From positions 1-58,317 of the forward strand of contig JAIXKT010000024.1 of the NCBI GenBank assembly GCA_026932145.1: a stretch of DNA of 58,317 bases. Reading direction: 5' to 3'. Each line of letters begins with the position of its first letter. The first letter of the stretch is position 1. This DNA is from Bacteroidia bacterium. Its GTDB lineage: Bacteria; Bacteroidota; Bacteroidia; J057; JAIXKT01. A model generated the notes under the pieces. That model saw nothing but the letters and a program-made list of their open reading frames with translations, had not been told where the DNA came from and did not search any database. Positions 1 through 58,317 of this stretch are shown here, in pieces. The translations under genes were made by a program, and so were the position numbers.

Positions 1-40
1 AACGGGAGAAAATTTGGGCTTTTTTAAAAATTTAGAGGTT

Positions 41-601
41 ATGCAACGCGCTCAAATAGAATTGACACCAATAAAATTCATAAAAGGAGACGCAACAAAT
101 CCAACAGACAACGGAACAAAAATCATTGTTCATATTTGCAATGACGTTGGCGGTTGGGGAAAAGGTTTTGTAATGGCAATTTCTAAAAGGTGGAAACAGC
201 CAGAGACAAAATACAGAAGTTGGTATAAAAGCAAAGAATTAGAGAATACTGACATAGTTCAATTTGAACGGCTTGAAAGTAGAGATAAATACTCAAACGA
301 AAAGAAATTTGAATTAGGAAACGTTCAGTTTGTTAAAGCAACTGACGACATTTGGGTTGCAAATATGCTTGCTCAAAGAGACATTCGCCCAGACAAAGAC
401 GGACTTCCTCCTATTCGTTACACTTTTGTTTCTGAGTGTTTAGAAAGAGTTAGACAATTTGCCAAACGACAAAATGCAAGTGTTCATATGCCAAGAATTG
501 GTTGCGGACTTGCAGGTGGACAATGGACAGAAATTGAAGAAATCGTAAACGACAATTTAATTGCTCACGAAATTGAAACGACTGTTTATGACTTTGAATA
601 A
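41..601 (+). CDS. Macro-domain protein (TARG1/DarG-like ADP-ribose hydrolase)
   Basis: A single-domain macro protein of 186 residues from the ATG at 41. Its family binds ADP-ribose and usually removes ADP-ribose from proteins or nucleic acids. Visible signatures are FIKGDATNP near the N-terminus, an HICNDVGGWGKGF loop, and MPRIGCGLAGGQW near residue 155. The last motif is typical of the ALC1/TARG1/DarG branch, but Ala stands where TARG1 has its catalytic Asp, so activity is uncertain. The reading frame is open to the window edge and a TTG lies at 14, but the ATG begins just before the conserved fold and is preferred. The gene sits at the left of a defence-type island and is followed by palindromic DNA, the typical place of a cargo gene. 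No partner toxin is visible; one could lie upstream of the window. Confidence 0.8.
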   Translation: MQRAQIELTPIKFIKGDATNPTDNGTKIIVHICNDVGGWGKGFVMAISKRWKQPETKYRSWYKSKELENTDIVQFERLESRDKYSNEKKFELGNVQFVKATDDIWVANMLAQRDIRPDKDGLPPIRYTFVSECLERVRQFAKRQNASVHMPRIGCGLAGGQWTEIEEIVNDNLIAHEIETTVYDFE

Positions 602-1246
602 CAACAGACAAGCAAGAAGCACTGTGCATAACAAGGGTTTGCCAAAAGCGGGGCTGAAGTTCTTCGATTGAGCATTTGTGCAAGGTTCAACATTAGTAAT
701 TCTATTGAACTTTTGTGCTAAAAATCCCCGCCTTCGGCAAGCCCCAAAACGTTGAGCGACATTACGCCTGCGGCGTAGTTTTGTTCTTCGTGTTTTGCTG
801 CGCAAACACTCCCATCCAAAACAAATGTCGCTCAACGCAGCGCTTGACCTAATTTTGTCTAAGATACGCCTGGGCTTTGCGCCGGCTGCGGCTCGCACCG
901 CTCGCCGTTCCGGCTAACGTCGCCCAACAAAATACTTGACAAAATTAGATCCCGAGAAAAAAAACACCGGAATCCCAAAATAAATTTTGGTATCCTCTTT
1001 TTTTTCTCGGAACTTCGTCAAGCGCTGCGTTGCCTGCAACCGTAGGGGGACAGTGCTAACATCAAAGTTTCGGGCTGACAAACGAGCGACAGACAAATTT
1101 TCGGCAAAGCCGTTTTGCTATTCTTCGCAAAATTAAAAGAGGTGTTTGCCACCGCACAAGCCGACACAAAACACCACATTTAATTTTGCCCGACCGTACC
1201 CAAGCCCACCCGACAATTTCCGACTTCACAAAAAAAATCTGAGAAA
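602..1246. repeat. Gene-free palindrome cluster with attC-like hairpin
   Basis: No credible gene lies here. The stretch is visibly richer in G+C than the genes on both sides and is built from nested inverted repeats. Arms seen are 635-653 with 727-744 (19 bp, two mismatches and one G-T pair), 750-763 with 824-837 (14 bp, perfect), 833-848 with 1017-1032 (16 bp, perfect), 849-858 with 939-948 (10 bp, perfect), 952-964 with 998-1010 (13 bp, perfect, with a further 7-bp stem inside), and 1127-1147 with 1169-1189 (19 of 21). Such density fits integron-type recombination sites or another mobile palindromic element. Open frames in it are short and lack family features. Confidence 0.75.
626..757 (+). 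other. Candidate attC-like recombination site
   Basis: The 132-bp segment starts with GCATAAC and ends with GTTGAGC. These correspond to the R'' (RYYYAAC, one mismatch) and R' (GTTRRRY, exact) core sites of integron attC elements. Inside them are complementary arms at 635-653 and 727-744 and a second weaker stem around GGTTCAA and TTGAAC. Size, order of core sites and imperfect dyad symmetry fit attC geometry, and it lies directly behind a small single-gene unit, the macro gene. No integrase is seen in the window, so this would be a cassette-like site without its recombinase. The call is from pattern alone. Confidence 0.4.
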
Positions 1247-1298
1247 AAACTTGTCAGACTAAATTTCTTAGCTAACTTTGTCATTTATTGACAAGTTT
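1247..1298 (+). promoter_or_regulatory. Controller promoter with overlapping operator half-sites
   Basis: A near-ideal Bacteroidota promoter, TTG at 1251-1253, a 19-base spacer, and TAACTTTG at 1273-1280, lies upstream of the XRE gene. Three copies of one half-site cover it: TTGTCA at 1251-1256 on the -33 element, TTGTCA at 1278-1283 on the end of the -7 box, and TGACAA at 1289-1294 at the expected start of transcription. The outer copies extend to a perfect 10-bp inverted repeat (1247-1256 with 1289-1298). This layout suggests that the XRE protein binds here and controls its own operon, as C proteins of restriction-modification systems do. Confidence 0.65.
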
Positions 1299-1312
1299 AA
1301 ATTTACAAGCAA

Positions 1313-1639
1313 ATGAAAGCAATGTTTGGCGAATACATCAGAGAATTACGGACAGACAAGGGTTTGACCTTGACACAACTTGCATCGCAACTTGACCTTG
1401 ACTCTGCGAATTTGAGCAAAATTGAAAACGGGAAACGTGAATTTGACGAAAAACGCTTAGACAAATTGGCGACCGCTTTTAACCTTGACATTGACAAGTT
1501 GAAAACCGAATACTTTGGCGACCAATTCGCAAAGAAAATGTATGAATACAACTGTTCAACAGAAACGCTAATTGTAGCCGAAGAAAAAGTAAACTACTTG
1601 AAAAGTGTAAACGTGAAACAAGCCGAAATAAAATTCTAA
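1313..1639 (+). CDS. XRE-family helix-turn-helix regulator (controller-like)
   Basis: A 108-residue DNA-binding protein. Residues about 7-62 form a Cro/C1-type helix-turn-helix, with LTLTQLASQLDLDSANLSKIENG as the helix-turn-helix core and KRLDKLATAFNLD as the following helices. The C-terminal 40 residues are charged and not recognised. It lies two bases ahead of the methyltransferase gene and is clearly co-transcribed with it, the position of controller (C) proteins that delay endonuclease expression. Its promoter at 1247-1298 carries repeated half-sites, which supports autoregulation. The ATG at 1313 is preferred; an ATG at 1322 is possible. The protein is longer than classical C proteins (about 80 residues), so an ordinary XRE repressor is the alternative. 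Confidence 0.85.
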   Translation: MKAMFGEYIRELRTDKGLTLTQLASQLDLDSANLSKIENGKREFDEKRLDKLATAFNLDIDKLKTEYFGDQFAKKMYEYNCSTETLIVAEEKVNYLKSVNVKQAEIKF

Positions 1640-1641
1640 CT

Positions 1642-4149
1642 ATGAACAAACCTTTGACATACATAAGTTTATTCAGCAGTGCGGGAGTTGGCTGTTACGG
1701 CTTTAAACAAAACGGTTTTGAGTGTATTGCGACAAATGAGATTTTGACGAAACGCCTGAAAATTCAAGCGTTCAACAACAAGTGTAAATACGACACAGGT
1801 TATTTGGACGGAGATATTTCAACGAAAGAAATCAAAAACAAACTTTTTACTGAAATCAAAAAGTGGCAAACGGAACACAAAATTTCCGAGCCTGACATAA
1901 TCGTGGCTACACCACCTTGTCAAGGAATGTCTGTTGCAAACCACAAGAAAAATCAAGAATTGACAAGAAATTCTTTGGTTGTAGAATCAATCAAAATCAC
2001 AAAAGAAGTCAATCCTAAATTTTTCATTTTTGAAAATGTAAGAGCATTTTTAAATACAATTTGCACCGACATTGACGGAACAGAAAAAACGATTGAAGAA
2101 GCCATAAAAATAAATTTAGGCGGACACTACAACATACTTTTCAAAGTCGTAAATTTTAAAGATTATGGTTCACAATCAAGCAGAACAAGAACGCTTGTAA
2201 TTGGTGTTCGCAAAGACTTGCAGAACATTAGTCCATTTGACATTTTTCCCGAAAAACAAAAACCAAAAACGCTACGCAAACTTTTTGCAGGTTTAGAAAA
2301 CATAAATGAAATGGGAAAAATATCGAAAACCGATATTTTCCATTCATTTAGAGAATATGATGCAAAAATGTTGCGTTGGATTGAGAATTTGAAAGAAGGA
2401 CAATCGGCTTTTCAAAACACAGAAAAAGATAGAATACCGCACCAAATAAAAGACGGAAAAATCGTTATCAACGAAAGTAAAAATGGCGACAAATATGCAC
2501 GTTGGTATTGGGATAAAGAAGGTCCTTGTGTGCATACGAGAAACGATATTTTGTCAAGCCAAAATACTGTTCACCCAGCAGAAAACAGAGTTTTCAGTAT
2601 TAGAGAACTAATGCTGATGATGAGTATTCCTACAACTTTTCAATGGACACATCAATCAACAGACAAGTTGAATAAAATGAGTTTGCTTGAAAAGAAAGTG
2701 TTTTTGAAAAAAGAAGAATTAAACATTAGACATTGCATTGGCGAAGCAGTTCCGACAGGCGTTTTCAGCAACATTGCAAAAAGAATAAACGAAGTTTTAA
2801 ATCAAAAATTTCTTTCAACAACTGAAATAAACAACGTAATCAAAAAAGAAGAATTGAGCGAAACTGAAAATTTGCTTTCGTTTATCAATTCTGATTTTTC
2901 CAAGTTAGGACTTGAAAACATTTATCAAATTGCAGAATACGCAAATTCAAGTCGTCAAGAAAATTCTGCATTTTTCACACGAAAAGACATTGCATTTTCA
3001 GTTGTAAAAGATTTGCCCGAACTGAAAGGAAAAAAGAAAATCAGAATTTTAGAACCGTCTGTCGGCATTGGTAATTTCATTCCGTTGTTGGTTGAAAAAT
3101 ACGAAGATAAAGACGAAATAATTTTTGACCTTGTTGATATTGACAATAATTCTTTCGTTGTGCTGAAAAACATTTTAGCCAAATTGAAATTGCCTAAAAA
3201 GTTCAAGTTTAATTTCATCAACGCTGATTTTCTTACACACGCTTTCAAAGAAAAATACGATATTGTTGTAGGAAATCCGCCTTACAAAAAACTAACGAAC
3301 AACCAAGAATTATTATCGCTTTACAAATTCAACGTAAAAAACAATGAAACAAATAATTTGTTTTCGTTCTTCATTGAAAAAGCAATTACGTTAGGAAACT
3401 TCGTTTCTTTAATTGTTCCGAAAAGCCTAATCAATTCGCCCGAATTTAATATCACAAGAGAAATTTTGAAAGAGCAAAACCTTTTGAAAATTTGCGATTA
3501 TGGCGAGAAAGGTTTCAAAGGCGTAAAAATTGAAACAATTAGTTTGTTGCTTGAAACTTCAACTAAAAAACAAAGCGAAACTATTTTAATAGAAAGTTAC
3601 ATCACTGAAACAGTTGAAGAAAAACGGAAAAATTATTTGTTGTCTGACAAGTTCCCATATTGGTTAATTTACCGAAATAAAGAATTTGACGAAATTTCAG
3701 AGAAGATGAAATTTGATATTTTCAATAGTTTTAGAGATAGGCAAATTACAAAGCAAATTACGAAAGACAACGGAAAATACAGAGTTTTAAAATCACGCAA
3801 TGTGGGTAATAACGAAGTCAAAGAATTGGAAAATTACGACTGTTATATTGACGATACAGAAAATTTGGCTGTCGCCAAATTTCTTAATCGTGATGATGTC
3901 GTAATGATTCCGAACCTTACTTATTATCCAAGAGCGAGTTTTTTGCCCAAAAACACCATTACGGACGGTTCGGTTGCTTTATTGACTTTGAAAAATGGTA
4001 GCCGACTTCCGACAGAAAAAGATTTGGAATATTACGGTTCAAAAGAATTTGAGAAGTTTTATCGTGTTGCCCGAAATTTCGGAACACGTTCACTAAACAT
4101 TGATAATAATTCCGTTTTCTTCTTCGGGCTTTTAAAAAAATTAGAGTAA
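1642..4149 (+). CDS. Fused cytosine-C5 and adenine-N6 DNA methyltransferase
   Basis: An 835-residue protective methyltransferase with two catalytic halves. The N-terminal half is a C5-cytosine enzyme: SAM motif ISLFSSAGVGCYG at the start, catalytic TPPCQG near residue 90, ENV near 131, QSSRTR near 178, and GEAVP (motif X) near 366. The C-terminal half is an N6-adenine enzyme: SAM motif ILEPSVGIGNF near 468 and catalytic NPPY near 545, followed by a target-recognition-like region. Such a fusion suits an asymmetric site with a methylated C on one strand and a methylated A on the other. From memory, the Helicobacter pylori HpyAV system (HP0054, annotated adenine/cytosine methyltransferase) has the same layout and length. 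It is co-transcribed with the controller and the endonuclease, whose ATG directly follows its stop. Confidence 0.93.
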   Translation: MNKPLTYISLFSSAGVGCYGFKQNGFECIATNEILTKRLKIQAFNNKCKYDTGYLDGDISTKEIKNKLFTEIKKWQTEHKISEPDIIVATPPCQGMSVANHKKNQELTRNSLVVESIKITKEVNPKFFIFENVRAFLNTICTDIDGTEKTIEEAIKINLGGHYNILFKVVNFKDYGSQSSRTRTLVIGVRKDLQNISPFDIFPEKQKPKTLRKLFAGLENINEMGKISKTDIFHSFREYDAKMLRWIENLKEGQSAFQNTEKDRIPHQIKDGKIVINESKNGDKYARWYWDKEGPCVHTRNDILSSQNTVHPAENRVFSIRELMLMMSIPTTFQWTHQSTDKLNKMSLLEKKVFLKKEELNIRHCIGEAVPTGVFSNIAKRINEVLNQKFLSTTEINNVIKKEELSETENLLSFINSDFSKLGLENIYQIAEYANSSRQENSAFFTRKDIAFSVVKDLPELKGKKKIRILEPSVGIGNFIPLLVEKYEDKDEIIFDLVDIDNNSFVVLKNILAKLKLPKKFKFNFINADFLTHAFKEKYDIVVGNPPYKKLTNNQELLSLYKFNVKNNETNNLFSFFIEKAITLGNFVSLIVPKSLINSPEFNITREILKEQNLLKICDYGEKGFKGVKIETISLLLETSTKKQSETILIESYITETVEEKRKNYLLSDKFPYWLIYRNKEFDEISEKMKFDIFNSFRDRQITKQITKDNGKYRVLKSRNVGNNEVKELENYDCYIDDTENLAVAKFLNRDDVVMIPNLTYYPRASFLPKNTITDGSVALLTLKNGSRLPTEKDLEYYGSKEFEKFYRVARNFGTRSLNIDNNSVFFFGLLKKLE

Positions 4150-5349
4150 ATGACAGAAATTGAAAAGTTGCTAAAAAGCAAAAATTACGACATCAGAGTT
4201 ACAAATGATGCAAGGTTTATGGACCAAAAATGTACGCCAGACGTGGTTTGTATCATTGCGGATTGTGTTTTGAATTTGCGAGAAAGTGAACCGCAAAAAG
4301 AATTTATTGTGCAAGACATTTGGGATTCTCAATACTTCATCAAAAACGTAAAAGCAATTTTCAATAAGCCGTCAGCAACTAATCCAACAACAAGAAGCGA
4401 ATACGATAAATTCATTCAGCAACCGCTACGACTTTTGGCCTATGCAGGAATTTTGGATATTGAAAAAAGAGGAACAACGAATTATTACAAAGTTGCAAAT
4501 CTTACAGTTTTGGAATATGTTTCATTGAAAGATAGAAATGCTTACAATTTCTTGTATCAATACTTTGTAAAAGTAATGTCGGACAGCGGACAAATAAAGT
4601 TCTTTGAAGAATACAAAAGCAAGTATGAAAAAGGCAAATTGACAAAAACGGATTTTGAAGATTTGCAAAGACGTTTTATTAAATTCATCATCGGAAATAC
4701 TGCAATCAATGGCGAAGTTGAAGTAAGACGTATTTTCCCGAAATTGCTAAATGTTTACGCTTGTGAAAACAATTTGCCGGGTTCAATCAAAGGACGAATG
4801 TCCGAAAATGAATTTTACTATACGGACTTAATGTATAATCGTAAAAATTGGCGTGATTTATCAAAAGATAAAACCGTTTCACGACAAGAAGCAAATGCAG
4901 ACAGCGAACAAAATGTTGTTGTTGATACAGCGTTCAACGCTTATTTGGTGCAAAAAGCAATGAACCAAATTAGAAAAATGTATTCTGAAAGTGAAGTGAA
5001 AGACCAATGGGCAAATGGCGATGCTACGCAAGTTCATCACATTTTCCCGAAAAGCAAATTTCCGCAACTTGCTCACTATTTGGAAAATTTAATCAAATTG
5101 ACAGCAACGCAACATTACACAAAAGCACACCCAAACAACAAGACAGATGCGATAAACTTAGATTATCAACTTGTTTGCTTACTTGCAAAATCGGACAGCA
5201 TTGAAAAATCATTGAAGAAAAACGAATTATATTACCGAAAAGAATCTTTTGTTTATTGCATAAACACAGGACTTGAACAAGACTTGAAAGCGGATTTAAC
5301 TTTCAGACAAATCAAAACAGAATTGGCGACAATTTATAACGACTTATAA
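4150..5349 (+). CDS. HNH-family restriction endonuclease (type II, probably IIS)
   Basis: A 399-residue protein whose C-terminal third holds an HNH (beta-beta-alpha metal) nuclease motif: QVHHIFPKSKF with the paired His at residues 296-297, Asn at 313 in LENLIKL, and His at 322 in TQHYTKAH. The N-terminal 250 residues are not recognised by eye; site recognition probably lies there. The gene starts immediately at the stop of the fused methyltransferase (TAAATG), so translation is probably coupled. With the methyltransferase it forms a complete restriction-modification pair, similar in kind to the HNH type IIS enzymes HpyAV and MnlI. The cut site cannot be read from sequence. All HNH residues are present, so it looks functional. 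Confidence 0.88.
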   Translation: MTEIEKLLKSKNYDIRVTNDARFMDQKCTPDVVCIIADCVLNLRESEPQKEFIVQDIWDSQYFIKNVKAIFNKPSATNPTTRSEYDKFIQQPLRLLAYAGILDIEKRGTTNYYKVANLTVLEYVSLKDRNAYNFLYQYFVKVMSDSGQIKFFEEYKSKYEKGKLTKTDFEDLQRRFIKFIIGNTAINGEVEVRRIFPKLLNVYACENNLPGSIKGRMSENEFYYTDLMYNRKNWRDLSKDKTVSRQEANADSEQNVVVDTAFNAYLVQKAMNQIRKMYSESEVKDQWANGDATQVHHIFPKSKFPQLAHYLENLIKLTATQHYTKAHPNNKTDAINLDYQLVCLLAKSDSIEKSLKKNELYYRKESFVYCINTGLEQDLKADLTFRQIKTELATIYNDL

Positions 5350-5360
5350 AATCAAAAACT

Positions 5361-5738
5361 ATGGCACAACTAATTTTTGGAACAAAACAACAAATTCAAT
5401 TTGCATCAGACAATGAATTTTTTGAAGCACTTGGTTTTCTTTGTAAAAACAACGGCACAACTTCAATTCATTGAGAACACAACGAAAATCAAGGTGCTTG
5501 GGGAAGTGAAGGCAGAATACATTGTTATCAGAATATACCAAGTTTTCCTGCATATTTTAGCAACGCTTTTTCGGCAGGTGTAAACAACATCGTTCACAGA
5601 ATTAACTGCAATGAATATATTGAATACATTGCGACAAATTACGGTTTCCAGTTTGGACAAAATCAAGATATAGATGTTATCAGAATTATAATTCCTGTCC
5701 AATATTTAGCTGATTTTGAAAGAGGTTTATCACTTTAA
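5361..5738 (+). pseudogene. Small restriction-operon gene broken by in-frame TGA
   Basis: An open frame of 125 codons starts with ATG 11 bases after the endonuclease stop and ends with TAA at 5736-5738. It is interrupted by a single TGA at codon 38 (5472-5474), after GTTSIH and before EHNENQGAWGSEG. The sequence on both sides stays protein-like in the same frame, so this is one gene with a nonsense mutation, probably of a Trp codon (TGG to TGA). No ATG, GTG or TTG follows in frame soon after the stop to restart translation. The family is not recognised. Position suggests an accessory protein of the restriction operon. A sequencing error is an alternative; programmed recoding is unlikely. Confidence 0.7.
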
Positions 5739-5750
5739 ACTAAAAAAACG

Positions 5751-6413
5751 ATGAGTTTTAGTCAAAATTCCAATGCAAAAAATAATGGTTTGGTTTTAAA
5801 TGTTTTAGAAATTATTCCATCAAAAGGAAGTATTCAAATTTTCAAATCAGAAAACAAAACCCAATCAATCAAAGATTATCTAAATGAATATCCCGAATAC
5901 TATTTTTATTCAGAGGGGGTGACCGTTTATGCTTGGAATATTGTTGATAATCCGCAATTGGCATTACCAAATGACTTTAACCCAGCAGCTATTACACACA
6001 AAGAAAACACCTTAGTATTCAACAAAATAATTGAAATTGGGATATACCAATGGTTTAAAGTTAACAAGAGTAATATTTACCAATTAAAGTATTCCTCTGT
6101 TTATGAAGTTCAGTTTAAGAAAAATATACTTTCATTTAATGGATTAAATATTATTCCCGTATTGAATTTCGGAGTACATCCATTTTATAGCAAACAAACA
6201 GATAAGCAAGTTATCGGTTTGTCTTTGAGATATGCAACCAAATTTGCATTTGATACCAATGAAACTGTATTTCAAAATCTAAAATTTGATACCAGAGGCT
6301 TAAAACGTAATCACAAAAATCATATCATAGCTTCAACAAATGCAATTGCAAAATTTCTTGGAGCAACTAATCAAACAGCTAACTTCAATGCACAACGCAA
6401 CAAGTTACTTTAA
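5751..6413 (+). CDS. Unknown protein, possible Argonaute N-L1 fragment
   Basis: A 220-residue protein of AT-rich codon use, 12 bases after the broken small gene. Its family is not certain. By eye, residues about 130-185 (NIIPVLNFGVHPFY, then VIGLSLRYATKFAF, then KFDTRGLKRN) follow the pattern of the N-L1 region of long-B prokaryotic Argonautes such as the Rhodobacter protein (F.IP...Y, GV.V.I..RY, IDLRG), and residues 50-65 (YYFYSEGVTVYAW) fit the preceding strand. The PAZ, MID and PIWI parts are absent, and no frame in the next 80 bases continues them. It may be a remnant or a stand-alone module. The next gene encodes a patatin-like phospholipase, a plausible effector partner. No signal peptide or membrane segment is seen. 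Confidence 0.6.
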   Translation: MSFSQNSNAKNNGLVLNVLEIIPSKGSIQIFKSENKTQSIKDYLNEYPEYYFYSEGVTVYAWNIVDNPQLALPNDFNPAAITHKENTLVFNKIIEIGIYQWFKVNKSNIYQLKYSSVYEVQFKKNILSFNGLNIIPVLNFGVHPFYSKQTDKQVIGLSLRYATKFAFDTNETVFQNLKFDTRGLKRNHKNHIIASTNAIAKFLGATNQTANFNAQRNKLL

Positions 6414-6494
6414 TATACAGAACATCAACTCCCGATCAAAATTTATCCTGCCAACCTCCAAAAATTATACTTTTTGTCGTGTACTGAATAAATT

Positions 6495-8165
6495 ATGCCA
6501 GAAATAAATAACACATTCAAAATTGGTTTATGTATGGCAGGTGCAATTTCTGCGGGTGCTTATACTGCTGGAGCTATTGATTATTTGATTGAAGCACTTG
6601 AAGAATGGCAAAAACGAAAAGATAATAACGAATCTAATACGCCAAGGCATAACGTTGAAATTCCTATCATTGGCGGTGCATCTGCAGGTGGAATGACAGG
6701 GATAATAGCAGCCTCTGCGTTACAGGATGAGATTGAACCCGTAAAGGAGTTGTTAGGCGACATAATGAAACAACAACCAAGCAATAAATTTTATCACACT
6801 TGGGTAGATTTAACAGATGATAAAATGCTAAGTATCCTTTTAAATACTGATGATATTACCAAAAACGGATTACAATCAGTTTTAAATGCAGACTTTATTG
6901 ATAAGGTTGCAGAAAGAGCGGTAAAGGTATCAAACGCATCTACTGTTGATAGAAAGTATATTGCCAACAATTTAAAAGTATTTGTAACGCTTTCCAATCT
7001 TGAGGGAATGGATTTTTCTATAGCATTCAGATCTAATTCATATAAGGATAAATATGTTGTGAGTAGCTATAATGATTATGCTTATTTCAAACTTTGCGCA
7101 TCAGAAAATGACTACACTAATGACGGATGGATTCCACTGAACTTTAAGACTAATTTGAATGTTGATGTTGTAAAAAATGCAGCGATGGCTACAGGTGCAT
7201 TTCCTGTAGGATTGAAAGCAAGAATACTAAGTCGCGGCATGAAATATATGAATGACCTTGAATGGTTTAAACACATTACAAGAGATGCAAACAATCCATT
7301 CAAGAAAGACCCATACAATACAGTGAATGTTGATGGAGGTATGATAAATAATGAGCCGTTTGATAAAATCAGAGAACTTCTTCTTGGTTCAATCACTCCC
7401 CAAAAATTGCAAGATGTTCAAGATTATGATAAGTTTGATAGCACAGTATTAATGATTGACCCATTCCCAAGTGAAACAGAGAAGTTTGACGATAGCACCA
7501 AGCTGACTACAATAATAGGAAACACACTTGGAGTATTGGTGGGGCAAGCACGTTTAAAGTCTTCTCTTTTGATAGATGCAATGGATTCAAAGAAAGCAGG
7601 GCAATTCTTAATTGCTCCTGTCAGATATGAAAAGAAAGCGGGGGGAGAGGAAATATCCATTGAAGGAAAGAAAGCTATAGCTTGCGGCTCCTTAGACGGC
7701 TTTGGCGGCTTTATCAGTAAGGAATTTAGAATTCATGATTACTTTTTAGGTAGAGCCAATTGCGAAAAATTTCTCCGTGACCATTTCACAGTTCCTCAAA
7801 GTACGGCAAATAAAATCTTTATGAACGGATATTCAGGAATTACAGACAAAACACAATTTACATCAAAAACTGATGGAGGGTTGCAGATAATACCAATTTT
7901 TACAGAAAGGCGACTTTCGCTTTATATGCCTAAATTTTCCAATGGAAAAGAATATCCTGCTGTTACTTTTAACGAAATTAGTTCTTACAGAAAAATGCTA
8001 AAAGCAAGGGTTGAAAAAGTTATACTTAATATTTCCAAGTACAGCAGAACGCAACGTATGCTGTTGTGGATTGGGGCTAAAGTAGTGCTAAACGCTAAAA
8101 TCGCAGATGCGGTAATTGACTCGGTAATAGAATCACTGGAAGAACATAAACTCATCAGAAAATAA
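6495..8165 (+). CDS. Patatin-like phospholipase
   Basis: A 556-residue cytosolic hydrolase expected to cleave membrane phospholipid acyl esters. The patatin core is complete: glycine-rich oxyanion loop AGAISAGAYTAG at residues 15-26, nucleophile Ser63 in GASAGG, and the dyad Asp280 in VDGGMINNEP. The C-terminal third contains FGGFISKEFRIHDYFLGR, a pattern seen in longer patatin-like proteins with a DUF3376-type tail. The gene lies 81 bases after the 220-residue unknown and shares its base composition. Patatins act as membrane-damaging effectors in several defence systems, so its place in this island makes a defence role plausible, but a general lipase cannot be excluded. No signal peptide is present. 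Confidence 0.85.
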   Translation: MPEINNTFKIGLCMAGAISAGAYTAGAIDYLIEALEEWQKRKDNNESNTPRHNVEIPIIGGASAGGMTGIIAASALQDEIEPVKELLGDIMKQQPSNKFYHTWVDLTDDKMLSILLNTDDITKNGLQSVLNADFIDKVAERAVKVSNASTVDRKYIANNLKVFVTLSNLEGMDFSIAFRSNSYKDKYVVSSYNDYAYFKLCASENDYTNDGWIPLNFKTNLNVDVVKNAAMATGAFPVGLKARILSRGMKYMNDLEWFKHITRDANNPFKKDPYNTVNVDGGMINNEPFDKIRELLLGSITPQKLQDVQDYDKFDSTVLMIDPFPSETEKFDDSTKLTTIIGNTLGVLVGQARLKSSLLIDAMDSKKAGQFLIAPVRYEKKAGGEEISIEGKKAIACGSLDGFGGFISKEFRIHDYFLGRANCEKFLRDHFTVPQSTANKIFMNGYSGITDKTQFTSKTDGGLQIIPIFTERRLSLYMPKFSNGKEYPAVTFNEISSYRKMLKARVEKVILNISKYSRTQRMLLWIGAKVVLNAKIADAVIDSVIESLEEHKLIRK

Positions 8166-8271
8166 AATACCAGCTACCTAACAAAAAAAAATAGCAATAG
8201 GCGGCCTGAACCATAGCTTTCTGAACCACAACTTAAAATTATTATTTTCTCTTCGATAACAGAATTTCCTA

Positions 8272-8279
8272 TAACTTTG
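8272..8279 (+). promoter_or_regulatory. -7 promoter box for the ompH-murI genes
   Basis: TAACTTTG matches the Bacteroidota -7 consensus TAnnTTTG, 62 bases ahead of the first OmpH start. No good TTG -33 element is seen at 19-21 bases upstream. The 8166-8271 stretch before it holds nothing recognisable and is the right edge of the accessory island. Confidence 0.45.
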
Positions 8280-8341
8280 CCGAAATTTCTGGAAAATTGG
8301 AACGGGATTTGTAATGTCAATTTCGTTTAACATAAGAAACC

Positions 8342-8959
8342 ATGAAACTGTTTGTAAAAATATTATTCTGCCTATTCTGGCTTGTTCTCGGCCAAAATAT
8401 CGCATCAGCACAAAAATTTGCCTACGTTGATACAAAGTATATCTTTGACAAAATGCCTGAATACAACGCAGTAGAAAAAGAAATAGAGCAACTATCTCTG
8501 CAATGGCAAAAGGACTTGGAAGATATGCAGAAAAAAATAGACAAAATGTACCGCGATTATCAAGCTGAAAAAGTTCTACTAACCCAAGATGTTCAGCGTC
8601 AGCGTGAAGATGCTATCATGAAAGAAGAACAAAAGGTGGTAGATTTCAAAAAGAAAAAATTTGGCTATGACGGAGAATTGTTTAAACAAAGAGAAGAAAA
8701 AATGAAGCCAATTCAAGATAAAATATTTTCTGCCATTGAGTTAGTAGCCAAAGAGAAGAAGTATAATTTTATTTTTGATAAATCCGGTGCCGTAGTAATG
8801 CTGTTTGTAGATCCAACTTTTGACGTAAGCGATGCCGTTGTTCAAAAACTCGGTTCTATAGCCGGCACAGGAGTGCCTTCTGCGCCATCTAAGCCAAACC
8901 AGCCTACCCCCACACCACAAAATAGATCGGGTAGCGGAATGCCAAACACCCCCAAATAA
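8342..8959 (+). CDS. OmpH/Skp-family periplasmic chaperone
   Basis: A 205-residue periplasmic protein. The first 24 residues form a signal peptide ending in IASAQ. The mature part begins with FAYVDTKYIFDKMPEYNAVEKEIEQL, the typical OmpH start, followed by a long charged coiled coil (about residues 45-130) that forms the Skp tentacle, then a beta-rich end (FIFDKSGAVVML). The last 35 residues are a Pro-rich tail. Skp holds unfolded outer-membrane proteins on their way to the Bam machinery. A paralogue follows after 18 bases, then glutamate racemase, a common order in Bacteroidota. In many relatives bamA precedes this pair; here an accessory island does. Confidence 0.92.
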   Translation: MKLFVKILFCLFWLVLGQNIASAQKFAYVDTKYIFDKMPEYNAVEKEIEQLSLQWQKDLEDMQKKIDKMYRDYQAEKVLLTQDVQRQREDAIMKEEQKVVDFKKKKFGYDGELFKQREEKMKPIQDKIFSAIELVAKEKKYNFIFDKSGAVVMLFVDPTFDVSDAVVQKLGSIAGTGVPSAPSKPNQPTPTPQNRSGSGMPNTPK

Positions 8960-8977
8960 TCAATATCTAATTAAATC

Positions 8978-9559
8978 ATGTTATTTCGTTTTTTGACAGT
9001 ATTTTTAGCTGTTTATTGCTATGCATTAAGTTCATTATTTGCGCAATCCCCCAAAATTGCTTACACAAATATTGAATACATCCTGACGTTTATGCCGGAG
9101 GCTAAACAAATGCAGCAACAATTAGACGTTTTTGAAAAAAAACTATCAGAACAGTTAAGTGTAAAGCAAAGCTATGCGCAAGGTAAATTAGAAGAATACT
9201 ATAAATTAGTAGAAGAGAAAAAACTCACACATGAACAAGACGAAGCCAGAAAGAAAGAACTGCTAAAGTTAGAAGATGAAATCAAAAAGTTTACCAGCGA
9301 TTCTGAAGCACAACTTTTAACCAAAAAAGAGGAACTCTTAAAACCAATTATTGACAAGCTACAAACTGCTATCAATACTGTGGCCAAAGAGGACGGCTAT
9401 ACAATCGTTTTAAACAGTTCCAACTCAACGGGAGTTTCCAATATTTTGTATGCTCCCGAAAGTGATAATATCACCGAAAAAATCATTAAGAAGTTGGGTT
9501 TGAATTTAGCTCCTCCGCCGTCGAATACTCCGAAGCCAAATACCCCGGGAGGTAAGTAA
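8978..9559 (+). CDS. OmpH/Skp-family periplasmic chaperone, second copy
   Basis: A 193-residue paralogue of the preceding protein. A signal peptide of about 23 residues ends in SLFAQ. The mature part opens with KIAYTNIEYILTFMPEAKQMQQQL, then a Lys/Glu-rich coiled coil through about residue 125, the terminal strand YTIVLNSSN, and a Pro/Asn-rich tail. Its role is the same as that of Skp: binding outer-membrane proteins in the periplasm. The two proteins differ strongly in sequence, so this is an old duplication of the kind conserved in the phylum. It shares an operon with its upstream copy and with murI, whose start touches its stop codon. Confidence 0.9.
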   Translation: MLFRFLTVFLAVYCYALSSLFAQSPKIAYTNIEYILTFMPEAKQMQQQLDVFEKKLSEQLSVKQSYAQGKLEEYYKLVEEKKLTHEQDEARKKELLKLEDEIKKFTSDSEAQLLTKKEELLKPIIDKLQTAINTVAKEDGYTIVLNSSNSTGVSNILYAPESDNITEKIIKKLGLNLAPPPSNTPKPNTPGGK

Positions 9560-10396
9560 TTGAGTTTTGATAATTCACACATACGCCCGATAGGCGTTTT
9601 TGACTCCGGCATTGGGGGGCTAACCGTAGTAAAAGCCCTACAGGAAAGGCTTCCCAATGAGCATTTTTTGTACTTTGGAGATACAGCACACCTGCCATAC
9701 GGAGATAAATCCCCGGAACTAATTCGACAATATTGCAGCGTTATCACCGACTTTTTGCTGCTGAACCAAGTAAAATCAGTTGTTGTAGCCTGCAACACCG
9801 CCTCTGCGGTTGCTTTTGAACAAATCAAGAATCGCTGCCCCAGCGAAATACCGGTCATCGAAGTAATCACTCCGGCAGTAGATATGGCAGTTAAATATTC
9901 TAATTCCCGAAGAATAGGCGTAATCGGCACGAAAACGACTATTTTATCACATTTATATCTTAGAAAAATTTTGGAACGAGTGCCGGAAGCACTGGTCGTT
10001 GAAAAAGCTACTCCACTGCTTGTGCCAATGATAGAAGAAGGCTGGAACAATAACAAAATCAGCCGTGAAATTATCGAAGCCTATATGTCTGATACCGGCT
10101 TTATGCACGTAGATACCCTCATACTTGGTTGCACTCATTACCCGCTTGTAAAACAAGCTATCGAAAACTACTTTAAAACTAACGACCGAAAAGTTACTGT
10201 AATTGATTCTTCGTTAGCAATAGCTGAAACTCTTGCTGGCTTACTGGAACAAAACAACCTGAATAACAGCCATAAACACCCTGATATTCAAGATAAATTT
10301 TTTGTTTCCGATATTACCGAGAGCTTTAGGGATTCTGCTGCATTATTTTTTGGTGATGATGTTCAGCTAAAAAAGATAAATCTTGATTTTTCCTAA
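9560..10396 (+). CDS. murI: Glutamate racemase
   Basis: A 278-residue cytosolic enzyme that converts L- to D-glutamate for peptidoglycan. Family signatures are all present: GVFDSGIGGLTV with the conserved Asp15-Ser16, FGDTAHLPYG near residue 40, the first catalytic cysteine Cys78 in ACNTASA, and the second, Cys191, in LGCTHYP. The frame has no ATG near the conserved N-terminus, so the TTG at 9560, directly after the upstream stop, is taken as the start. A GGAGG lies about 10 bases before it inside the end of the ompH gene, one of the few Shine-Dalgarno-like sequences in this window. Translation is probably coupled to the OmpH gene. Confidence 0.96.
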   Translation: MSFDNSHIRPIGVFDSGIGGLTVVKALQERLPNEHFLYFGDTAHLPYGDKSPELIRQYCSVITDFLLLNQVKSVVVACNTASAVAFEQIKNRCPSEIPVIEVITPAVDMAVKYSNSRRIGVIGTKTTILSHLYLRKILERVPEALVVEKATPLLVPMIEEGWNNNKISREIIEAYMSDTGFMHVDTLILGCTHYPLVKQAIENYFKTNDRKVTVIDSSLAIAETLAGLLEQNNLNNSHKHPDIQDKFFVSDITESFRDSAALFFGDDVQLKKINLDFS

Positions 10397-10574
10397 AACA
10401 AGAAAAACAGAACACGTAAGTAGCTCATTACAAGCTAAAAACAAAATGTTTATCGGGAAAATTATCTGCGAGAAATTATAGTTCTTGTAATTTTTTAATT
10501 ATGTTTTTTCTTTTTTTCATAAATACACAAATTAAATTGATTTTTGTAGGGAAATTGCGTAAAAAGAGAGCATC

Positions 10575-12722
10575 ATGTATTACATTCGGTTTATCAACAA
10601 AGGAGCAACATACTTATTAATATGTAGCTTTGCCGCTTGGTTTCTGATTTCCTGTATGAAAGAAAAGGATAACAACATACCTCCGGTTGCCCAAAAGTTG
10701 CCTAAGATATTAGAAAAACACGGCCATAAACGCACCGACCCCTATTTTTGGATGGCCGAAAGGGATTCTCCCGAAGTATTAAAATACTTAAAAGCGGAAA
10801 ATGATTACACACAAGCTATGATGAAGCACACGGAAACAATACAAAATTCATTGTTTCTGGAGATGAAAAACCGCTTTAAAGAAGATGACAGTTCGGCTCC
10901 TGTTTTAGACGGAACACATTACTATTATAGCCGCTTTGAACCTCAAAAAGAGTATCCAATCATCGCCCGAAAAAAAGAATCGCTGCAAGCCGCCGAAGAA
11001 ATCTTACTCAATGTACCGGAATTAGCCCAAAATCATTCCTACTTTCAATTAGGCGATTATGCGGTTTCCCCAAATGAAACCAAAATGGCTTACTGCATAG
11101 ATACCTTGAGCCGCAGATTATATCAAATTCATTTTAAAGATTTAGAAAATAAAACTCATTACCAAGAAGTTATAGAAAACTGTGAAGCTGAAGTAATTTG
11201 GGCAAATGATAATAAAACTATTTTTTACATCAGAAAAGACCTAACAACCTTACGAACAAATAGAATTTATAGCCATATTTTAGGCACCAACCCCGCTGAT
11301 GATAAGTTAGTCTATGAAGAAAAAGATGAAACATTCAGTTTAGGTATTGATAAAACTAAATCCCAAAAATTTATTCTGATAATAGCAAACAGCACAACTA
11401 CCTCCGAATACCTTTTAATAGATGCCGATAACCCGAGCCACCAGCCCACTAGATTTTTACCACGAAGCAAAGATCATCTGTACCAAGTAGATCACATTAA
11501 CCAGACGTTTTATATCATTACAAATCAAGACAGTGCCCAAAATTTTCAGCTAATGACTGTCTCTGACAAAAAATATCAAACTCGGTCAGCTTGGGAAATC
11601 CGCATCCCACATAGAAAAGAAGTTTTATTAGAAGGAATAGAGCTTTTTGATAATCACTTAGTTATTCAAGAACGTTTGGGGGGATTAACCCAAATACGCA
11701 TTATCAATGAAAAGAACAAACAAGCGCGTAACGTAACTTTTACGGAGCCAGCATATTTTGTATTTATAGGAAGCAATCCCAATGCCAATAACCCAAACCT
11801 ACGACTTGTTTATACCTCAATGACGACTCCAACCACTCATTTTGACTATAACTTAGAAACAAATACCCGAACGGTTATTAAAGAACAAACAGTTTTGGGA
11901 GGGTTCAGCAAAGAGAATTATATAACGGAGAGGATTTTTGCAGAAGCTAAAGACGGTACCAAGATTCCAATTTCATTGGTGTATCATAAAGGTTTTAAGC
12001 GAGATGGCTCTGCCCCTTGTTATTTATATGGTTATGGTTCTTATGGTTATTCGTTAGATGCAAGTTTCAGCAGCATCCGGATTAGCTTACTTGATAGGGG
12101 CTTTGTGTACGCTATTGCCCACGTTCGAGGCGGGCAAGAAATGGGACGCTATTGGTATGAAGACGGGAAACTTCAGCATAAAAAAAATACATTTACAGAC
12201 TTTATCGCCTGCGCAGAGCATTTAATAGCTCAAAAATATACCAGTGCAACAAAACTCTGCGCAAGTGGAGGTAGTGCAGGCGGGTTACTCATGGGCGCTG
12301 TTGCTAATATGAAACCGGAAATATTTCTGGCCATAGTAGCCAATGTTCCCTTTGTAGATGTAGTAACTACGATGTTGGACGAATCTATACCACTTACAAC
12401 CGGCGAATACGACGAATGGGGAAACCCCAACAACCCAAAAGACTATGAATACATCCTTTCATATTCACCCTACGATAACGTAGTACCCCAAAAATATCCC
12501 AATATGCTTGTAATCACAGGTTATCATGATTCTCAAGTACAATATTGGGAGCCTGCGAAATGGGTGGCTAAACTCCGCGCAACCAAAACAGATAATAACA
12601 AGTTGCTGTTTTATATCAACATGGATTCCGGCCACAGTGGTAGTTCCGGTAGATTTGAAAGCCTAAAAGAAGATGCCTTAGAATATGCTTTCTTACTTGA
12701 TTTACTACATATTAGTAAGTAA
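10575..12722 (+). CDS. S9A prolyl oligopeptidase / oligopeptidase B-like lipoprotein
   Basis: A 715-residue serine peptidase. The N-terminus carries a lipoprotein signal (hydrophobic stretch, then LISC with Cys at 27), so the enzyme is secreted and lipid-anchored. Residues about 45-440 form the beta-propeller that restricts access to oligopeptides (start FWMAERDSPEVLKYL is typical of protease II). The alpha/beta-hydrolase domain has the triad Ser567 in GGSAGG, Asp652 in GYHDSQV and His687 in DSGHSG. The length equals family norms. It stands alone between intergenic gaps and probably has its own promoter, although no clear one is seen in 10397-10574. It likely scavenges peptides in the periplasm. 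Confidence 0.93.
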   Translation: MYYIRFINKGATYLLICSFAAWFLISCMKEKDNNIPPVAQKLPKILEKHGHKRTDPYFWMAERDSPEVLKYLKAENDYTQAMMKHTETIQNSLFLEMKNRFKEDDSSAPVLDGTHYYYSRFEPQKEYPIIARKKESLQAAEEILLNVPELAQNHSYFQLGDYAVSPNETKMAYCIDTLSRRLYQIHFKDLENKTHYQEVIENCEAEVIWANDNKTIFYIRKDLTTLRTNRIYSHILGTNPADDKLVYEEKDETFSLGIDKTKSQKFILIIANSTTTSEYLLIDADNPSHQPTRFLPRSKDHLYQVDHINQTFYIITNQDSAQNFQLMTVSDKKYQTRSAWEIRIPHRKEVLLEGIELFDNHLVIQERLGGLTQIRIINEKNKQARNVTFTEPAYFVFIGSNPNANNPNLRLVYTSMTTPTTHFDYNLETNTRTVIKEQTVLGGFSKENYITERIFAEAKDGTKIPISLVYHKGFKRDGSAPCYLYGYGSYGYSLDASFSSIRISLLDRGFVYAIAHVRGGQEMGRYWYEDGKLQHKKNTFTDFIACAEHLIAQKYTSATKLCASGGSAGGLLMGAVANMKPEIFLAIVANVPFVDVVTTMLDESIPLTTGEYDEWGNPNNPKDYEYILSYSPYDNVVPQKYPNMLVITGYHDSQVQYWEPAKWVAKLRATKTDNNKLLFYINMDSGHSGSSGRFESLKEDALEYAFLLDLLHISK

Positions 12723-12945
12723 ATATCAAAACGATATTTTGAAATAAAAAAGATAAAATAGAGATAGAAATATCCCTGTGATATACGTTTACAGGAGAAC
12801 CTTTCTTAGAAAAGTGCAGCATTTTTGTTCCAAAATTCGATAATTATCAAGATATACGGCACGAAACCATTCCTGAAAGCCGATACAAAAAATAAATATT
12901 TGTTAAGCTATGGATAAAAAAAAGTCTCAACCGATTAAATTTTTC

Positions 12946-12953
12946 TAAATTTG
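12946..12953 (+). promoter_or_regulatory. -7 promoter box for the TonB receptor operon
   Basis: TAAATTTG matches TAnnTTTG, 61 bases before the receptor start. No convincing -33 TTG is seen at the usual distance. The rest of the 12723-13014 gap is AT-rich with no recognisable element. Confidence 0.45.
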
Positions 12954-13014
12954 CGCGTTCAGACATAGTATGTGCCTGAATTTTTAGGAAAGTATAAAAC
13001 AAGCTATTTTGCGC

Positions 13015-16000
13015 ATGATACCAAACCTACGAGAAGGATTGCAGCATCTCCTCAAAAGAGTTGGCCTGTTGATATTAGCAATATCTCTTGCTAATCAGTT
13101 ATTTGCCCAGTCAGATGCCGGTAAAATTAATGGTGTGATTATAGATAAATCCACCAACGAACCGCTCTCATTTGCTACCGTCAAGCTATTGAAAAATGGC
13201 GTGATGAAAGGCGGCCAGAATACGGATGAAAATGGAAAATTTTCGTTTTCACCCGTTGACCCAGGTAAGTATGACATTGTAGTGTCTTATTCCGGTAAAG
13301 AACAAAGACTTTCTGGAGTTACTGTAAATCCGGGAAAAACTTTACCTATCAAATTTGAATTTCAAGTAGAAGATGTGTCGTTAGATACTTTGGTTATTGT
13401 GGCCTACAAAGATCCTGTTTTTGATCCAGACCAAACAGAAAATTCAACGACCATTGATGCCGCAACAATCCGTAAGATGGGGTCTCGCGAAGTAACAACG
13501 ATTGCTTCTACCACAGCGGGAGTTTATCAAAAAGATGACGGAAAAGGCTTAAATATGCGCGGCCAACGGGATAACTCAACTCAATATTTTGTTGATGGTC
13601 AGAGAGTTATTGGAGCTTTAGCGTTGCCTCAGTCTGCAATTTCGCAGCTTACGGTGATTACCGGAGGAACGCCAGCAGAATACGGAGACGTAACCGGTGG
13701 CGTTATCCAAATAACTACCGCAGCTCCCAGTGCTTATACTACCGGCGGCGGCGAATTCGTAACATCAGAAATAATTGATAAATACGGCTACAACTTGGGG
13801 GCTATCAACCTATCCGGCCCCATCATTAATAAAAAAGACTCATCAGGAATAGTAGAACGAACAGTCTTAGGATATTTTGTGGGAGCAGAAATGGAAACCC
13901 AAAAAGACCCAAGCCCGTCAGCAATTGGAATTAATAAACTAAAGGGAAATTCATTAGAGCAACTAAACCAGAATCCCTTACGTGCTTCACGTGACGGAAA
14001 CTTCTTTATAAATAACGCGAACTTCATTACCTATGATGATGTAGAAACCGTAAAAGCAAAAGATAATGCCAGACAAACTGCCTATCGGTTTAATGGTCGG
14101 CTGGATTTTCAACCCAAAGATAACCTTATTTTAAAGGTAGGAGGAAGTACCCAAATACAAGAACAAAACCTTTGGTCAAATAGACTATCGCTTTTCGCGC
14201 CTAATGCCAATGAACGCCGTAATGAAAATACATATCGTGGATTTGCCAGAATACAGCAAAGTTTTAAAGGCGATACAAACTCTTTTGTGCACAACATATT
14301 TTATACCTTACAAGCTGATTTCACCCGTTTTACCAGAACTCGCCAGCAAGCCGAATTTGGTGATGATATTTTCCGCTATGGTTACATCGGAAAATATACA
14401 ACATCTTACAGAGAACTATTTGACTATATTAAACCCGGAGACCAATATTTTAACCCGTCTTTATCTTCTGCTCCATACCTAAATACACTTGGTTATGAAG
14501 AAAGTGGTCTATCATTTGACCCCTCAAATACGGCAAACCCAATTCTGGCAAATTATAATAATTATATATTTAACTATCTGAATGCGCAAGGAATTAAGGT
14601 TAATAGCCAAAATGAGCTGTATGTTAAGTATCAGGGTTTACGTAATGGCGATAGTCCGGTAGCCAATTTTTCGCTATTTGATATGCCCGGTTCAATCTTC
14701 GGCGTTTACACCAAATCACGTTCAGATATGTATCGGGTTGTAGGCCAAGCTACAGCAGAAATCGGAAAAAAAGCTGTTCATAACATTAAACTTGGTTTTG
14801 AATTTGAACAAAGAAACGAGCGTTATTTTGGGGTAAGCGCAGCCGGTATGTGGTATCTGATGAGATTATTAGCAAATAAACATTTAACTGGCTTAGATTC
14901 AGCATCTTCTAATCCATTTTTTGTAGATGGAGTTTTTCAGGGATTGGTTAGTATGGATAGAGCTTCACATGAAGGCGACCAATCTACATTTGACCGCAAC
15001 CTACGCCAACGTTTAGGAATGCCGGTAAATAGCTCCACTTGGATACAAACAGATGCCTTAGACCCAAGTACTTATAGCCTAAGCTTATTTAGTGCTGATG
15101 AGTTGCTAAATAATGGGAACTCACCTAATGTTTCTTATTATGGCTACGACTATACCGGAGGTAACTCAAACCGCGTAAACGCAAACGAATTTTTTACCAA
15201 CAAAGATAAACGTCCATTGAACCCCTATGCACCTACTTATATTGCTGGTTATGTTCAAGATAAATTTGAAATAGGTAAAATCATGTTCAACTTTGGGGTA
15301 CGTGTGGATAGATTCGATGCAAATCAAAAAGTACTGAAAGACAAGTATCTACTTTACCCTGCCTATAATGCAGCTGAAGCCTCCCGTCTGATGAATATTA
15401 CTTTACCCGGAAATATTAACCCTGATTGGATTCCTTATGTTGATAATAAAGATAATCCCCGTGAAATTATTGGCTACCGAGATGGCGACCGTTGGTATGA
15501 TAGAAATGGCACAGGAATACCGGCTCAGTTACTTGCCCAGTCCCTTGGAAAAGTCCAGCCATATCTAAGAGATAGCATATTTTCAATAGAATCCCTCAAA
15601 GATTATGTTCCACAGGTGAATTTTATGCCGCGTTTGTCATTTTCTTTCCCAATTACCGATATGGCGTTGTTTTATGCCCACTATGATGTGCTAACTCAGC
15701 GCCCCAGAAGCGCAAATATTGGCTCATTAGCAGATTATGAATTTGTAAAATACAATCCTACCGAGGCAATTAACAACCCAGCACTAAAACCGGAAAAAAC
15801 AATTGATTATGAAGTAGGCTTTAAACAAGGGTTAAGCGATAAATTAGCAATTTCATTTTCAGCATATTACAGAGAAATGCGTAATATGATTCAGATTGTT
15901 CAGAATAACAATGCATACCCGATTTCATACCAGTCATTTGAAAATATTGACTTTGGGACAGTAAAAGGGTTTACATTTGACGTGGATATGCGTCGTTCGG

Positions 16001-16713
16001 CAATTTTACAAATGCACGCTTCTTATACCTTACAGTTTGCACAAGGTACAGGGTCGAGTTTTAACTCTTCCAGAAATGCCTTAAACTCTGCCGGTGGTAG
16101 CTATGGCGTTATCAGAACCACTTTGCCATTATCTTTTGACCAAAGACACACGCTTACTGGAAATATTGACGTGCGCTTCAATGACACTGAAAATAAAGGT
16201 CCTGGCTTTGGTAAAACAAATCCTTTTTACCCACTAAAAAATACAGGTATGAATATTACCTTCAATGTAGGTTCAGGAACACCGTATTCCAGAAATGCAC
16301 TTCCAAACACTGCTGATGTTCAGTTTGGGATTAACTCTAACTCACAAATTGCCGGTACAGCATTTGGAAGCCGTTTGCCTTTCCAATTCAGGATGGATCT
16401 TCGTTTCGATAAAGACTTTGTTATAGGAAGACCCAAATCCGGATCTTATATCAATAGAAGATATGCTTTCAATGTTTATTTGTTAGTATTAAACGCTTTG
16501 AATACTAAGAATATACTTTCGGTATATGAATATTCTGGCCTTCCTAATGACAATGGCTTTTTAACAACAGGCCAAGGTCAGCAAACTATTGATAGACAGG
16601 CACAGCAATTTGGCGTTACCCCCTTTGTAGATCAATATACCATGAAAATGCGTAGCCCGGATAGCTATAGCTTACCCCGCCGTCTTCGCTTTGGAATAAC
16701 TTTTAACTTTTAA
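13015..16713 (+). CDS. TonB-dependent outer-membrane receptor (large)
   Basis: A 1232-residue outer-membrane transporter or scaffold. A signal peptide ends near residue 31 (NQLFAQ). A carboxypeptidase-regulatory-like domain spans about 35-115 (GVIIDKSTNEPLSFATVKL, then DENGKFSF). The plug covers about 125-240 (LNMRGQRDNSTQYFVDGQRV, ITGGTPAEYGDVTGGVIQI), followed by a long beta-barrel ending in the outer-membrane terminus FGITFNF. The ATG at 13015 is used; a TTG two codons earlier is possible. It heads a three-gene operon with a huge secreted protein and a PorV-like protein, a combination that points to a surface assembly linked to T9SS rather than simple nutrient uptake. It is not a SusC with a SusD partner. 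The substrate is unknown. Confidence 0.9.
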   Translation: MIPNLREGLQHLLKRVGLLILAISLANQLFAQSDAGKINGVIIDKSTNEPLSFATVKLLKNGVMKGGQNTDENGKFSFSPVDPGKYDIVVSYSGKEQRLSGVTVNPGKTLPIKFEFQVEDVSLDTLVIVAYKDPVFDPDQTENSTTIDAATIRKMGSREVTTIASTTAGVYQKDDGKGLNMRGQRDNSTQYFVDGQRVIGALALPQSAISQLTVITGGTPAEYGDVTGGVIQITTAAPSAYTTGGGEFVTSEIIDKYGYNLGAINLSGPIINKKDSSGIVERTVLGYFVGAEMETQKDPSPSAIGINKLKGNSLEQLNQNPLRASRDGNFFINNANFITYDDVETVKAKDNARQTAYRFNGRLDFQPKDNLILKVGGSTQIQEQNLWSNRLSLFAPNANERRNENTYRGFARIQQSFKGDTNSFVHNIFYTLQADFTRFTRTRQQAEFGDDIFRYGYIGKYTTSYRELFDYIKPGDQYFNPSLSSAPYLNTLGYEESGLSFDPSNTANPILANYNNYIFNYLNAQGIKVNSQNELYVKYQGLRNGDSPVANFSLFDMPGSIFGVYTKSRSDMYRVVGQATAEIGKKAVHNIKLGFEFEQRNERYFGVSAAGMWYLMRLLANKHLTGLDSASSNPFFVDGVFQGLVSMDRASHEGDQSTFDRNLRQRLGMPVNSSTWIQTDALDPSTYSLSLFSADELLNNGNSPNVSYYGYDYTGGNSNRVNANEFFTNKDKRPLNPYAPTYIAGYVQDKFEIGKIMFNFGVRVDRFDANQKVLKDKYLLYPAYNAAEASRLMNITLPGNINPDWIPYVDNKDNPREIIGYRDGDRWYDRNGTGIPAQLLAQSLGKVQPYLRDSIFSIESLKDYVPQVNFMPRLSFSFPITDMALFYAHYDVLTQRPRSANIGSLADYEFVKYNPTEAINNPALKPEKTIDYEVGFKQGLSDKLAISFSAYYREMRNMIQIVQNNNAYPISYQSFENIDFGTVKGFTFDVDMRRSAILQMHASYTLQFAQGTGSSFNSSRNALNSAGGSYGVIRTTLPLSFDQRHTLTGNIDVRFNDTENKGPGFGKTNPFYPLKNTGMNITFNVGSGTPYSRNALPNTADVQFGINSNSQIAGTAFGSRLPFQFRMDLRFDKDFVIGRPKSGSYINRRYAFNVYLLVLNALNTKNILSVYEYSGLPNDNGFLTTGQGQQTIDRQAQQFGVTPFVDQYTMKMRSPDSYSLPRRLRFGITFNF

Positions 16714-16725
16714 TTTATTTACGTA

Positions 16726-19700
16726 ATGATAATCAGAAAATTATTTTACGGTTTATTTATACTGCTTTTTAGTAGCATTACTTTTAAAACTGTTGCTAGG
16801 GAACTGCCAAAAGTTCGTAAGACTCAGCAAACAACCCGTACTGCGGAGGCTTGTTTGCCTTCTTCTTCGTCCATTACATTAGATATTAATAATGTCCGAA
16901 CCCTCATTCACAACGGGGGAGATATGTGGTGGGATTTAGTAGGTGCGCCCCGCTATGAAATTCCTAAAGTAGAAGACTTGGCGAGTAAACGCCACTCTTC
17001 ATTTGCCGCATCATTATGGATTGGGGGGATAGATGCTACCGGCCAATTACGGGTAGCCGCCCAAACTTATCGCCAAGATGGTAACGATTTTTGGCCAGGT
17101 CCATTAGATTTAACAGGAGGAACTACCGAAAAAGCCTATTGCTCTAAGTGGAACAAACACTACAAAATAACCCGTGAAGAAGTTGATGCTTTTCGCGCTG
17201 AATATGCCCGCGTAGGCGCAGGCATAGATATGAGTAAGTATCCAAATGTGAGAGATTGGCCAGGTAATAATTATGATGCCGGCTTTGAATTAAAATTAGC
17301 CCCATTTAAAGATATTAACCAAGATATGCGCTATTCTCCCACAGACGGAGACTATCCCAAAATCAAAGGAGACCAAGCAATTTGGTGGGTTATTAATGAT
17401 AAAGGAGATATTCACACCGCTACAGGAGGCCAGCAAATTGGCATCGAAATCCAAATGATGGCGTTCGCATTCTCCGCAACCAACGCTATCAATAATATGA
17501 CTTTTTACTCCCAAAAAGTTGTTAATCGTTCTCCCATAACCTTAAACCAAACCTACATCGCCCAGTGGGCAGATATAGACCTTGGATTCTACAACGATGA
17601 TTACGTAGGATGCGATACATTAAGAGGTCTTGGCTTTGCCTATAATGGAGATGCTGATGATAATGCAAACTCTGGCGGATATGGACTTAACCCACCAGCA
17701 ATAGGAGTGGACTTTTTCCAAGGCCCAATAGCTGACCCCAATGACGGCATTGATAATGACAAAGACGGTTTAATAGATGAACTGGATATTAACGGAATAG
17801 ATGACGACGACGACGGCCTCATTGACGAAGATGATGAGATCTATGAACGCTGGGCGATGTCCAAATTTGTATATTATAATAATGATTTTACTTTAACAGG
17901 TAATCCCCAAACCGCAGGTCATTATTATGGTTATATGACAGGATTTTGGAAAGATGGTTCTCCAATTGTAAAAGACTATAGCCAAGGATATAGCCCCGGA
18001 GGAAGTTACCCCAGAACGAACTATATGTTTCCAACTTATCCTGGTCCAGCATGTTCTTATGCTGCTCCTGCTACCGGAGATGTATGGACTGAAAAAACAG
18101 CCGGAAACCCTCCGGCAGATAGACGGTTACTACAATCTGCCGGCCCATTTACGCTGCGCCCCGGTGCCGTTAATGAAATCGTTACTGGCGTTGTTTGGGC
18201 ACGAAAATATGTAGATGACCAATTTGGCTCCCTTTGTGAACTGCTATCTGCCGATGACGTTGCGCAAGCTCTCTTTGACGCTAAATTTCAACTCGTAGAT
18301 GGGCCAACATCCCCCGATTTAGCCATAGAAGAATTTGATAGAGAACTTGTACTCTCTTGGGATAACTCTGTATCTTCCAATAACTATAATGAAACTTATG
18401 CCGGTGTAGATCCCGTTCTGTCTAAAATCTTCCAAGGAAACATAGAACGTGCTACTTTCCGCTTCCAAGGGTATCTTTTATTCCAATTAGCAAGCGAAAA
18501 CGTATCCGCCCAAGAATTATATGACTCTGACCACGCCCGACTACTACTACAATGCGACATCAAAGACGGTGTATCTACAATTGTAAACCGGTCAATGACA
18601 ACACTTTCCGGAGTTAGTGAACCGATTATCGTTGACCAAACAATGGTAAATGGAGCAAACAAAGGAATAATTCATTCGATAAGCGTAAAAGAGGATTTAT
18701 TTGCCGAAGGCTCTGTTAAGCAATTAGTGAATTATAGACCGTATTACTATGGAATTATAGCTTATGCTTACAATGATACATCTTCTGACGGAAGAAAGTT
18801 TTTACAAGGCCGCTTAGGCTTTAAAGCTATGAAAGCTGTACCCCATAAAATTGAGTTTGAAAACTATGGCACCCATCTAAATGCTCAATATGGCACCGGA
18901 GTAAATATCTCTCGTACAAACGGATACGGAACAGGGGGAAATTATTTAGAATTTACGCCCGAAACAATAAACGATATTGTAACAAATGGCTTTGCAACCA
19001 ACACCATCTACAAAGGTGGCTTTGCACCGGTTTCTGTTAAGGTTGTCAATCCAAAAGAGGTAAAAAAGAAACAATATCGTTTGGAAATCACCAGAGATGC
19101 CTTATTACGCACTGCTATCAGTAGTACGGGCGATACAACTTGGTACTATGCAGACTGGGTATTATACGAAAAAAATGGCTCTAATCTGGATACTGTATTC
19201 GTTTCTACTTATACCAAAAATAGTGTATCACGGGTTGCTATCCCAGAACCGTTAAATGGGACTGAAAAACTAATCAAAGATAAGCAAGGAAATTCGCATG
19301 GGATTGCAATCGCAATCAAGGATGCCCAAAATCCGGGAACAAACCCATTAGACCCACTTAATGGATTTGTGGACTCGAAAATGACCTTCTCAAATTCTGC
19401 AAAACAATGGCTGACCGGCCTTCCAGACGTTGACGGATTCCCAGCCTTCAATTGGATACGATCAGGCGGCTGCCCAAGAGACGGAGATAATAAAGAAGAA
19501 CTTTGGGATTATTGTATCAATACAGGGATTAACTACAAAAACTATTGTTCTTATGATGAGCAGCAAGCTTTTGAAAAAGTACTGCAAGGTACATGGGCAC
19601 CATATATCTTAACTCGCGGATTAGTGTACGGAAACGGTTCCGCATTTGACGGATCTAACGTATGCCCCAGAATTGGATTTCAAGAAAATTCTAACAATAT

Positions 19701-20775
19701 ATTTGCCAGCGTACGAAATGCTGTAACACTTTGTAAACTGCCTAACGTCGATGTAGTGATTACTACCGACAAAACGAAATGGTCCCGTTGTATAGTAGTA
19801 GAAACCTCCCCTTCAAAAGAGCTTGGTTCCGGTGCTCCAATTATGGCAGCAAAGTATAGAACTTCGTTAGATATAGATGGAAAGCCTATAACCCCTGCCG
19901 GCAGACGAGACGACTATGGATATAGTTATTTCCCGGGTTATGCTTACAATGTAGATACTGGGGAACGGCTGAACCTGTTTTTTGGAGAAAGCTCTTGGAA
20001 CCGTGCCGATAATGGCGATGATATGTTATTTAACCCTTCGGCTGGCTTCGGTTCTGATGGATCTGCACCGGGAGGCCGTCATTATTTATATGTAACAAAC
20101 CAACGCTATGACGGATGCGCCGATTATGCAAAAGATCTTTGTGTAGGAACGGCAAGTTTACCAACGGGCGTAACCAATGGTGTTGTCGTTTACAACTATC
20201 CTAATATGGGAGATACAGCACGCTTTGAAAACGTCTATCGCCACGTAGCGTGGGCATCTGTGCCACTTGTTAGCGCCTCAAGTTATGAGTATAAATCATA
20301 CAACCAAATTCCGGCAGATGTTAAAATATCCTTGCGTGTAAATCACCAGTTTGAGACTATGGCCGGTACTAACCCAACATACGACTTCGACCTGAACTCC
20401 TATGCCGCTGAAGCAAATGTTAATGATGTTGCTAAAAAGGCAGTAACAGATTTGATAAAAGTAGTTCCTAATCCTTTTTATGGCCGCTCTGGTTCCGGAC
20501 AAGGCCGTTATGAAACGAGCCAGTTAGATAACCGATGCAAGATAACTAACTTACCTTTTAAATGTAAGATTCAGATATTTACGCTTTCTGGAACTTTAGT
20601 GAGAACTTTTAACAAAGAGGCAGAAGATCCTGCATTAGAATGGGATTTTAAGAATAAAGATGGCGTAACAGTAGCCAGTGGTGTCTATATCATTTATGTA
20701 GATGCCGGCGATTTAGGAACTAAAGTTTTAAAATTATTTGCGATACTTCCGGAGTTAGATCTTCAATCATATTAA
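16726..20775 (+). CDS. Large secreted T9SS-type surface protein
   Basis: A 1349-residue exported protein with a signal peptide of about 25 residues. No enzymatic domain is recognised. Around residues 340-370 lies an Asp-rich calcium-binding stretch of thrombospondin-3 type (GIDNDKDGLIDELD, then DDDDDGLIDEDDE). The C-terminus resembles a T9SS type A sorting domain: KVVPNPFYG near 1248, IQIFTLSGTLVRTF, WDFKN, VASGVYIIYV and a final K-rich strand. The gene starts 12 bases after the TonB receptor and is followed 19 bases later by a PorV-like gene; all three are co-transcribed. The family appears in Bacteroidota as an unnamed receptor-linked surface protein. Attachment or a cargo role at the cell surface is an inference. 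Confidence 0.85.
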   Translation: MIIRKLFYGLFILLFSSITFKTVARELPKVRKTQQTTRTAEACLPSSSSITLDINNVRTLIHNGGDMWWDLVGAPRYEIPKVEDLASKRHSSFAASLWIGGIDATGQLRVAAQTYRQDGNDFWPGPLDLTGGTTEKAYCSKWNKHYKITREEVDAFRAEYARVGAGIDMSKYPNVRDWPGNNYDAGFELKLAPFKDINQDMRYSPTDGDYPKIKGDQAIWWVINDKGDIHTATGGQQIGIEIQMMAFAFSATNAINNMTFYSQKVVNRSPITLNQTYIAQWADIDLGFYNDDYVGCDTLRGLGFAYNGDADDNANSGGYGLNPPAIGVDFFQGPIADPNDGIDNDKDGLIDELDINGIDDDDDGLIDEDDEIYERWAMSKFVYYNNDFTLTGNPQTAGHYYGYMTGFWKDGSPIVKDYSQGYSPGGSYPRTNYMFPTYPGPACSYAAPATGDVWTEKTAGNPPADRRLLQSAGPFTLRPGAVNEIVTGVVWARKYVDDQFGSLCELLSADDVAQALFDAKFQLVDGPTSPDLAIEEFDRELVLSWDNSVSSNNYNETYAGVDPVLSKIFQGNIERATFRFQGYLLFQLASENVSAQELYDSDHARLLLQCDIKDGVSTIVNRSMTTLSGVSEPIIVDQTMVNGANKGIIHSISVKEDLFAEGSVKQLVNYRPYYYGIIAYAYNDTSSDGRKFLQGRLGFKAMKAVPHKIEFENYGTHLNAQYGTGVNISRTNGYGTGGNYLEFTPETINDIVTNGFATNTIYKGGFAPVSVKVVNPKEVKKKQYRLEITRDALLRTAISSTGDTTWYYADWVLYEKNGSNLDTVFVSTYTKNSVSRVAIPEPLNGTEKLIKDKQGNSHGIAIAIKDAQNPGTNPLDPLNGFVDSKMTFSNSAKQWLTGLPDVDGFPAFNWIRSGGCPRDGDNKEELWDYCINTGINYKNYCSYDEQQAFEKVLQGTWAPYILTRGLVYGNGSAFDGSNVCPRIGFQENSNNIFASVRNAVTLCKLPNVDVVITTDKTKWSRCIVVETSPSKELGSGAPIMAAKYRTSLDIDGKPITPAGRRDDYGYSYFPGYAYNVDTGERLNLFFGESSWNRADNGDDMLFNPSAGFGSDGSAPGGRHYLYVTNQRYDGCADYAKDLCVGTASLPTGVTNGVVVYNYPNMGDTARFENVYRHVAWASVPLVSASSYEYKSYNQIPADVKISLRVNHQFETMAGTNPTYDFDLNSYAAEANVNDVAKKAVTDLIKVVPNPFYGRSGSGQGRYETSQLDNRCKITNLPFKCKIQIFTLSGTLVRTFNKEAEDPALEWDFKNKDGVTVASGVYIIYVDAGDLGTKVLKLFAILPELDLQSY

Positions 20776-20794
20776 TTTAATTGGTAGCAAGTTC

Positions 20795-21862
20795 ATGAAA
20801 AATAAGATATTAATTTGGGTCTTTTGGATAGTAAGTTTTGGTTATACGTTAGCCGGAAATCCGGAGCGTTCTGGTCAGGCAGGAGCTACCCAATTGTTAA
20901 TTAATCCGTATGCACGTTCTGGCGGTTTTCACGGCTTAAATGTCGCCAACGGAACTGGTGCTGAAGGTTATTACTATAACCCAGCTGCTTTTGCCCATGT
21001 GCGTAGAACAGAACTGTTATTTTCACATACCCGCTATTTGGTTGGTACTGATATTAACATCAACGCTTTTGGTTTCGGCCAGAAATTTCGTAAAGGTGGT
21101 GTAATCGGCTTATCAGTAGTCTCTTTTGACTTAGGTAAGTTTGAACGCACTACCATCGACAATCCAGACGGAGGATTGGGGTATTTTAGCCCTACTTTTT
21201 TAAACTTAGGTTTAACTTATGCAAATGCTTTTGCTGCGGATAGAATCTTCGTTGGATTTACCGTAAAACTTGTTCATGAGGCTATTCCGGATGCTTCAGC
21301 CAGTGGAGTAGCTTTTGATGCCGGTGTGCAATATAGAAGTGAAAACGGAAAATGGAAAGTAGGTACGGCTCTTCGAAATGTTGGCCCTGAAATGGGCTAT
21401 AAAGGAGACGGGTTAAACACTCGTGCTGCATTAGGTGGCTCTCAATCAACGTATTCCAATAGTGTTTCAACCCGAGCTGCTACGTTTCAACTTCCGGCAA
21501 CGCTCTCATTAAGCACTTCATACGACTTCGTTTTTGCAGAAGACCATACGATTACTCCGCTCGTAACATTTATATCAAATTCTTTTTCAAAAGACCAATT
21601 CGGTTTGGGATTAGAATATAGGTTTAAAACCTATTTGATGTTAAGAGGTGCTTATCTATATGAAAATGGAATAACTTCATCTGAAAACAGAACTACGGTT
21701 TATACGGGTTTAGCTGCCGGCATTTCTACTGAAATTCCGTTTAAGGCGAGCAAGTCGGCTGCCGAAGATGCACCTAAATCCTCTTTTGGAGTGGACTACA
21801 GCTACCGAGCTACAAATCCATTTCAGGGCGTTCATACTTTTGGAGTTCGTCTGAACTTCTAA
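20795..21862 (+). CDS. PorV/PorQ-like outer-membrane protein (UPF0164-type)
   Basis: A 355-residue beta-barrel protein. The signal peptide ends at about residue 21. The mature N-terminus has the PorV/PorQ pattern: QLLINPYARSGGFHGLNVAN, then YYYNPAAFAH, and the barrel strands alternate to the final VHTFGVRLNF with C-terminal Phe. PorV carries T9SS cargo proteins from the translocon to the cell-surface attachment complex. This copy lies in an operon with a T9SS-type cargo and a TonB receptor, so it may serve that cargo specifically and need not be the genome's main PorV. A strong terminator follows at 21886-21929. Confidence 0.85.
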   Translation: MKNKILIWVFWIVSFGYTLAGNPERSGQAGATQLLINPYARSGGFHGLNVANGTGAEGYYYNPAAFAHVRRTELLFSHTRYLVGTDININAFGFGQKFRKGGVIGLSVVSFDLGKFERTTIDNPDGGLGYFSPTFLNLGLTYANAFAADRIFVGFTVKLVHEAIPDASASGVAFDAGVQYRSENGKWKVGTALRNVGPEMGYKGDGLNTRAALGGSQSTYSNSVSTRAATFQLPATLSLSTSYDFVFAEDHTITPLVTFISNSFSKDQFGLGLEYRFKTYLMLRGAYLYENGITSSENRTTVYTGLAAGISTEIPFKASKSAAEDAPKSSFGVDYSYRATNPFQGVHTFGVRLNF

Positions 21863-21885
21863 TAACCGATAAAAATGTATTATGT

Positions 21886-21929
21886 TTGGGTTTTTACAGC
21901 TATAAAGCTTTAAAAACCCAACTTTTTTT
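21886..21929 (+). terminator. Rho-independent terminator of the receptor operon
   Basis: A perfect 11-bp stem (21886-21896 with 21911-21921, GGGTTTTTA paired with TAAAAACCC) is followed by C and seven T. An inner AGCT/AGCT pairing shortens the loop. It ends the three-gene operon before the oxidoreductase gene. Confidence 0.9.
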
Positions 21930-21946
21930 AATTTAGAATTTTCTAT

Positions 21947-22924
21947 ATGATAAAAATAGGGCTTTTAGGGGCAGGACATTTGGGGAAAATACATCTGAAA
22001 TTGCTAAAAAATATTCCTGATTTTGAAATAGTTGGCTTTTATGATTCAGACTCAGATGTTGGAAAATCAGTTTCAGAAGAGTACTTAGTTCCTTATTTTT
22101 CTGATTACGATTCGTTACTTGCCCAAGTTGATGCCTTAGATATTGTTACACCCACGATTTCCCACTTTGAATATGCCAAAAAAGCTATTCGAGAGTTTAA
22201 GCATATTTTCATAGAGAAACCTTTGACCCAGACACCAGAAGAAGGGAAAAAGTTGGTTATGTTGACTCAGGAAGCAAATATAAAAGCACAAGTGGGTCAT
22301 GTAGAGCGGTTTAATCCGGCTTTTTTAGCCATCAAAGACAAATGCACCAAGCCAATGTTTATTGAGGGACATCGCTTGGCACAATGGAACCCACGCGGTA
22401 CTGATGTTTCGGTGGTATTGGATTTAATGATTCATGACATTGATTTGGTAATTAGTGTTGTAAAGTCTCCCGTTAAGCGTGTTTTAGCTACCGGAGTACC
22501 TATCATAAGCCCAACACCGGATATTGCTAATGCACGAATAGAGTTTACAAATGGATGTGTAGCAAACCTAACAGCCTCTCGCATTTCATTAAAAAATATG
22601 CGTAAAATGCGCCTGTTCCAAAAAGATGCTTACATCTCAGTTGATTTCTTAGAAAAAAAATCAGAAATAATAAACCTGATTTCACCAAGTACCGAGACAG
22701 CGGCTGACCAAATTCGCTTCGACTTTGAAGTAGGAAACCAGAAAAAATCGCTGCTCTATAACCAACCCACAATAGAATCAGTAAACTCAATTCAATTAGA
22801 ATTAGAAGCATTTGCAGACAGCATAAAAAATGATACTGAGCCAACAGTAACCATAGAGCAAGCCTACCAAGCGTTACTAACAGCCCAAATGATTATTGAT
22901 AAGATGCCGAGTTATTCCCTCTAA
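21947..22924 (+). CDS. Gfo/Idh/MocA-family NAD(P)-dependent sugar oxidoreductase
   Basis: A 325-residue cytosolic dehydrogenase. The Rossmann motif IGLLGAGHLGKIH begins at residue 4, the conserved EKPLTQ lies near 94, and the second domain contains VGHVERFNP and DLMIHDIDLV (catalytic His region, near 165). The family oxidises or reduces sugars and inositols; members such as WlbA/WbpB make acetamido-uronic acids for surface glycans. Its stop overlaps the start of the next lipoprotein gene by one base (TAATG). It is followed by a polyprenyl-phosphate sugar transferase, so a role in nucleotide-sugar synthesis for a surface glycan is likely, though the substrate is not determinable. Confidence 0.9.
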   Translation: MIKIGLLGAGHLGKIHLKLLKNIPDFEIVGFYDSDSDVGKSVSEEYLVPYFSDYDSLLAQVDALDIVTPTISHFEYAKKAIREFKHIFIEKPLTQTPEEGKKLVMLTQEANIKAQVGHVERFNPAFLAIKDKCTKPMFIEGHRLAQWNPRGTDVSVVLDLMIHDIDLVISVVKSPVKRVLATGVPIISPTPDIANARIEFTNGCVANLTASRISLKNMRKMRLFQKDAYISVDFLEKKSEIINLISPSTETAADQIRFDFEVGNQKKSLLYNQPTIESVNSIQLELEAFADSIKNDTEPTVTIEQAYQALLTAQMIIDKMPSYSL

Positions 22925-23778
22925 TGCGAAATATTGTAGGCTGTTTTTTGTGTATTTGGATAGCTCTGGACGGCTGTACATTCATTGACCACTTCAATGA
23001 AAAGCCGGCCTACATTGAAGTGAATAACGCCTATTATTTTTTAAACGCTCAAAAGAATGACACTGCTTCCCTTGCACTTAAAGATATTTGGGTTTATCAA
23101 TACCCAAATATTCAAGGGATATATGAGCTACCGGCAAAATTTCCGGTTTTAAATGCAGATTCTAAGATGTATATCTTTCAGGGTGGAGTTTTTGAAAACG
23201 GGCTTTCAGCAATTCGCAGACCATATCCTTTTTGGAAGAATGATACTACTTACCTAAACCTTAGTCCAGGGTTAGTGCAGCAATACAATCCTAAATTTCA
23301 TTATTATTCGGATTCAGTGCTGGTATTCCCGATTGCAGAAGACTTTGAAGGAGTTGGCGTAAAACTACAACATAATGGGAGCACAATGGATACAGTTTCT
23401 TTGCAATTATCCTCTACGGATGTGTATAGAGGCCAAAAAAGTGCGACTATGACATTTGATTCTACCCATCATCAGTTTTTGCAGATTTCTACCCAGCCGC
23501 TTACGTTGCCCACAGATAGAGAGGTTTGGTTAGAAGTAACCTTAAAGGGAGATGTTTATCTGGAAGTTGGCTTAGAATATCGTGGAACTACGATAGAGCG
23601 AGTAACTCCTTTTGCCGCATACGGTTATCCAGAACGCTGGAACACCGTGTTTTTTAACCTATCTCCATTAGCGACAAAAAATCCAGGAACCACTAAATAC
23701 TTAATTTTAAAAGCTACCGGAGACGGAAAGGAACGGTTTTTGCGTTTAGATAATATCCGGATGATTCATGCAAAATAG
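22924..23778 (+). CDS. Hypothetical lipoprotein
   Basis: A 284-residue protein with a lipoprotein signal: a short hydrophobic stretch, then ALDGC with the lipidated Cys at residue 18. The rest is beta-rich (SVLVFPIAEDFEG, VSLQLSSTDVYRGQKSATMTF, WLEVTLKGDVYLEVGLEY) and looks like a carbohydrate-binding-type jelly roll in its second half. No family is recognised. The start overlaps the stop of the oxidoreductase and the gene is followed after two bases by the sugar transferase, so all three are translated from one mRNA. It may sit on the outer membrane or periplasmic face as a partner of the glycan pathway. Confidence 0.8.
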   Translation: MRNIVGCFLCIWIALDGCTFIDHFNEKPAYIEVNNAYYFLNAQKNDTASLALKDIWVYQYPNIQGIYELPAKFPVLNADSKMYIFQGGVFENGLSAIRRPYPFWKNDTTYLNLSPGLVQQYNPKFHYYSDSVLVFPIAEDFEGVGVKLQHNGSTMDTVSLQLSSTDVYRGQKSATMTFDSTHHQFLQISTQPLTLPTDREVWLEVTLKGDVYLEVGLEYRGTTIERVTPFAAYGYPERWNTVFFNLSPLATKNPGTTKYLILKATGDGKERFLRLDNIRMIHAK

Positions 23779-23780
23779 TT

Positions 23781-25187
23781 GTGAAAAGAAGATTTAGCCA
23801 GTTTTTATATTACGTCTGTTCAGATTTTTTACTCTCCTATGGAGTCTGGTTAGTATTCTATGTATTTCGCAAAAAATATGTCGAAATAGAGCCAATTATC
23901 TTTACATCACGGGAGTTTATTTTGCCACTCATTATCAGCACTTTCTGGATTATATTGTATGCTATTGCCGGATTATATAGAGAAAATCTAAGACGTTCTC
24001 GCTTACGTGAACAAATTGCGTTGTTTCAAGTAGCTGTATTTGGAGTATTGATAATTTTTTTCTCTACATTTATTGATGACCATATTGCTGACGTTCGGGA
24101 TTATCGCTACATATTTGGGTTCTATTTACTATTACAGTTTTTGGTGTTAGGTTTGGGGCGCATTATTATTTCTACCTACTTCAAAATCAGGCTTAAACGT
24201 GGCCTATCGGGCTATAGAACCGCTATAATAGGATCTTCAGAAGCTGCACTTTCGATATTACGAGATACACAAGATACCCGTAAATCATTGGGATTTGATG
24301 TTTTAGGTTATGTTTCCTTAAACGGTTTAGATTATCAGAATGCACCTTTGTTTGGAAAATTAAAAAGATTGGGAGAATTCAAAAACCTCGCTCAAATAGT
24401 CTCAAAAAGAAAAATTGAAGAAGCAATTATTGCCATGGATATTCACGACCATAATGCACTGTTGAATGCTATTAACGTATGCAATAAATTGAGTCTGAAA
24501 ATATACGTTGTTCCGGATATGTATGATTATTTGATAGGGAATGTTAAAATGTCAAACCTATTTGGTACTCCGCTTATTGAGGTTTCTTCCAAAATGATGA
24601 CCGCTGAAGAGCTATTTATCAAAAGGGTAATGGATATTGTTGTTGCATCTATGGTTTTAATATTGCTTTCTCCGGTTTATTTAGCCATTGCAATATTCGT
24701 TCGGTTAGGTTCGCCAGGGTCAATTTTTTATCGTCAAGAGCGAATTGGCCTAAACGGTGAGCCATTCAAAATCATTAAATTCAGGACAATGTATGTTGAT
24801 GCAGAAAGGCATGGCCCATCTTTAGCTTACAAAGACGACCCACGAATTACCCCGATAGGAAAAATTTTACGTAAAACCCGTTTAGATGAGTTTCCGCAGT
24901 TTTGGAACGTCTTAAAAGGAGAAATGAGTTTGGTAGGCCCAAGGCCGGAACGCCAGTTTTACATAGACCAAATCGTCCAACGTGCCCCGCACTACTTACA
25001 ATTACAACGAGTAAAACCCGGAATTACATCTTGGGGACAAGTAAAATATGGATACGCCGAAAACGTTGACCAAATGATAGAACGCCTGAAATATGACATC
25101 TTATATATCGAAAACAGATCATTATCACTGGATTTCAAGATTTTAGCTTATACAGTAATCACCATCATCGAAGGGAGAGGTAAATAA
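23781..25187 (+). CDS. Polyprenyl-phosphate sugar transferase (WbaP/WcaJ-type)
   Basis: A 468-residue inner-membrane enzyme that transfers a sugar-1-phosphate to undecaprenyl phosphate, the first step of a surface polysaccharide or O-antigen-like chain. The first 140 residues hold about four membrane segments; residues 145-260 form a Rossmann-like domain (YRTAIIGSSEAALSIL). The transferase domain from about 275 begins with FIKRVMDIVVAS plus a re-entrant helix and has the motifs FYRQERIGLNGEPFKIIKFRTM, KTRLDEFPQFWNVLKGEMSLVGPRPE and KPGITSWGQVKYGY. The start is a GTG at 23781, two bases after the previous stop; no ATG fits. It is operonic with an oxidoreductase and a lipoprotein upstream and a PorE-like gene eight bases downstream. 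Confidence 0.94.
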   Translation: MKRRFSQFLYYVCSDFLLSYGVWLVFYVFRKKYVEIEPIIFTSREFILPLIISTFWIILYAIAGLYRENLRRSRLREQIALFQVAVFGVLIIFFSTFIDDHIADVRDYRYIFGFYLLLQFLVLGLGRIIISTYFKIRLKRGLSGYRTAIIGSSEAALSILRDTQDTRKSLGFDVLGYVSLNGLDYQNAPLFGKLKRLGEFKNLAQIVSKRKIEEAIIAMDIHDHNALLNAINVCNKLSLKIYVVPDMYDYLIGNVKMSNLFGTPLIEVSSKMMTAEELFIKRVMDIVVASMVLILLSPVYLAIAIFVRLGSPGSIFYRQERIGLNGEPFKIIKFRTMYVDAERHGPSLAYKDDPRITPIGKILRKTRLDEFPQFWNVLKGEMSLVGPRPERQFYIDQIVQRAPHYLQLQRVKPGITSWGQVKYGYAENVDQMIERLKYDILYIENRSLSLDFKILAYTVITIIEGRGK

Positions 25188-25195
25188 TTCAACTT

Positions 25196-27151
25196 ATGAA
25201 ACAGTTCATTTTCTTTTTTTTATCCTTAGTCGGATTTTTGTATTCAGGCTTAATTTATGCCCAAAAGCCGGAAGACTTTGGCATTAAATCCAAAAAGTCA
25301 TTGAACTTTTACTTGCAAGGAGAAACCCAAAAGCGATATAGAGCTTATGAAAGCGCAGCAGTTCTATATGAAGAAGCAGTGAAAATAGAGCCTACTTTTG
25401 TGCAAGCCCGTTTTTCTCTGGCAGAATGTTACTTTATCTTAGAAAAAACGCCCAAAGTACGCGAAAACCTCTCAATAGCATTTCATTATGCGCGCAACCA
25501 AAATTGCGTAAACTGTGCCTATTATATGGCTGATACATACATCAAAGAAGCAAATTATGACTCAGCAGCCTATTGGTATAGCCAATTTTTAAACCAACAA
25601 ACTCCGGGAACCCCGCAATACATATCAATTGCCAAAAGAAGCCTTCCCTCTTGTAAATACGCCGCCGGCGCTATGAAGCACCCGATTGAATACAATCCCA
25701 AAAATATGGGACTTGCCGTAAATTCCGGTGGCCACGACTACCTCCCAAACTTAACAGCCGATGACGAACTGATTTTCTTCACATCCCGAAGAAATACCAA
25801 TATTGGCGGCTTCAACAGAGAATTAAAGGATTATGCTGAAGACTTTTATTACTCAATTCGTAAAGACGGAGTTTGGCAGGAAGCCGTTAATTTAGGCCCT
25901 CCGGTAAATACCGAACTGAATGAAGGTTCAGCGAGCATTAGCCCAGATGCACAAACTGTTTATTTTACGATTTGCAACGCCCCAGGAGGCTTCGGCAGTT
26001 GCGATTTGTATTGGGCAGAAATGGAAGGAACTACCTGGAAAAATCCACAAAACCTTGGCAATAAGGTAAATTCCGCCGCTTGGGAGTCTCATCCCTCAAT
26101 CTCGAATGACGGTAAAACATTGTATTTTTCATCCTCCCGACCGGGCGGAAAAGGTGGAGCAGACATCTGGTATGTAACCAAAACCTCAGACGGATGGTCA
26201 GATCCAATAAATATCGGTGAACCCATTAACACCCCCGGCGACGAATACAGCCCTTTTATCCACGCTGACGGACAAACACTGTACTTTTCCTCCAACACAC
26301 ATCTGGGAATGGGCGGCTTCGACTTATTTTTTAGTAAAAAAATGCCCGGCGGCAAATGGTCAAGCCCAAGGAACTTAGGATACCCACTCAATACCAGTGC
26401 AGATGAACGATCTATGTTTATCAATGCTGCCGGAAACAAAGGTTATATCAACGCTAACCGCCCAGATAGCTACGGGCAAACAGATTTGTATGAATTTGAC
26501 TTAGATACAACCATCCGCCCAGAAAAAGCCACATTCCTACGCGGTTACGTCTATGACTCTTTGACCAAAAAACCACTGTACGTCCAAGTAACATTGATTA
26601 ACTTGGCCACAGGGGATACCGTCAGACAAGTTCATTCAAACAAAACAACCGGCAAGTTTTTATTATCATTACCGCTAAATCAAGATTATGCCGCTTTTGT
26701 AGAAACTCCCGGTTACCTTTTTTATAGTAAAACCTTTCACCTGACGGCCAAAGAAGAATCTCGATATTTTGAGTTAGAAATTCCCTTACAACCAATTCAA
26801 GTTGGGGCTACCATAGTTTTAAACAATATTTTCTTTGAGACAGCTAAATATGACCTCTTACCCGCTTCATTTATTGAGCTGGGTAAAGTAGTTACATTCA
26901 TGCAGAAAAATGCTCGTATGCGCGTACAATTACGCGGACATACAGATGCCATTGGCACAGATGCTGATAACCTCAAACTAAGCCAAAACAGAGCTAATTC
27001 AGTTCGTGAATACCTGATTTCCAAAGGAATAGAAAATAACCGTTTAGAAAGTATCGGACTTGGTGAAACCGTTCCAGTGGCTGATAACAATACCGAAGAA
27101 GGAAGAGCACTTAATAGAAGAACGGAATTTAGAATCTTATCAATCCAGTAA
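25196..27151 (+). CDS. PorE-like protein: TPR, PD40 propeller, CRD, OmpA domain
   Basis: A 651-residue envelope protein with a signal peptide ending LIYAQ near residue 23. In order it has TPR-like helices (about 30-150), a PD40/WD40-like beta-propeller with repeated DG.TLYFSS units (FFTSRR, LYFSSSRPGGKGGADIWY, LYFSSNTHLGMGGFDLFF; about 170-430), a carboxypeptidase-regulatory-like fold (about 445-525), and a C-terminal OmpA peptidoglycan-binding domain (RGHTDAIGTDADN, NRANSVREYL, NRRTEFRI). This is the architecture of PorE, the T9SS component that anchors the complex to peptidoglycan, and also of several PorE paralogues. It lies eight bases after a glycan-initiating transferase. Confidence 0.88.
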   Translation: MKQFIFFFLSLVGFLYSGLIYAQKPEDFGIKSKKSLNFYLQGETQKRYRAYESAAVLYEEAVKIEPTFVQARFSLAECYFILEKTPKVRENLSIAFHYARNQNCVNCAYYMADTYIKEANYDSAAYWYSQFLNQQTPGTPQYISIAKRSLPSCKYAAGAMKHPIEYNPKNMGLAVNSGGHDYLPNLTADDELIFFTSRRNTNIGGFNRELKDYAEDFYYSIRKDGVWQEAVNLGPPVNTELNEGSASISPDAQTVYFTICNAPGGFGSCDLYWAEMEGTTWKNPQNLGNKVNSAAWESHPSISNDGKTLYFSSSRPGGKGGADIWYVTKTSDGWSDPINIGEPINTPGDEYSPFIHADGQTLYFSSNTHLGMGGFDLFFSKKMPGGKWSSPRNLGYPLNTSADERSMFINAAGNKGYINANRPDSYGQTDLYEFDLDTTIRPEKATFLRGYVYDSLTKKPLYVQVTLINLATGDTVRQVHSNKTTGKFLLSLPLNQDYAAFVETPGYLFYSKTFHLTAKEESRYFELEIPLQPIQVGATIVLNNIFFETAKYDLLPASFIELGKVVTFMQKNARMRVQLRGHTDAIGTDADNLKLSQNRANSVREYLISKGIENNRLESIGLGETVPVADNNTEEGRALNRRTEFRILSIQ

Positions 27152-27184
27152 AAACAAACCCTATAGTCCGAAAAAATTCAAGCA

Positions 27185-27215
27185 TTGACATTGAAAAAAT
27201 ATGTGCCTAAATTTG
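27185..27215 (+). promoter_or_regulatory. Bacteroidota promoter for the Omp28 gene
   Basis: TTG at 27185-27187, a 20-base spacer and TAAATTTG at 27208-27215 fit the phylum consensus almost perfectly. The expected transcription start near 27222 leaves a leader of about 14 bases and excludes an upstream start codon for the next gene. Confidence 0.7.
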
Positions 27216-27235
27216 TGTGTTTTTATCGCAGATTT

Positions 27236-28093
27236 ATGAAAACCCACTATTGGCGAATTAGCTTGTTTCTTGTTTGGGGATATATCATCGCCGGTTGCGA
27301 TATCATAGATTTTCCCTATAAAGAGGCCACCCAAAACACAAACGTATTTACTTGTACAGATAGTTCAGGATTTTCTACTACCCGAAAAGTGTTGATAGAA
27401 GACTACACCGGATTTAAGTGCGGAAATTGCCCCGAAGCTGCCGATGTCGCTAAAACCATACTACATGAATACCCAAACAAAGTGGTCGTTATAGGCGTTC
27501 ATGCAGGTGCTTTTGCTAAACCCGATAATAATCATACAACTGATTTTAGAACACCTGTTGGCACTGAATGGGATAACTTCTTTGGAGTAGGCGCAGCCGG
27601 AAACCCAAACGGCATGGTAAACCGAATAAAATGGAACAACGAAATGATAGTTCCCTATACTTTGTGGAGAGCAGCTACAGAACAATATCTGGCTAATTTA
27701 CCATACATAGCTGGAATACAACTCTGCAAGCAATATAACGAAACCGAAAATAAACTTAAAGTTAAGGTAGATGTTAAATACACCATAAAAAGAGATACAG
27801 CCGACTTTTTGGGTGTTTACTTAATAGAAGACAGCGTTGTAGCCTACCAAAAAGATTATCGCTTAATAAATGCTGACGTGCCGGACTATGTCCATGAACA
27901 CGTTTTACGGGCTGCCCTAAACAGCACTTGGGGAAGGCCCGTTACGAATGATGCTTCGGCAGAAATTGGCAAGATTTATACAAACACCTTTGAAATTGCT
28001 ATAGATCCGGCTTGGCGCAGAAACCACCTGAAAGTAGTAGCTTTTTTGAGAAATAACTCCACACAGGAAATTATTCAAGTGGAGCAATACTAA
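27236..28093 (+). CDS. Omp28-family outer-membrane lipoprotein (thioredoxin-like)
   Basis: A 285-residue lipoprotein. The signal sequence SLFLVWGYIIAGC places the lipidated Cys at residue 21. The domain that follows has a thioredoxin-like start, VLIEDYTGFKCGNCPEAADVAKTI, with a CxxC pair, then VVVIGVHAGAF and GVGAAGNPNGMVNR, the usual pattern of Omp28-related proteins. Omp28 is an abundant surface protein in Porphyromonas; its exact role is unclear, and the CxxC suggests redox or disulfide handling. The ATG at 27236 is chosen because a TTG at 27185 would lie in the -33 promoter element and would ruin the signal peptide. It has its own promoter. Confidence 0.85.
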   Translation: MKTHYWRISLFLVWGYIIAGCDIIDFPYKEATQNTNVFTCTDSSGFSTTRKVLIEDYTGFKCGNCPEAADVAKTILHEYPNKVVVIGVHAGAFAKPDNNHTTDFRTPVGTEWDNFFGVGAAGNPNGMVNRIKWNNEMIVPYTLWRAATEQYLANLPYIAGIQLCKQYNETENKLKVKVDVKYTIKRDTADFLGVYLIEDSVVAYQKDYRLINADVPDYVHEHVLRAALNSTWGRPVTNDASAEIGKIYTNTFEIAIDPAWRRNHLKVVAFLRNNSTQEIIQVEQY

Positions 28094-28116
28094 CTAATTA
28101 CTAAATCTTATGTACA

Positions 28117-30024
28117 ATGCTACTGTTTTTAGTTTGGCTGCTTCAAATCACACCTCCGTGGCCGATTTATAGCACAGAGGCAGATACCCCTTTTCCGAAG
28201 GTTGCCCGAGTAAAGTTTTTGTTTTTTAAACAGTATCACGACATTGGCCGTGCCTTCCCGGAGTGGGCTCCGGTGGGGGGGAAAGATCACTGGGTTCAGT
28301 TAGAAGGTATAGTAGCCGTTACAGCCCCACCTAAGTCAGAATGCGCTCATGTGAGCCATGAAGATTTTCCATTATTTCATTACACCCACGACTTAACTGT
28401 GAATGTACGCCCATTTGTTACTCCAGATAATCGAAATACGAATGTATTGGCTAATAAGGTTTTACCTAAAAAGAGCGATGCTGAGCTAAGTAAACTGTGG
28501 CGGCAGATTTATATTCACCAAGCTGCGTTACGTAAGCCACGAATTTTAAAGAAACCTACAAAAGCAGCATATCATACGTCAAGGTTAGCGTATTTTCGTC
28601 AGGAGTTATCTACGATTTGGGGAGATACAATGCGTTCTAACACAATTCATACAGAATGGGAAAATGGTTTGGGAGCAGCTAATTCGGGTAATATCTGTTC
28701 GGCTAAAAATAGGGTAGGGGAGAGCTGTGGTTTTGCAACCGCCGGCCACCAACGCGGAGACCCTATCTGGAACTGGCCAACTATGGGAGACTGGGTGCAT
28801 TTAGAAGGGCTGTGGATATGGGATCGAGGCCACCCGCCGGCAGGAGCAGAACTTCACCCCCTTTGCTGGATGGTATCCAGAAGACACCACCCAGAACTGA
28901 TATACAAACCAAATACCCAGCCGAGCTCAATGACTGTTTCGGAAATATTTTCCCGAAAAAGATCTCTACAGCAACTCTTAGCTGCAACTCCGCATGATAC
29001 CAGATTTTATGCAGATATATCAAATCAACTAATTGAAACGCAGGTAGAATGGGAAAAAATCCAGCGATTATCTACGCCATTATGGGCTACCCGAATAGAC
29101 CTTTTTGGGAGTGGAGACGGAGGTGCACTGCATAACAACCGCTCCGATGTCCCGAGTTTCGTCCGAAAAGTTCCCATACACAACCAAAATTATGAATTTA
29201 CAATTCCGCTGTTAAAAAAGCCCCAGAACCCTCAAAATGTGGTTTGTACTTTTTTAAAACAACCCGGAAATACGTTTACGGCTGAACCAACGTGGAAACT
29301 TGTAGGAAAAGATTCTATCCAAATATTTATCCCATGGAAAACAAGCCACCAACCTGATACAGCAGTTTTTGCACAAACCTGCTTATGCTATGAGAATCAT
29401 GGGGATACTATTTCTAAATCATTTTCAGAACAAACACCACAATCATTTAAAATCACAATAGACTCTTTGATTATCAATAAAGTACCGGATAGCGGAAAAG
29501 GAGATTTAAGAATGTATGCAGCTATTGGGAATCAGCATTTTATGTTAAATGAGTTTGTTCCGGTTCAAAATATTTTGGAAGACGGTTTAGGAAAAACCTC
29601 AAAAGCACAATACTTCATTGGTCAAACAGTTGAAATACACCTTTACCCGGAAGATAGCGTTTGGATACATACAACCGGCTGGGACGGAGACGGAATAGAC
29701 CGAATGTTTGGCCACTTGTATGATTCAAATACCAAACTTAGCAAAGAACTGCTACGCCAGTTTAAACAAAAAATCCTAAATCCGTTTAAAATTGGCTTAA
29801 ATGGCTGCCGCGATGACCCGATGGGAAGGATAAATCGCTTTTTTACAGCTAAACAATTGATGGAAAGCTCAAAATACAGAATCAGATCAAAAGTAATTCC
29901 CAATGACGACCCTTGCCCTATTGGCAATAATCAGCAATATGAAGGTATGTTTGAGCTGATATTGCATATTGAACCCGTTAGTATTGATAGTTCAAAAATT
30001 TGGGGGGTGGGAATTCCGCAATAA
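28117..30024 (+). CDS. Hypothetical 635-residue protein, family not recognised
   Basis: A long intact frame with codon use like its neighbours, but no recognised family. The first 19 residues are hydrophobic (LLFLVWLLQ, then a Pro-rich end) and may be a short signal peptide. Conserved-looking motifs include HWVQLEGIVAV near residue 60, MGDWVHLEGLWIWDRGHPPAG near 230, HPLCWMV shortly after, DLFGSGDGGALHNNRSD near 330 and HTTGWDGDGIDRM near 520. The paired W(V)HLEG phrases hint at two related domains, and the His/Asp-rich segments could bind metal. It lies 23 bases after the Omp28 gene and may share its mRNA. The start is the only sensible ATG. Confidence 0.75.
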   Translation: MLLFLVWLLQITPPWPIYSTEADTPFPKVARVKFLFFKQYHDIGRAFPEWAPVGGKDHWVQLEGIVAVTAPPKSECAHVSHEDFPLFHYTHDLTVNVRPFVTPDNRNTNVLANKVLPKKSDAELSKLWRQIYIHQAALRKPRILKKPTKAAYHTSRLAYFRQELSTIWGDTMRSNTIHTEWENGLGAANSGNICSAKNRVGESCGFATAGHQRGDPIWNWPTMGDWVHLEGLWIWDRGHPPAGAELHPLCWMVSRRHHPELIYKPNTQPSSMTVSEIFSRKRSLQQLLAATPHDTRFYADISNQLIETQVEWEKIQRLSTPLWATRIDLFGSGDGGALHNNRSDVPSFVRKVPIHNQNYEFTIPLLKKPQNPQNVVCTFLKQPGNTFTAEPTWKLVGKDSIQIFIPWKTSHQPDTAVFAQTCLCYENHGDTISKSFSEQTPQSFKITIDSLIINKVPDSGKGDLRMYAAIGNQHFMLNEFVPVQNILEDGLGKTSKAQYFIGQTVEIHLYPEDSVWIHTTGWDGDGIDRMFGHLYDSNTKLSKELLRQFKQKILNPFKIGLNGCRDDPMGRINRFFTAKQLMESSKYRIRSKVIPNDDPCPIGNNQQYEGMFELILHIEPVSIDSSKIWGVGIPQ

Positions 30025-30050
30025 AATATTTCTTGAAACCAAAAAAAAGC

Positions 30051-30058
30051 TAATTTTG
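30051..30058 (+). promoter_or_regulatory. -7 promoter box for nuoG
   Basis: TAATTTTG fits TAnnTTTG 19 bases before the nuoG ATG. The nearest TTG upstream (30033-30035) is only 15 bases away, so the -33 element is poor. Confidence 0.4.
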
Positions 30059-30077
30059 GCCGTTAAAAGATAGCTAT

Positions 30078-31778
30078 ATGCCTAAGATTACCATTGATGG
30101 CGTTGAGTATGAATACGAAGGGAAGCACAAGTTGCTCACGTTTGCGTTAGAGCACGGCGTTGAAATCCCATATTTTTGTTATCATCCTGCAATGTCCACA
30201 CCTACTAACTGCCGTTTGTGTTTAGTAGATATTGGCCTTCCTGCTGTAGATCCAGTTACCCGCCAGCCTATTTTATTAGAAGACGGTAGCACTAAAATCA
30301 ACTTTATGCCTAAGCCGACTGCCTCTTGCAACCAAGAGTTGCTACCCGGTATGGTTGTAAAGACACATAGAACTTCCGAAAAAATCGCTAAGGTACAGAA
30401 AAGCGTACTGGAATTTATATTAATCAACCACCCGCTTGATTGCCCGATATGCGACCAAGCCGGCGAATGCCCACTACAAATTAACACCTATAAATTTGGC
30501 CCAGAGGGTTCCCGTTTTGAGTTGGAAAAAGTACACAAACCCAAGAGAATCCAATTAGGTCCAAGGGTTATGTTGGATGCAGAACGATGTATTAACTGTA
30601 CCCGATGTGTCCGTTTTACGAGAGAAATATCAGGTTCTCACCAATTATCAATAATTTCCCGTGGAGATAGAAACTATCCTGCTGCTGCACCGGGACAATC
30701 TTTTGATGATCCTTATTCGATGAATACGATAGACCTTTGTCCGGTAGGTGCTCTAACCAGTACTGCCTTCCGGTTTAAGGCACGCGTTTGGGAAATGAAT
30801 TATACACCCACTATTTGCACCGGATGTAGCCGAAACTGTGCTACTGACGCTTGGCTTCGGGATAACGAAGTATTGCGCTACGTTCCACGTGAAAATAAAC
30901 AAGTTAATCAATACTGGATGTGTGATGAAGGCCGCCTCGATATAGCTAAGTACAATGAAAAAAGGATTTCCGGTGCAAAACTTTCCGGCGAAACTGATGT
31001 TCAGATAGAAAAAGCCTACGAGGAAATAGCCAGCTTAGTCAAGGTAAATGCAAATAAAATTCTATTTATCGGTTCTGCATCTGCCTCAGTAGAGACTAAC
31101 TACGTACTTAAAAAATTTGCTTCAGAACTTGGAGTTCATCATGTTTATTTTGTTAGATATACAGAACCCGGCTGGGGCGATAATTTCCTAAGAAAAGACG
31201 AACGTTCTCCAAACGTACAAGGCGCACTCTTAGCCGGCTTGACAGAGACAACTTTACAAGAATTAAACGAAAAACTTGGGCAGGTTCAACTTGCTTATAT
31301 CGTTGAAGATAATGTTGTAGCTGAGATGTTTTTGAAGGCTGGGAAAAAAACTATTGTGCATTCCTCAAATTATCATCCACAATTTGCTAATGCAGCAGTA
31401 ATACTACCGGCAGCTACTCACCTTGAATCACAAGGTCTGTTTATCAATGAAGCAGGGGCTGTTCAGCAAACTATAATAGCCAAAAGAATCAAGCAAATGA
31501 CTCCTGAAATGTGGATAGCCTTGCCTAAGAGCCGTTTAGATGCGGGAGGCGTTGCCGTGGATAACTGGAGAGATCAAGCCCATGTGATTGACTGCTTGCC
31601 CTCGTGGCTAATGTTGGATGCAGTTGCGCATATTCTGGGTAAAAATCTACACGCAAGTACATATCAAAAGATACTGTCAGAATTAAAAAATCGCCACGAA
31701 ATACTGAAGACATTCTCTGCTGGCCAAAAGCGCAAAGAATCATTCAAAATGAGCCAATTTGAATTTGCTATCAGGTAA
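30078..31778 (+). CDS. nuoG: NADH-quinone oxidoreductase subunit G (iron-sulfur subunit)
   Basis: A 566-residue electron-carrying subunit of respiratory complex I. The N-terminal ferredoxin domain has the [2Fe-2S] ligands Cys34, Cys45, Cys48 and Cys84. The NuoG [4Fe-4S] motif with a His ligand follows (His118, Cys122, Cys125, Cys131 in CPICDQAGECPLQ), then INCTRCVRF with DLCPVGAL, and a further CTGCSRNC plus MCDEGR set of the N7 type. The rest is a shortened molybdopterin-oxidoreductase-like domain. It is much shorter than the E. coli protein (about 900) but normal for compact NuoG forms. The gene stands alone: no other nuo gene adjoins it, and the next gene is convergent. Its last codons lie inside a terminator palindrome. 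Confidence 0.93.
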   Translation: MPKITIDGVEYEYEGKHKLLTFALEHGVEIPYFCYHPAMSTPTNCRLCLVDIGLPAVDPVTRQPILLEDGSTKINFMPKPTASCNQELLPGMVVKTHRTSEKIAKVQKSVLEFILINHPLDCPICDQAGECPLQINTYKFGPEGSRFELEKVHKPKRIQLGPRVMLDAERCINCTRCVRFTREISGSHQLSIISRGDRNYPAAAPGQSFDDPYSMNTIDLCPVGALTSTAFRFKARVWEMNYTPTICTGCSRNCATDAWLRDNEVLRYVPRENKQVNQYWMCDEGRLDIAKYNEKRISGAKLSGETDVQIEKAYEEIASLVKVNANKILFIGSASASVETNYVLKKFASELGVHHVYFVRYTEPGWGDNFLRKDERSPNVQGALLAGLTETTLQELNEKLGQVQLAYIVEDNVVAEMFLKAGKKTIVHSSNYHPQFANAAVILPAATHLESQGLFINEAGAVQQTIIAKRIKQMTPEMWIALPKSRLDAGGVAVDNWRDQAHVIDCLPSWLMLDAVAHILGKNLHASTYQKILSELKNRHEILKTFSAGQKRKESFKMSQFEFAIR

Positions 31779-31810
31779 TTACCTGATAGCAAATTAGCTG
31801 CAAATTTTTT
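31762..31810. terminator. Perfect 34-bp palindrome and T-tract at end of nuoG
   Basis: Bases 31762-31795 read the same on both strands without mismatch (core CAGGTAATTACCTG). The symmetry centre is at the nuoG stop codon, so the last five sense codons and the stop form one arm of the stem. A T-rich tail (31803-31810) follows on the plus strand. It acts most likely as the terminator between nuoG and the convergent DUF2490 gene, whose stop is at 31809. Confidence 0.75.
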
Positions 31811-32630
31811 ATATAGAATTTGCCTTGGGCTTAGTTATCGTAAAGTTAAAAATCAGATTTAGCAGCCAAAAATGCCGTTGGTAAAATGTTTTTCCGGCAG
31901 GGGTTTGCTGAAACGAATTTAAGTAACCTAATTCTATTGTGAATTTCGGAGAAAAACGAAATTGAAAAGCAGTAAAAACCCTGCTTTGGTCAAATACGTT
32001 ATAGACGATATTTTTCCCTGCATTAAAAAATATTTCAGTACCGGTACGTAGCCGTAGTTCTCGGTTGTGTTCCAATTTTAAGATAGGAATTAAGAACTGT
32101 AATCTATACCGAAAGCGGAAATTGCCAAAATGAAATCCCGAAGCTAACGCTGTTTTATCAGCATTAGTATTTTGAAAGAAACGGCTTTCTACTTGGTATC
32201 TTTGCTCAATATTAAAGTATTTGAGTGGCTGTTTGTTGGTAAATCCAAAATATGGCCTTAGCTCTGAGATAGATATGTAATTAGCTAAGTGTGGGCTATT
32301 TGCAGATTGTAGAAACCAAGCGCCACCCACCATAGCTCCCCACGTTGAGTTAGGGAACGTATAATTTACATTGGTACGGATATAGGTTTGGTATTGCCGC
32401 ATAGGTTGCCAAAAAAAACGTTCTCCGGTTTCAAATTGTGCTCCCCATTGTTTGGGAAAAGAAACGGCAAACATATACGTATTCCACGTCAGTTGCTGGT
32501 CAGATACCTGTTTCTGACCAAAAGACACTATTCCTATTCCCCAAAATAGCAAAAGTATTTTGGGGAATAAAACGCTCAGAAATGATTTAGGAACATATTT
32601 TAGTAAAGAAAACTGACAAGATGTTCCCAT
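31809..32630 (-). CDS. DUF2490-like outer-membrane protein
   Basis: A 273-residue beta-strand-rich protein with the pattern of DUF2490 proteins: after a signal peptide (hydrophobic LLLFWGIGIVSF, cleavage after about residue 38) comes QLTWNTYMFAVSFPKQW, then YQTYIRTNVNYTF, SELRPYFGF, FNIEQRYQVESRFF, FRFRYRLQFLIPI and FSPKFTIELGYLNSF. Alternating strands and aromatic ends indicate a small outer-membrane barrel of unknown role. The signal peptide is unusually long, so the true start may be an internal codon. It is the third gene of a minus-strand set, 25 bases after the DUF5723-like gene. Confidence 0.75.
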   Translation of the reverse strand: MGTSCQFSLLKYVPKSFLSVLFPKILLLFWGIGIVSFGQKQVSDQQLTWNTYMFAVSFPKQWGAQFETGERFFWQPMRQYQTYIRTNVNYTFPNSTWGAMVGGAWFLQSANSPHLANYISISELRPYFGFTNKQPLKYFNIEQRYQVESRFFQNTNADKTALASGFHFGNFRFRYRLQFLIPILKLEHNRELRLRTGTEIFFNAGKNIVYNVFDQSRVFTAFQFRFSPKFTIELGYLNSFQQTPAGKTFYQRHFWLLNLIFNFTITKPKANSI

Positions 32631-32655
32631 AAAATATTGCTGAGTAATCTTTTAT

Positions 32656-34002
32656 CTAAAATGATAGTGAAAAATTACTGGAAAAGTCTATCCCTGTTCC
32701 CAATTTTTTATAGAAGAAAGCTGTCAGGTTGTCAGATCCCAGCCCGAGTTTTAAGGTATGTGCTATTTTTAAGGAGAAGAAAGAGCCTAAGGCAAGTCCG
32801 TTAAAGCCGCCATAGGAGGCAGCAGCTCCGATAGCAAAAATATCGTGAAAGTCATGGTTGTAGCCAACAGATACAAACGGGCGGGTTGTAGTCCCCGGAA
32901 GGTTTGTGAGACCCTGAGCATAAGTGATATAAACAGCATTAGCTATGCGTTCACCGTGTTTTCCATTGTCTCGTGGGTCTTTTATTTCGGCTTGAATGAT
33001 AAATCTGGTGGATAGCGGCATTACGTACGAGTTATCTCCGGTTCGTTGCGGTTTAAAGATATACTGGATGGAGTCTCGAGATTCTTCGATACGTGGGTCT
33101 CCTAATAAATTACCTACAATCAAGCCTTCGTAAGCAAAAGTTCCTTTTTTGGCAAATACTCGTGCATCTTTGGTGTATTTTACTTCTCCGATGTCTAAGA
33201 CGCTGGCGGCAATTTCAAGGTTTTTACCTAAATAGACCGTTCCGCCTAGGTCTATTCCCAGCCCATTTCCGCTAAAAGCAAGGGGGGAGAATTTTTTTAG
33301 GCCTGCAGCCCGAACGTTATAGTCTAAATCGAGTGTTACTAAGCGGCCGCTGGTATCCGTAAAAATGGAGGCTTGGGATTTTTTTACATAAACAGAGGCA
33401 ATTCCCTGAATGTATTTTACTCGAAACCCGCCTCGAAGCCCTATTTTATTTTCGCTACCGATTAGCGGGAAAGCTGACCCGAAACAAAATTCTCGTGTAT
33501 AACTCACGTCCATACGTAGTGGCCCTAAGTCGGTTTTAACCCCTGCAAACTGTTTATTTCCCCGCCATGCTAATTTAAGAAAGTTGTCCGAGTACGTAAA
33601 AGAAGCTCCAAACTTATCTACTGCCGTGAAGGAAAAGTCAAAGTTTTTTCCCTTTTTTGTGCTAAATTGAAATCCTAAACCTAAAACTTGATAGTCTTGG
33701 CCAACACCAAAGAGGTTTTCTTTCTTTAAGCTGCGGATAAATCTATCAATATCGGCAGATTCTAGGACTTTTCGATCATTTATGCGCTTTAAATCTTCAT
33801 AATTTAAGGCGGTGTTTCCGGCATATAAGTAATAATTTGCGCCAATTTGAACCTTTTTATTGCCATGAATATCCATTTTGGAGGGGAAGTATCTGGCTAT
33901 GTTTAAATCGCCATGATTAGAATACATCGTTGCGGTATTGTATTGCGCAAATACCTGACCAGTAACGCATAACAAGCAGATTATTAGATATGTGATTCTC
34001 AT
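32656..34002 (-). CDS. DUF5723-like outer-membrane beta-barrel protein
   Basis: A 448-residue protein with a signal peptide ending VFAQ near residue 19. The mature part begins with YNTATMYSNHGDLNIARYFPS and continues as beta strands (VQIGANYYLYAG, YQVLGLGFQFSTKKG, LGIDLGGTVYLGKNLEIAASVLDIG) to the C-terminal SNFSLSF. This is the layout of DUF5723 proteins, a Bacteroidota outer-membrane family distantly like PorV/FadL barrels. Its function is unknown. It follows a lipoprotein gene by 23 bases and precedes a DUF2490 barrel by 25 bases; the three may form one surface unit. Confidence 0.78.
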   Translation of the reverse strand: MRITYLIICLLCVTGQVFAQYNTATMYSNHGDLNIARYFPSKMDIHGNKKVQIGANYYLYAGNTALNYEDLKRINDRKVLESADIDRFIRSLKKENLFGVGQDYQVLGLGFQFSTKKGKNFDFSFTAVDKFGASFTYSDNFLKLAWRGNKQFAGVKTDLGPLRMDVSYTREFCFGSAFPLIGSENKIGLRGGFRVKYIQGIASVYVKKSQASIFTDTSGRLVTLDLDYNVRAAGLKKFSPLAFSGNGLGIDLGGTVYLGKNLEIAASVLDIGEVKYTKDARVFAKKGTFAYEGLIVGNLLGDPRIEESRDSIQYIFKPQRTGDNSYVMPLSTRFIIQAEIKDPRDNGKHGERIANAVYITYAQGLTNLPGTTTRPFVSVGYNHDFHDIFAIGAAASYGGFNGLALGSFFSLKIAHTLKLGLGSDNLTAFFYKKLGTGIDFSSNFSLSF

Positions 34003-34025
34003 AGTTTGATGATTTTTATGGTGTA

Positions 34026-35066
34026 TTAGTTACTATTTATTTTTAGGTTAAGGTCGCCTACTATTTGTATGGATATATTGTCATTTTTGGTGATTTTTAC
34101 ATAAGGAAATGACGGGTTCATGGTACGGAAAACTGCCTTAGGATAGATGTATTTAGTTTTATTTATAGAGGCTATTTTTTTGCTGTCTAAGTTAAATAGA
34201 ATTAGTGCTGAATCGGGTGAGGTAGCTGTGTAGGATACCGGACTTACATTGGCACTGGGAATAACTACTCTTTCGGTAAAAAAGGAATCTATCAGTATTT
34301 TATTTCCATCTAAGAGATAAATCTGCATATCTGTTTGTATTGGCATTCCGTTAAGTACATACATCTTGATTTTTCCGGTTAGCGCGTTAGATTTGATGAT
34401 ATCTCCTTCGGTGTTTACTGCTGCAGTATCTGCAAAGCTAATTTTATGGATAGGCGCAATGCGTACATAGTTAATAGAAAAGTTGTCTAAACTAAATGAT
34501 ACATCAAGGCCGGCATCATTCCGAATCACGATAGGTGAGTTAATAGCGTCATTACTAATATCTTGTGCCCATAAGTTTATTCGATTGGGGATAAGTTTTC
34601 CGGAAATATCTATTGCTTTAGTAGAAAATGTTTGGCCTTTAGGTAAATTTTGCGTAAGGTGGAATTTGAAAATAGTATCCGTATTGGTCGTGTCGGTTGC
34701 AAATATCTTTACTCCGGAATTTATCGTTAGCGGTAGGTTGTTTTTTACTTTGATAAAGTAGCTTCCGGTTAGCACTTTGAGGTCAATAAATGAATCTGAT
34801 AAAGTATAGCGATACGGTCCTGCAATCGGAACATAATTCGCTGGTAGATTTGGGTAAGAACCGGGGGGCTGCAATCCCACATCAGCCGAGCTTAATGAAC
34901 GGGCGAATGTAACCGACCTTGTTTCCAGAATTTCTTCAACAGTTAAGTCCGATTTTGCTAACGGACCCAAGAGATCTAAGTCCCATTCGGGGGTTTTAAT
35001 ATCTTCCGGCTTGAAATCGCAAGAAGCTACCAACAAGCCTAATATTATGAACAGCCAATTTTTCAT
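34026..35066 (-). CDS. Hypothetical lipoprotein
   Basis: A 346-residue lipoprotein. The start is placed at the ATG giving MKNWLFIILGLLVASC, a textbook lipoprotein signal with Cys at 16; upstream extension to 35096 would bury it. The mature protein opens with DFKPEDIKTPEWDLDLLGPLAKSDLTVEEIL and is beta-rich throughout (DSFIDLKVLTGSYFIKVKNNLPLTINSGVKIF). The pattern is common in unnamed Bacteroidota surface lipoproteins encoded beside DUF5723 barrels. It heads the three-gene minus-strand set and lies 77 bases downstream of fumC, from which a small hairpin at 35078-35099 separates it. Confidence 0.75.
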   Translation of the reverse strand: MKNWLFIILGLLVASCDFKPEDIKTPEWDLDLLGPLAKSDLTVEEILETRSVTFARSLSSADVGLQPPGSYPNLPANYVPIAGPYRYTLSDSFIDLKVLTGSYFIKVKNNLPLTINSGVKIFATDTTNTDTIFKFHLTQNLPKGQTFSTKAIDISGKLIPNRINLWAQDISNDAINSPIVIRNDAGLDVSFSLDNFSINYVRIAPIHKISFADTAAVNTEGDIIKSNALTGKIKMYVLNGMPIQTDMQIYLLDGNKILIDSFFTERVVIPSANVSPVSYTATSPDSALILFNLDSKKIASINKTKYIYPKAVFRTMNPSFPYVKITKNDNISIQIVGDLNLKINSN

Positions 35067-35077
35067 ATTAAAATAAG

Positions 35078-35099
35078 AATTTGGTATAACTACCAAATT
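35078..35099 (-). terminator. Hairpin between fumC and the lipoprotein operon
   Basis: A perfect 9-bp stem (35078-35086 with 35091-35099, AATTTGGTA paired with TACCAAATT) has a 4-base loop. On the minus strand it is followed by a T-rich stretch. It may end fumC transcription, or attenuate read-through into the lipoprotein gene that starts 11 bases on. Confidence 0.5.
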
Positions 35100-35143
35100 T
35101 TGAGTTAGTTGTGAATAAATTAATTAAGTTGATTTTGCTATTT

Positions 35144-36544
35144 TTAGGATAATTTTCCGACCATATCTTCGGGTTTCACCCATTTGTCAAACTCTTCATT
35201 GGTTAGATACCCCAAGCTGAGTGCCGCTTCGCGTAATGTTTTACCTTCTTTATGAGCTTTTTTGGCAATTTCGGCAGCTTTATAGTACCCAATATGCGGG
35301 TTTAAAGCAGTAACTAACATTAGAGAGTTTTCTAAGTTTTTAGCAATAAAATCGTGGTTAGGTTCTATCCCGGCAGCACATTTATTGGCAAAAGAAATAC
35401 AAGCATCTCCTATTAACCGAGCAGACATTAAGAAGTTATAGGCTATTAGTGGCTTAAATACATTCAGTTCAAAGTGCCCGTTCATACCTCCGATGTTTAT
35501 AGCTACGTCATTGCCCATTACTTGTGCGCAAACCATTGTAAGAGCTTCTGGCTGTGTGGGATTTACTTTTCCGGGCATAATAGAAGAACCCGGCTCATTA
35601 TCCGGAATCAAAATCTCCCCAATACCGCAGCGAGGCCCGGAAGAAAGCATCCGAATATCGTTAGCAATTTTCATTAAACTAACGGCCACTGTTTTGAGCG
35701 CTCCGTGAGCCTCTACCAAAGCATCATGGGCTGCTAATGCCTCAAATTTGTTTTCTGCTGTAATAAATGGCAGACCGGTAAGATTAGCAATTTCTGTAGC
35801 AACGGTCTCAGCATAGCCTGCCGGAGTGTTTATTCCCGTTCCAACAGCTGTACCCCCTAACGCTAATTCCGATAAATGCGCTAAACTATTTTGGATAGCC
35901 CGAATACCATGGTCTAATTGAGACACATAACCCGAAAATTCCTGCCCAAGTGTCAACGGAGTAGCATCCATAAAATGGGTACGACCTATTTTTACAATGG
36001 TTTTAAATGTGGTTGATTTCTCCGCCAAAATATCCCGCAAATGCCGAATCCCCGGCATGGTAACATTAACAAGAGCTTGATAAGCAGCTATATGCATAGC
36101 TGTAGGGTAGGTATCATTGGAACTCTGGGACTTATTTACATCGTCATTTGGGTTCAGGATTTTTTTTTCATCGGTTAATTTCCCGCCGGATAGTACATGA
36201 GCGCGGTTCGTAACCACTTCATTGACGTTCATATTAGACTGAGTTCCCGAACCAGTCTGCCAAACAACCAACGGAAACTGGTCATCTAACTTACCTGCCA
36301 ATATTTCATCACAAACCTGCTCGATACAGTTAGATTTTTCAGCAGAAAGAACACCTAACTTAACGTTAGTACGTGCAGCAGCTTTCTTTAAAATTGCAAA
36401 TGCCCGGATAATCTCGATAGGCATTCTGGTAGTGCTACTGCCAATCTGAAAATTTTCAATAGAACGCTGAGTTTGAGCACCCCAATATTTGTCAGCAGGC
36501 ACTTGAACCTGCCCCATAGTATCACTTTCAATACGAAATTCCAT
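35144..36544 (-). CDS. fumC: Fumarate hydratase class II
   Basis: A 466-residue cytosolic TCA-cycle enzyme that interconverts fumarate and malate. Signatures are [28 protein letters not shown] at the N-terminus, [17 protein letters not shown] near residue 95, [17 protein letters not shown] near 180, and the superfamily signature [13 protein letters not shown] near 310. Its length equals that of oxygen-stable class II fumarases, and no iron-sulfur cysteines are present. The ATG at 36544 is preferred over one six codons earlier because the conserved N-terminus begins there and a -7-like box (CAAAAATA on the plus strand, 36564-36571) lies 20 bases upstream. Confidence 0.97.
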
Positions 36545-36563
36545 ATTACATTGAAAAAACACT

Positions 36564-36571
36564 CAAAAATA
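36564..36571 (-). promoter_or_regulatory. -7 promoter box for fumC
   Basis: Minus-strand TATTTTTG fits TAnnTTTG, 20 bases before the chosen fumC ATG. No TTG is seen at the usual -33 distance. Confidence 0.4.
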
Positions 36572-36694
36572 TACTATATTAAAGTTCGAGAGAATTATTT
36601 CTACTGTTTTTCTGAAAAATAAAAACCAACAGCACAGGAGTCCAAAAAATCCAACCTTTTTTATCCCTAAAAGGGAACTATTCTGTTATGTTTT

Positions 36695-36730
36695 TTTGTT
36701 CAAAATATACTTGATTTTTTACTATCTTTG
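36695..36730 (+). promoter_or_regulatory. Promoter for the HYC_CC_PP / TonB receptor pair
   Basis: TATCTTTG at 36723-36730 fits the -7 consensus, and TTTG at 36695-36698 is a -33 candidate at a slightly long spacing of 24. It lies 61 bases before the small Cys/His-rich gene. Confidence 0.5.
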
Positions 36731-36791
36731 CACATTGAAGGGCTGGATTTTATCAGAATCAAAAAGGTTTATCTCATAGCAAGTTATTGAA

Positions 36792-37292
36792 ATGTTAAAG
36801 CATATTTCGGTATTTTCTTTGGTAATGTGGGTACTTCTGAATGCTGTTGGTATTCAGGTGTTTCACCATATTTGCAAAGGAAAAGAAGGTGCTTTAATCT
36901 CTTTTTATGAAAGAAAAGAACCTTGCCACCCTAACGGAAAGACGGATACCGTGCCCTCCTGCTGTGAGTCTGCGGCAGAATCTTGCGATATTTCTCAACA
37001 AAGCCAAAAGAAAAGACCTTGTTGTAGCAAGAAAAACCAAGTTCATCATCATACAGAATCCTCTAAATCCCAAAATACTTTCCCTTGTTGTAAAGATGAG
37101 CTGGTTTTATATCAAGCACCGGTTCACAAGGTAGAAAATTTTTCTTTTAAACTTCTTCTTAATTATTCTCTTGAAGTAGCTGTTCGTTTTGTGCTCCCTG
37201 TGGTTAAGCACAGCCAAACCAAATACGATTATACCCAAGAGATAATTCCCAAACCCCCTAACTGGATAGCGAATAGAGTGTTAAGATTGTGA
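36792..37292 (+). CDS. HYC_CC_PP-like Cys/His-rich envelope protein
   Basis: A 166-residue protein with an N-terminal hydrophobic segment (ISVFSLVMWVLLNAVGIQVF) that is a signal peptide or anchor. It is followed by HHIC near residue 26 and four CC-type clusters (PSCCES, RPCCSKK, FPCCKDE and single Cys residues) with the run QVHHHTES, then a hydrophobic stretch and a PPNW end. This matches the HYC_CC_PP pattern known in Bacteroidota, where such genes sit before TonB receptors. The paired Cys and His suggest binding of a soft metal such as copper or zinc. The TonB receptor follows 94 bases downstream and is probably co-regulated. Confidence 0.7.
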   Translation: MLKHISVFSLVMWVLLNAVGIQVFHHICKGKEGALISFYERKEPCHPNGKTDTVPSCCESAAESCDISQQSQKKRPCCSKKNQVHHHTESSKSQNTFPCCKDELVLYQAPVHKVENFSFKLLLNYSLEVAVRFVLPVVKHSQTKYDYTQEIIPKPPNWIANRVLRL

Positions 37293-37386
37293 ATTTAGAA
37301 ATTTAATCCCGTAACTAACTGTTATTTTGATAGTTAGTATTCTGTTTTTTTATTCTAAATTCATTTATTTTTTGAACACATTAGCT

Positions 37387-39624
37387 ATGAAGTTATTTTT
37401 CATATTATTTATATTATTTTCATTTTATTTTGGAGCGGCAGCTCAAAAAATATCGGGTTTCGTTTATGAGCGTAACGAGTCCGGTTCAAGCACACCGATA
37501 ATAGGTGCGCGTGTATTCTGGCCACATTCATTACAAGGCGTTTATACAGATTCTGTGGGTAGATTTTTATTAGAAAACCTAAAAAAAGAACCGGAATTGG
37601 TGATTTCTGCCTTAGGCTATTATGCAGATACGATTCAATTAGGTACTAAAACGTCATTACAAGTCTTTTTACGCCCTCAAATCACTGATTCAGTAGTGAT
37701 TACGGAACATAGAGGCGGCTCTTTTTTATCTATTGACCCGATAAATAAAGAAGTTATCACCAAAAAAGAGATTGTTAAAGCAGCTTGTTGTAATCTATCG
37801 GAAGCTTTTGAAAACAACGCTTCTGCCGATGTTTCTTACACAGATGCAGTATCCGGTGCTAAACAAATCCAGATGTTGGGTTTGGCCGGAACTTATACCC
37901 AAATTTTAACAGAGAATATTCCGTCTATTCGTGGTTTAGGAAGGATTTTTGGTCTAAACTACATTCCCGGGTCATGGATACAAAGTATTAATGTTACAAA
38001 AGGTATCGGTTCGGTTATCAACGGTTACGAATCCATAGCGGGGCAGATTAACACCGGCCTCTTAGACCCAAAAACTGCGGATAAACTCGAACTTAATCTC
38101 TACATGAACCACTATGGCCGCTCTGAAGCTAATGTAGCTTTAAGGCACAAAGTAACCTCCCGAAGCAACGGCCTGCTGATGCTGCACGGCAGCACGTTTC
38201 CCACTCGAATTGACCGAAATGGAGACGGCTTTTTAGATAGCCCACTCTCTACCCAACTTAGCGGATTATGGCGTTTTAACTACGAAAGTGGAACCGGTTA
38301 CGAAAGCAAATGGGGCGTTCAAGGAATCTATGAAGACAAATTAGGAGGCCAAATCCGATATTCACCGGAGCAAGATAGAGGCACAACACAACAATATGGC
38401 TTCGGGTCATGGACAAACCGCTATGAAGCCTTTGGAAAAAACGGCTTCGTCTTTGAGAATAGCCCCTACCACGCAAGTATTGGCTCCATAGTGCATTACT
38501 CCCGGCATCGCCAGTCAGCATACTTCGGTCTAAATCAATACCTTGCTGCGGAAGATAATCTAAACATCAACCTGATAGGCCAGCTAAACAGTCCCTCTGA
38601 GCAACACTCCCTTTCGGGAGGTGTAAGTCTCCTGTATGATGATGTTACCGAAGATTGGCGAGCACCAGTTCCTGTGCTATTTAAGCGTAAAGAATTTGTT
38701 CCGGGAATTTTTGCCGAATATGTTTGGAAACCGGTAGAACAATTTACCGGAATCGTTGGCGTTCGGTATGACCAACATTCACTTTTTGGCTCACTTTTTA
38801 CCCCAAGAGTAAATGTTCGTTGGCGGCCATTTACCAAAACAAATATCCGAATGTCATTTGGGCGAGGTTATAGAGCAGTGTATCCTTTTGCAGAAAACTT
38901 TGGGTTCTTGGTTTCTAACCGTAACTTTATTTTCCCCAATAAACAGCTGTTACCGGATATTGCTTGGAACACCGGCATAACCGCCAGCCATGAGTTTTTT
39001 ATTTTTAAACGACCGGCTTCCGTTACCGCAGATGTTTACCATACGTGGTTTAGCCAACAAGTTGTATTTGATTCAGATGCCAGAACCAACGAAATTGACA
39101 TCTATCAATTATCCGGAAAAAGTTATGCTACAACGACCCAAGTAGAGTTTCAATATTCATTTTTAAAAAACTGGGAATTTAAAGTTGCCGGAAAGTGGTA
39201 CGAAACAAAGCAGCAAAATTCACGGGGGCTGCTATTTCGGGTAATGGTTCCCCAATATCGTTCCTTAGTGAACCTTGCGTATGACAGCCCTAAGTGGCGA
39301 TGGAGCTTTACGTGGCACTATTTTGGGCAGCAACGGCTGCCGGAGATGTCTATAAACAACAATGCCGGTCAGAATCTTTCACCTACATACAGTACCTTTA
39401 TGACCCAAGTAACTCGTGTATGGAGAAAATGGGAATTTTATGTGGGCGGAGAAAACTTGCTGGATTTCAGGCAGTTAAATCCAATTTATGGTTGGGAACA
39501 ACCCTTTGCTCCCGGATTTGATGCCGGTATGGCTTGGGGGCCTGTTTTGGGCAGAGTTATCTATGCCGGCCTTCGCTGGAAACTACAACAACCGTCAGAA
39601 GACCACCATCCGGGAGAGCATTAA
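37387..39624 (+). CDS. TonB-dependent receptor, metal-type
   Basis: A 745-residue outer-membrane receptor. From the ATG at 37387 it has a signal peptide (FILFILFSFYFGAAAQ); the frame is open further upstream, but a TTG at 37327 would give no clean signal. Residues about 20-100 form a carboxypeptidase-regulatory-like domain. The plug has the distinctive KAACCNLSEAFENNASADVSYTDAVSG followed by QIQMLGLAGTYTQILTENIPSIRGLGR and ESIAGQIN, a CCNL-type plug found with heavy-metal-associated proteins. The barrel ends in RWKLQQPSEDHHPGEH, a His-rich tail. Together with the Cys/His-rich protein upstream this supports transport of a metal or metal complex; which metal cannot be told. Confidence 0.88.
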   Translation: MKLFFILFILFSFYFGAAAQKISGFVYERNESGSSTPIIGARVFWPHSLQGVYTDSVGRFLLENLKKEPELVISALGYYADTIQLGTKTSLQVFLRPQITDSVVITEHRGGSFLSIDPINKEVITKKEIVKAACCNLSEAFENNASADVSYTDAVSGAKQIQMLGLAGTYTQILTENIPSIRGLGRIFGLNYIPGSWIQSINVTKGIGSVINGYESIAGQINTGLLDPKTADKLELNLYMNHYGRSEANVALRHKVTSRSNGLLMLHGSTFPTRIDRNGDGFLDSPLSTQLSGLWRFNYESGTGYESKWGVQGIYEDKLGGQIRYSPEQDRGTTQQYGFGSWTNRYEAFGKNGFVFENSPYHASIGSIVHYSRHRQSAYFGLNQYLAAEDNLNINLIGQLNSPSEQHSLSGGVSLLYDDVTEDWRAPVPVLFKRKEFVPGIFAEYVWKPVEQFTGIVGVRYDQHSLFGSLFTPRVNVRWRPFTKTNIRMSFGRGYRAVYPFAENFGFLVSNRNFIFPNKQLLPDIAWNTGITASHEFFIFKRPASVTADVYHTWFSQQVVFDSDARTNEIDIYQLSGKSYATTTQVEFQYSFLKNWEFKVAGKWYETKQQNSRGLLFRVMVPQYRSLVNLAYDSPKWRWSFTWHYFGQQRLPEMSINNNAGQNLSPTYSTFMTQVTRVWRKWEFYVGGENLLDFRQLNPIYGWEQPFAPGFDAGMAWGPVLGRVIYAGLRWKLQQPSEDHHPGEH

Positions 39625-39702
39625 TGCTCTCCCGGCAAATACGATTCAGCCGATTCCCACAAAATTGGCCATCCAAGATACCTTTTAATAAGCTAAAAAT
39701 TG

Positions 39703-39710
39703 TACCTTTG
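39703..39710 (+). promoter_or_regulatory. -7 promoter box deciding the phosphohexomutase start
   Basis: TACCTTTG fits the consensus and lies 12 bases before the ATG at 39723. The leader would be only about six bases, so the upstream-extended frame from 39534 is not the gene. Confidence 0.55.
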
Positions 39711-39722
39711 TGGCCAAAAGAT

Positions 39723-41120
39723 ATGTCAAAAATACAATTTGGTACAGATGGCTGGCGAGCAGTGATAGCCCGTGATTTTACTTTTGATAACTTAAATCGG
39801 GTAACGTATGCAACCGGAAAATGGTTATTTCAATTTTCTGAAAAGCCTACAGTTATGTTGGGCTATGATTGCCGGTTTAATGGCCGTTTGTTTGCGCAAG
39901 CAGTAGCTAACCAGTTAGCGCAGATGGGTATCCGCGTATTTTTGACACCCGGATTTTCCAGCACCCCGATGGTTTCCTTGGCTACGGCTCAACGCCAAAC
40001 AACAGCAGGCATCATCATCACGGCATCCCATAACCCACCGGAATATTCGGGATACAAAGTAAAAGGAAACTATGGCGGCCCAGCTACACCGGCTATGATT
40101 ACCGAAATCGAAAACTTAATTCCAGAAGCACCCCAGCCCGTAGAAGATAAATTCGATGAACTCCTAACCCAACGAAAAATCGAATATTATGACGCAGAAG
40201 CATTGTATATCAATCATTTAAGGCAATCTTTTGATATTGATGCTATCCGAAATGCAAATATAAGCATTGGTTATGATGCTATGTACGGTGCCGGCCAGAA
40301 CGCCGTTCGGAAGCTGCTACCCAAAGCAACACTGCTTCACTGCGACTATAATCCGTCTTTTATGGGGCAAGCTCCAGAACCAATCGAAAAAAATCTGCAG
40401 CCCTTTGAAACCCTTATCAGAGAACAAAAACTAAGTGTGGGCTTAGCTACTGACGGAGATGCAGACCGAATCGGCCTATATGACGAAAACGCACAATTCG
40501 TTGATTCTCATCATATTATATTAATTCTGATTCATTATTTACATAAATATAAAAAAGAAACAGGAAAAGTAGCTTGCTCTTTTTCTTGTACTTCAAAAAT
40601 TCAAAAAATTTGCCAAGACTATGGCCTGCCTTTAGAGGTAACCAAAATCGGATTTAAACATATTTGTGAAATTATGATTCAAGAAAAAGTGTTGGTTGGT
40701 GGTGAGGAATCCGGTGGCATTTCAGTTTTAGGGCACGTTCCGGAACGAGATGGGATTTATATCGGCCTGATGATCATGGAGTTTATGGCAAAAACAGGCA
40801 AGAAGCTGACAGAACTCATCCAAGAATTATATGAAGTTATCGGTTCTTTTTCAGTGCAACGGCAAGATTTACATTTGGCAGAAACCCTAAAACAAGCCAT
40901 CATGGTTTGCTGCCGCGAAAATTCTTACCCAAAATTTGGAGATTATCACGTTACCCAAGTAGATACTTTAGACGGATATAAATTCTGGCTTTCAGACTCT
41001 ACTTGGGTGATGATTCGCCCTTCCGGAACAGAACCCGTATTACGCATTTATGCCGAAGGTGCAACCAAACAACAAGCAAACGACATCTTAGAAAAAACAA
41101 TTGCAACTATTTTGGCCTGA
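39723..41120 (+). CDS. Phosphoglucomutase/phosphomannomutase family protein
   Basis: A 465-residue cytosolic alpha-D-phosphohexomutase that moves phosphate between C1 and C6 of a hexose. All family motifs are present: FGTDGWRAVI at the N-terminus, catalytic TASHNPPEYSGYK near residue 100 (phosphoserine in the SHN), metal loop DGDADRIG near 245, sugar-binding GGEESGG near 328 and phosphate-binding RPSGTEP near 437. The open frame extends back into the receptor gene, but the conserved start and a -7 box at 39703 fix the ATG at 39723. The choice between glucose, mannose or glucosamine substrate cannot be made from sequence alone. Confidence 0.93.
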   Translation: MSKIQFGTDGWRAVIARDFTFDNLNRVTYATGKWLFQFSEKPTVMLGYDCRFNGRLFAQAVANQLAQMGIRVFLTPGFSSTPMVSLATAQRQTTAGIIITASHNPPEYSGYKVKGNYGGPATPAMITEIENLIPEAPQPVEDKFDELLTQRKIEYYDAEALYINHLRQSFDIDAIRNANISIGYDAMYGAGQNAVRKLLPKATLLHCDYNPSFMGQAPEPIEKNLQPFETLIREQKLSVGLATDGDADRIGLYDENAQFVDSHHIILILIHYLHKYKKETGKVACSFSCTSKIQKICQDYGLPLEVTKIGFKHICEIMIQEKVLVGGEESGGISVLGHVPERDGIYIGLMIMEFMAKTGKKLTELIQELYEVIGSFSVQRQDLHLAETLKQAIMVCCRENSYPKFGDYHVTQVDTLDGYKFWLSDSTWVMIRPSGTEPVLRIYAEGATKQQANDILEKTIATILA

Positions 41121-41139
41121 TTTTTGATAAAATGATGGT

Positions 41140-41601
41140 ATGAACCGCATATTCATCATATTGTTGGTGATCAATTTAACGTTTAAGCTAAATTCCGATG
41201 CCCAAAACGTTACCGTAGAACCCAAAGTAAATCAACTATTAAATGATTTAATTCGGGGATTACAGGTTCAGAATATTGAAGAATCTGAAAAAATCGTTTT
41301 GGGCTGCGTACATAGCAGCTTAAAAACGGAAGACGGAAAACGCCTAATTCGAGACGTATTTGAATACAGTTTTCAAAAAGCGCATGAAGTAGCTGCACTA
41401 TATCAATATCCGGTCTTGGTAGCTCGTATGCGAGAAAAAGGACAAACAACAGTTGGGCACGAGCCAAATACAGAACAAGGGCGTATCGTTGAATATTATC
41501 TATCTAAAAAATCAAAAGACAACGGATTACCTGCTCCGGTACAAGTGTTTTTTCCTGCATCAGGCGGAAACCCGACAATCTACTACCTTGGCGGGCTATA
41601 A
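41140..41601 (+). CDS. Hypothetical small secreted protein
   Basis: A 153-residue protein with a plausible signal peptide (IFIILLVINLTFKL, cleavage near DAQ at 22). The mature part is helical at first (NQLLNDLIRGLQVQNIEESEKIVL, RDVFEYSFQKAHEVAALYQYPVLVARM) and ends with FFPASGGNPTIYYLGGL. No family is recognised. It follows the phosphohexomutase by 19 bases and is probably co-transcribed. The convergent membrane-protein gene ends 30 bases away. Confidence 0.7.
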   Translation: MNRIFIILLVINLTFKLNSDAQNVTVEPKVNQLLNDLIRGLQVQNIEESEKIVLGCVHSSLKTEDGKRLIRDVFEYSFQKAHEVAALYQYPVLVARMREKGQTTVGHEPNTEQGRIVEYYLSKKSKDNGLPAPVQVFFPASGGNPTIYYLGGL

Positions 41602-41631
41602 ATTACTTGTATTATTCTAACAAATTGATAA

Positions 41632-42018
41632 TTAAGTTAATTTAGAAATAATAAAGATAACTAACGCTGTAAAAAGATTCATTCCGACCACCACCGAAAC
41701 AAACACCGGCCAAGGCTTTCGAGGCAAACGAAAGTAAATCCATGTCCCCTCAGAAACAATAGAAATAACGATTAGAAATACCGCTTTTATCCACATCGGA
41801 AGTTCTTCGCTTAATAAAGGTATTAATACAAGACCTATCGCTAAAGACAGTGTATTGATAAAAATTCCTTGATATATCCCTGATTTAAAGGACGACGTAA
41901 AATTAAACCTATAGAGAATAATCCCCTCAATAATCCCCACAAGAATAATCCCAATGATAGGAATCATTAAAAGGCCAAATAAAAAAAGAGGGCCAACCGC
42001 ATCAGCTAAGGTGTTCAT
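41632..42018 (-). CDS. Small four-helix membrane protein
   Basis: A 128-residue inner-membrane protein with four predicted membrane segments: about residues 10-35 (LFLFGLLMIPIIGIILVGII), 45-68, 75-92 and 102-125 (VFVSVVVGMNLFTALVIFII). No family or motif is recognised. It is a single gene on the minus strand between convergent and divergent neighbours; its upstream region 42019-42258 is shared with the divergent hutU gene. Confidence 0.7.
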   Translation of the reverse strand: MNTLADAVGPLFLFGLLMIPIIGIILVGIIEGIILYRFNFTSSFKSGIYQGIFINTLSLAIGLVLIPLLSEELPMWIKAVFLIVISIVSEGTWIYFRLPRKPWPVFVSVVVGMNLFTALVIFIISKLT

Positions 42019-42215
42019 TATCTAATAGTTATATTTTTTATTGAGAATGATTAACAAGAGCTTTATCTCAAATACTTGTCGTTATTCACCTCTCAGCAAA
42101 AGTAGGGTGATTTTTGTAAGATTCAAAAAGGATTACAAAATGCTAAAAAGAGTACGATACAATACTGAAAATCATCACAACTAATTATGCAATAAGCGCA
42201 GCAGAAAAAGACAAT

Positions 42216-42251
42216 TTTGGGTAATAATTTTCTTAAAATGTGTTATTTTTG
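42216..42251 (+). promoter_or_regulatory. Promoter of hutU
   Basis: TATTTTTG at 42244-42251 is a -7 match and TTTG at 42216-42219 a possible -33 element at a spacing of 24. The box lies seven bases before the ATG at 42259, giving almost no leader. Confidence 0.5.
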
Positions 42252-42258
42252 CCGTATT

Positions 42259-43932
42259 ATGCTGACACAACCGACGAAAATAAATATTCCGCGCACCCCC
42301 ACGGGAACAGACCTTACCTGCAAAGGTTGGATACAAGAAGCTGCCTACCGAATGTTACTCAACAATTTAGATCCAAACGTTGCAGAGTGTCCGGAAGACC
42401 TTATCGTTTATGGCGGAACCGGAAAGGCAGCACGAAATTTTGAATCTCTACAGTTGATTCTCAAAGCATTAAAAGACTTAGAAAACGACGAAACCCTGCT
42501 TATACAATCCGGAAAACCGGTAGGCATCTTGCCAACACACCCGGAGGCACCACGTGTGTTAATCTCCAATTCGATGTTAGTACCCAAATGGGCTACTTGG
42601 GATCATTTTAGAGACCTCGAAAAACAAGGCCTGATGATGTACGGACAAATGACTGCCGGTAGTTGGATTTATATTGGCTCACAAGGTATTGTGCAAGGGA
42701 CTTACGAAACCTTTTCTGCCTTAGCAAATAAACATTTTGGAGGAACTTTAAAAGGCAAATTGAATGTAACCGCCGGATTAGGAGGCATGGGCGGCGCACA
42801 ACCCCTCGCAATCACGATGAATGAAGGCGTTTGCCTCGCCGCCGAAGTAGAAGCATGGAGAATCGAAAAAAGAATCCAAACAAAATATCTGGATTTTATG
42901 GTTAATGACCTTGATGAAGCTATTGACCGCGCTATTGAAGCTAAAAATAACAACCAAGCAATTTCCATCGGTGTTTCATGTAATGCAGTTACGTTACTCC
43001 GCAGACTTCTAGAGCGAAACATAACCCCGGATACCCTTACCGACCAGACTTCCGCCCATGATGCACTTATCGGATATTATCCGGAAAATATAACCGTAAC
43101 CGAAGCTAAACAACTAAGGCAGAGTAACTCCGAAGAGTATATCAAGCTATCTTTACAAACGATGGCGGAGCATGTGCGCCTGATGCTTGCACTGCAAAAA
43201 CGCGGTGCGATAACTTTTGACTACGGAAATAACCTTCGTGGGCAAGCACTTACACAAGGTGTTTCTGATGCCTTTGACTTTCCGGGCTTTGTACCGGCTT
43301 ATGTCCGCCCGCTATTTTGCGAGGGAAAAGGCCCTTTTCGCTGGGCAGCCCTCTCCGGAGACCCGAATGACATCTATGAAACCGATAAGGTTATCTTAGA
43401 ATTATTTCCCGAAAACAAACCATTAGCACGCTGGATAAAGATGGCGCAAGAACGTATTGCATTTCAAGGATTACCGGCAAGGATTTGCTGGCTTGGACAA
43501 GGAGAGCGCGCCAAAGCCGGCTTAGCCTTCAACAAATTGGTAGCCGAAAAACGGGTCAAAGCACCTATTGTCATCGGAAGAGACCATTTAGATACCGGTT
43601 CAGTAGCCTCACCTAACCGTGAAACGGAAGCTATGCTTGACGGTTCTGATGCCGTAGCCGACTGGCCAATCCTGAATGCCTTAGTAAACACAGCCAGTGG
43701 TGCCAGTTGGGTATCTCTACACCACGGAGGCGGAGTAGGAATAGGCTATTCCATTCATGCAGGCCAAGTTATAGTAGCAGACGGAACACCCGAAGCCGCC
43801 AAAAGGCTTCAACGAGTGCTCCATAATGACCCCGCTATGGGAGTCCTCAGACACTTAGATGCCGGCTATGATATCGCCAAAGATACCGCCCATAAGCATA
43901 ACCTCAACTTAGCAGATAGATTAAATAGATGA
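42259..43932 (+). CDS. hutU: Urocanate hydratase
   Basis: A 557-residue cytosolic enzyme that converts urocanate to imidazolone propionate, the second step of histidine breakdown. The sequence carries [12 protein letters not shown] near residue 55, the NAD-binding [13 protein letters not shown] near 180, [28 protein letters not shown], and [14 protein letters not shown] near 410. The length equals that of the family. The start at 42259 gives the conserved N-terminus; the longer frame from 42217 would begin inside the promoter. No hutH, hutI or hutG is adjacent, so the pathway genes are scattered or incomplete in this genome. Confidence 0.96.
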
Positions 43933-43950
43933 AAAATAATTTTCATCCAA

Positions 43951-43982
43951 TTTGGCTAAGTTATTATAAAAATGTACTTTTG
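43951..43982 (+). promoter_or_regulatory. Bacteroidota promoter for the small T9SS protein
   Basis: TTTG at 43951-43954, a spacer of 20 and TACTTTTG at 43975-43982 match the phylum consensus. The ATG follows 23 bases later. Confidence 0.7.
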
Positions 43983-44005
43983 TCGCAACATATTTCTAAA
44001 TCATT

Positions 44006-44800
44006 ATGAAACGATTAGTTTTTACATTATCTGTGTTTGCTTTATTGGCAACTCAATCTAAGGCACAGGTTATTTGCAGTCCGGATCCCAATGCTTGCGT
44101 TCCCAGCGATACCACTGCTGCCTGTATTGTTCCGTATCCTGTATTGGAATTGCTTGTGAACGAAAATGTTCCTGCAAATAAACAAGAGTTACGTTTTGTG
44201 ATTGCTCAAACCGCTAATGGTGGGCCACTTGGGCAAGTTACCGTTAAGAAAGTAAAAATTTCAGACATTGTAAATATTCCAGCCGGCCTAACTTGGCAGC
44301 CAGCAGCTGCAGATTCTACCTATAACGATGATAACGTAAAAAATACTCAAGGAAAAGATATTGGACCTTATGGCTGTGTAAAATTAACAGGAACCCCTAC
44401 CACCCTAAATGCTGTTACTGACTCCGTAGCTATTCGCCTGAATGTTACCGTTCAGTCTGCACTTGGCCCTATAACTCAACCCCAAGATTTCAAATACCGG
44501 ATAGCAATTGTAAGCACATTAGGCATTGACCATGAAGTTGTGAGTAACTTAAAACTCAATGTATTCCCTAATCCGGCTCAAGAAATAACCAAAGTTCGTT
44601 TTAGTCTAACAAAACCACAATCCATAAGCATCCGCATATATGATATGCACGGCCGTGTAGTAAGCACCCAAACCAAAGGTATGACCCCTGCCGGAGAATA
44701 TGAAGAAACATTAGACATATCCAGCCTTCCATCAGGGTTATACAACGTAGCTATTCAAGTAGGAGAATACCAAACTTCACGGAAGTTAGTCAAAAACTAA
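44006..44800 (+). CDS. Secreted protein with T9SS type A sorting domain
   Basis: A 264-residue exported protein. The signal peptide ends QSKAQ near residue 21. The central part (about 25-170) has paired cysteines (VICSPDPNACVPSD, AACIVPYP) and an unrecognised beta-rich fold. The C-terminal 80 residues are a T9SS type A sorting domain: LKLNVFPNPAQEITKVRFSL, ISIRIYDMHGRVV, GEYEETLDISSLPSGLYNVAIQVG and the closing RKLVKN. It should be moved across the outer membrane by T9SS and fixed at the surface or released. It is a single gene with its own promoter. Confidence 0.88.
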   Translation: MKRLVFTLSVFALLATQSKAQVICSPDPNACVPSDTTAACIVPYPVLELLVNENVPANKQELRFVIAQTANGGPLGQVTVKKVKISDIVNIPAGLTWQPAAADSTYNDDNVKNTQGKDIGPYGCVKLTGTPTTLNAVTDSVAIRLNVTVQSALGPITQPQDFKYRIAIVSTLGIDHEVVSNLKLNVFPNPAQEITKVRFSLTKPQSISIRIYDMHGRVVSTQTKGMTPAGEYEETLDISSLPSGLYNVAIQVGEYQTSRKLVKN

Positions 44801-44902
44801 GAATTTCCTAAAATAACACTGATTTTAGTATTTAGGATTCATCTAACACGTAACTGAATTAGTTTTTTTGAATTTCTAAAAAATCAGGATTTCTCAATAT
44901 AG

Positions 44903-44942
44903 ATACTTCAAAAGCCGGAACATATTCCGGCTTTTGAAGTAT
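44903..44942. other. Long perfect stem-loop downstream of the T9SS gene
   Basis: An 18-bp perfect stem (44903-44920 with 44925-44942, core AAAAGCCGGAA) closes a 4-base CATA loop, about 100 bases after the gene. No T-tract follows, so it may be a processed 3' end, a bidirectional terminator or a mobile palindrome. The remainder of 44801-45097 holds nothing recognisable. Confidence 0.6.
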
Positions 44943-45097
44943 TATAAAGTAATAGGTTGGGGTTCAGAAAGTATGATGAAAAGATTTGGTAATAAGAAAT
45001 AACTTTATTGTCTATACCAGAAGTCAAACTAATTATTGGGCATAATATCCAAATATTAGCATAAGGTTAATGTTAAATTTATTGAATTTTGCTGCCC

Positions 45098-46012
45098 ATG
45101 AAAATTACGCAACAATATCCTTTTTTGATTGTGGCTGGAACGACTAAGGCTGCAACGACTTCTGTTTTTCGTTATTTAGCAGACCATCCTCAGGTTGCGG
45201 CAGCCTCCTATAAAGAAACCCGTTTTTTTTTATCTCCTGAGTATCCGCTACTGGCTCCTGCCAGAATTGCTACGCACCCAATAGCAGTTTATGAGGGTTA
45301 TTTTTCTCCCAAAGGTGAACAAGTATGTATGGAATCTACGCCGGATTATTTACATGACTTAACTACTCCTGAACGTATTAGCCGGGAAATACCGAATATC
45401 AAGATATTGCTGTTGCTCAGAAACCCTGTTTCTCGCTTGCAATCTTGGTATAAATTTGCACAGCAAACCGGCTATTTGCCACAATCAGTTACTTTTGAAG
45501 GGTACGTTTCGAACCTATTTGCAATTGAAAAACCAACTCAGCAGTATGAACTTGCGCTACAGCAAGGAAAATATGTAGATTACATAAAACATTGGCTGCG
45601 CTTTTTCCCTAAAGAATCTATTAAAATCTGCTGGTATGAAGAACTTAGTGATTATCCAGGAAAAGTTATGCAGTCGGTTGCTTCATTTGGAGGTATTGAC
45701 CCAGATTTTTACCAAAGCTATCGTTTCCAAGCTGAAAATGTAACGATGGAGATACGTAGGCCGGGCATTCACAAATTATATCATGAGTTTCGGTATAAAC
45801 TCCGGCATTATACACTCAAAATACCGATTATCCATACGTTTTTCAAGTTTTTACGAAAAACAGTAGAACCTCTTTATCTGAGTATTAATGCTAAAAAGAA
45901 AACGGAAGTATCTCTTAATGAAGAGATAGGGCAAAAATTAGCGGCATATTATCGTCCATCCGTTATAGAACTCGCAGAACTGACCGGCCAAACTCCTCCG
46001 TGGAATTTTTAA
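45098..46012 (+). CDS. Sulfotransferase-family protein
   Basis: A 304-residue protein with the PAPS-dependent sulfotransferase pattern. The 5'-phosphosulfate loop reads LIVAGTTKAATTSVFRYLADHP at residues about 9-30, and the 3'-phosphate site is LLLLRNPVSRLQSWYKFA near 105. WYEELSDYPGKVMQSVASFGGID near 185 is typical of heparan-sulfate-type bacterial sulfotransferases. It should transfer sulfate to a carbohydrate, perhaps a surface glycan. The ATG at 45098 is preferred to the TTG at 45089. It is a single gene, convergent with the subtilase. Confidence 0.88.
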   Translation: MKITQQYPFLIVAGTTKAATTSVFRYLADHPQVAAASYKETRFFLSPEYPLLAPARIATHPIAVYEGYFSPKGEQVCMESTPDYLHDLTTPERISREIPNIKILLLLRNPVSRLQSWYKFAQQTGYLPQSVTFEGYVSNLFAIEKPTQQYELALQQGKYVDYIKHWLRFFPKESIKICWYEELSDYPGKVMQSVASFGGIDPDFYQSYRFQAENVTMEIRRPGIHKLYHEFRYKLRHYTLKIPIIHTFFKFLRKTVEPLYLSINAKKKTEVSLNEEIGQKLAAYYRPSVIELAELTGQTPPWNF

Positions 46013-46045
46013 GAAAAAACCAACCGAAAATGAAGCTACCTTAGG

Positions 46046-49000
46046 TTATTCGATAGCGATTTTTTGCCTGATGATTCCCTGCTGAGTGCTGATTTCTAAG
46101 ACATACAAGCCTGCCGGAAGTTCCGGTAAGTCAATTACTGTTGAAATATGGTTTGGTTTTAAATGCCAAGTTTGAATGGTTGAGCCGGATAAATATTTCA
46201 ATGAGGCATTCAATTCCGGTGTGAGGTCTGGTATTTCAATCCAGAGTTTATTTTTGGCCGGATTTGGGTATATTTTAAATTCTTGCAAAGAGGCATTTTC
46301 TAATCCAACCATTCCAATTTTGATGGTAACGTATGTTGTATCAGAGCAGGCTTCATTTTTGGCAATCAGCCGAGCGGTGTATGTACCCGGCTGTTGATAA
46401 GTATGTTTGACTTCTTTGCCATTAGTTCCGTAGCCATCACCAAAATTCCAATTCCAAGTAGTGCTGTTGGTGGAGGCATCTTTAAAGTAGATAGTATCTA
46501 AGGTAGTAGCATTGGTTTGGCTTACCTGAATGTGTGCCGTAACGTTTGGTACTATCGTTACAACTGTTTGAGCCGATGTAATACAGCCAAAAGAATCCTG
46601 AACATTAACGATATAAACGCCTGAGCTACCGGTTGTTATGATTGGAGTTGTTTGGTTATTTGACCAAAGGTAAGAAACCGCAGCGGGCGTAGTAACGTTT
46701 AGGGTAACTTTGCCACAACCGAATACTTCGTTGGGTAAATTTATATTGAGCCGTTGCTGCTCAAATAAACATCTTTTCAATGCGCGGGCACGAGATATAT
46801 TTTGAATTAAGCTATTTTGGCTATTAGCTCCAATTATTGCAAATGTAACTATTTGAGAATCACCGGGTAGGATAAATAATGGTCCGGCGGAAACAAACTG
46901 TACTATATCTGCTCCGGGGTAGTTAGTAAAGGCATTACCGGAGGCTGTTCCTTGGGTGATTGCGGCTAATTTATCGCTGCGTCTATCAAAGCGAAATGTG
47001 GAGGCAGCGGCACCATAGCAGTTAAAACCAATATTTTGCTCTAATAGCGCTATTCCGCAATAAGCAGTGCTTGTGGTGTCTGTGGTTGAGCAGAATCCAA
47101 CTCGATTTACGGAGTCCACCTCGGCACGGTTTTGAGCAGAATTTTCCCCAATATCCCAATCTGCAAAAATACCGAAGTATAAACTATCGATAGGGTAAAA
47201 ATTTTGGTTTTTGATAACATAATGTATCATAACCAAACTATCTTCCGGTGCTCTTAGGAAAGTAAGTGCCCGTTGGTCAATCTGAATATTTAGTTTATTA
47301 GAATCTGCGTTAGCATCATTAAAGTGGGCTATCCCGTCCATGTCAGATAAGCCGGGCTTTAGGGCAGTTGCCCGAGAGATTCCCTGAAAATCAGCATCCG
47401 AACCATTGGAATTTCGGATATTGTTCAGCAATTTATTGCTTTTGGGATAACCAATAACCAACCCACCCTCATAAAGTAATGAAGAACTTCCCATAAAAGC
47501 AAATCCAAGTCCGGTATTTTTATTTCGGTAATCATGATAGCCGATATTTCCGCGACTATTGATAGTTGTAGCAACTGAACCGCCATACAAGTTTACATAA
47601 GTTGGGTTAATGGTGATTTCTAATAATTCTTGGTCAGTATAAGGGCCGTCATTATAGCTAAGTAGAATAGTAGCAACATAGTTTTGGGGTGCAGAGGGAG
47701 AAATAGCAATTTTAAATGGAATTAAGTTTGATTTGATTTGGTTTGTGCCAATGCCTCCAAGTATAGTTACGCCGGAGATTATAGATACAATACTTGGATC
47801 TAAGGAGGTAATGGTTACTTTCAGATTTGAAGTGGGAGACAAGTAGTTACGAAATACTCCTGTTAGATTCATAGTATCTCCGGGTTCCGGTATGGTATTA
47901 ATCTGGTCTGATACAGAGTAGGTTTGCAACCTAATTGCGGGGGAGGTTACAAATAAGGCACGTTGCATGTCCACCCTTCCGAAGCCAAGTTTTCTGGAAT
48001 AGCTTGGATTCAAAGTATCTATTTTTACGGATGTAACCCGAAGATGCTCGCCTGCCTGTACTGCGGAGTAGTTTGGATAATATGAACGAATGATAGCCGC
48101 TACTCCGGCAGCTACCGGTGAAGAATAAGAAGTATAGCAGCCATCAAATTTATAACCATTGAGATAATCTGTGGTTCTTGCTGAACCGGGTGCGCAAACA
48201 TCAACCTTAGAGTTAAATGAAGAAACGCCACATTTGATGTCGTTATCATCGGTAGCTGTTACCGAAATTACATTGTCATAGCTTGCTGGGAAGTATTTGG
48301 CTTCATTATTAGCATTACCGGCAGCGGCAATGACTAAGGCGTTTTTGTTAAAAGTTGCGTAATTAACAGCATCTTGCCCCAATTGGCTTTGTACTGTTCC
48401 ACCCCAAGAACAATTGATAACACTGGCTCCGTGGTCGGCAGCATAAACAATTCCGGTATAACCTTGTGAAATGCCGGGGCTATAATCGGAGCACGCTTTA
48501 ATGGGTAACAGCTTACACTTGAATCCAACTCCGGAAATACCAATTCCGTTATCCGTAGTGGCAGAAACGATGCCGGATACCCAAGTTCCGTGGGGCAAAA
48601 CCGGATTAGGCAGAGAACTGATAGCTGTGTTATTATCATTTTCTCCCATATCCCAACCTCGAAAGTTATCTGTGTAGCCGTCCCCATCGTTATCAACTCC
48701 GTCAATAGGGTCATTCCAGTTGTATTTTATATTATCAATCAAATCCGGATGATCCCATTGGATAGCTGCATCTACAACGGCAATGACTGTGTTGGTATCC
48801 CCTTTGGAAATATCCCAACCTAACTGAGCTTGAATAACCGAAAGATTAGATTGAGAGCCAAAAGTAGGGTCATTGGGGGAATACATTACTTCGTAAATAT
48901 ATTTCGGCTCACAATAAGCAATGCAATGCTGTTTTTCAAAAAGTTGAATACCTTCATATAAAGATCGGTTCGCGGTATATGTTAGTTCATAAATCAATGA

Positions 49001-49270
49001 AATATCAACTAAGGGATCACCAAAACTGGATTTTAAGGCTGCGGGAGGCTGATGAAACGGAAAAACCTTAGCAATTTTAGTTACAGATAGCTCATTAAAA
49101 ATCAACTGTAACTCCTTAATTTGAATTGAATTTGTTTGGCATTGAGAGTGCCATTCTGGCTTTATCTTAATAATCAATTTATTAGGTTCAGCAGAAGTTT
49201 GACCTAATAACGCCTGAGAGCATATTACCCAAATCCAAATAATGCTGCCAAATCCCCAAAAACGTTTCAT
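46046..49270 (-). CDS. Secreted subtilisin-like protease with PKD and T9SS domains
   Basis: A 1074-residue exported S8 peptidase. The signal peptide ends ALLGQ near residue 24 and a prodomain follows. The catalytic Asp (VVDAAIQWDHPDL, near 167), His (PHGTWVSGI, near 227) and Ser (YTSYSSPVAAG, near 381) are present; the usual Gly before Thr-Ser is Tyr. A calcium-type DNDGDGYTD loop lies near 195. After a long middle region there is a PKD domain (WNWNFGDGYG, near 935) and a T9SS sorting domain (FKIYPNPAKNKLWIEIP, LPAGLYVLEIS, RQKIAIE). The start at 49270 is favoured because the ATG at 49279 overlaps the -7 box. It is a likely cell-surface or released protease. Confidence 0.92.
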   Translation of the reverse strand: MKRFWGFGSIIWIWVICSQALLGQTSAEPNKLIIKIKPEWHSQCQTNSIQIKELQLIFNELSVTKIAKVFPFHQPPAALKSSFGDPLVDISLIYELTYTANRSLYEGIQLFEKQHCIAYCEPKYIYEVMYSPNDPTFGSQSNLSVIQAQLGWDISKGDTNTVIAVVDAAIQWDHPDLIDNIKYNWNDPIDGVDNDGDGYTDNFRGWDMGENDNNTAISSLPNPVLPHGTWVSGIVSATTDNGIGISGVGFKCKLLPIKACSDYSPGISQGYTGIVYAADHGASVINCSWGGTVQSQLGQDAVNYATFNKNALVIAAAGNANNEAKYFPASYDNVISVTATDDNDIKCGVSSFNSKVDVCAPGSARTTDYLNGYKFDGCYTSYSSPVAAGVAAIIRSYYPNYSAVQAGEHLRVTSVKIDTLNPSYSRKLGFGRVDMQRALFVTSPAIRLQTYSVSDQINTIPEPGDTMNLTGVFRNYLSPTSNLKVTITSLDPSIVSIISGVTILGGIGTNQIKSNLIPFKIAISPSAPQNYVATILLSYNDGPYTDQELLEITINPTYVNLYGGSVATTINSRGNIGYHDYRNKNTGLGFAFMGSSSLLYEGGLVIGYPKSNKLLNNIRNSNGSDADFQGISRATALKPGLSDMDGIAHFNDANADSNKLNIQIDQRALTFLRAPEDSLVMIHYVIKNQNFYPIDSLYFGIFADWDIGENSAQNRAEVDSVNRVGFCSTTDTTSTAYCGIALLEQNIGFNCYGAAASTFRFDRRSDKLAAITQGTASGNAFTNYPGADIVQFVSAGPLFILPGDSQIVTFAIIGANSQNSLIQNISRARALKRCLFEQQRLNINLPNEVFGCGKVTLNVTTPAAVSYLWSNNQTTPIITTGSSGVYIVNVQDSFGCITSAQTVVTIVPNVTAHIQVSQTNATTLDTIYFKDASTNSTTWNWNFGDGYGTNGKEVKHTYQQPGTYTARLIAKNEACSDTTYVTIKIGMVGLENASLQEFKIYPNPAKNKLWIEIPDLTPELNASLKYLSGSTIQTWHLKPNHISTVIDLPELPAGLYVLEISTQQGIIRQKIAIE

Positions 49271-49276
49271 ACAGTC

Positions 49277-49284
49277 CAAAAATA
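49277..49284 (-). promoter_or_regulatory. -7 promoter box of the subtilase gene
   Basis: Minus-strand TATTTTTG matches TAnnTTTG six bases before the chosen ATG at 49270. A TTG lies 23 bases further upstream (CAA at 49308-49310 on the plus strand). It implies a very short leader. Confidence 0.5.
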
Positions 49285-49510
49285 CAACTTTTTGATTTAC
49301 AAGGCCACAAAAATAGTAGCATTTGGAATAGTAATTTTTTTAGCAGTGGCTTAGAAAGGATATTATGAACAATAAGTTTTAAGTATAGCTTAGATTCATT
49401 TTTTTTAGTTGTGTAATTGAGTGCCTATAAGTATAACCAAATAGAGCCTCAACCCCAAATTAAGGCAGTTGTTTTTTTGATTTATGGATACGCAGCATAT
49501 TCAAATCCTG

Positions 49511-49518
49511 TAACTTTG
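49511..49518 (+). promoter_or_regulatory. -7 promoter box for the 1154-residue T9SS protein
   Basis: TAACTTTG is an exact consensus match 25 bases before the ATG at 49544. The matching -33 element is not evident. Confidence 0.5.
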
Positions 49519-49543
49519 TAATCTTAATAAAAAATATATCATT

Positions 49544-52500
49544 ATGGAACGAATGCGACACTGGTTTTTAGTATTAATACTATGCATATCGAATGTATGG
49601 GTATTTGGGCAGATAAGCTCATTACCGTATTCTCAAAATTTTGAGGCCAATTTTACAACGGGTTTAAATGCCACTTTCTTAAGCAACTGGGTTGGAAATG
49701 AAGTGAGAGGCTTGGACTCTATTCGGATTTGTCAATATTCCAAGAAAGTAGCGGGCGGCATTCGTTCTTTATCAGCGTTACCAACATCAACATTTACGCC
49801 GGTGATTACTATTTCTGCAAATTTATCGGCCTATTCTAATGTTCAGTTTAAATTTTGGGCTTCTACAGACACCAATTTTAGCCCTGCTGGTTCTAACAGA
49901 AATTGTGTAGTAAAGATTAGCACTTCTATAGATGGTGGCACTACCTACACAACTCCTACACAGATTGGAGATAGTGCTGCATTTGCCAATGCTTCGGGGA
50001 TTCCTTTTCAGCAGTTTATATACGGTCTTCCGATTACCGCTAATAACCAAGCTAATGTACGCATCAAGATAGAAATATCCCGTGGAAATGGAACAGGATC
50101 AGCAGCCCGCTTCGTTATGGATAATGCTACCTTAGAGGAAGCTGGCGGTGATATTATCCCCCCAACAACCAATTATGCGAAACCAAAATCTACGACACAA
50201 GTAAAAGTCGCTTTTAGTGAAGCCGTTGGCATTTCTGCTGAAAATACAGCCAATTATACTGGGCTTTCTGTAACCAACGCCGTGCGAAATGTATCATTAG
50301 ACACAGTTACCTTATCTCTCTCAACACCATTATCTTATGTAAATACCAACACCTTAACGGTAAGCAATATTGCGGATTTAGCCGGCAATACTATGGTAAA
50401 CCCACAAGTATTTACCTTAAAAGCCGATAACGCATTAAGCCGAATACAGATTACCGAAATTATGTATAATGACCCATCTTCCTCAGACTCATTGGAGTTT
50501 ATTGAAATCTTTAATACCTCATCTCAAACAGCATACCTTAACGGATGCGCTATTTCAGATGCATTTATAAATACTTTCCAACTTGCAGATTCAATACCGG
50601 CAAATAGCTCTCTTGTTTTATGTAAAACCTTGTCTATATTTAATAGCTTTTTTGGAACCATTCCGGGCAAAGTAATTCAGTGGAATAGCGGCGTTCTGTT
50701 AAATACCGGAGAACCCATAACCATGATAGACAACTATGATAATGCGGTGTTTACAGTTACTTACAGCAATGCTTTACCTTGGGATACCTTAGCTAATGGC
50801 AAAGGTAGTTCTTTAAATCGCTGTGATTTTAACTCTCCTACGAATAGTCCCACAAGTTGGACTGGGGATATTTCAAAATTAACAAAATACGGTTCTGTTA
50901 ATGGACGTTTTGTTTACGCAACCCCCGGTGCTACTTGTATGCAAAGTTCAAGTTGCAGTTCTATCGGTAATTATACCAGTGATGATACGTTGTCCATTTA
51001 TTATGCAGGTTCAGCAACCAACGGCTATCTCGCCGGCCATAATACCTTTCAAGACAAGGCCAAAGTGGATAAATTTACATTAGCTTCGTCATACACCATC
51101 GGGAGTGTTACGTTTGGTGTAGGTGTTGCTAAATCCAACTCTCCCGCATCTAAGTACGTTACACTAAAAATTTGGGATTCTACAGGACCAGGAGGCGTTC
51201 CAGGCGGAGTCCTGTTCCAGCAAAATGTTACTTATCAAACGTTGATGGCAGACGTAGCTCAAAATAGAGCAACTTTGGTAGTTCTACCAACCCCATTAAC
51301 GGTTTCTGGAAATATTTATGTGGGTGTAGAATATACCTATGCTGCCGGAGATACGATAGCACTATACACCAATAGATTTGGAAACACACCTGCCCCCGGC
51401 ACCGCATGGGAGCAATGGAGCACTAACGCATGGTATCCCTATTCTGATACGGCTAACTCATGGGGCGTAAATATTTCTCACTATATATTCATAAATCCAG
51501 TGTATCCAACGGCAAACTTCTCGGTATCAGGAACTACTGCGTGTGCCGGAGGGACATTAACATTTACCAATAGTTCAACCCAAGCAAGTACCTATTCATG
51601 GTCATTTCCCGGCGGCACACCCTCAACTTCAACAGCAGCAAATCCGGCTATAAAATACAACACAGCAGGAACTTATCCCGTTACGTTAATAGCTTATGGT
51701 ACCTGTGGTAATGACACCTTGATAAAGACAAGTTATATCACTGTTAACTCTGTTGCAACGCCGTCTATTTCCGGTAGTGCTACTGTTTGCCCTAGTTCAA
51801 CGTTGAGCTTAACAGCTTCATCAGCTACGCCGGGAGCTACGTATAGCTGGACAGGGCCAAATTCATTCACTTCAACATCTGCGACTATATCCATTCCCAA
51901 TGCATCTACTTCAAATTCAGGGCAGTACAGCGTAATAGCCATTGCAGGTGGCTGTACTTCTACGGTTGCTAACCAGACTGTTACGGTACAAGCGACTTCA
52001 ACACCGTCTATTTCCGGTAATTCACCTGTTTGCCTTGGTTCAACATTGAGCTTAACAGCTTCATCAGCTACGCCGGGAGCTACGTATAGCTGGACAGGAC
52101 CAAATTCATTCACTTCAACGTCTGCAACCATATCTATTCCCAATGTATCTGCTTCAAATGCCGGCTCATATAGCGTAATAGCTATTGCAGGTGGTTGTAC
52201 TTCTGCCGTTGCTAATCAAACTGTTACAGTAAATACAACTTCAACGCCCTCTATTTCCGGTAGTGCTATTGTGTGTGCCGGTTCAACATTGAGTTTAACA
52301 GCTTCATCAGCTACGCCGGGAGCTATGTATAGCTGGACGGGGCCAAATTCATTCACTTCGTTTTCTGCAACCATATCTATTCCCAATGTATCTGCTTCAA
52401 ATTCAGGGCAGTACAGCGTAATAGCTATCGCAGGTGGTTGTACTTCTGCCGTTGCTAATCAAACTGTTACGGTAAATCCAGCTCCTACGGCATCATTCAC

Positions 52501-53008
52501 AACTACCGCAGATACCTTTTATCTACCAAATGTAACTGTAGATTTCACCAACACATCTCCCGGTTCAGGAAATAGTTACACTTGGTCATTTGGAGATGGC
52601 AATACTTCAAACAACGAAAATCCCCAAGCAACTTATACAGCCGAAGGTAACTACACAGTTACCCTCACTGTTACAGATGCTAACACCTGTTCTGGCACAG
52701 CAACCAAAACAATAGTTGTACTCCAAGCAACTGCTAATGAGGCATTAGTAAACTCACTTCATCCGTCAATCTATCCTAACCCAACTTGGGAAAGCACTAC
52801 ATTATCTTGGAATCAAACCCAAGAGGGGAAGACACAAATACAATTAGTAGATGCGTTTGGCCGAATTGTTTGGCATCAAGAAGGTATATTTTTAGCCGGT
52901 GAAAAAACAGTTAAAATACCAACAGAAAATATTGCCGGTGGTATTTACTGGGTCAAGATAAATAACGTCTCCGGAACTTGGGTAGGCCAACTTCAGGTAA
53001 AGCACTAA
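49544..53008 (+). CDS. Multidomain T9SS surface protein (LTD, Ig-like repeats, PKD)
   Basis: A 1154-residue exported protein. A signal peptide ends WVFGQ near residue 23. Residues about 25-205 form a jelly-roll-like domain and 210-300 an Ig-like domain (VKVAFSEAVGISAENTANYTG). A lamin-tail domain starts near 303 (RIQITEIMYNDPSSSDSLEFIEIFN). A PKD-like domain covers about 655-735. Three 81-residue Ig-like repeats follow at 736-978 (each with PSISG, STLSLTASSATPGA, YSWTGPNSF and GQYSVIAIAGGCT), then a second PKD domain (YTWSFGDGN, near 1010) and a T9SS sorting domain (PSIYPNPTWESTTLSW). The domains bind and extend at the cell surface; no catalytic motif is seen. A strong terminator follows. Confidence 0.9.
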   Translation: MERMRHWFLVLILCISNVWVFGQISSLPYSQNFEANFTTGLNATFLSNWVGNEVRGLDSIRICQYSKKVAGGIRSLSALPTSTFTPVITISANLSAYSNVQFKFWASTDTNFSPAGSNRNCVVKISTSIDGGTTYTTPTQIGDSAAFANASGIPFQQFIYGLPITANNQANVRIKIEISRGNGTGSAARFVMDNATLEEAGGDIIPPTTNYAKPKSTTQVKVAFSEAVGISAENTANYTGLSVTNAVRNVSLDTVTLSLSTPLSYVNTNTLTVSNIADLAGNTMVNPQVFTLKADNALSRIQITEIMYNDPSSSDSLEFIEIFNTSSQTAYLNGCAISDAFINTFQLADSIPANSSLVLCKTLSIFNSFFGTIPGKVIQWNSGVLLNTGEPITMIDNYDNAVFTVTYSNALPWDTLANGKGSSLNRCDFNSPTNSPTSWTGDISKLTKYGSVNGRFVYATPGATCMQSSSCSSIGNYTSDDTLSIYYAGSATNGYLAGHNTFQDKAKVDKFTLASSYTIGSVTFGVGVAKSNSPASKYVTLKIWDSTGPGGVPGGVLFQQNVTYQTLMADVAQNRATLVVLPTPLTVSGNIYVGVEYTYAAGDTIALYTNRFGNTPAPGTAWEQWSTNAWYPYSDTANSWGVNISHYIFINPVYPTANFSVSGTTACAGGTLTFTNSSTQASTYSWSFPGGTPSTSTAANPAIKYNTAGTYPVTLIAYGTCGNDTLIKTSYITVNSVATPSISGSATVCPSSTLSLTASSATPGATYSWTGPNSFTSTSATISIPNASTSNSGQYSVIAIAGGCTSTVANQTVTVQATSTPSISGNSPVCLGSTLSLTASSATPGATYSWTGPNSFTSTSATISIPNVSASNAGSYSVIAIAGGCTSAVANQTVTVNTTSTPSISGSAIVCAGSTLSLTASSATPGAMYSWTGPNSFTSFSATISIPNVSASNSGQYSVIAIAGGCTSAVANQTVTVNPAPTASFTTTADTFYLPNVTVDFTNTSPGSGNSYTWSFGDGNTSNNENPQATYTAEGNYTVTLTVTDANTCSGTATKTIVVLQATANEALVNSLHPSIYPNPTWESTTLSWNQTQEGKTQIQLVDAFGRIVWHQEGIFLAGEKTVKIPTENIAGGIYWVKINNVSGTWVGQLQVKH
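51749..52477 (+). repeat. Three tandem 243-bp coding repeats
   Basis: Units at 51749-51991, 51992-52234 and 52235-52477 encode three 81-residue Ig-like domains inside the T9SS surface protein. Long stretches are identical in DNA, including the segment coding LTASSATPGA. Synonymous changes are few, so duplication or gene conversion was recent, and the copy number may vary between strains. Confidence 0.93.
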
Positions 53009-53018
53009 AAGTTATTTG

Positions 53019-53077
53019 AACTATACAAACGAGAAGAGGCTGCCCTTTCCGGGCAGCCTCTTCTCGTTTGTATAGTT
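53019..53077. terminator. 27-bp-stem bidirectional terminator
   Basis: A perfect 27-bp stem (53019-53045 with 53051-53077, core AGAAGAGGCTGCCC) has a 5-base TTTCC loop. It sits between the convergent T9SS gene and the AhpD-like gene. The flanks are AT-rich on both sides, so it can stop transcription from either direction. Confidence 0.85.
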
Positions 53078-53111
53078 ATTAACAGATGAAACTATGCTAA
53101 ATGCAACTTAT

Positions 53112-53558
53112 TTACTCAGAAGATGTATAAGTTTGGCTTGTGGCTACGTTTATCCTGTTCCAAAAGTTTATCTGATTAATCACAATAATAATCTGGGCGA
53201 CTTGATTATCAGTGAAGTATCGTTGTACATTTTGGAAAGTAACATCCTTAACGCCGTGCTCATGGAGTTTAGTTATTTCTTCTGTTAAAGCAAGTACAGC
53301 TTTTTCTGCGTCTGTAAAATGTGGGCTTTCTTCCCAAGCAGATAGCGCATAAATCCGTTGTTCCGTTTCGCCTGATTTTCTGGTATCTTCGGTGTGCATC
53401 TCGAGGCAATAGGCACATTTGTTAATTTGTGAAGCCCGTATCTTGATGAGTTCCCGAAGTTGATGGCTTATATCAGTTGTAGCTATATATTTCTCCATCT
53501 CAATCAGGATTTCGTAAGACTTAGGCTCAAGAGAGCTAATGGTGATTCGTTTTTTCAT
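53112..53558 (-). CDS. AhpD/carboxymuconolactone decarboxylase-family protein
   Basis: A 148-residue all-helical protein of the AhpD-like superfamily. The redox motif NKCAYCLEMHTEDTRKSGETEQR carries the CxxC and the downstream His typical of alkylhydroperoxidases. The protein continues with IYALSAWEESPHFTDAEKAVLALTEEITKL and the C-terminal NVATSQTY. Members reduce peroxides or act on small ring compounds; many are uncharacterised. The ATG at 53558 is used because the frame upstream of it (to 53597) is not conserved-looking. A -7 match (CAAAAATA on the plus strand, 53595-53602) precedes it. It is a single gene between the terminator and the divergent carboxylase. Confidence 0.88.
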   Translation of the reverse strand: MKKRITISSLEPKSYEILIEMEKYIATTDISHQLRELIKIRASQINKCAYCLEMHTEDTRKSGETEQRIYALSAWEESPHFTDAEKAVLALTEEITKLHEHGVKDVTFQNVQRYFTDNQVAQIIIVINQINFWNRINVATSQTYTSSE

Positions 53559-53663
53559 AAAAAAAGTATTAAAATGATTTAATTTAGTACACAACAAAAA
53601 TATAGTTTTTGGAGATTGGGGAATAAATTCTTGATAGTAATATTAAGTAATGGTAGAGTTTTG

Positions 53664-53671
53664 TAGGTTTG
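53664..53671 (+). promoter_or_regulatory. -7 promoter box of the carboxylase gene
   Basis: TAGGTTTG fits the consensus 12 bases before the ATG at 53684, so the leader is very short. It overlaps the TTG at 53669, which is therefore not the start. Confidence 0.45.
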
Positions 53672-53683
53672 CAAGTAAAAGTA

Positions 53684-55315
53684 ATGAAAGAAGAAACAAC
53701 CATTAATATACCGGAGCAGCATCAACGCTGGTTAGAAGAGTTAACAAAAAATCAGGATATTGTTTTTGCTGGAGGGGGCGAAAAATCTGTACGGACACAC
53801 AAAGAAAAAGGGAAACTAACAGCCCGTGAACGTATTCAAATGCTGGTAGATGACCCGAATGACTTAGTAGAGTTAGGCACATTTGCAGCATTTAATATGT
53901 ATCCCGAAGAAGGTGGATGTGCTTCCGGCGGAGTTATTGTCGTTATCGCAAAAGTAAGTGGAAAACGTTGCATTATCGTAGCTAATGACGCAACAGTAAA
54001 GGCCGGAGCTTGGTTTCCCATGACCGGAAAAAAAACCTTGCGTGCGCAGGAAATCAGCATAGAAAATTATCTGCCAATTATTTATTTGGTAGATAGTGCC
54101 GGAGTTTACCTACCCATGCAGTCAGAAATATTTGCCGATAAAGACCATTTTGGCCGTACTTTCCGAAATAATGCCGTCATAAGTAGTATGGGAATCCCAC
54201 AAATAGCTGCGATAATGGGATCTTGTGTAGCAGGAGGCGCATACCTGCCCATCATGAGCGACGAAGCCCTGATTGTAGAAGGAACAGGTTCGGTATTTCT
54301 GGCAGGATCTTTTTTGGTAAAATCTGCTATCGGAGAAAATATTGATAACGAAACACTTGGCGGAGCTACGACCCATAGCGAAATCTCCGGCGTTACGGAC
54401 TATAAAGTTAAAGATGATACCGAATGTTTACATACGATTCGTAGCTTGGTTGCAAAACAAGGTAATTTTCCTACGGCTAACTTTAACCGAATTGCTGCCA
54501 TAGAACCGGAATATTCGCCGGAGCAAATCTTCCATATTTTGCCACCAGACAGGCAAAAACCTTATGATATGCGCGAACTACTCAAGTGCATCGTGGATGC
54601 CGGCTCTATGGATGAATACAAAGCAGGATATGGAAAAACCATTATCACAACCTATGCCCGAATTGACGGCTGGTCTGTAGGGATAGTAGCTAACCAGCGG
54701 CTAATCGTCAAAAATAAAAAAGGCGAAATGCAAATTGGCGGAGTCGTTTATTCTGATTCCGCAGATAAAGCCGCCAGATTTGTTATGAACTGCAACCAAA
54801 AGAGAATCCCCTTGATTTTCTTTCAAGATGTAACCGGTTTTATGGTTGGTAGCAAAAGTGAACACGGCGGAATCATAAAAGACGGAGCAAAATTAGTCAG
54901 TGCTATGGCTAACTCAGTAGTGCCGAAGTTTACCTTTATTGTAGGAAATTCTTATGGAGCTGGAAACTATGCTATGTGCGGCAAGGCTTATGACCCTCGC
55001 CTGATTTTTGCTTGGCCAACAGCACAAATCGCCGTAATGGGAGGTGCACAAGCCGCTAATACTTTACTGCAAATACAGGTTTCAGCACTCAAAAGAAACG
55101 GACAAACAATAGATCCCGAAAAAGAAAAAAGACTATTAGAAGAAATCACAGCCCGTTATAACTCCCAGATGTCGCCTTACTATGCCGCCGCAAGACTCTG
55201 GGTAGATAACATCATAGACCCACGCAGCACCCGAAAAACCATCTCTATCGGAATAGATGTAGCTAACCATAATGCGGTGATTCGGCCCTACAACGTAGGT
55301 GTTATTCAAACATAA
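53684..55315 (+). CDS. Acyl-CoA carboxylase beta (carboxyltransferase) subunit
   Basis: A 543-residue carboxyltransferase of the propionyl-CoA/methylcrotonyl-CoA carboxylase family; it moves carboxyl groups from carboxybiotin to an acyl-CoA. Motifs are the N-terminal GGGEKSVRTHKEKGKLTARERIQML, the oxyanion-type regions GSCVAGGAYLPIMSDEALIVEGTGSVFLAG near residue 185 and GNSYGAGNYAMCGKAYDPRLIFAWP near 425, and PLIFFQDVTGFMVG near 380. The alpha (biotin carboxylase) subunit gene is not adjacent, so substrate cannot be fixed. polA starts four bases after its stop and is probably co-transcribed. Confidence 0.93.
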   Translation: MKEETTINIPEQHQRWLEELTKNQDIVFAGGGEKSVRTHKEKGKLTARERIQMLVDDPNDLVELGTFAAFNMYPEEGGCASGGVIVVIAKVSGKRCIIVANDATVKAGAWFPMTGKKTLRAQEISIENYLPIIYLVDSAGVYLPMQSEIFADKDHFGRTFRNNAVISSMGIPQIAAIMGSCVAGGAYLPIMSDEALIVEGTGSVFLAGSFLVKSAIGENIDNETLGGATTHSEISGVTDYKVKDDTECLHTIRSLVAKQGNFPTANFNRIAAIEPEYSPEQIFHILPPDRQKPYDMRELLKCIVDAGSMDEYKAGYGKTIITTYARIDGWSVGIVANQRLIVKNKKGEMQIGGVVYSDSADKAARFVMNCNQKRIPLIFFQDVTGFMVGSKSEHGGIIKDGAKLVSAMANSVVPKFTFIVGNSYGAGNYAMCGKAYDPRLIFAWPTAQIAVMGGAQAANTLLQIQVSALKRNGQTIDPEKEKRLLEEITARYNSQMSPYYAAARLWVDNIIDPRSTRKTISIGIDVANHNAVIRPYNVGVIQT

Positions 55316-55319
55316 CCAA

Positions 55320-58142
55320 ATGAAAACCAAATTGTTGTTAATAGATGCTTATGCACTGCTGTATCGTTCACATTTTGCGTTCTCAAAAAACCCCCGAACT
55401 ACCAGTACCGGAATAAACACATCGTCTATTTTTGGGTTTACAAACTCCTTGTTAGAGGTTGTGTTTAGATATGAGCCTCAATACTTGGGTGTCGCCTTTG
55501 ATACGGGAGAACCTTCTGTTAGGCATGAAGCCTTTTTTGCCTATAAAGCACACCGCCAAGCTATGCCGGAAGAATTAGCTGCCGCTATTCCGTATTGCCA
55601 TGAACTATTAGAAGCCCTAAAAATCCCCATCCTAAGCATGGCAGGCTACGAAGCCGATGATGTTATCGGAACTATTGCAACTCAGGCTGCACACCAAAAC
55701 ATAACCGTTTTGATGTTTACTCCAGATAAAGACTATGCCCAATTAGTAAATGACCACATCTTTTGGCTAAGACCGGGCAACAAAGACCGTCCGGAAGAAT
55801 TATTAGACAGAGATGCTGTTAAGGAAAAACTGGGAATATCTCCAGAACAAGTTGCTGATTGGTTGGGATTAAGAGGTGATGCTTCGGATAACATCCCCGG
55901 AGTTCCCAAAATAGGCGAAAAGACTGCCCTTGAACTCTTACAGCAGTTCCAAAACCTCGAAGAAATTATCCAAAACACCCATAGAATTACTAAAAAAAGT
56001 GTCAGAGAAACCCTTGAAACAAATGCAGATTTAGGTATTTTATCTAAAAAGTTAGCAACAATTCTTATAGATGTACCCGTAACTTTGGATTTACCGGCTT
56101 TGGCTATCTGCGACCCAGACTGGCAACGCCTAAAAGCTATTTTAACCCAATTAGAATTTAAAACGCTATCTGCCCGATTAACAGGTAAATATGCTAACTT
56201 CGTAAAGACAATAACTTCTTCCCATACCAATAACCCTAACCCAACATTATTTTCTGCGCTACCTTTTCCGGCTATACAAAACGGAACTTCATCACCTCAA
56301 CAAGAACTGTTTTCTAATACAGAAAAAAATATTCTGAATTACCCACACCAATACTTTTTGTGCAGCACAGAATCTGAATGTGAAAAGTTGGTGGAGCAGG
56401 CTTTGCAGCAACCTTTATTTTGCTTTGATACCGAAACGACTTCCTTGAATATTGCTGAGGCAGAGCTTGTAGCCCTCACCATTTCATTTGAAGCGGGAAA
56501 AGCCTATTGTATTCTGTTTCCGGCTGATGATAGCCAAACACGAAAAAAAATAGAACTATTTAGAAAGATATTCACAAACCCAAATTGCCTGAAAATAGCT
56601 CAAAATATCAGCTACGATATGCACATTTTGCAGAAATATGGAATTAATGTTTGCCAACCCTTTTATGATACTATGCTGGCACATTATATCTTAGATTCTG
56701 ATAGTAAGCATAATATGGATTTTCTTTCGCAGAAATATTTAAGTTATATCCCCGTTTCAATAGAATCACTTATTGGGAAAAAAGGAAAAAAACAACTTTC
56801 GATGCGTCATGTAGAGACCCATAAGTTGGTAGAATATGCCTGCGAAGATGCTGACGTTACGTTGCAGTTGTATCATAAGTTTGAAGAGCAGTTTAATCTT
56901 CCGGAGTTACACGCGCCAAAATATATTTTAGAAAATATCGAATTGCCGTTAGTGCCTGTTTTAAATGACATGGAAAGCACCGGAATAAAAATAGACATTT
57001 CTTTTTTGCAGGCGTATTCTGCTGAACTCGCTGCGGAATCTTCTGTGCTTGAACAAACAATCTATGAATTGGCAGGTGAGCAATTTAACATCAGTTCACC
57101 CAAACAGCTTGGGGTGGTTTTATTTGAAAAATTAGGTATTGCCAGCGGCAAAAAAACGCCGACAGGGCAGTATTCTACTGACGAAGAGGTGATGCAGCAA
57201 CTCTTAGGGTCTCACCCAATTGTAGAGAAACTCTTAGATTACAGAGAGTTAATCAAGTTACGCTCTACATACGTAGATGCTTTACCGATGTTAGTAAACT
57301 CCCGCACAGGAAGGGTTCATACTACTTACAATCAGGCTGTTACATCAACAGGGAGGTTAAGCTCCCAAAATCCCAACCTCCAAAATATTCCTATTCGCAC
57401 CCTTCGGGGAAAAGAAATCCGAAAAGCATTTATTGCCGAGAAAGGCTGCAAACTCATGGCAGCAGATTATTCCCAAATTGAACTGCGCATCATGGCGGCA
57501 CTAAGTCAAGATTCTAACATGATAGTAGCTTTTGCAAAACACGCCGATATTCATACAGAAACAGCAGCCAAAGTATTTGGAGTACCGCCTGAGCAAGTAA
57601 ATGCAGAAATGCGCCGAAAAGCCAAAACAATTAACTTTGGAATCATCTACGGAATTACCCCCTTTGGTTTAGCCCAGCGACTGACTATTAAAAAAAGCGA
57701 AGCACAAGCTATCATAGATGCTTATTTTGAACAGTTTCCGGGAATCAAAAAGTATATGCTCTCTTCGATAGAAAGAACACGCGTCTCCGGATACGCAGAA
57801 ACGATGCTTGGAAGAAGGCGATACTTAAAGGACATTCATTCCGCGAATGCTACCATTCGTGGCTTTGCAGAAAGAAACGCCATCAATGCACCTATTCAAG
57901 GTTCAGCAGCAGACATGATTAAATTAGCCATGATAAACCTGCATAAAGCATTGATAAAAAATAACTTAAAATCAAAAATTATTTTACAGGTTCATGATGA
58001 ACTACTTTTAGAAATTCCCGAAACAGAAATCGAAATAGTTAAGCAAATAGCAGAAAAAACGATGGTAGAGGCGATGCCGCTTCCCAATGTGCCGGTTGAA
58101 GTTTCGGTTGGAATAGCCAACAATTGGTTAGATGCGCACTAA
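55320..58142 (+). CDS. polA: DNA polymerase I
   Basis: A 940-residue enzyme for Okazaki-fragment processing and repair. Residues about 1-300 are the 5'-3' exonuclease (LLLIDAYALLYRSHFAF, YEADDVIGTIA, LRGDASDNIPGVPKIGEKTA). A 3'-5' exonuclease follows with its first acidic pair intact (FDTETTS) and the YACEDADVTLQLY motif, so proofreading is probably active. The polymerase domain has motif A (AADYSQIELRIMAALS), motif B (RRKAKTINFGIIYGI) and motif C (LQVHDELLLE). The ATG at 55320 begins the conserved N-terminus. The 58143-58317 tail of the window is AT-rich and holds nothing recognisable. Confidence 0.97.
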   Translation: MKTKLLLIDAYALLYRSHFAFSKNPRTTSTGINTSSIFGFTNSLLEVVFRYEPQYLGVAFDTGEPSVRHEAFFAYKAHRQAMPEELAAAIPYCHELLEALKIPILSMAGYEADDVIGTIATQAAHQNITVLMFTPDKDYAQLVNDHIFWLRPGNKDRPEELLDRDAVKEKLGISPEQVADWLGLRGDASDNIPGVPKIGEKTALELLQQFQNLEEIIQNTHRITKKSVRETLETNADLGILSKKLATILIDVPVTLDLPALAICDPDWQRLKAILTQLEFKTLSARLTGKYANFVKTITSSHTNNPNPTLFSALPFPAIQNGTSSPQQELFSNTEKNILNYPHQYFLCSTESECEKLVEQALQQPLFCFDTETTSLNIAEAELVALTISFEAGKAYCILFPADDSQTRKKIELFRKIFTNPNCLKIAQNISYDMHILQKYGINVCQPFYDTMLAHYILDSDSKHNMDFLSQKYLSYIPVSIESLIGKKGKKQLSMRHVETHKLVEYACEDADVTLQLYHKFEEQFNLPELHAPKYILENIELPLVPVLNDMESTGIKIDISFLQAYSAELAAESSVLEQTIYELAGEQFNISSPKQLGVVLFEKLGIASGKKTPTGQYSTDEEVMQQLLGSHPIVEKLLDYRELIKLRSTYVDALPMLVNSRTGRVHTTYNQAVTSTGRLSSQNPNLQNIPIRTLRGKEIRKAFIAEKGCKLMAADYSQIELRIMAALSQDSNMIVAFAKHADIHTETAAKVFGVPPEQVNAEMRRKAKTINFGIIYGITPFGLAQRLTIKKSEAQAIIDAYFEQFPGIKKYMLSSIERTRVSGYAETMLGRRRYLKDIHSANATIRGFAERNAINAPIQGSAADMIKLAMINLHKALIKNNLKSKIILQVHDELLLEIPETEIEIVKQIAEKTMVEAMPLPNVPVEVSVGIANNWLDAH

Positions 58143-58317
58143 CCAACATTTTTAATTTTTAATTAATTAAGTATTTATAAATTGGGTAAGATGCTGATTT
58201 TAGTATATTTATCTGTAATCAAAACAAACAAAAAACCAACATTTATCCGAGGTTAAAAGTAGTCTAATACGATAGTGAAAAATAAACAAGACCAATATTT
58301 TGCATATTGGATTTTTT

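Follow-up and report, generated by a model that had tools for sequence, protein, structure and literature searches.

Layout of the locus

The region from 602 to 1246 lies between a gene for a 195-aa protein and a restriction-modification operon, close to the start of the window, by which we mean the whole stretch of 58,317 nucleotides that was analysed (Table 1). The upstream gene is present as initially annotated, while its proposed identity as a macro-domain gene finds a weak match that stays under the cut-off; the restriction-modification operon downstream was corroborated by PADLOC (MTase_II at 733 bits and REase_II at 326 bits). Counting only exact inverted repeats whose arms reach 11 nt or more and whose gaps do not exceed 220 nt, five are packed between them, compared with a mean of 0.06 in dinucleotide shuffles of the same sequence (0 of 1,000 reached five) and at most two in each of 176 other segments of 645 bp. 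The palindromes are genuine and well above chance level. At least six inverted repeats with arms of 10-21 bp had been reported for these 0.65 kb together with the cores GCATAAC (626-632), GTTGAGC (751-757) and GCTCAAC (830-836); the repeats were found in place and all three cores are exact.

The coordinates of the initial annotation cover three things: an attC-type site (626-757), an ORF-less cassette that we call E1 (752-1029), and, from 1030, the leader of the next cassette. The chaining of core sites that it described holds and reflects a cassette inserted in the crossover. Rfam gave nothing at gathering score, with chance-level matches only. Positions 1-60 of the window and the end of contig C66 (L021) have a putative insertion-sequence end in common (GCGCGTTGCATAACCTC...), and this shared insertion-sequence-like end probably broke the assembly inside the array.

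Table 1. Positions of the features in the window and on contig C15 of the same genome.
Feature	Position	Strand	Basis or remark
Upstream cassette gene, 195 aa	14..601	+	ORF list; weak macro-domain match (PF01661, E 0.034)
Upstream cassette 3' tail, with R'' core GCATAAC at 626-632	616..632	+	sequence
attC-type site	626..757	+	covariance model R1, 142 bits (training member); stem covariation
attC parts	R'' 626-632; L'' arm 635-653; variable loop; L' arm 726-744	+	
attC parts, right end	spacer 745-750; crossover G751^T752; R' core 751-757	+	
Stem within 626-757	635-653/726-744		
E1, ORF-less cassette of 278 bp at the attC crossover	752..1029	+	21 gap-free copies
E1 hairpin H1	751..836	+	head GTTGAGCGACATT (751-763) pairs with tail AATGTCGCTCAAC (824-836); inverted repeat I4, fold
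R'' core of E1, within H1	830-836	+	
E1 hairpin H2	837..1029	+	GCAGCGCTTGAC (837-848) pairs with GTCAAGCGCTGC (1017-1028); I2, I7, I8, fold
Nested stems of H2	846-859/938-951; 952-964/998-1010	+	crossover G1029^T1030
Inverted repeat I4	750-763/824-837		14/14 paired
Inverted repeat	833-848/1017-1032		16/16 paired
Inverted repeat	846-859/938-951		13/14 paired
Inverted repeat	952-964/998-1010		13/13 paired
Inverted repeat	1127-1147/1169-1189		19/21 paired
Restriction-modification cassette	1030..5349	+	head TTGCCTGCAACCGTA
Genes of this cassette	HTH 1313-1639; methyltransferase 1642-4149; restriction enzyme 4150-5349	+	
Leader element with hairpin 1127-1147/1169-1189	1095..1215	+	recurs in other cassettes' leaders
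C15 tyrosine recombinase, 384 aa	C15 5437-6591	-	divergent from attI and cassettes
C15 attI	C15 6679^6680		first cassette starts at 6680
C15 attCs	C15 8410-8539 and 9522-9654	+	R1
C15 second cassette	between the two attCs	+	head GTTACCACCAATTTT, tail AAAACTGGTGGTAAC

A family of attC-type sites

A search with region 602-1246 in its own genome gave 82 matches, most of them on contigs C20, C26, C53, C59, C14 and C60, which are gene arrays of mostly uniform orientation. The copies of its 626-757 part are sites of about 132 bp with a similarity of only about 70%, and a covariance model (R1), built from own-genome sites together with plasmid sites, found more than 45 attC sites in the contigs of this genome. 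With the same model, the rest of the window gave no second attC and nothing below E 1, and the controls, 69 kb drawn from other phyla and from the XerC/XerD-like loci together, gave no match at E values up to 5.

Compensatory double changes affect 12 of 16 stem pairs in the aligned sites, and stem covariation scores 0.54 compared with 0.16 in shuffles and at most 0.09 with slid partners. Alignments, covariation and junctions together reveal the R''/R' cores, the L''/L' arms and the crossover of an attC, which is always G^TT, with G^AT ahead of a second ORF-less unit, E2. The central spacer of gene-cassette attCs is asymmetric (2 nt at 633-634 versus 6 nt at 745-750). Folding favors the bottom-strand stem in 38 of 45 sites (mean -17.7 versus -15.7 kcal/mol, for the stem only), and the consensus stem has symmetric 1x1 mismatches and no bulge, so that the extrahelical bases by which canonical integrons select the bottom strand are absent. 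Judged by these sequence features, 626-757 is a genuine attC-type site that closes one cassette.

Cassette ends and cargo

The heads of gene cassettes share the motif TTA(G/T)nGGCAAnnnTA, with A at position 10 in 27/27. Within this genome, each head pairs with the tail of its own cassette in blocks of 10 and 4 nt, separated by an A.C position (tails like 616-632 show this 10+4 pattern), and pairing with the tails of other cassettes is at background. Across six other genomes, 48 of 56 cassettes pair at 8 or more of 10 positions, compared with 14% of mismatched pairs, and A.C stands at position 10 in 34 of these 48. Cassette ends are self-complementary, as expected of an integron, and their pairing extends over about 15 nt; known cassettes pair over 9-11 nt (PMC2727003).

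The restriction-modification cassette has no matching tail and no closing attC in the window, as if the distal end of the array had been truncated here. The element in its leader has matches in 23 of 295 genomes of the class, several of them about 55-70 bp after an attC crossover, and perhaps serves cassette expression. Cargo in this genome includes a type III restriction system and SIR2-HerA within one 8.4-kb cassette, besides other restriction systems, OLD-like and YhcG nucleases, dihydropteroate synthase (DHPS), a lanthionine-synthetase-like protein and T9SS-tailed proteins, whose tails assign the host to Bacteroidota. The E1 copy of the window is part of a cassette array that spans several contigs and in which restriction and defence genes abound. 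The DHPS gene in the array on C26 (L011:11974-12786; Pterin_bind, E 7e-62) adjoins pieces of an IS1595-type transposase and could be of the sulfonamide-resistance type.

The ORF-less cassettes E1 and E2

At least 21 copies of E1 are present in the genome, 21 of them gap-free and 97.5-100% identical, and each begins either at an attC crossover, G^TT, or where another E1 or E2 ends. The lack of a second genomic copy had been set beforehand as a refutation of mobility; more than 20 further copies exist. A search for the same palindromes at other loci and in related genomes had been proposed; E1 recurs at other loci of its own genome, and among the relatives and the 295 class genomes it was found in this genome only. 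Searches with the exact E1 core returned six unrelated chance matches in GTDB contigs and none in viral contigs.

The head-tail pairing of E1 (GTTGAGCGACATT with AATGTCGCTCAAC) fits the cassette rule, but without the mismatch. H2 abuts the cores directly, with no central spacer, and R1 does not recognise E1's own site as attC; known attCs need a central spacer for efficient recombination (PMC2727003). E2, a unit of about 120 bp (ATGTGCAAAAG...GCGAGCCCG), behaves in the same way. All copies of both lie at the crossover, including spacer-free runs such as E1-E1 and E1-E2-E1-E2-E1; tandem E1-E1 units are spaced exactly 278 bp apart, and E1 copies are always in array orientation. The 45 own-genome attC sites are followed by E1 in 23 cases, by E2 in two and by neither in 20, where a gene cassette or an unresolved junction comes next. 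Half-copies of E1 on C20 were rejected as biology and attributed to scaffold gaps (runs of N). Degraded E1 copies lie outside the arrays on C9 (L024) and C3 (L022), and the one on C9 starts at a G^TT where no attC lies, which fits insertion at a secondary site.

Integrase and attI

The initial annotation had considered an integron-type array without integrase; the array with a true attC-like site stands, but contig C15 supplies an integrase, an attI and cassettes. C15 has the layout of an integron, in which the integrase is divergent from attI, two cassettes and two attCs. The window contig shows no integrase near its array, as in a CALIN; contigs of this assembly break at repeats, and C15 belongs to the same genome. 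The two contigs are unjoined in the assembly (66 contigs, 3% contamination), and their link is the shared site family.

A search of this genome for canonical IntI returned sub-threshold recombinases only. The C15 recombinase scores best against XerA_Arch (217 bits versus a cut-off of 220) and reaches 188 bits versus a cut-off of 265 for the integron integrase family TIGR02249. In an alignment with VchIntIA (2a3v), 68 residues of the latter face 24 in the C15 enzyme, so the IntI-specific additional domain (patch III region) is absent. The C15 enzyme has an extra N-terminal region in which F36, W54 and W61 are invariant; Pfam hardly detects this region (DUF5710, E 0.002, 3 of 22 members). The catalytic set is conserved. 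Ten orthologs have the attI motif TTGCGyATATTTnnnGAG^TTA in common, placed next to the integrase and just before the first cassette, with variable content beyond. Tyrosine recombinases on C9 and C56 were dropped as XerC/XerD-like loci without attC sites, and the one on C19 as the partner of an IS91 transposase. C19 holds two near-identical tyrosine recombinase copies about 17.5 kb apart (L048:6698-8765 and L049), and the L048 copy is followed by an IS91-family transposase, with R1 attC sites nearby.

Distribution in other genomes

The R1 attC family was found in 186 of the 295 class genomes and, in a sample of the phylum, in 66 of 148, while canonical IntI exceeded the cut-off in a single class genome (G159) that has no R1 match. 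About 15 other class genomes encode orthologs of the C15 integrase, at about 50-66% identity, and many of these orthologs have attC arrays beside them (R1, E down to 1e-26); the ortholog loci of G088, G199 and G298 showed no attC within the flank fetched. Co-occurrence of recombinase and attC amounts to 69/79 versus 117/216 (p 6e-8 over the 295 genomes, not corrected for relatedness).

In genome G246 (contig C2), more than 25 attC sites on a single strand form an array that ends at a divergent integrase, and in G209, a single-contig genome, integrase and array have the same orientation. G246 and G259 belong to different families and have identical integrases (1050/1050 nt) and identical attI sites, possibly due to a mis-binned contig. 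A comparison of insertion sites, proposed at the outset to reveal mobility, gave this result: the two sequences match up to and including attI and part ways no more than 3 bases from the crossover, where the shared TTA is part of the common head motif. Among 17 IMG/VR loci chosen by integrase sequence alone (L130-L146), 11 contain a total of 19 attC matches, all 19 upstream of and divergent from the integrase; either phages carry the system or these virus-labelled contigs are cellular.

tet(X) and plasmids

BLAST searches of plasmids with the site matched DNA just 3' of the tigecycline-resistance gene tet(X), at 77-79%, in Bacteroides, Empedobacter and Riemerella plasmids. On p1681-tetX, G^TTATGTGCC and GGCACATAAC plus an attC form the boundaries of the gene, and the 3' neighbours of tet(X) differ between plasmids. 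A Tet(X) that is 99.7% identical over 388 aa is a cassette in the G246 array. By these boundaries and neighbours, tet(X) is a cassette of this system, both on plasmids and within an array. The Chryseobacterium plasmid NZ_CP041688.1 encodes an integrase of 44% identity, and six attC sites in the same orientation come after it. In enterobacterial tet(X4) plasmids (H20-H75), the match to the B. fragilis query is limited to its first 33 nt and stops at the R'' core, so that these plasmids seem to have lost the attC. Group II intron reverse transcriptases and IS91-plus-recombinase pairs lie in or near cassette regions of Chryseobacterium and Adhaeribacter plasmids (L128, L129, L056).

Discussion

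Region 602-1246 is very probably a cassette junction of a Bacteroidota integron-type gene-capture system comprising the attC, an inserted E1, the restriction-modification cassette and a C15-type integrase. The attC at 626-757 would close a cassette, E1 would have been inserted at G751^T752, and the restriction-modification cassette would start at 1030. The sequences show the site family, its conserved fold, the exact junctions, self-complementary ends, attI, an integrase beside arrays and the variable content after attI. The C15 recombinase, XerA/IntI-like in kind, would recombine a bottom-strand-folded attC with attI or other attCs, and the choice of strand may be set by the A.C positions, which are mismatches on the top strand and T.G pairs on the bottom strand. 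The "undescribed palindromic mobile element" of the initial annotation gives way to E1 as an ORF-less cassette within this system. E1 and E2 would spread by the same reaction, as gene-free cassettes copying themselves into junctions. If excision here used one strand only, as it does in known integrons (PMC2727003, PMC4792948), the donor copy would be kept after replication and E1 could multiply. E1 may be a parasitic cassette, or else a promoter or insulator.

The arrays might instead be ordinary CALINs that are moved by a canonical IntI in trans or have since lost it, with the C15 recombinase as an unrelated neighbour. A CALIN needs no adjacent canonical IntI, CALINs are common (PMC9668308), and one class genome does encode a canonical IntI; however, this single genome, without an R1 match, faces 186 with attC sites, and many genomes have a C15-type recombinase where the array ends, together with the common attI, which makes this reading very unlikely. 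We give hardly any credence to an assembly artefact in which scaffolding duplicated or mis-joined E1: runs of N and half copies do lie beside some C20 copies and contigs do end in E1, but the copies differ in substitutions, flanking attCs and cassette heads, and unrelated genomes, single-contig ones included, show the site family and the cassette rule as well.

For E1 itself, retention as a regulator of its neighbours, be it a promoter, terminator or insulator cassette, is conceivable if doubtful. Most tested gene-less Vibrio cassettes act as sense promoters (PMC11014356), many gene cassettes have E1 immediately ahead of them (23/45 junctions), and H1 contains a terminator-like hairpin at 761-779. 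Against this, 590-1320 contains no sigma-70-type promoter (in a scan that does not cover Bacteroidota promoters) and a terminator count near shuffle level, 20 of 45 attC sites have neither E1 nor E2 after them, and tandem and E1-E2 runs resemble spread rather than design. It is unlikely that E1 and E2, instead of being cassettes, are IS200/IS605-, REP- or MITE-like elements, transposable or hairpin in kind, with folded attCs as their targets. Their highly structured ends, high copy number, lack of an ORF and of a central spacer would suit such elements, as would the degraded pieces outside arrays and the C9 piece that begins at G^TT without attC. Yet secondary G-TT insertions are known for cassettes too, and E1 follows the cassette rule in its complementary head and tail, its G^TT at both junctions, its array orientation and its 278-bp tandem spacing.

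By its sequence features the system works like an integron, but it is set apart from the canonical IntI-defined family, where we do not place it because the integrase domain and the extrahelical bases were tested for and are absent; the variant appears to be new. On balance, we lean towards a Bacteroidota integron class of its own, with a XerA-like integrase that has an extra N-terminal domain in place of the IntI domain, which would be found in most genomes of the sampled class, supply resistance genes such as tet(X) and, here, harbor self-copying hairpin parasites of the gene-free E1 type. Such a class would have been missed because searches look for IntI. The openly accessible literature, a scope that excludes preprints and most subscription journals, yielded no description of such a system, and a prior description elsewhere is possible.

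Sedentary chromosomal integrons with IntI, such as the Vibrio superintegron, resemble this system in their integrase and attI, long and mostly same-orientation array, homogeneous attCs of about 130 bp, G^TT crossover and self-complementary cassette ends. It differs from them in an integrase without the IntI-specific domain and with an extra N-terminal one, 1x1 A.C stem mismatches where they have extrahelical bases, heads and tails that pair over about 15 nt and conserve an A.C, a 15-nt motif common to the heads, and many multi-gene cassettes. XerA-type recombinases (NF040815; PDB 4a8e, 5hxy) are the best family of the C15 integrase (PDB E 4e-40); XerA resolves dif sites, whereas the C15 enzyme sits at cassette arrays and has the N-terminal extension with invariant F, W and W. 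Like the gene-less promoter cassettes of Vibrionaceae (PMC11014356), E1 is ORF-less and lies between gene cassettes, but it is one near-clonal sequence present more than 20 times, with two hairpins and no central spacer.

Integrons are reportedly very rare in Bacteroidetes, where a single complete one, that of Salinibacter ruber, is named by IntegronFinder 2.0 (PMC9024848). An attC family with its own integrase in 186 of 295 class genomes would alter this picture. The system would offer a concrete route for tet(X), with cassette-bounded plasmid copies and a 99.7%-identical copy in an array beside an integrase, and would make it testable whether single-strand attC recombination needs the IntI domain or another domain can substitute. 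E1 and E2 would exemplify gene-free cassettes as parasites of a cassette system. A further structure in Bacteroidota, with no integrase or attI identified there, is the attC-resembling hairpin of 140 bp located 3' of the resistance gene aph(3')-IVb in Riemerella anatipestifer, for which integration independent of homology has been reported (PMC13148043).
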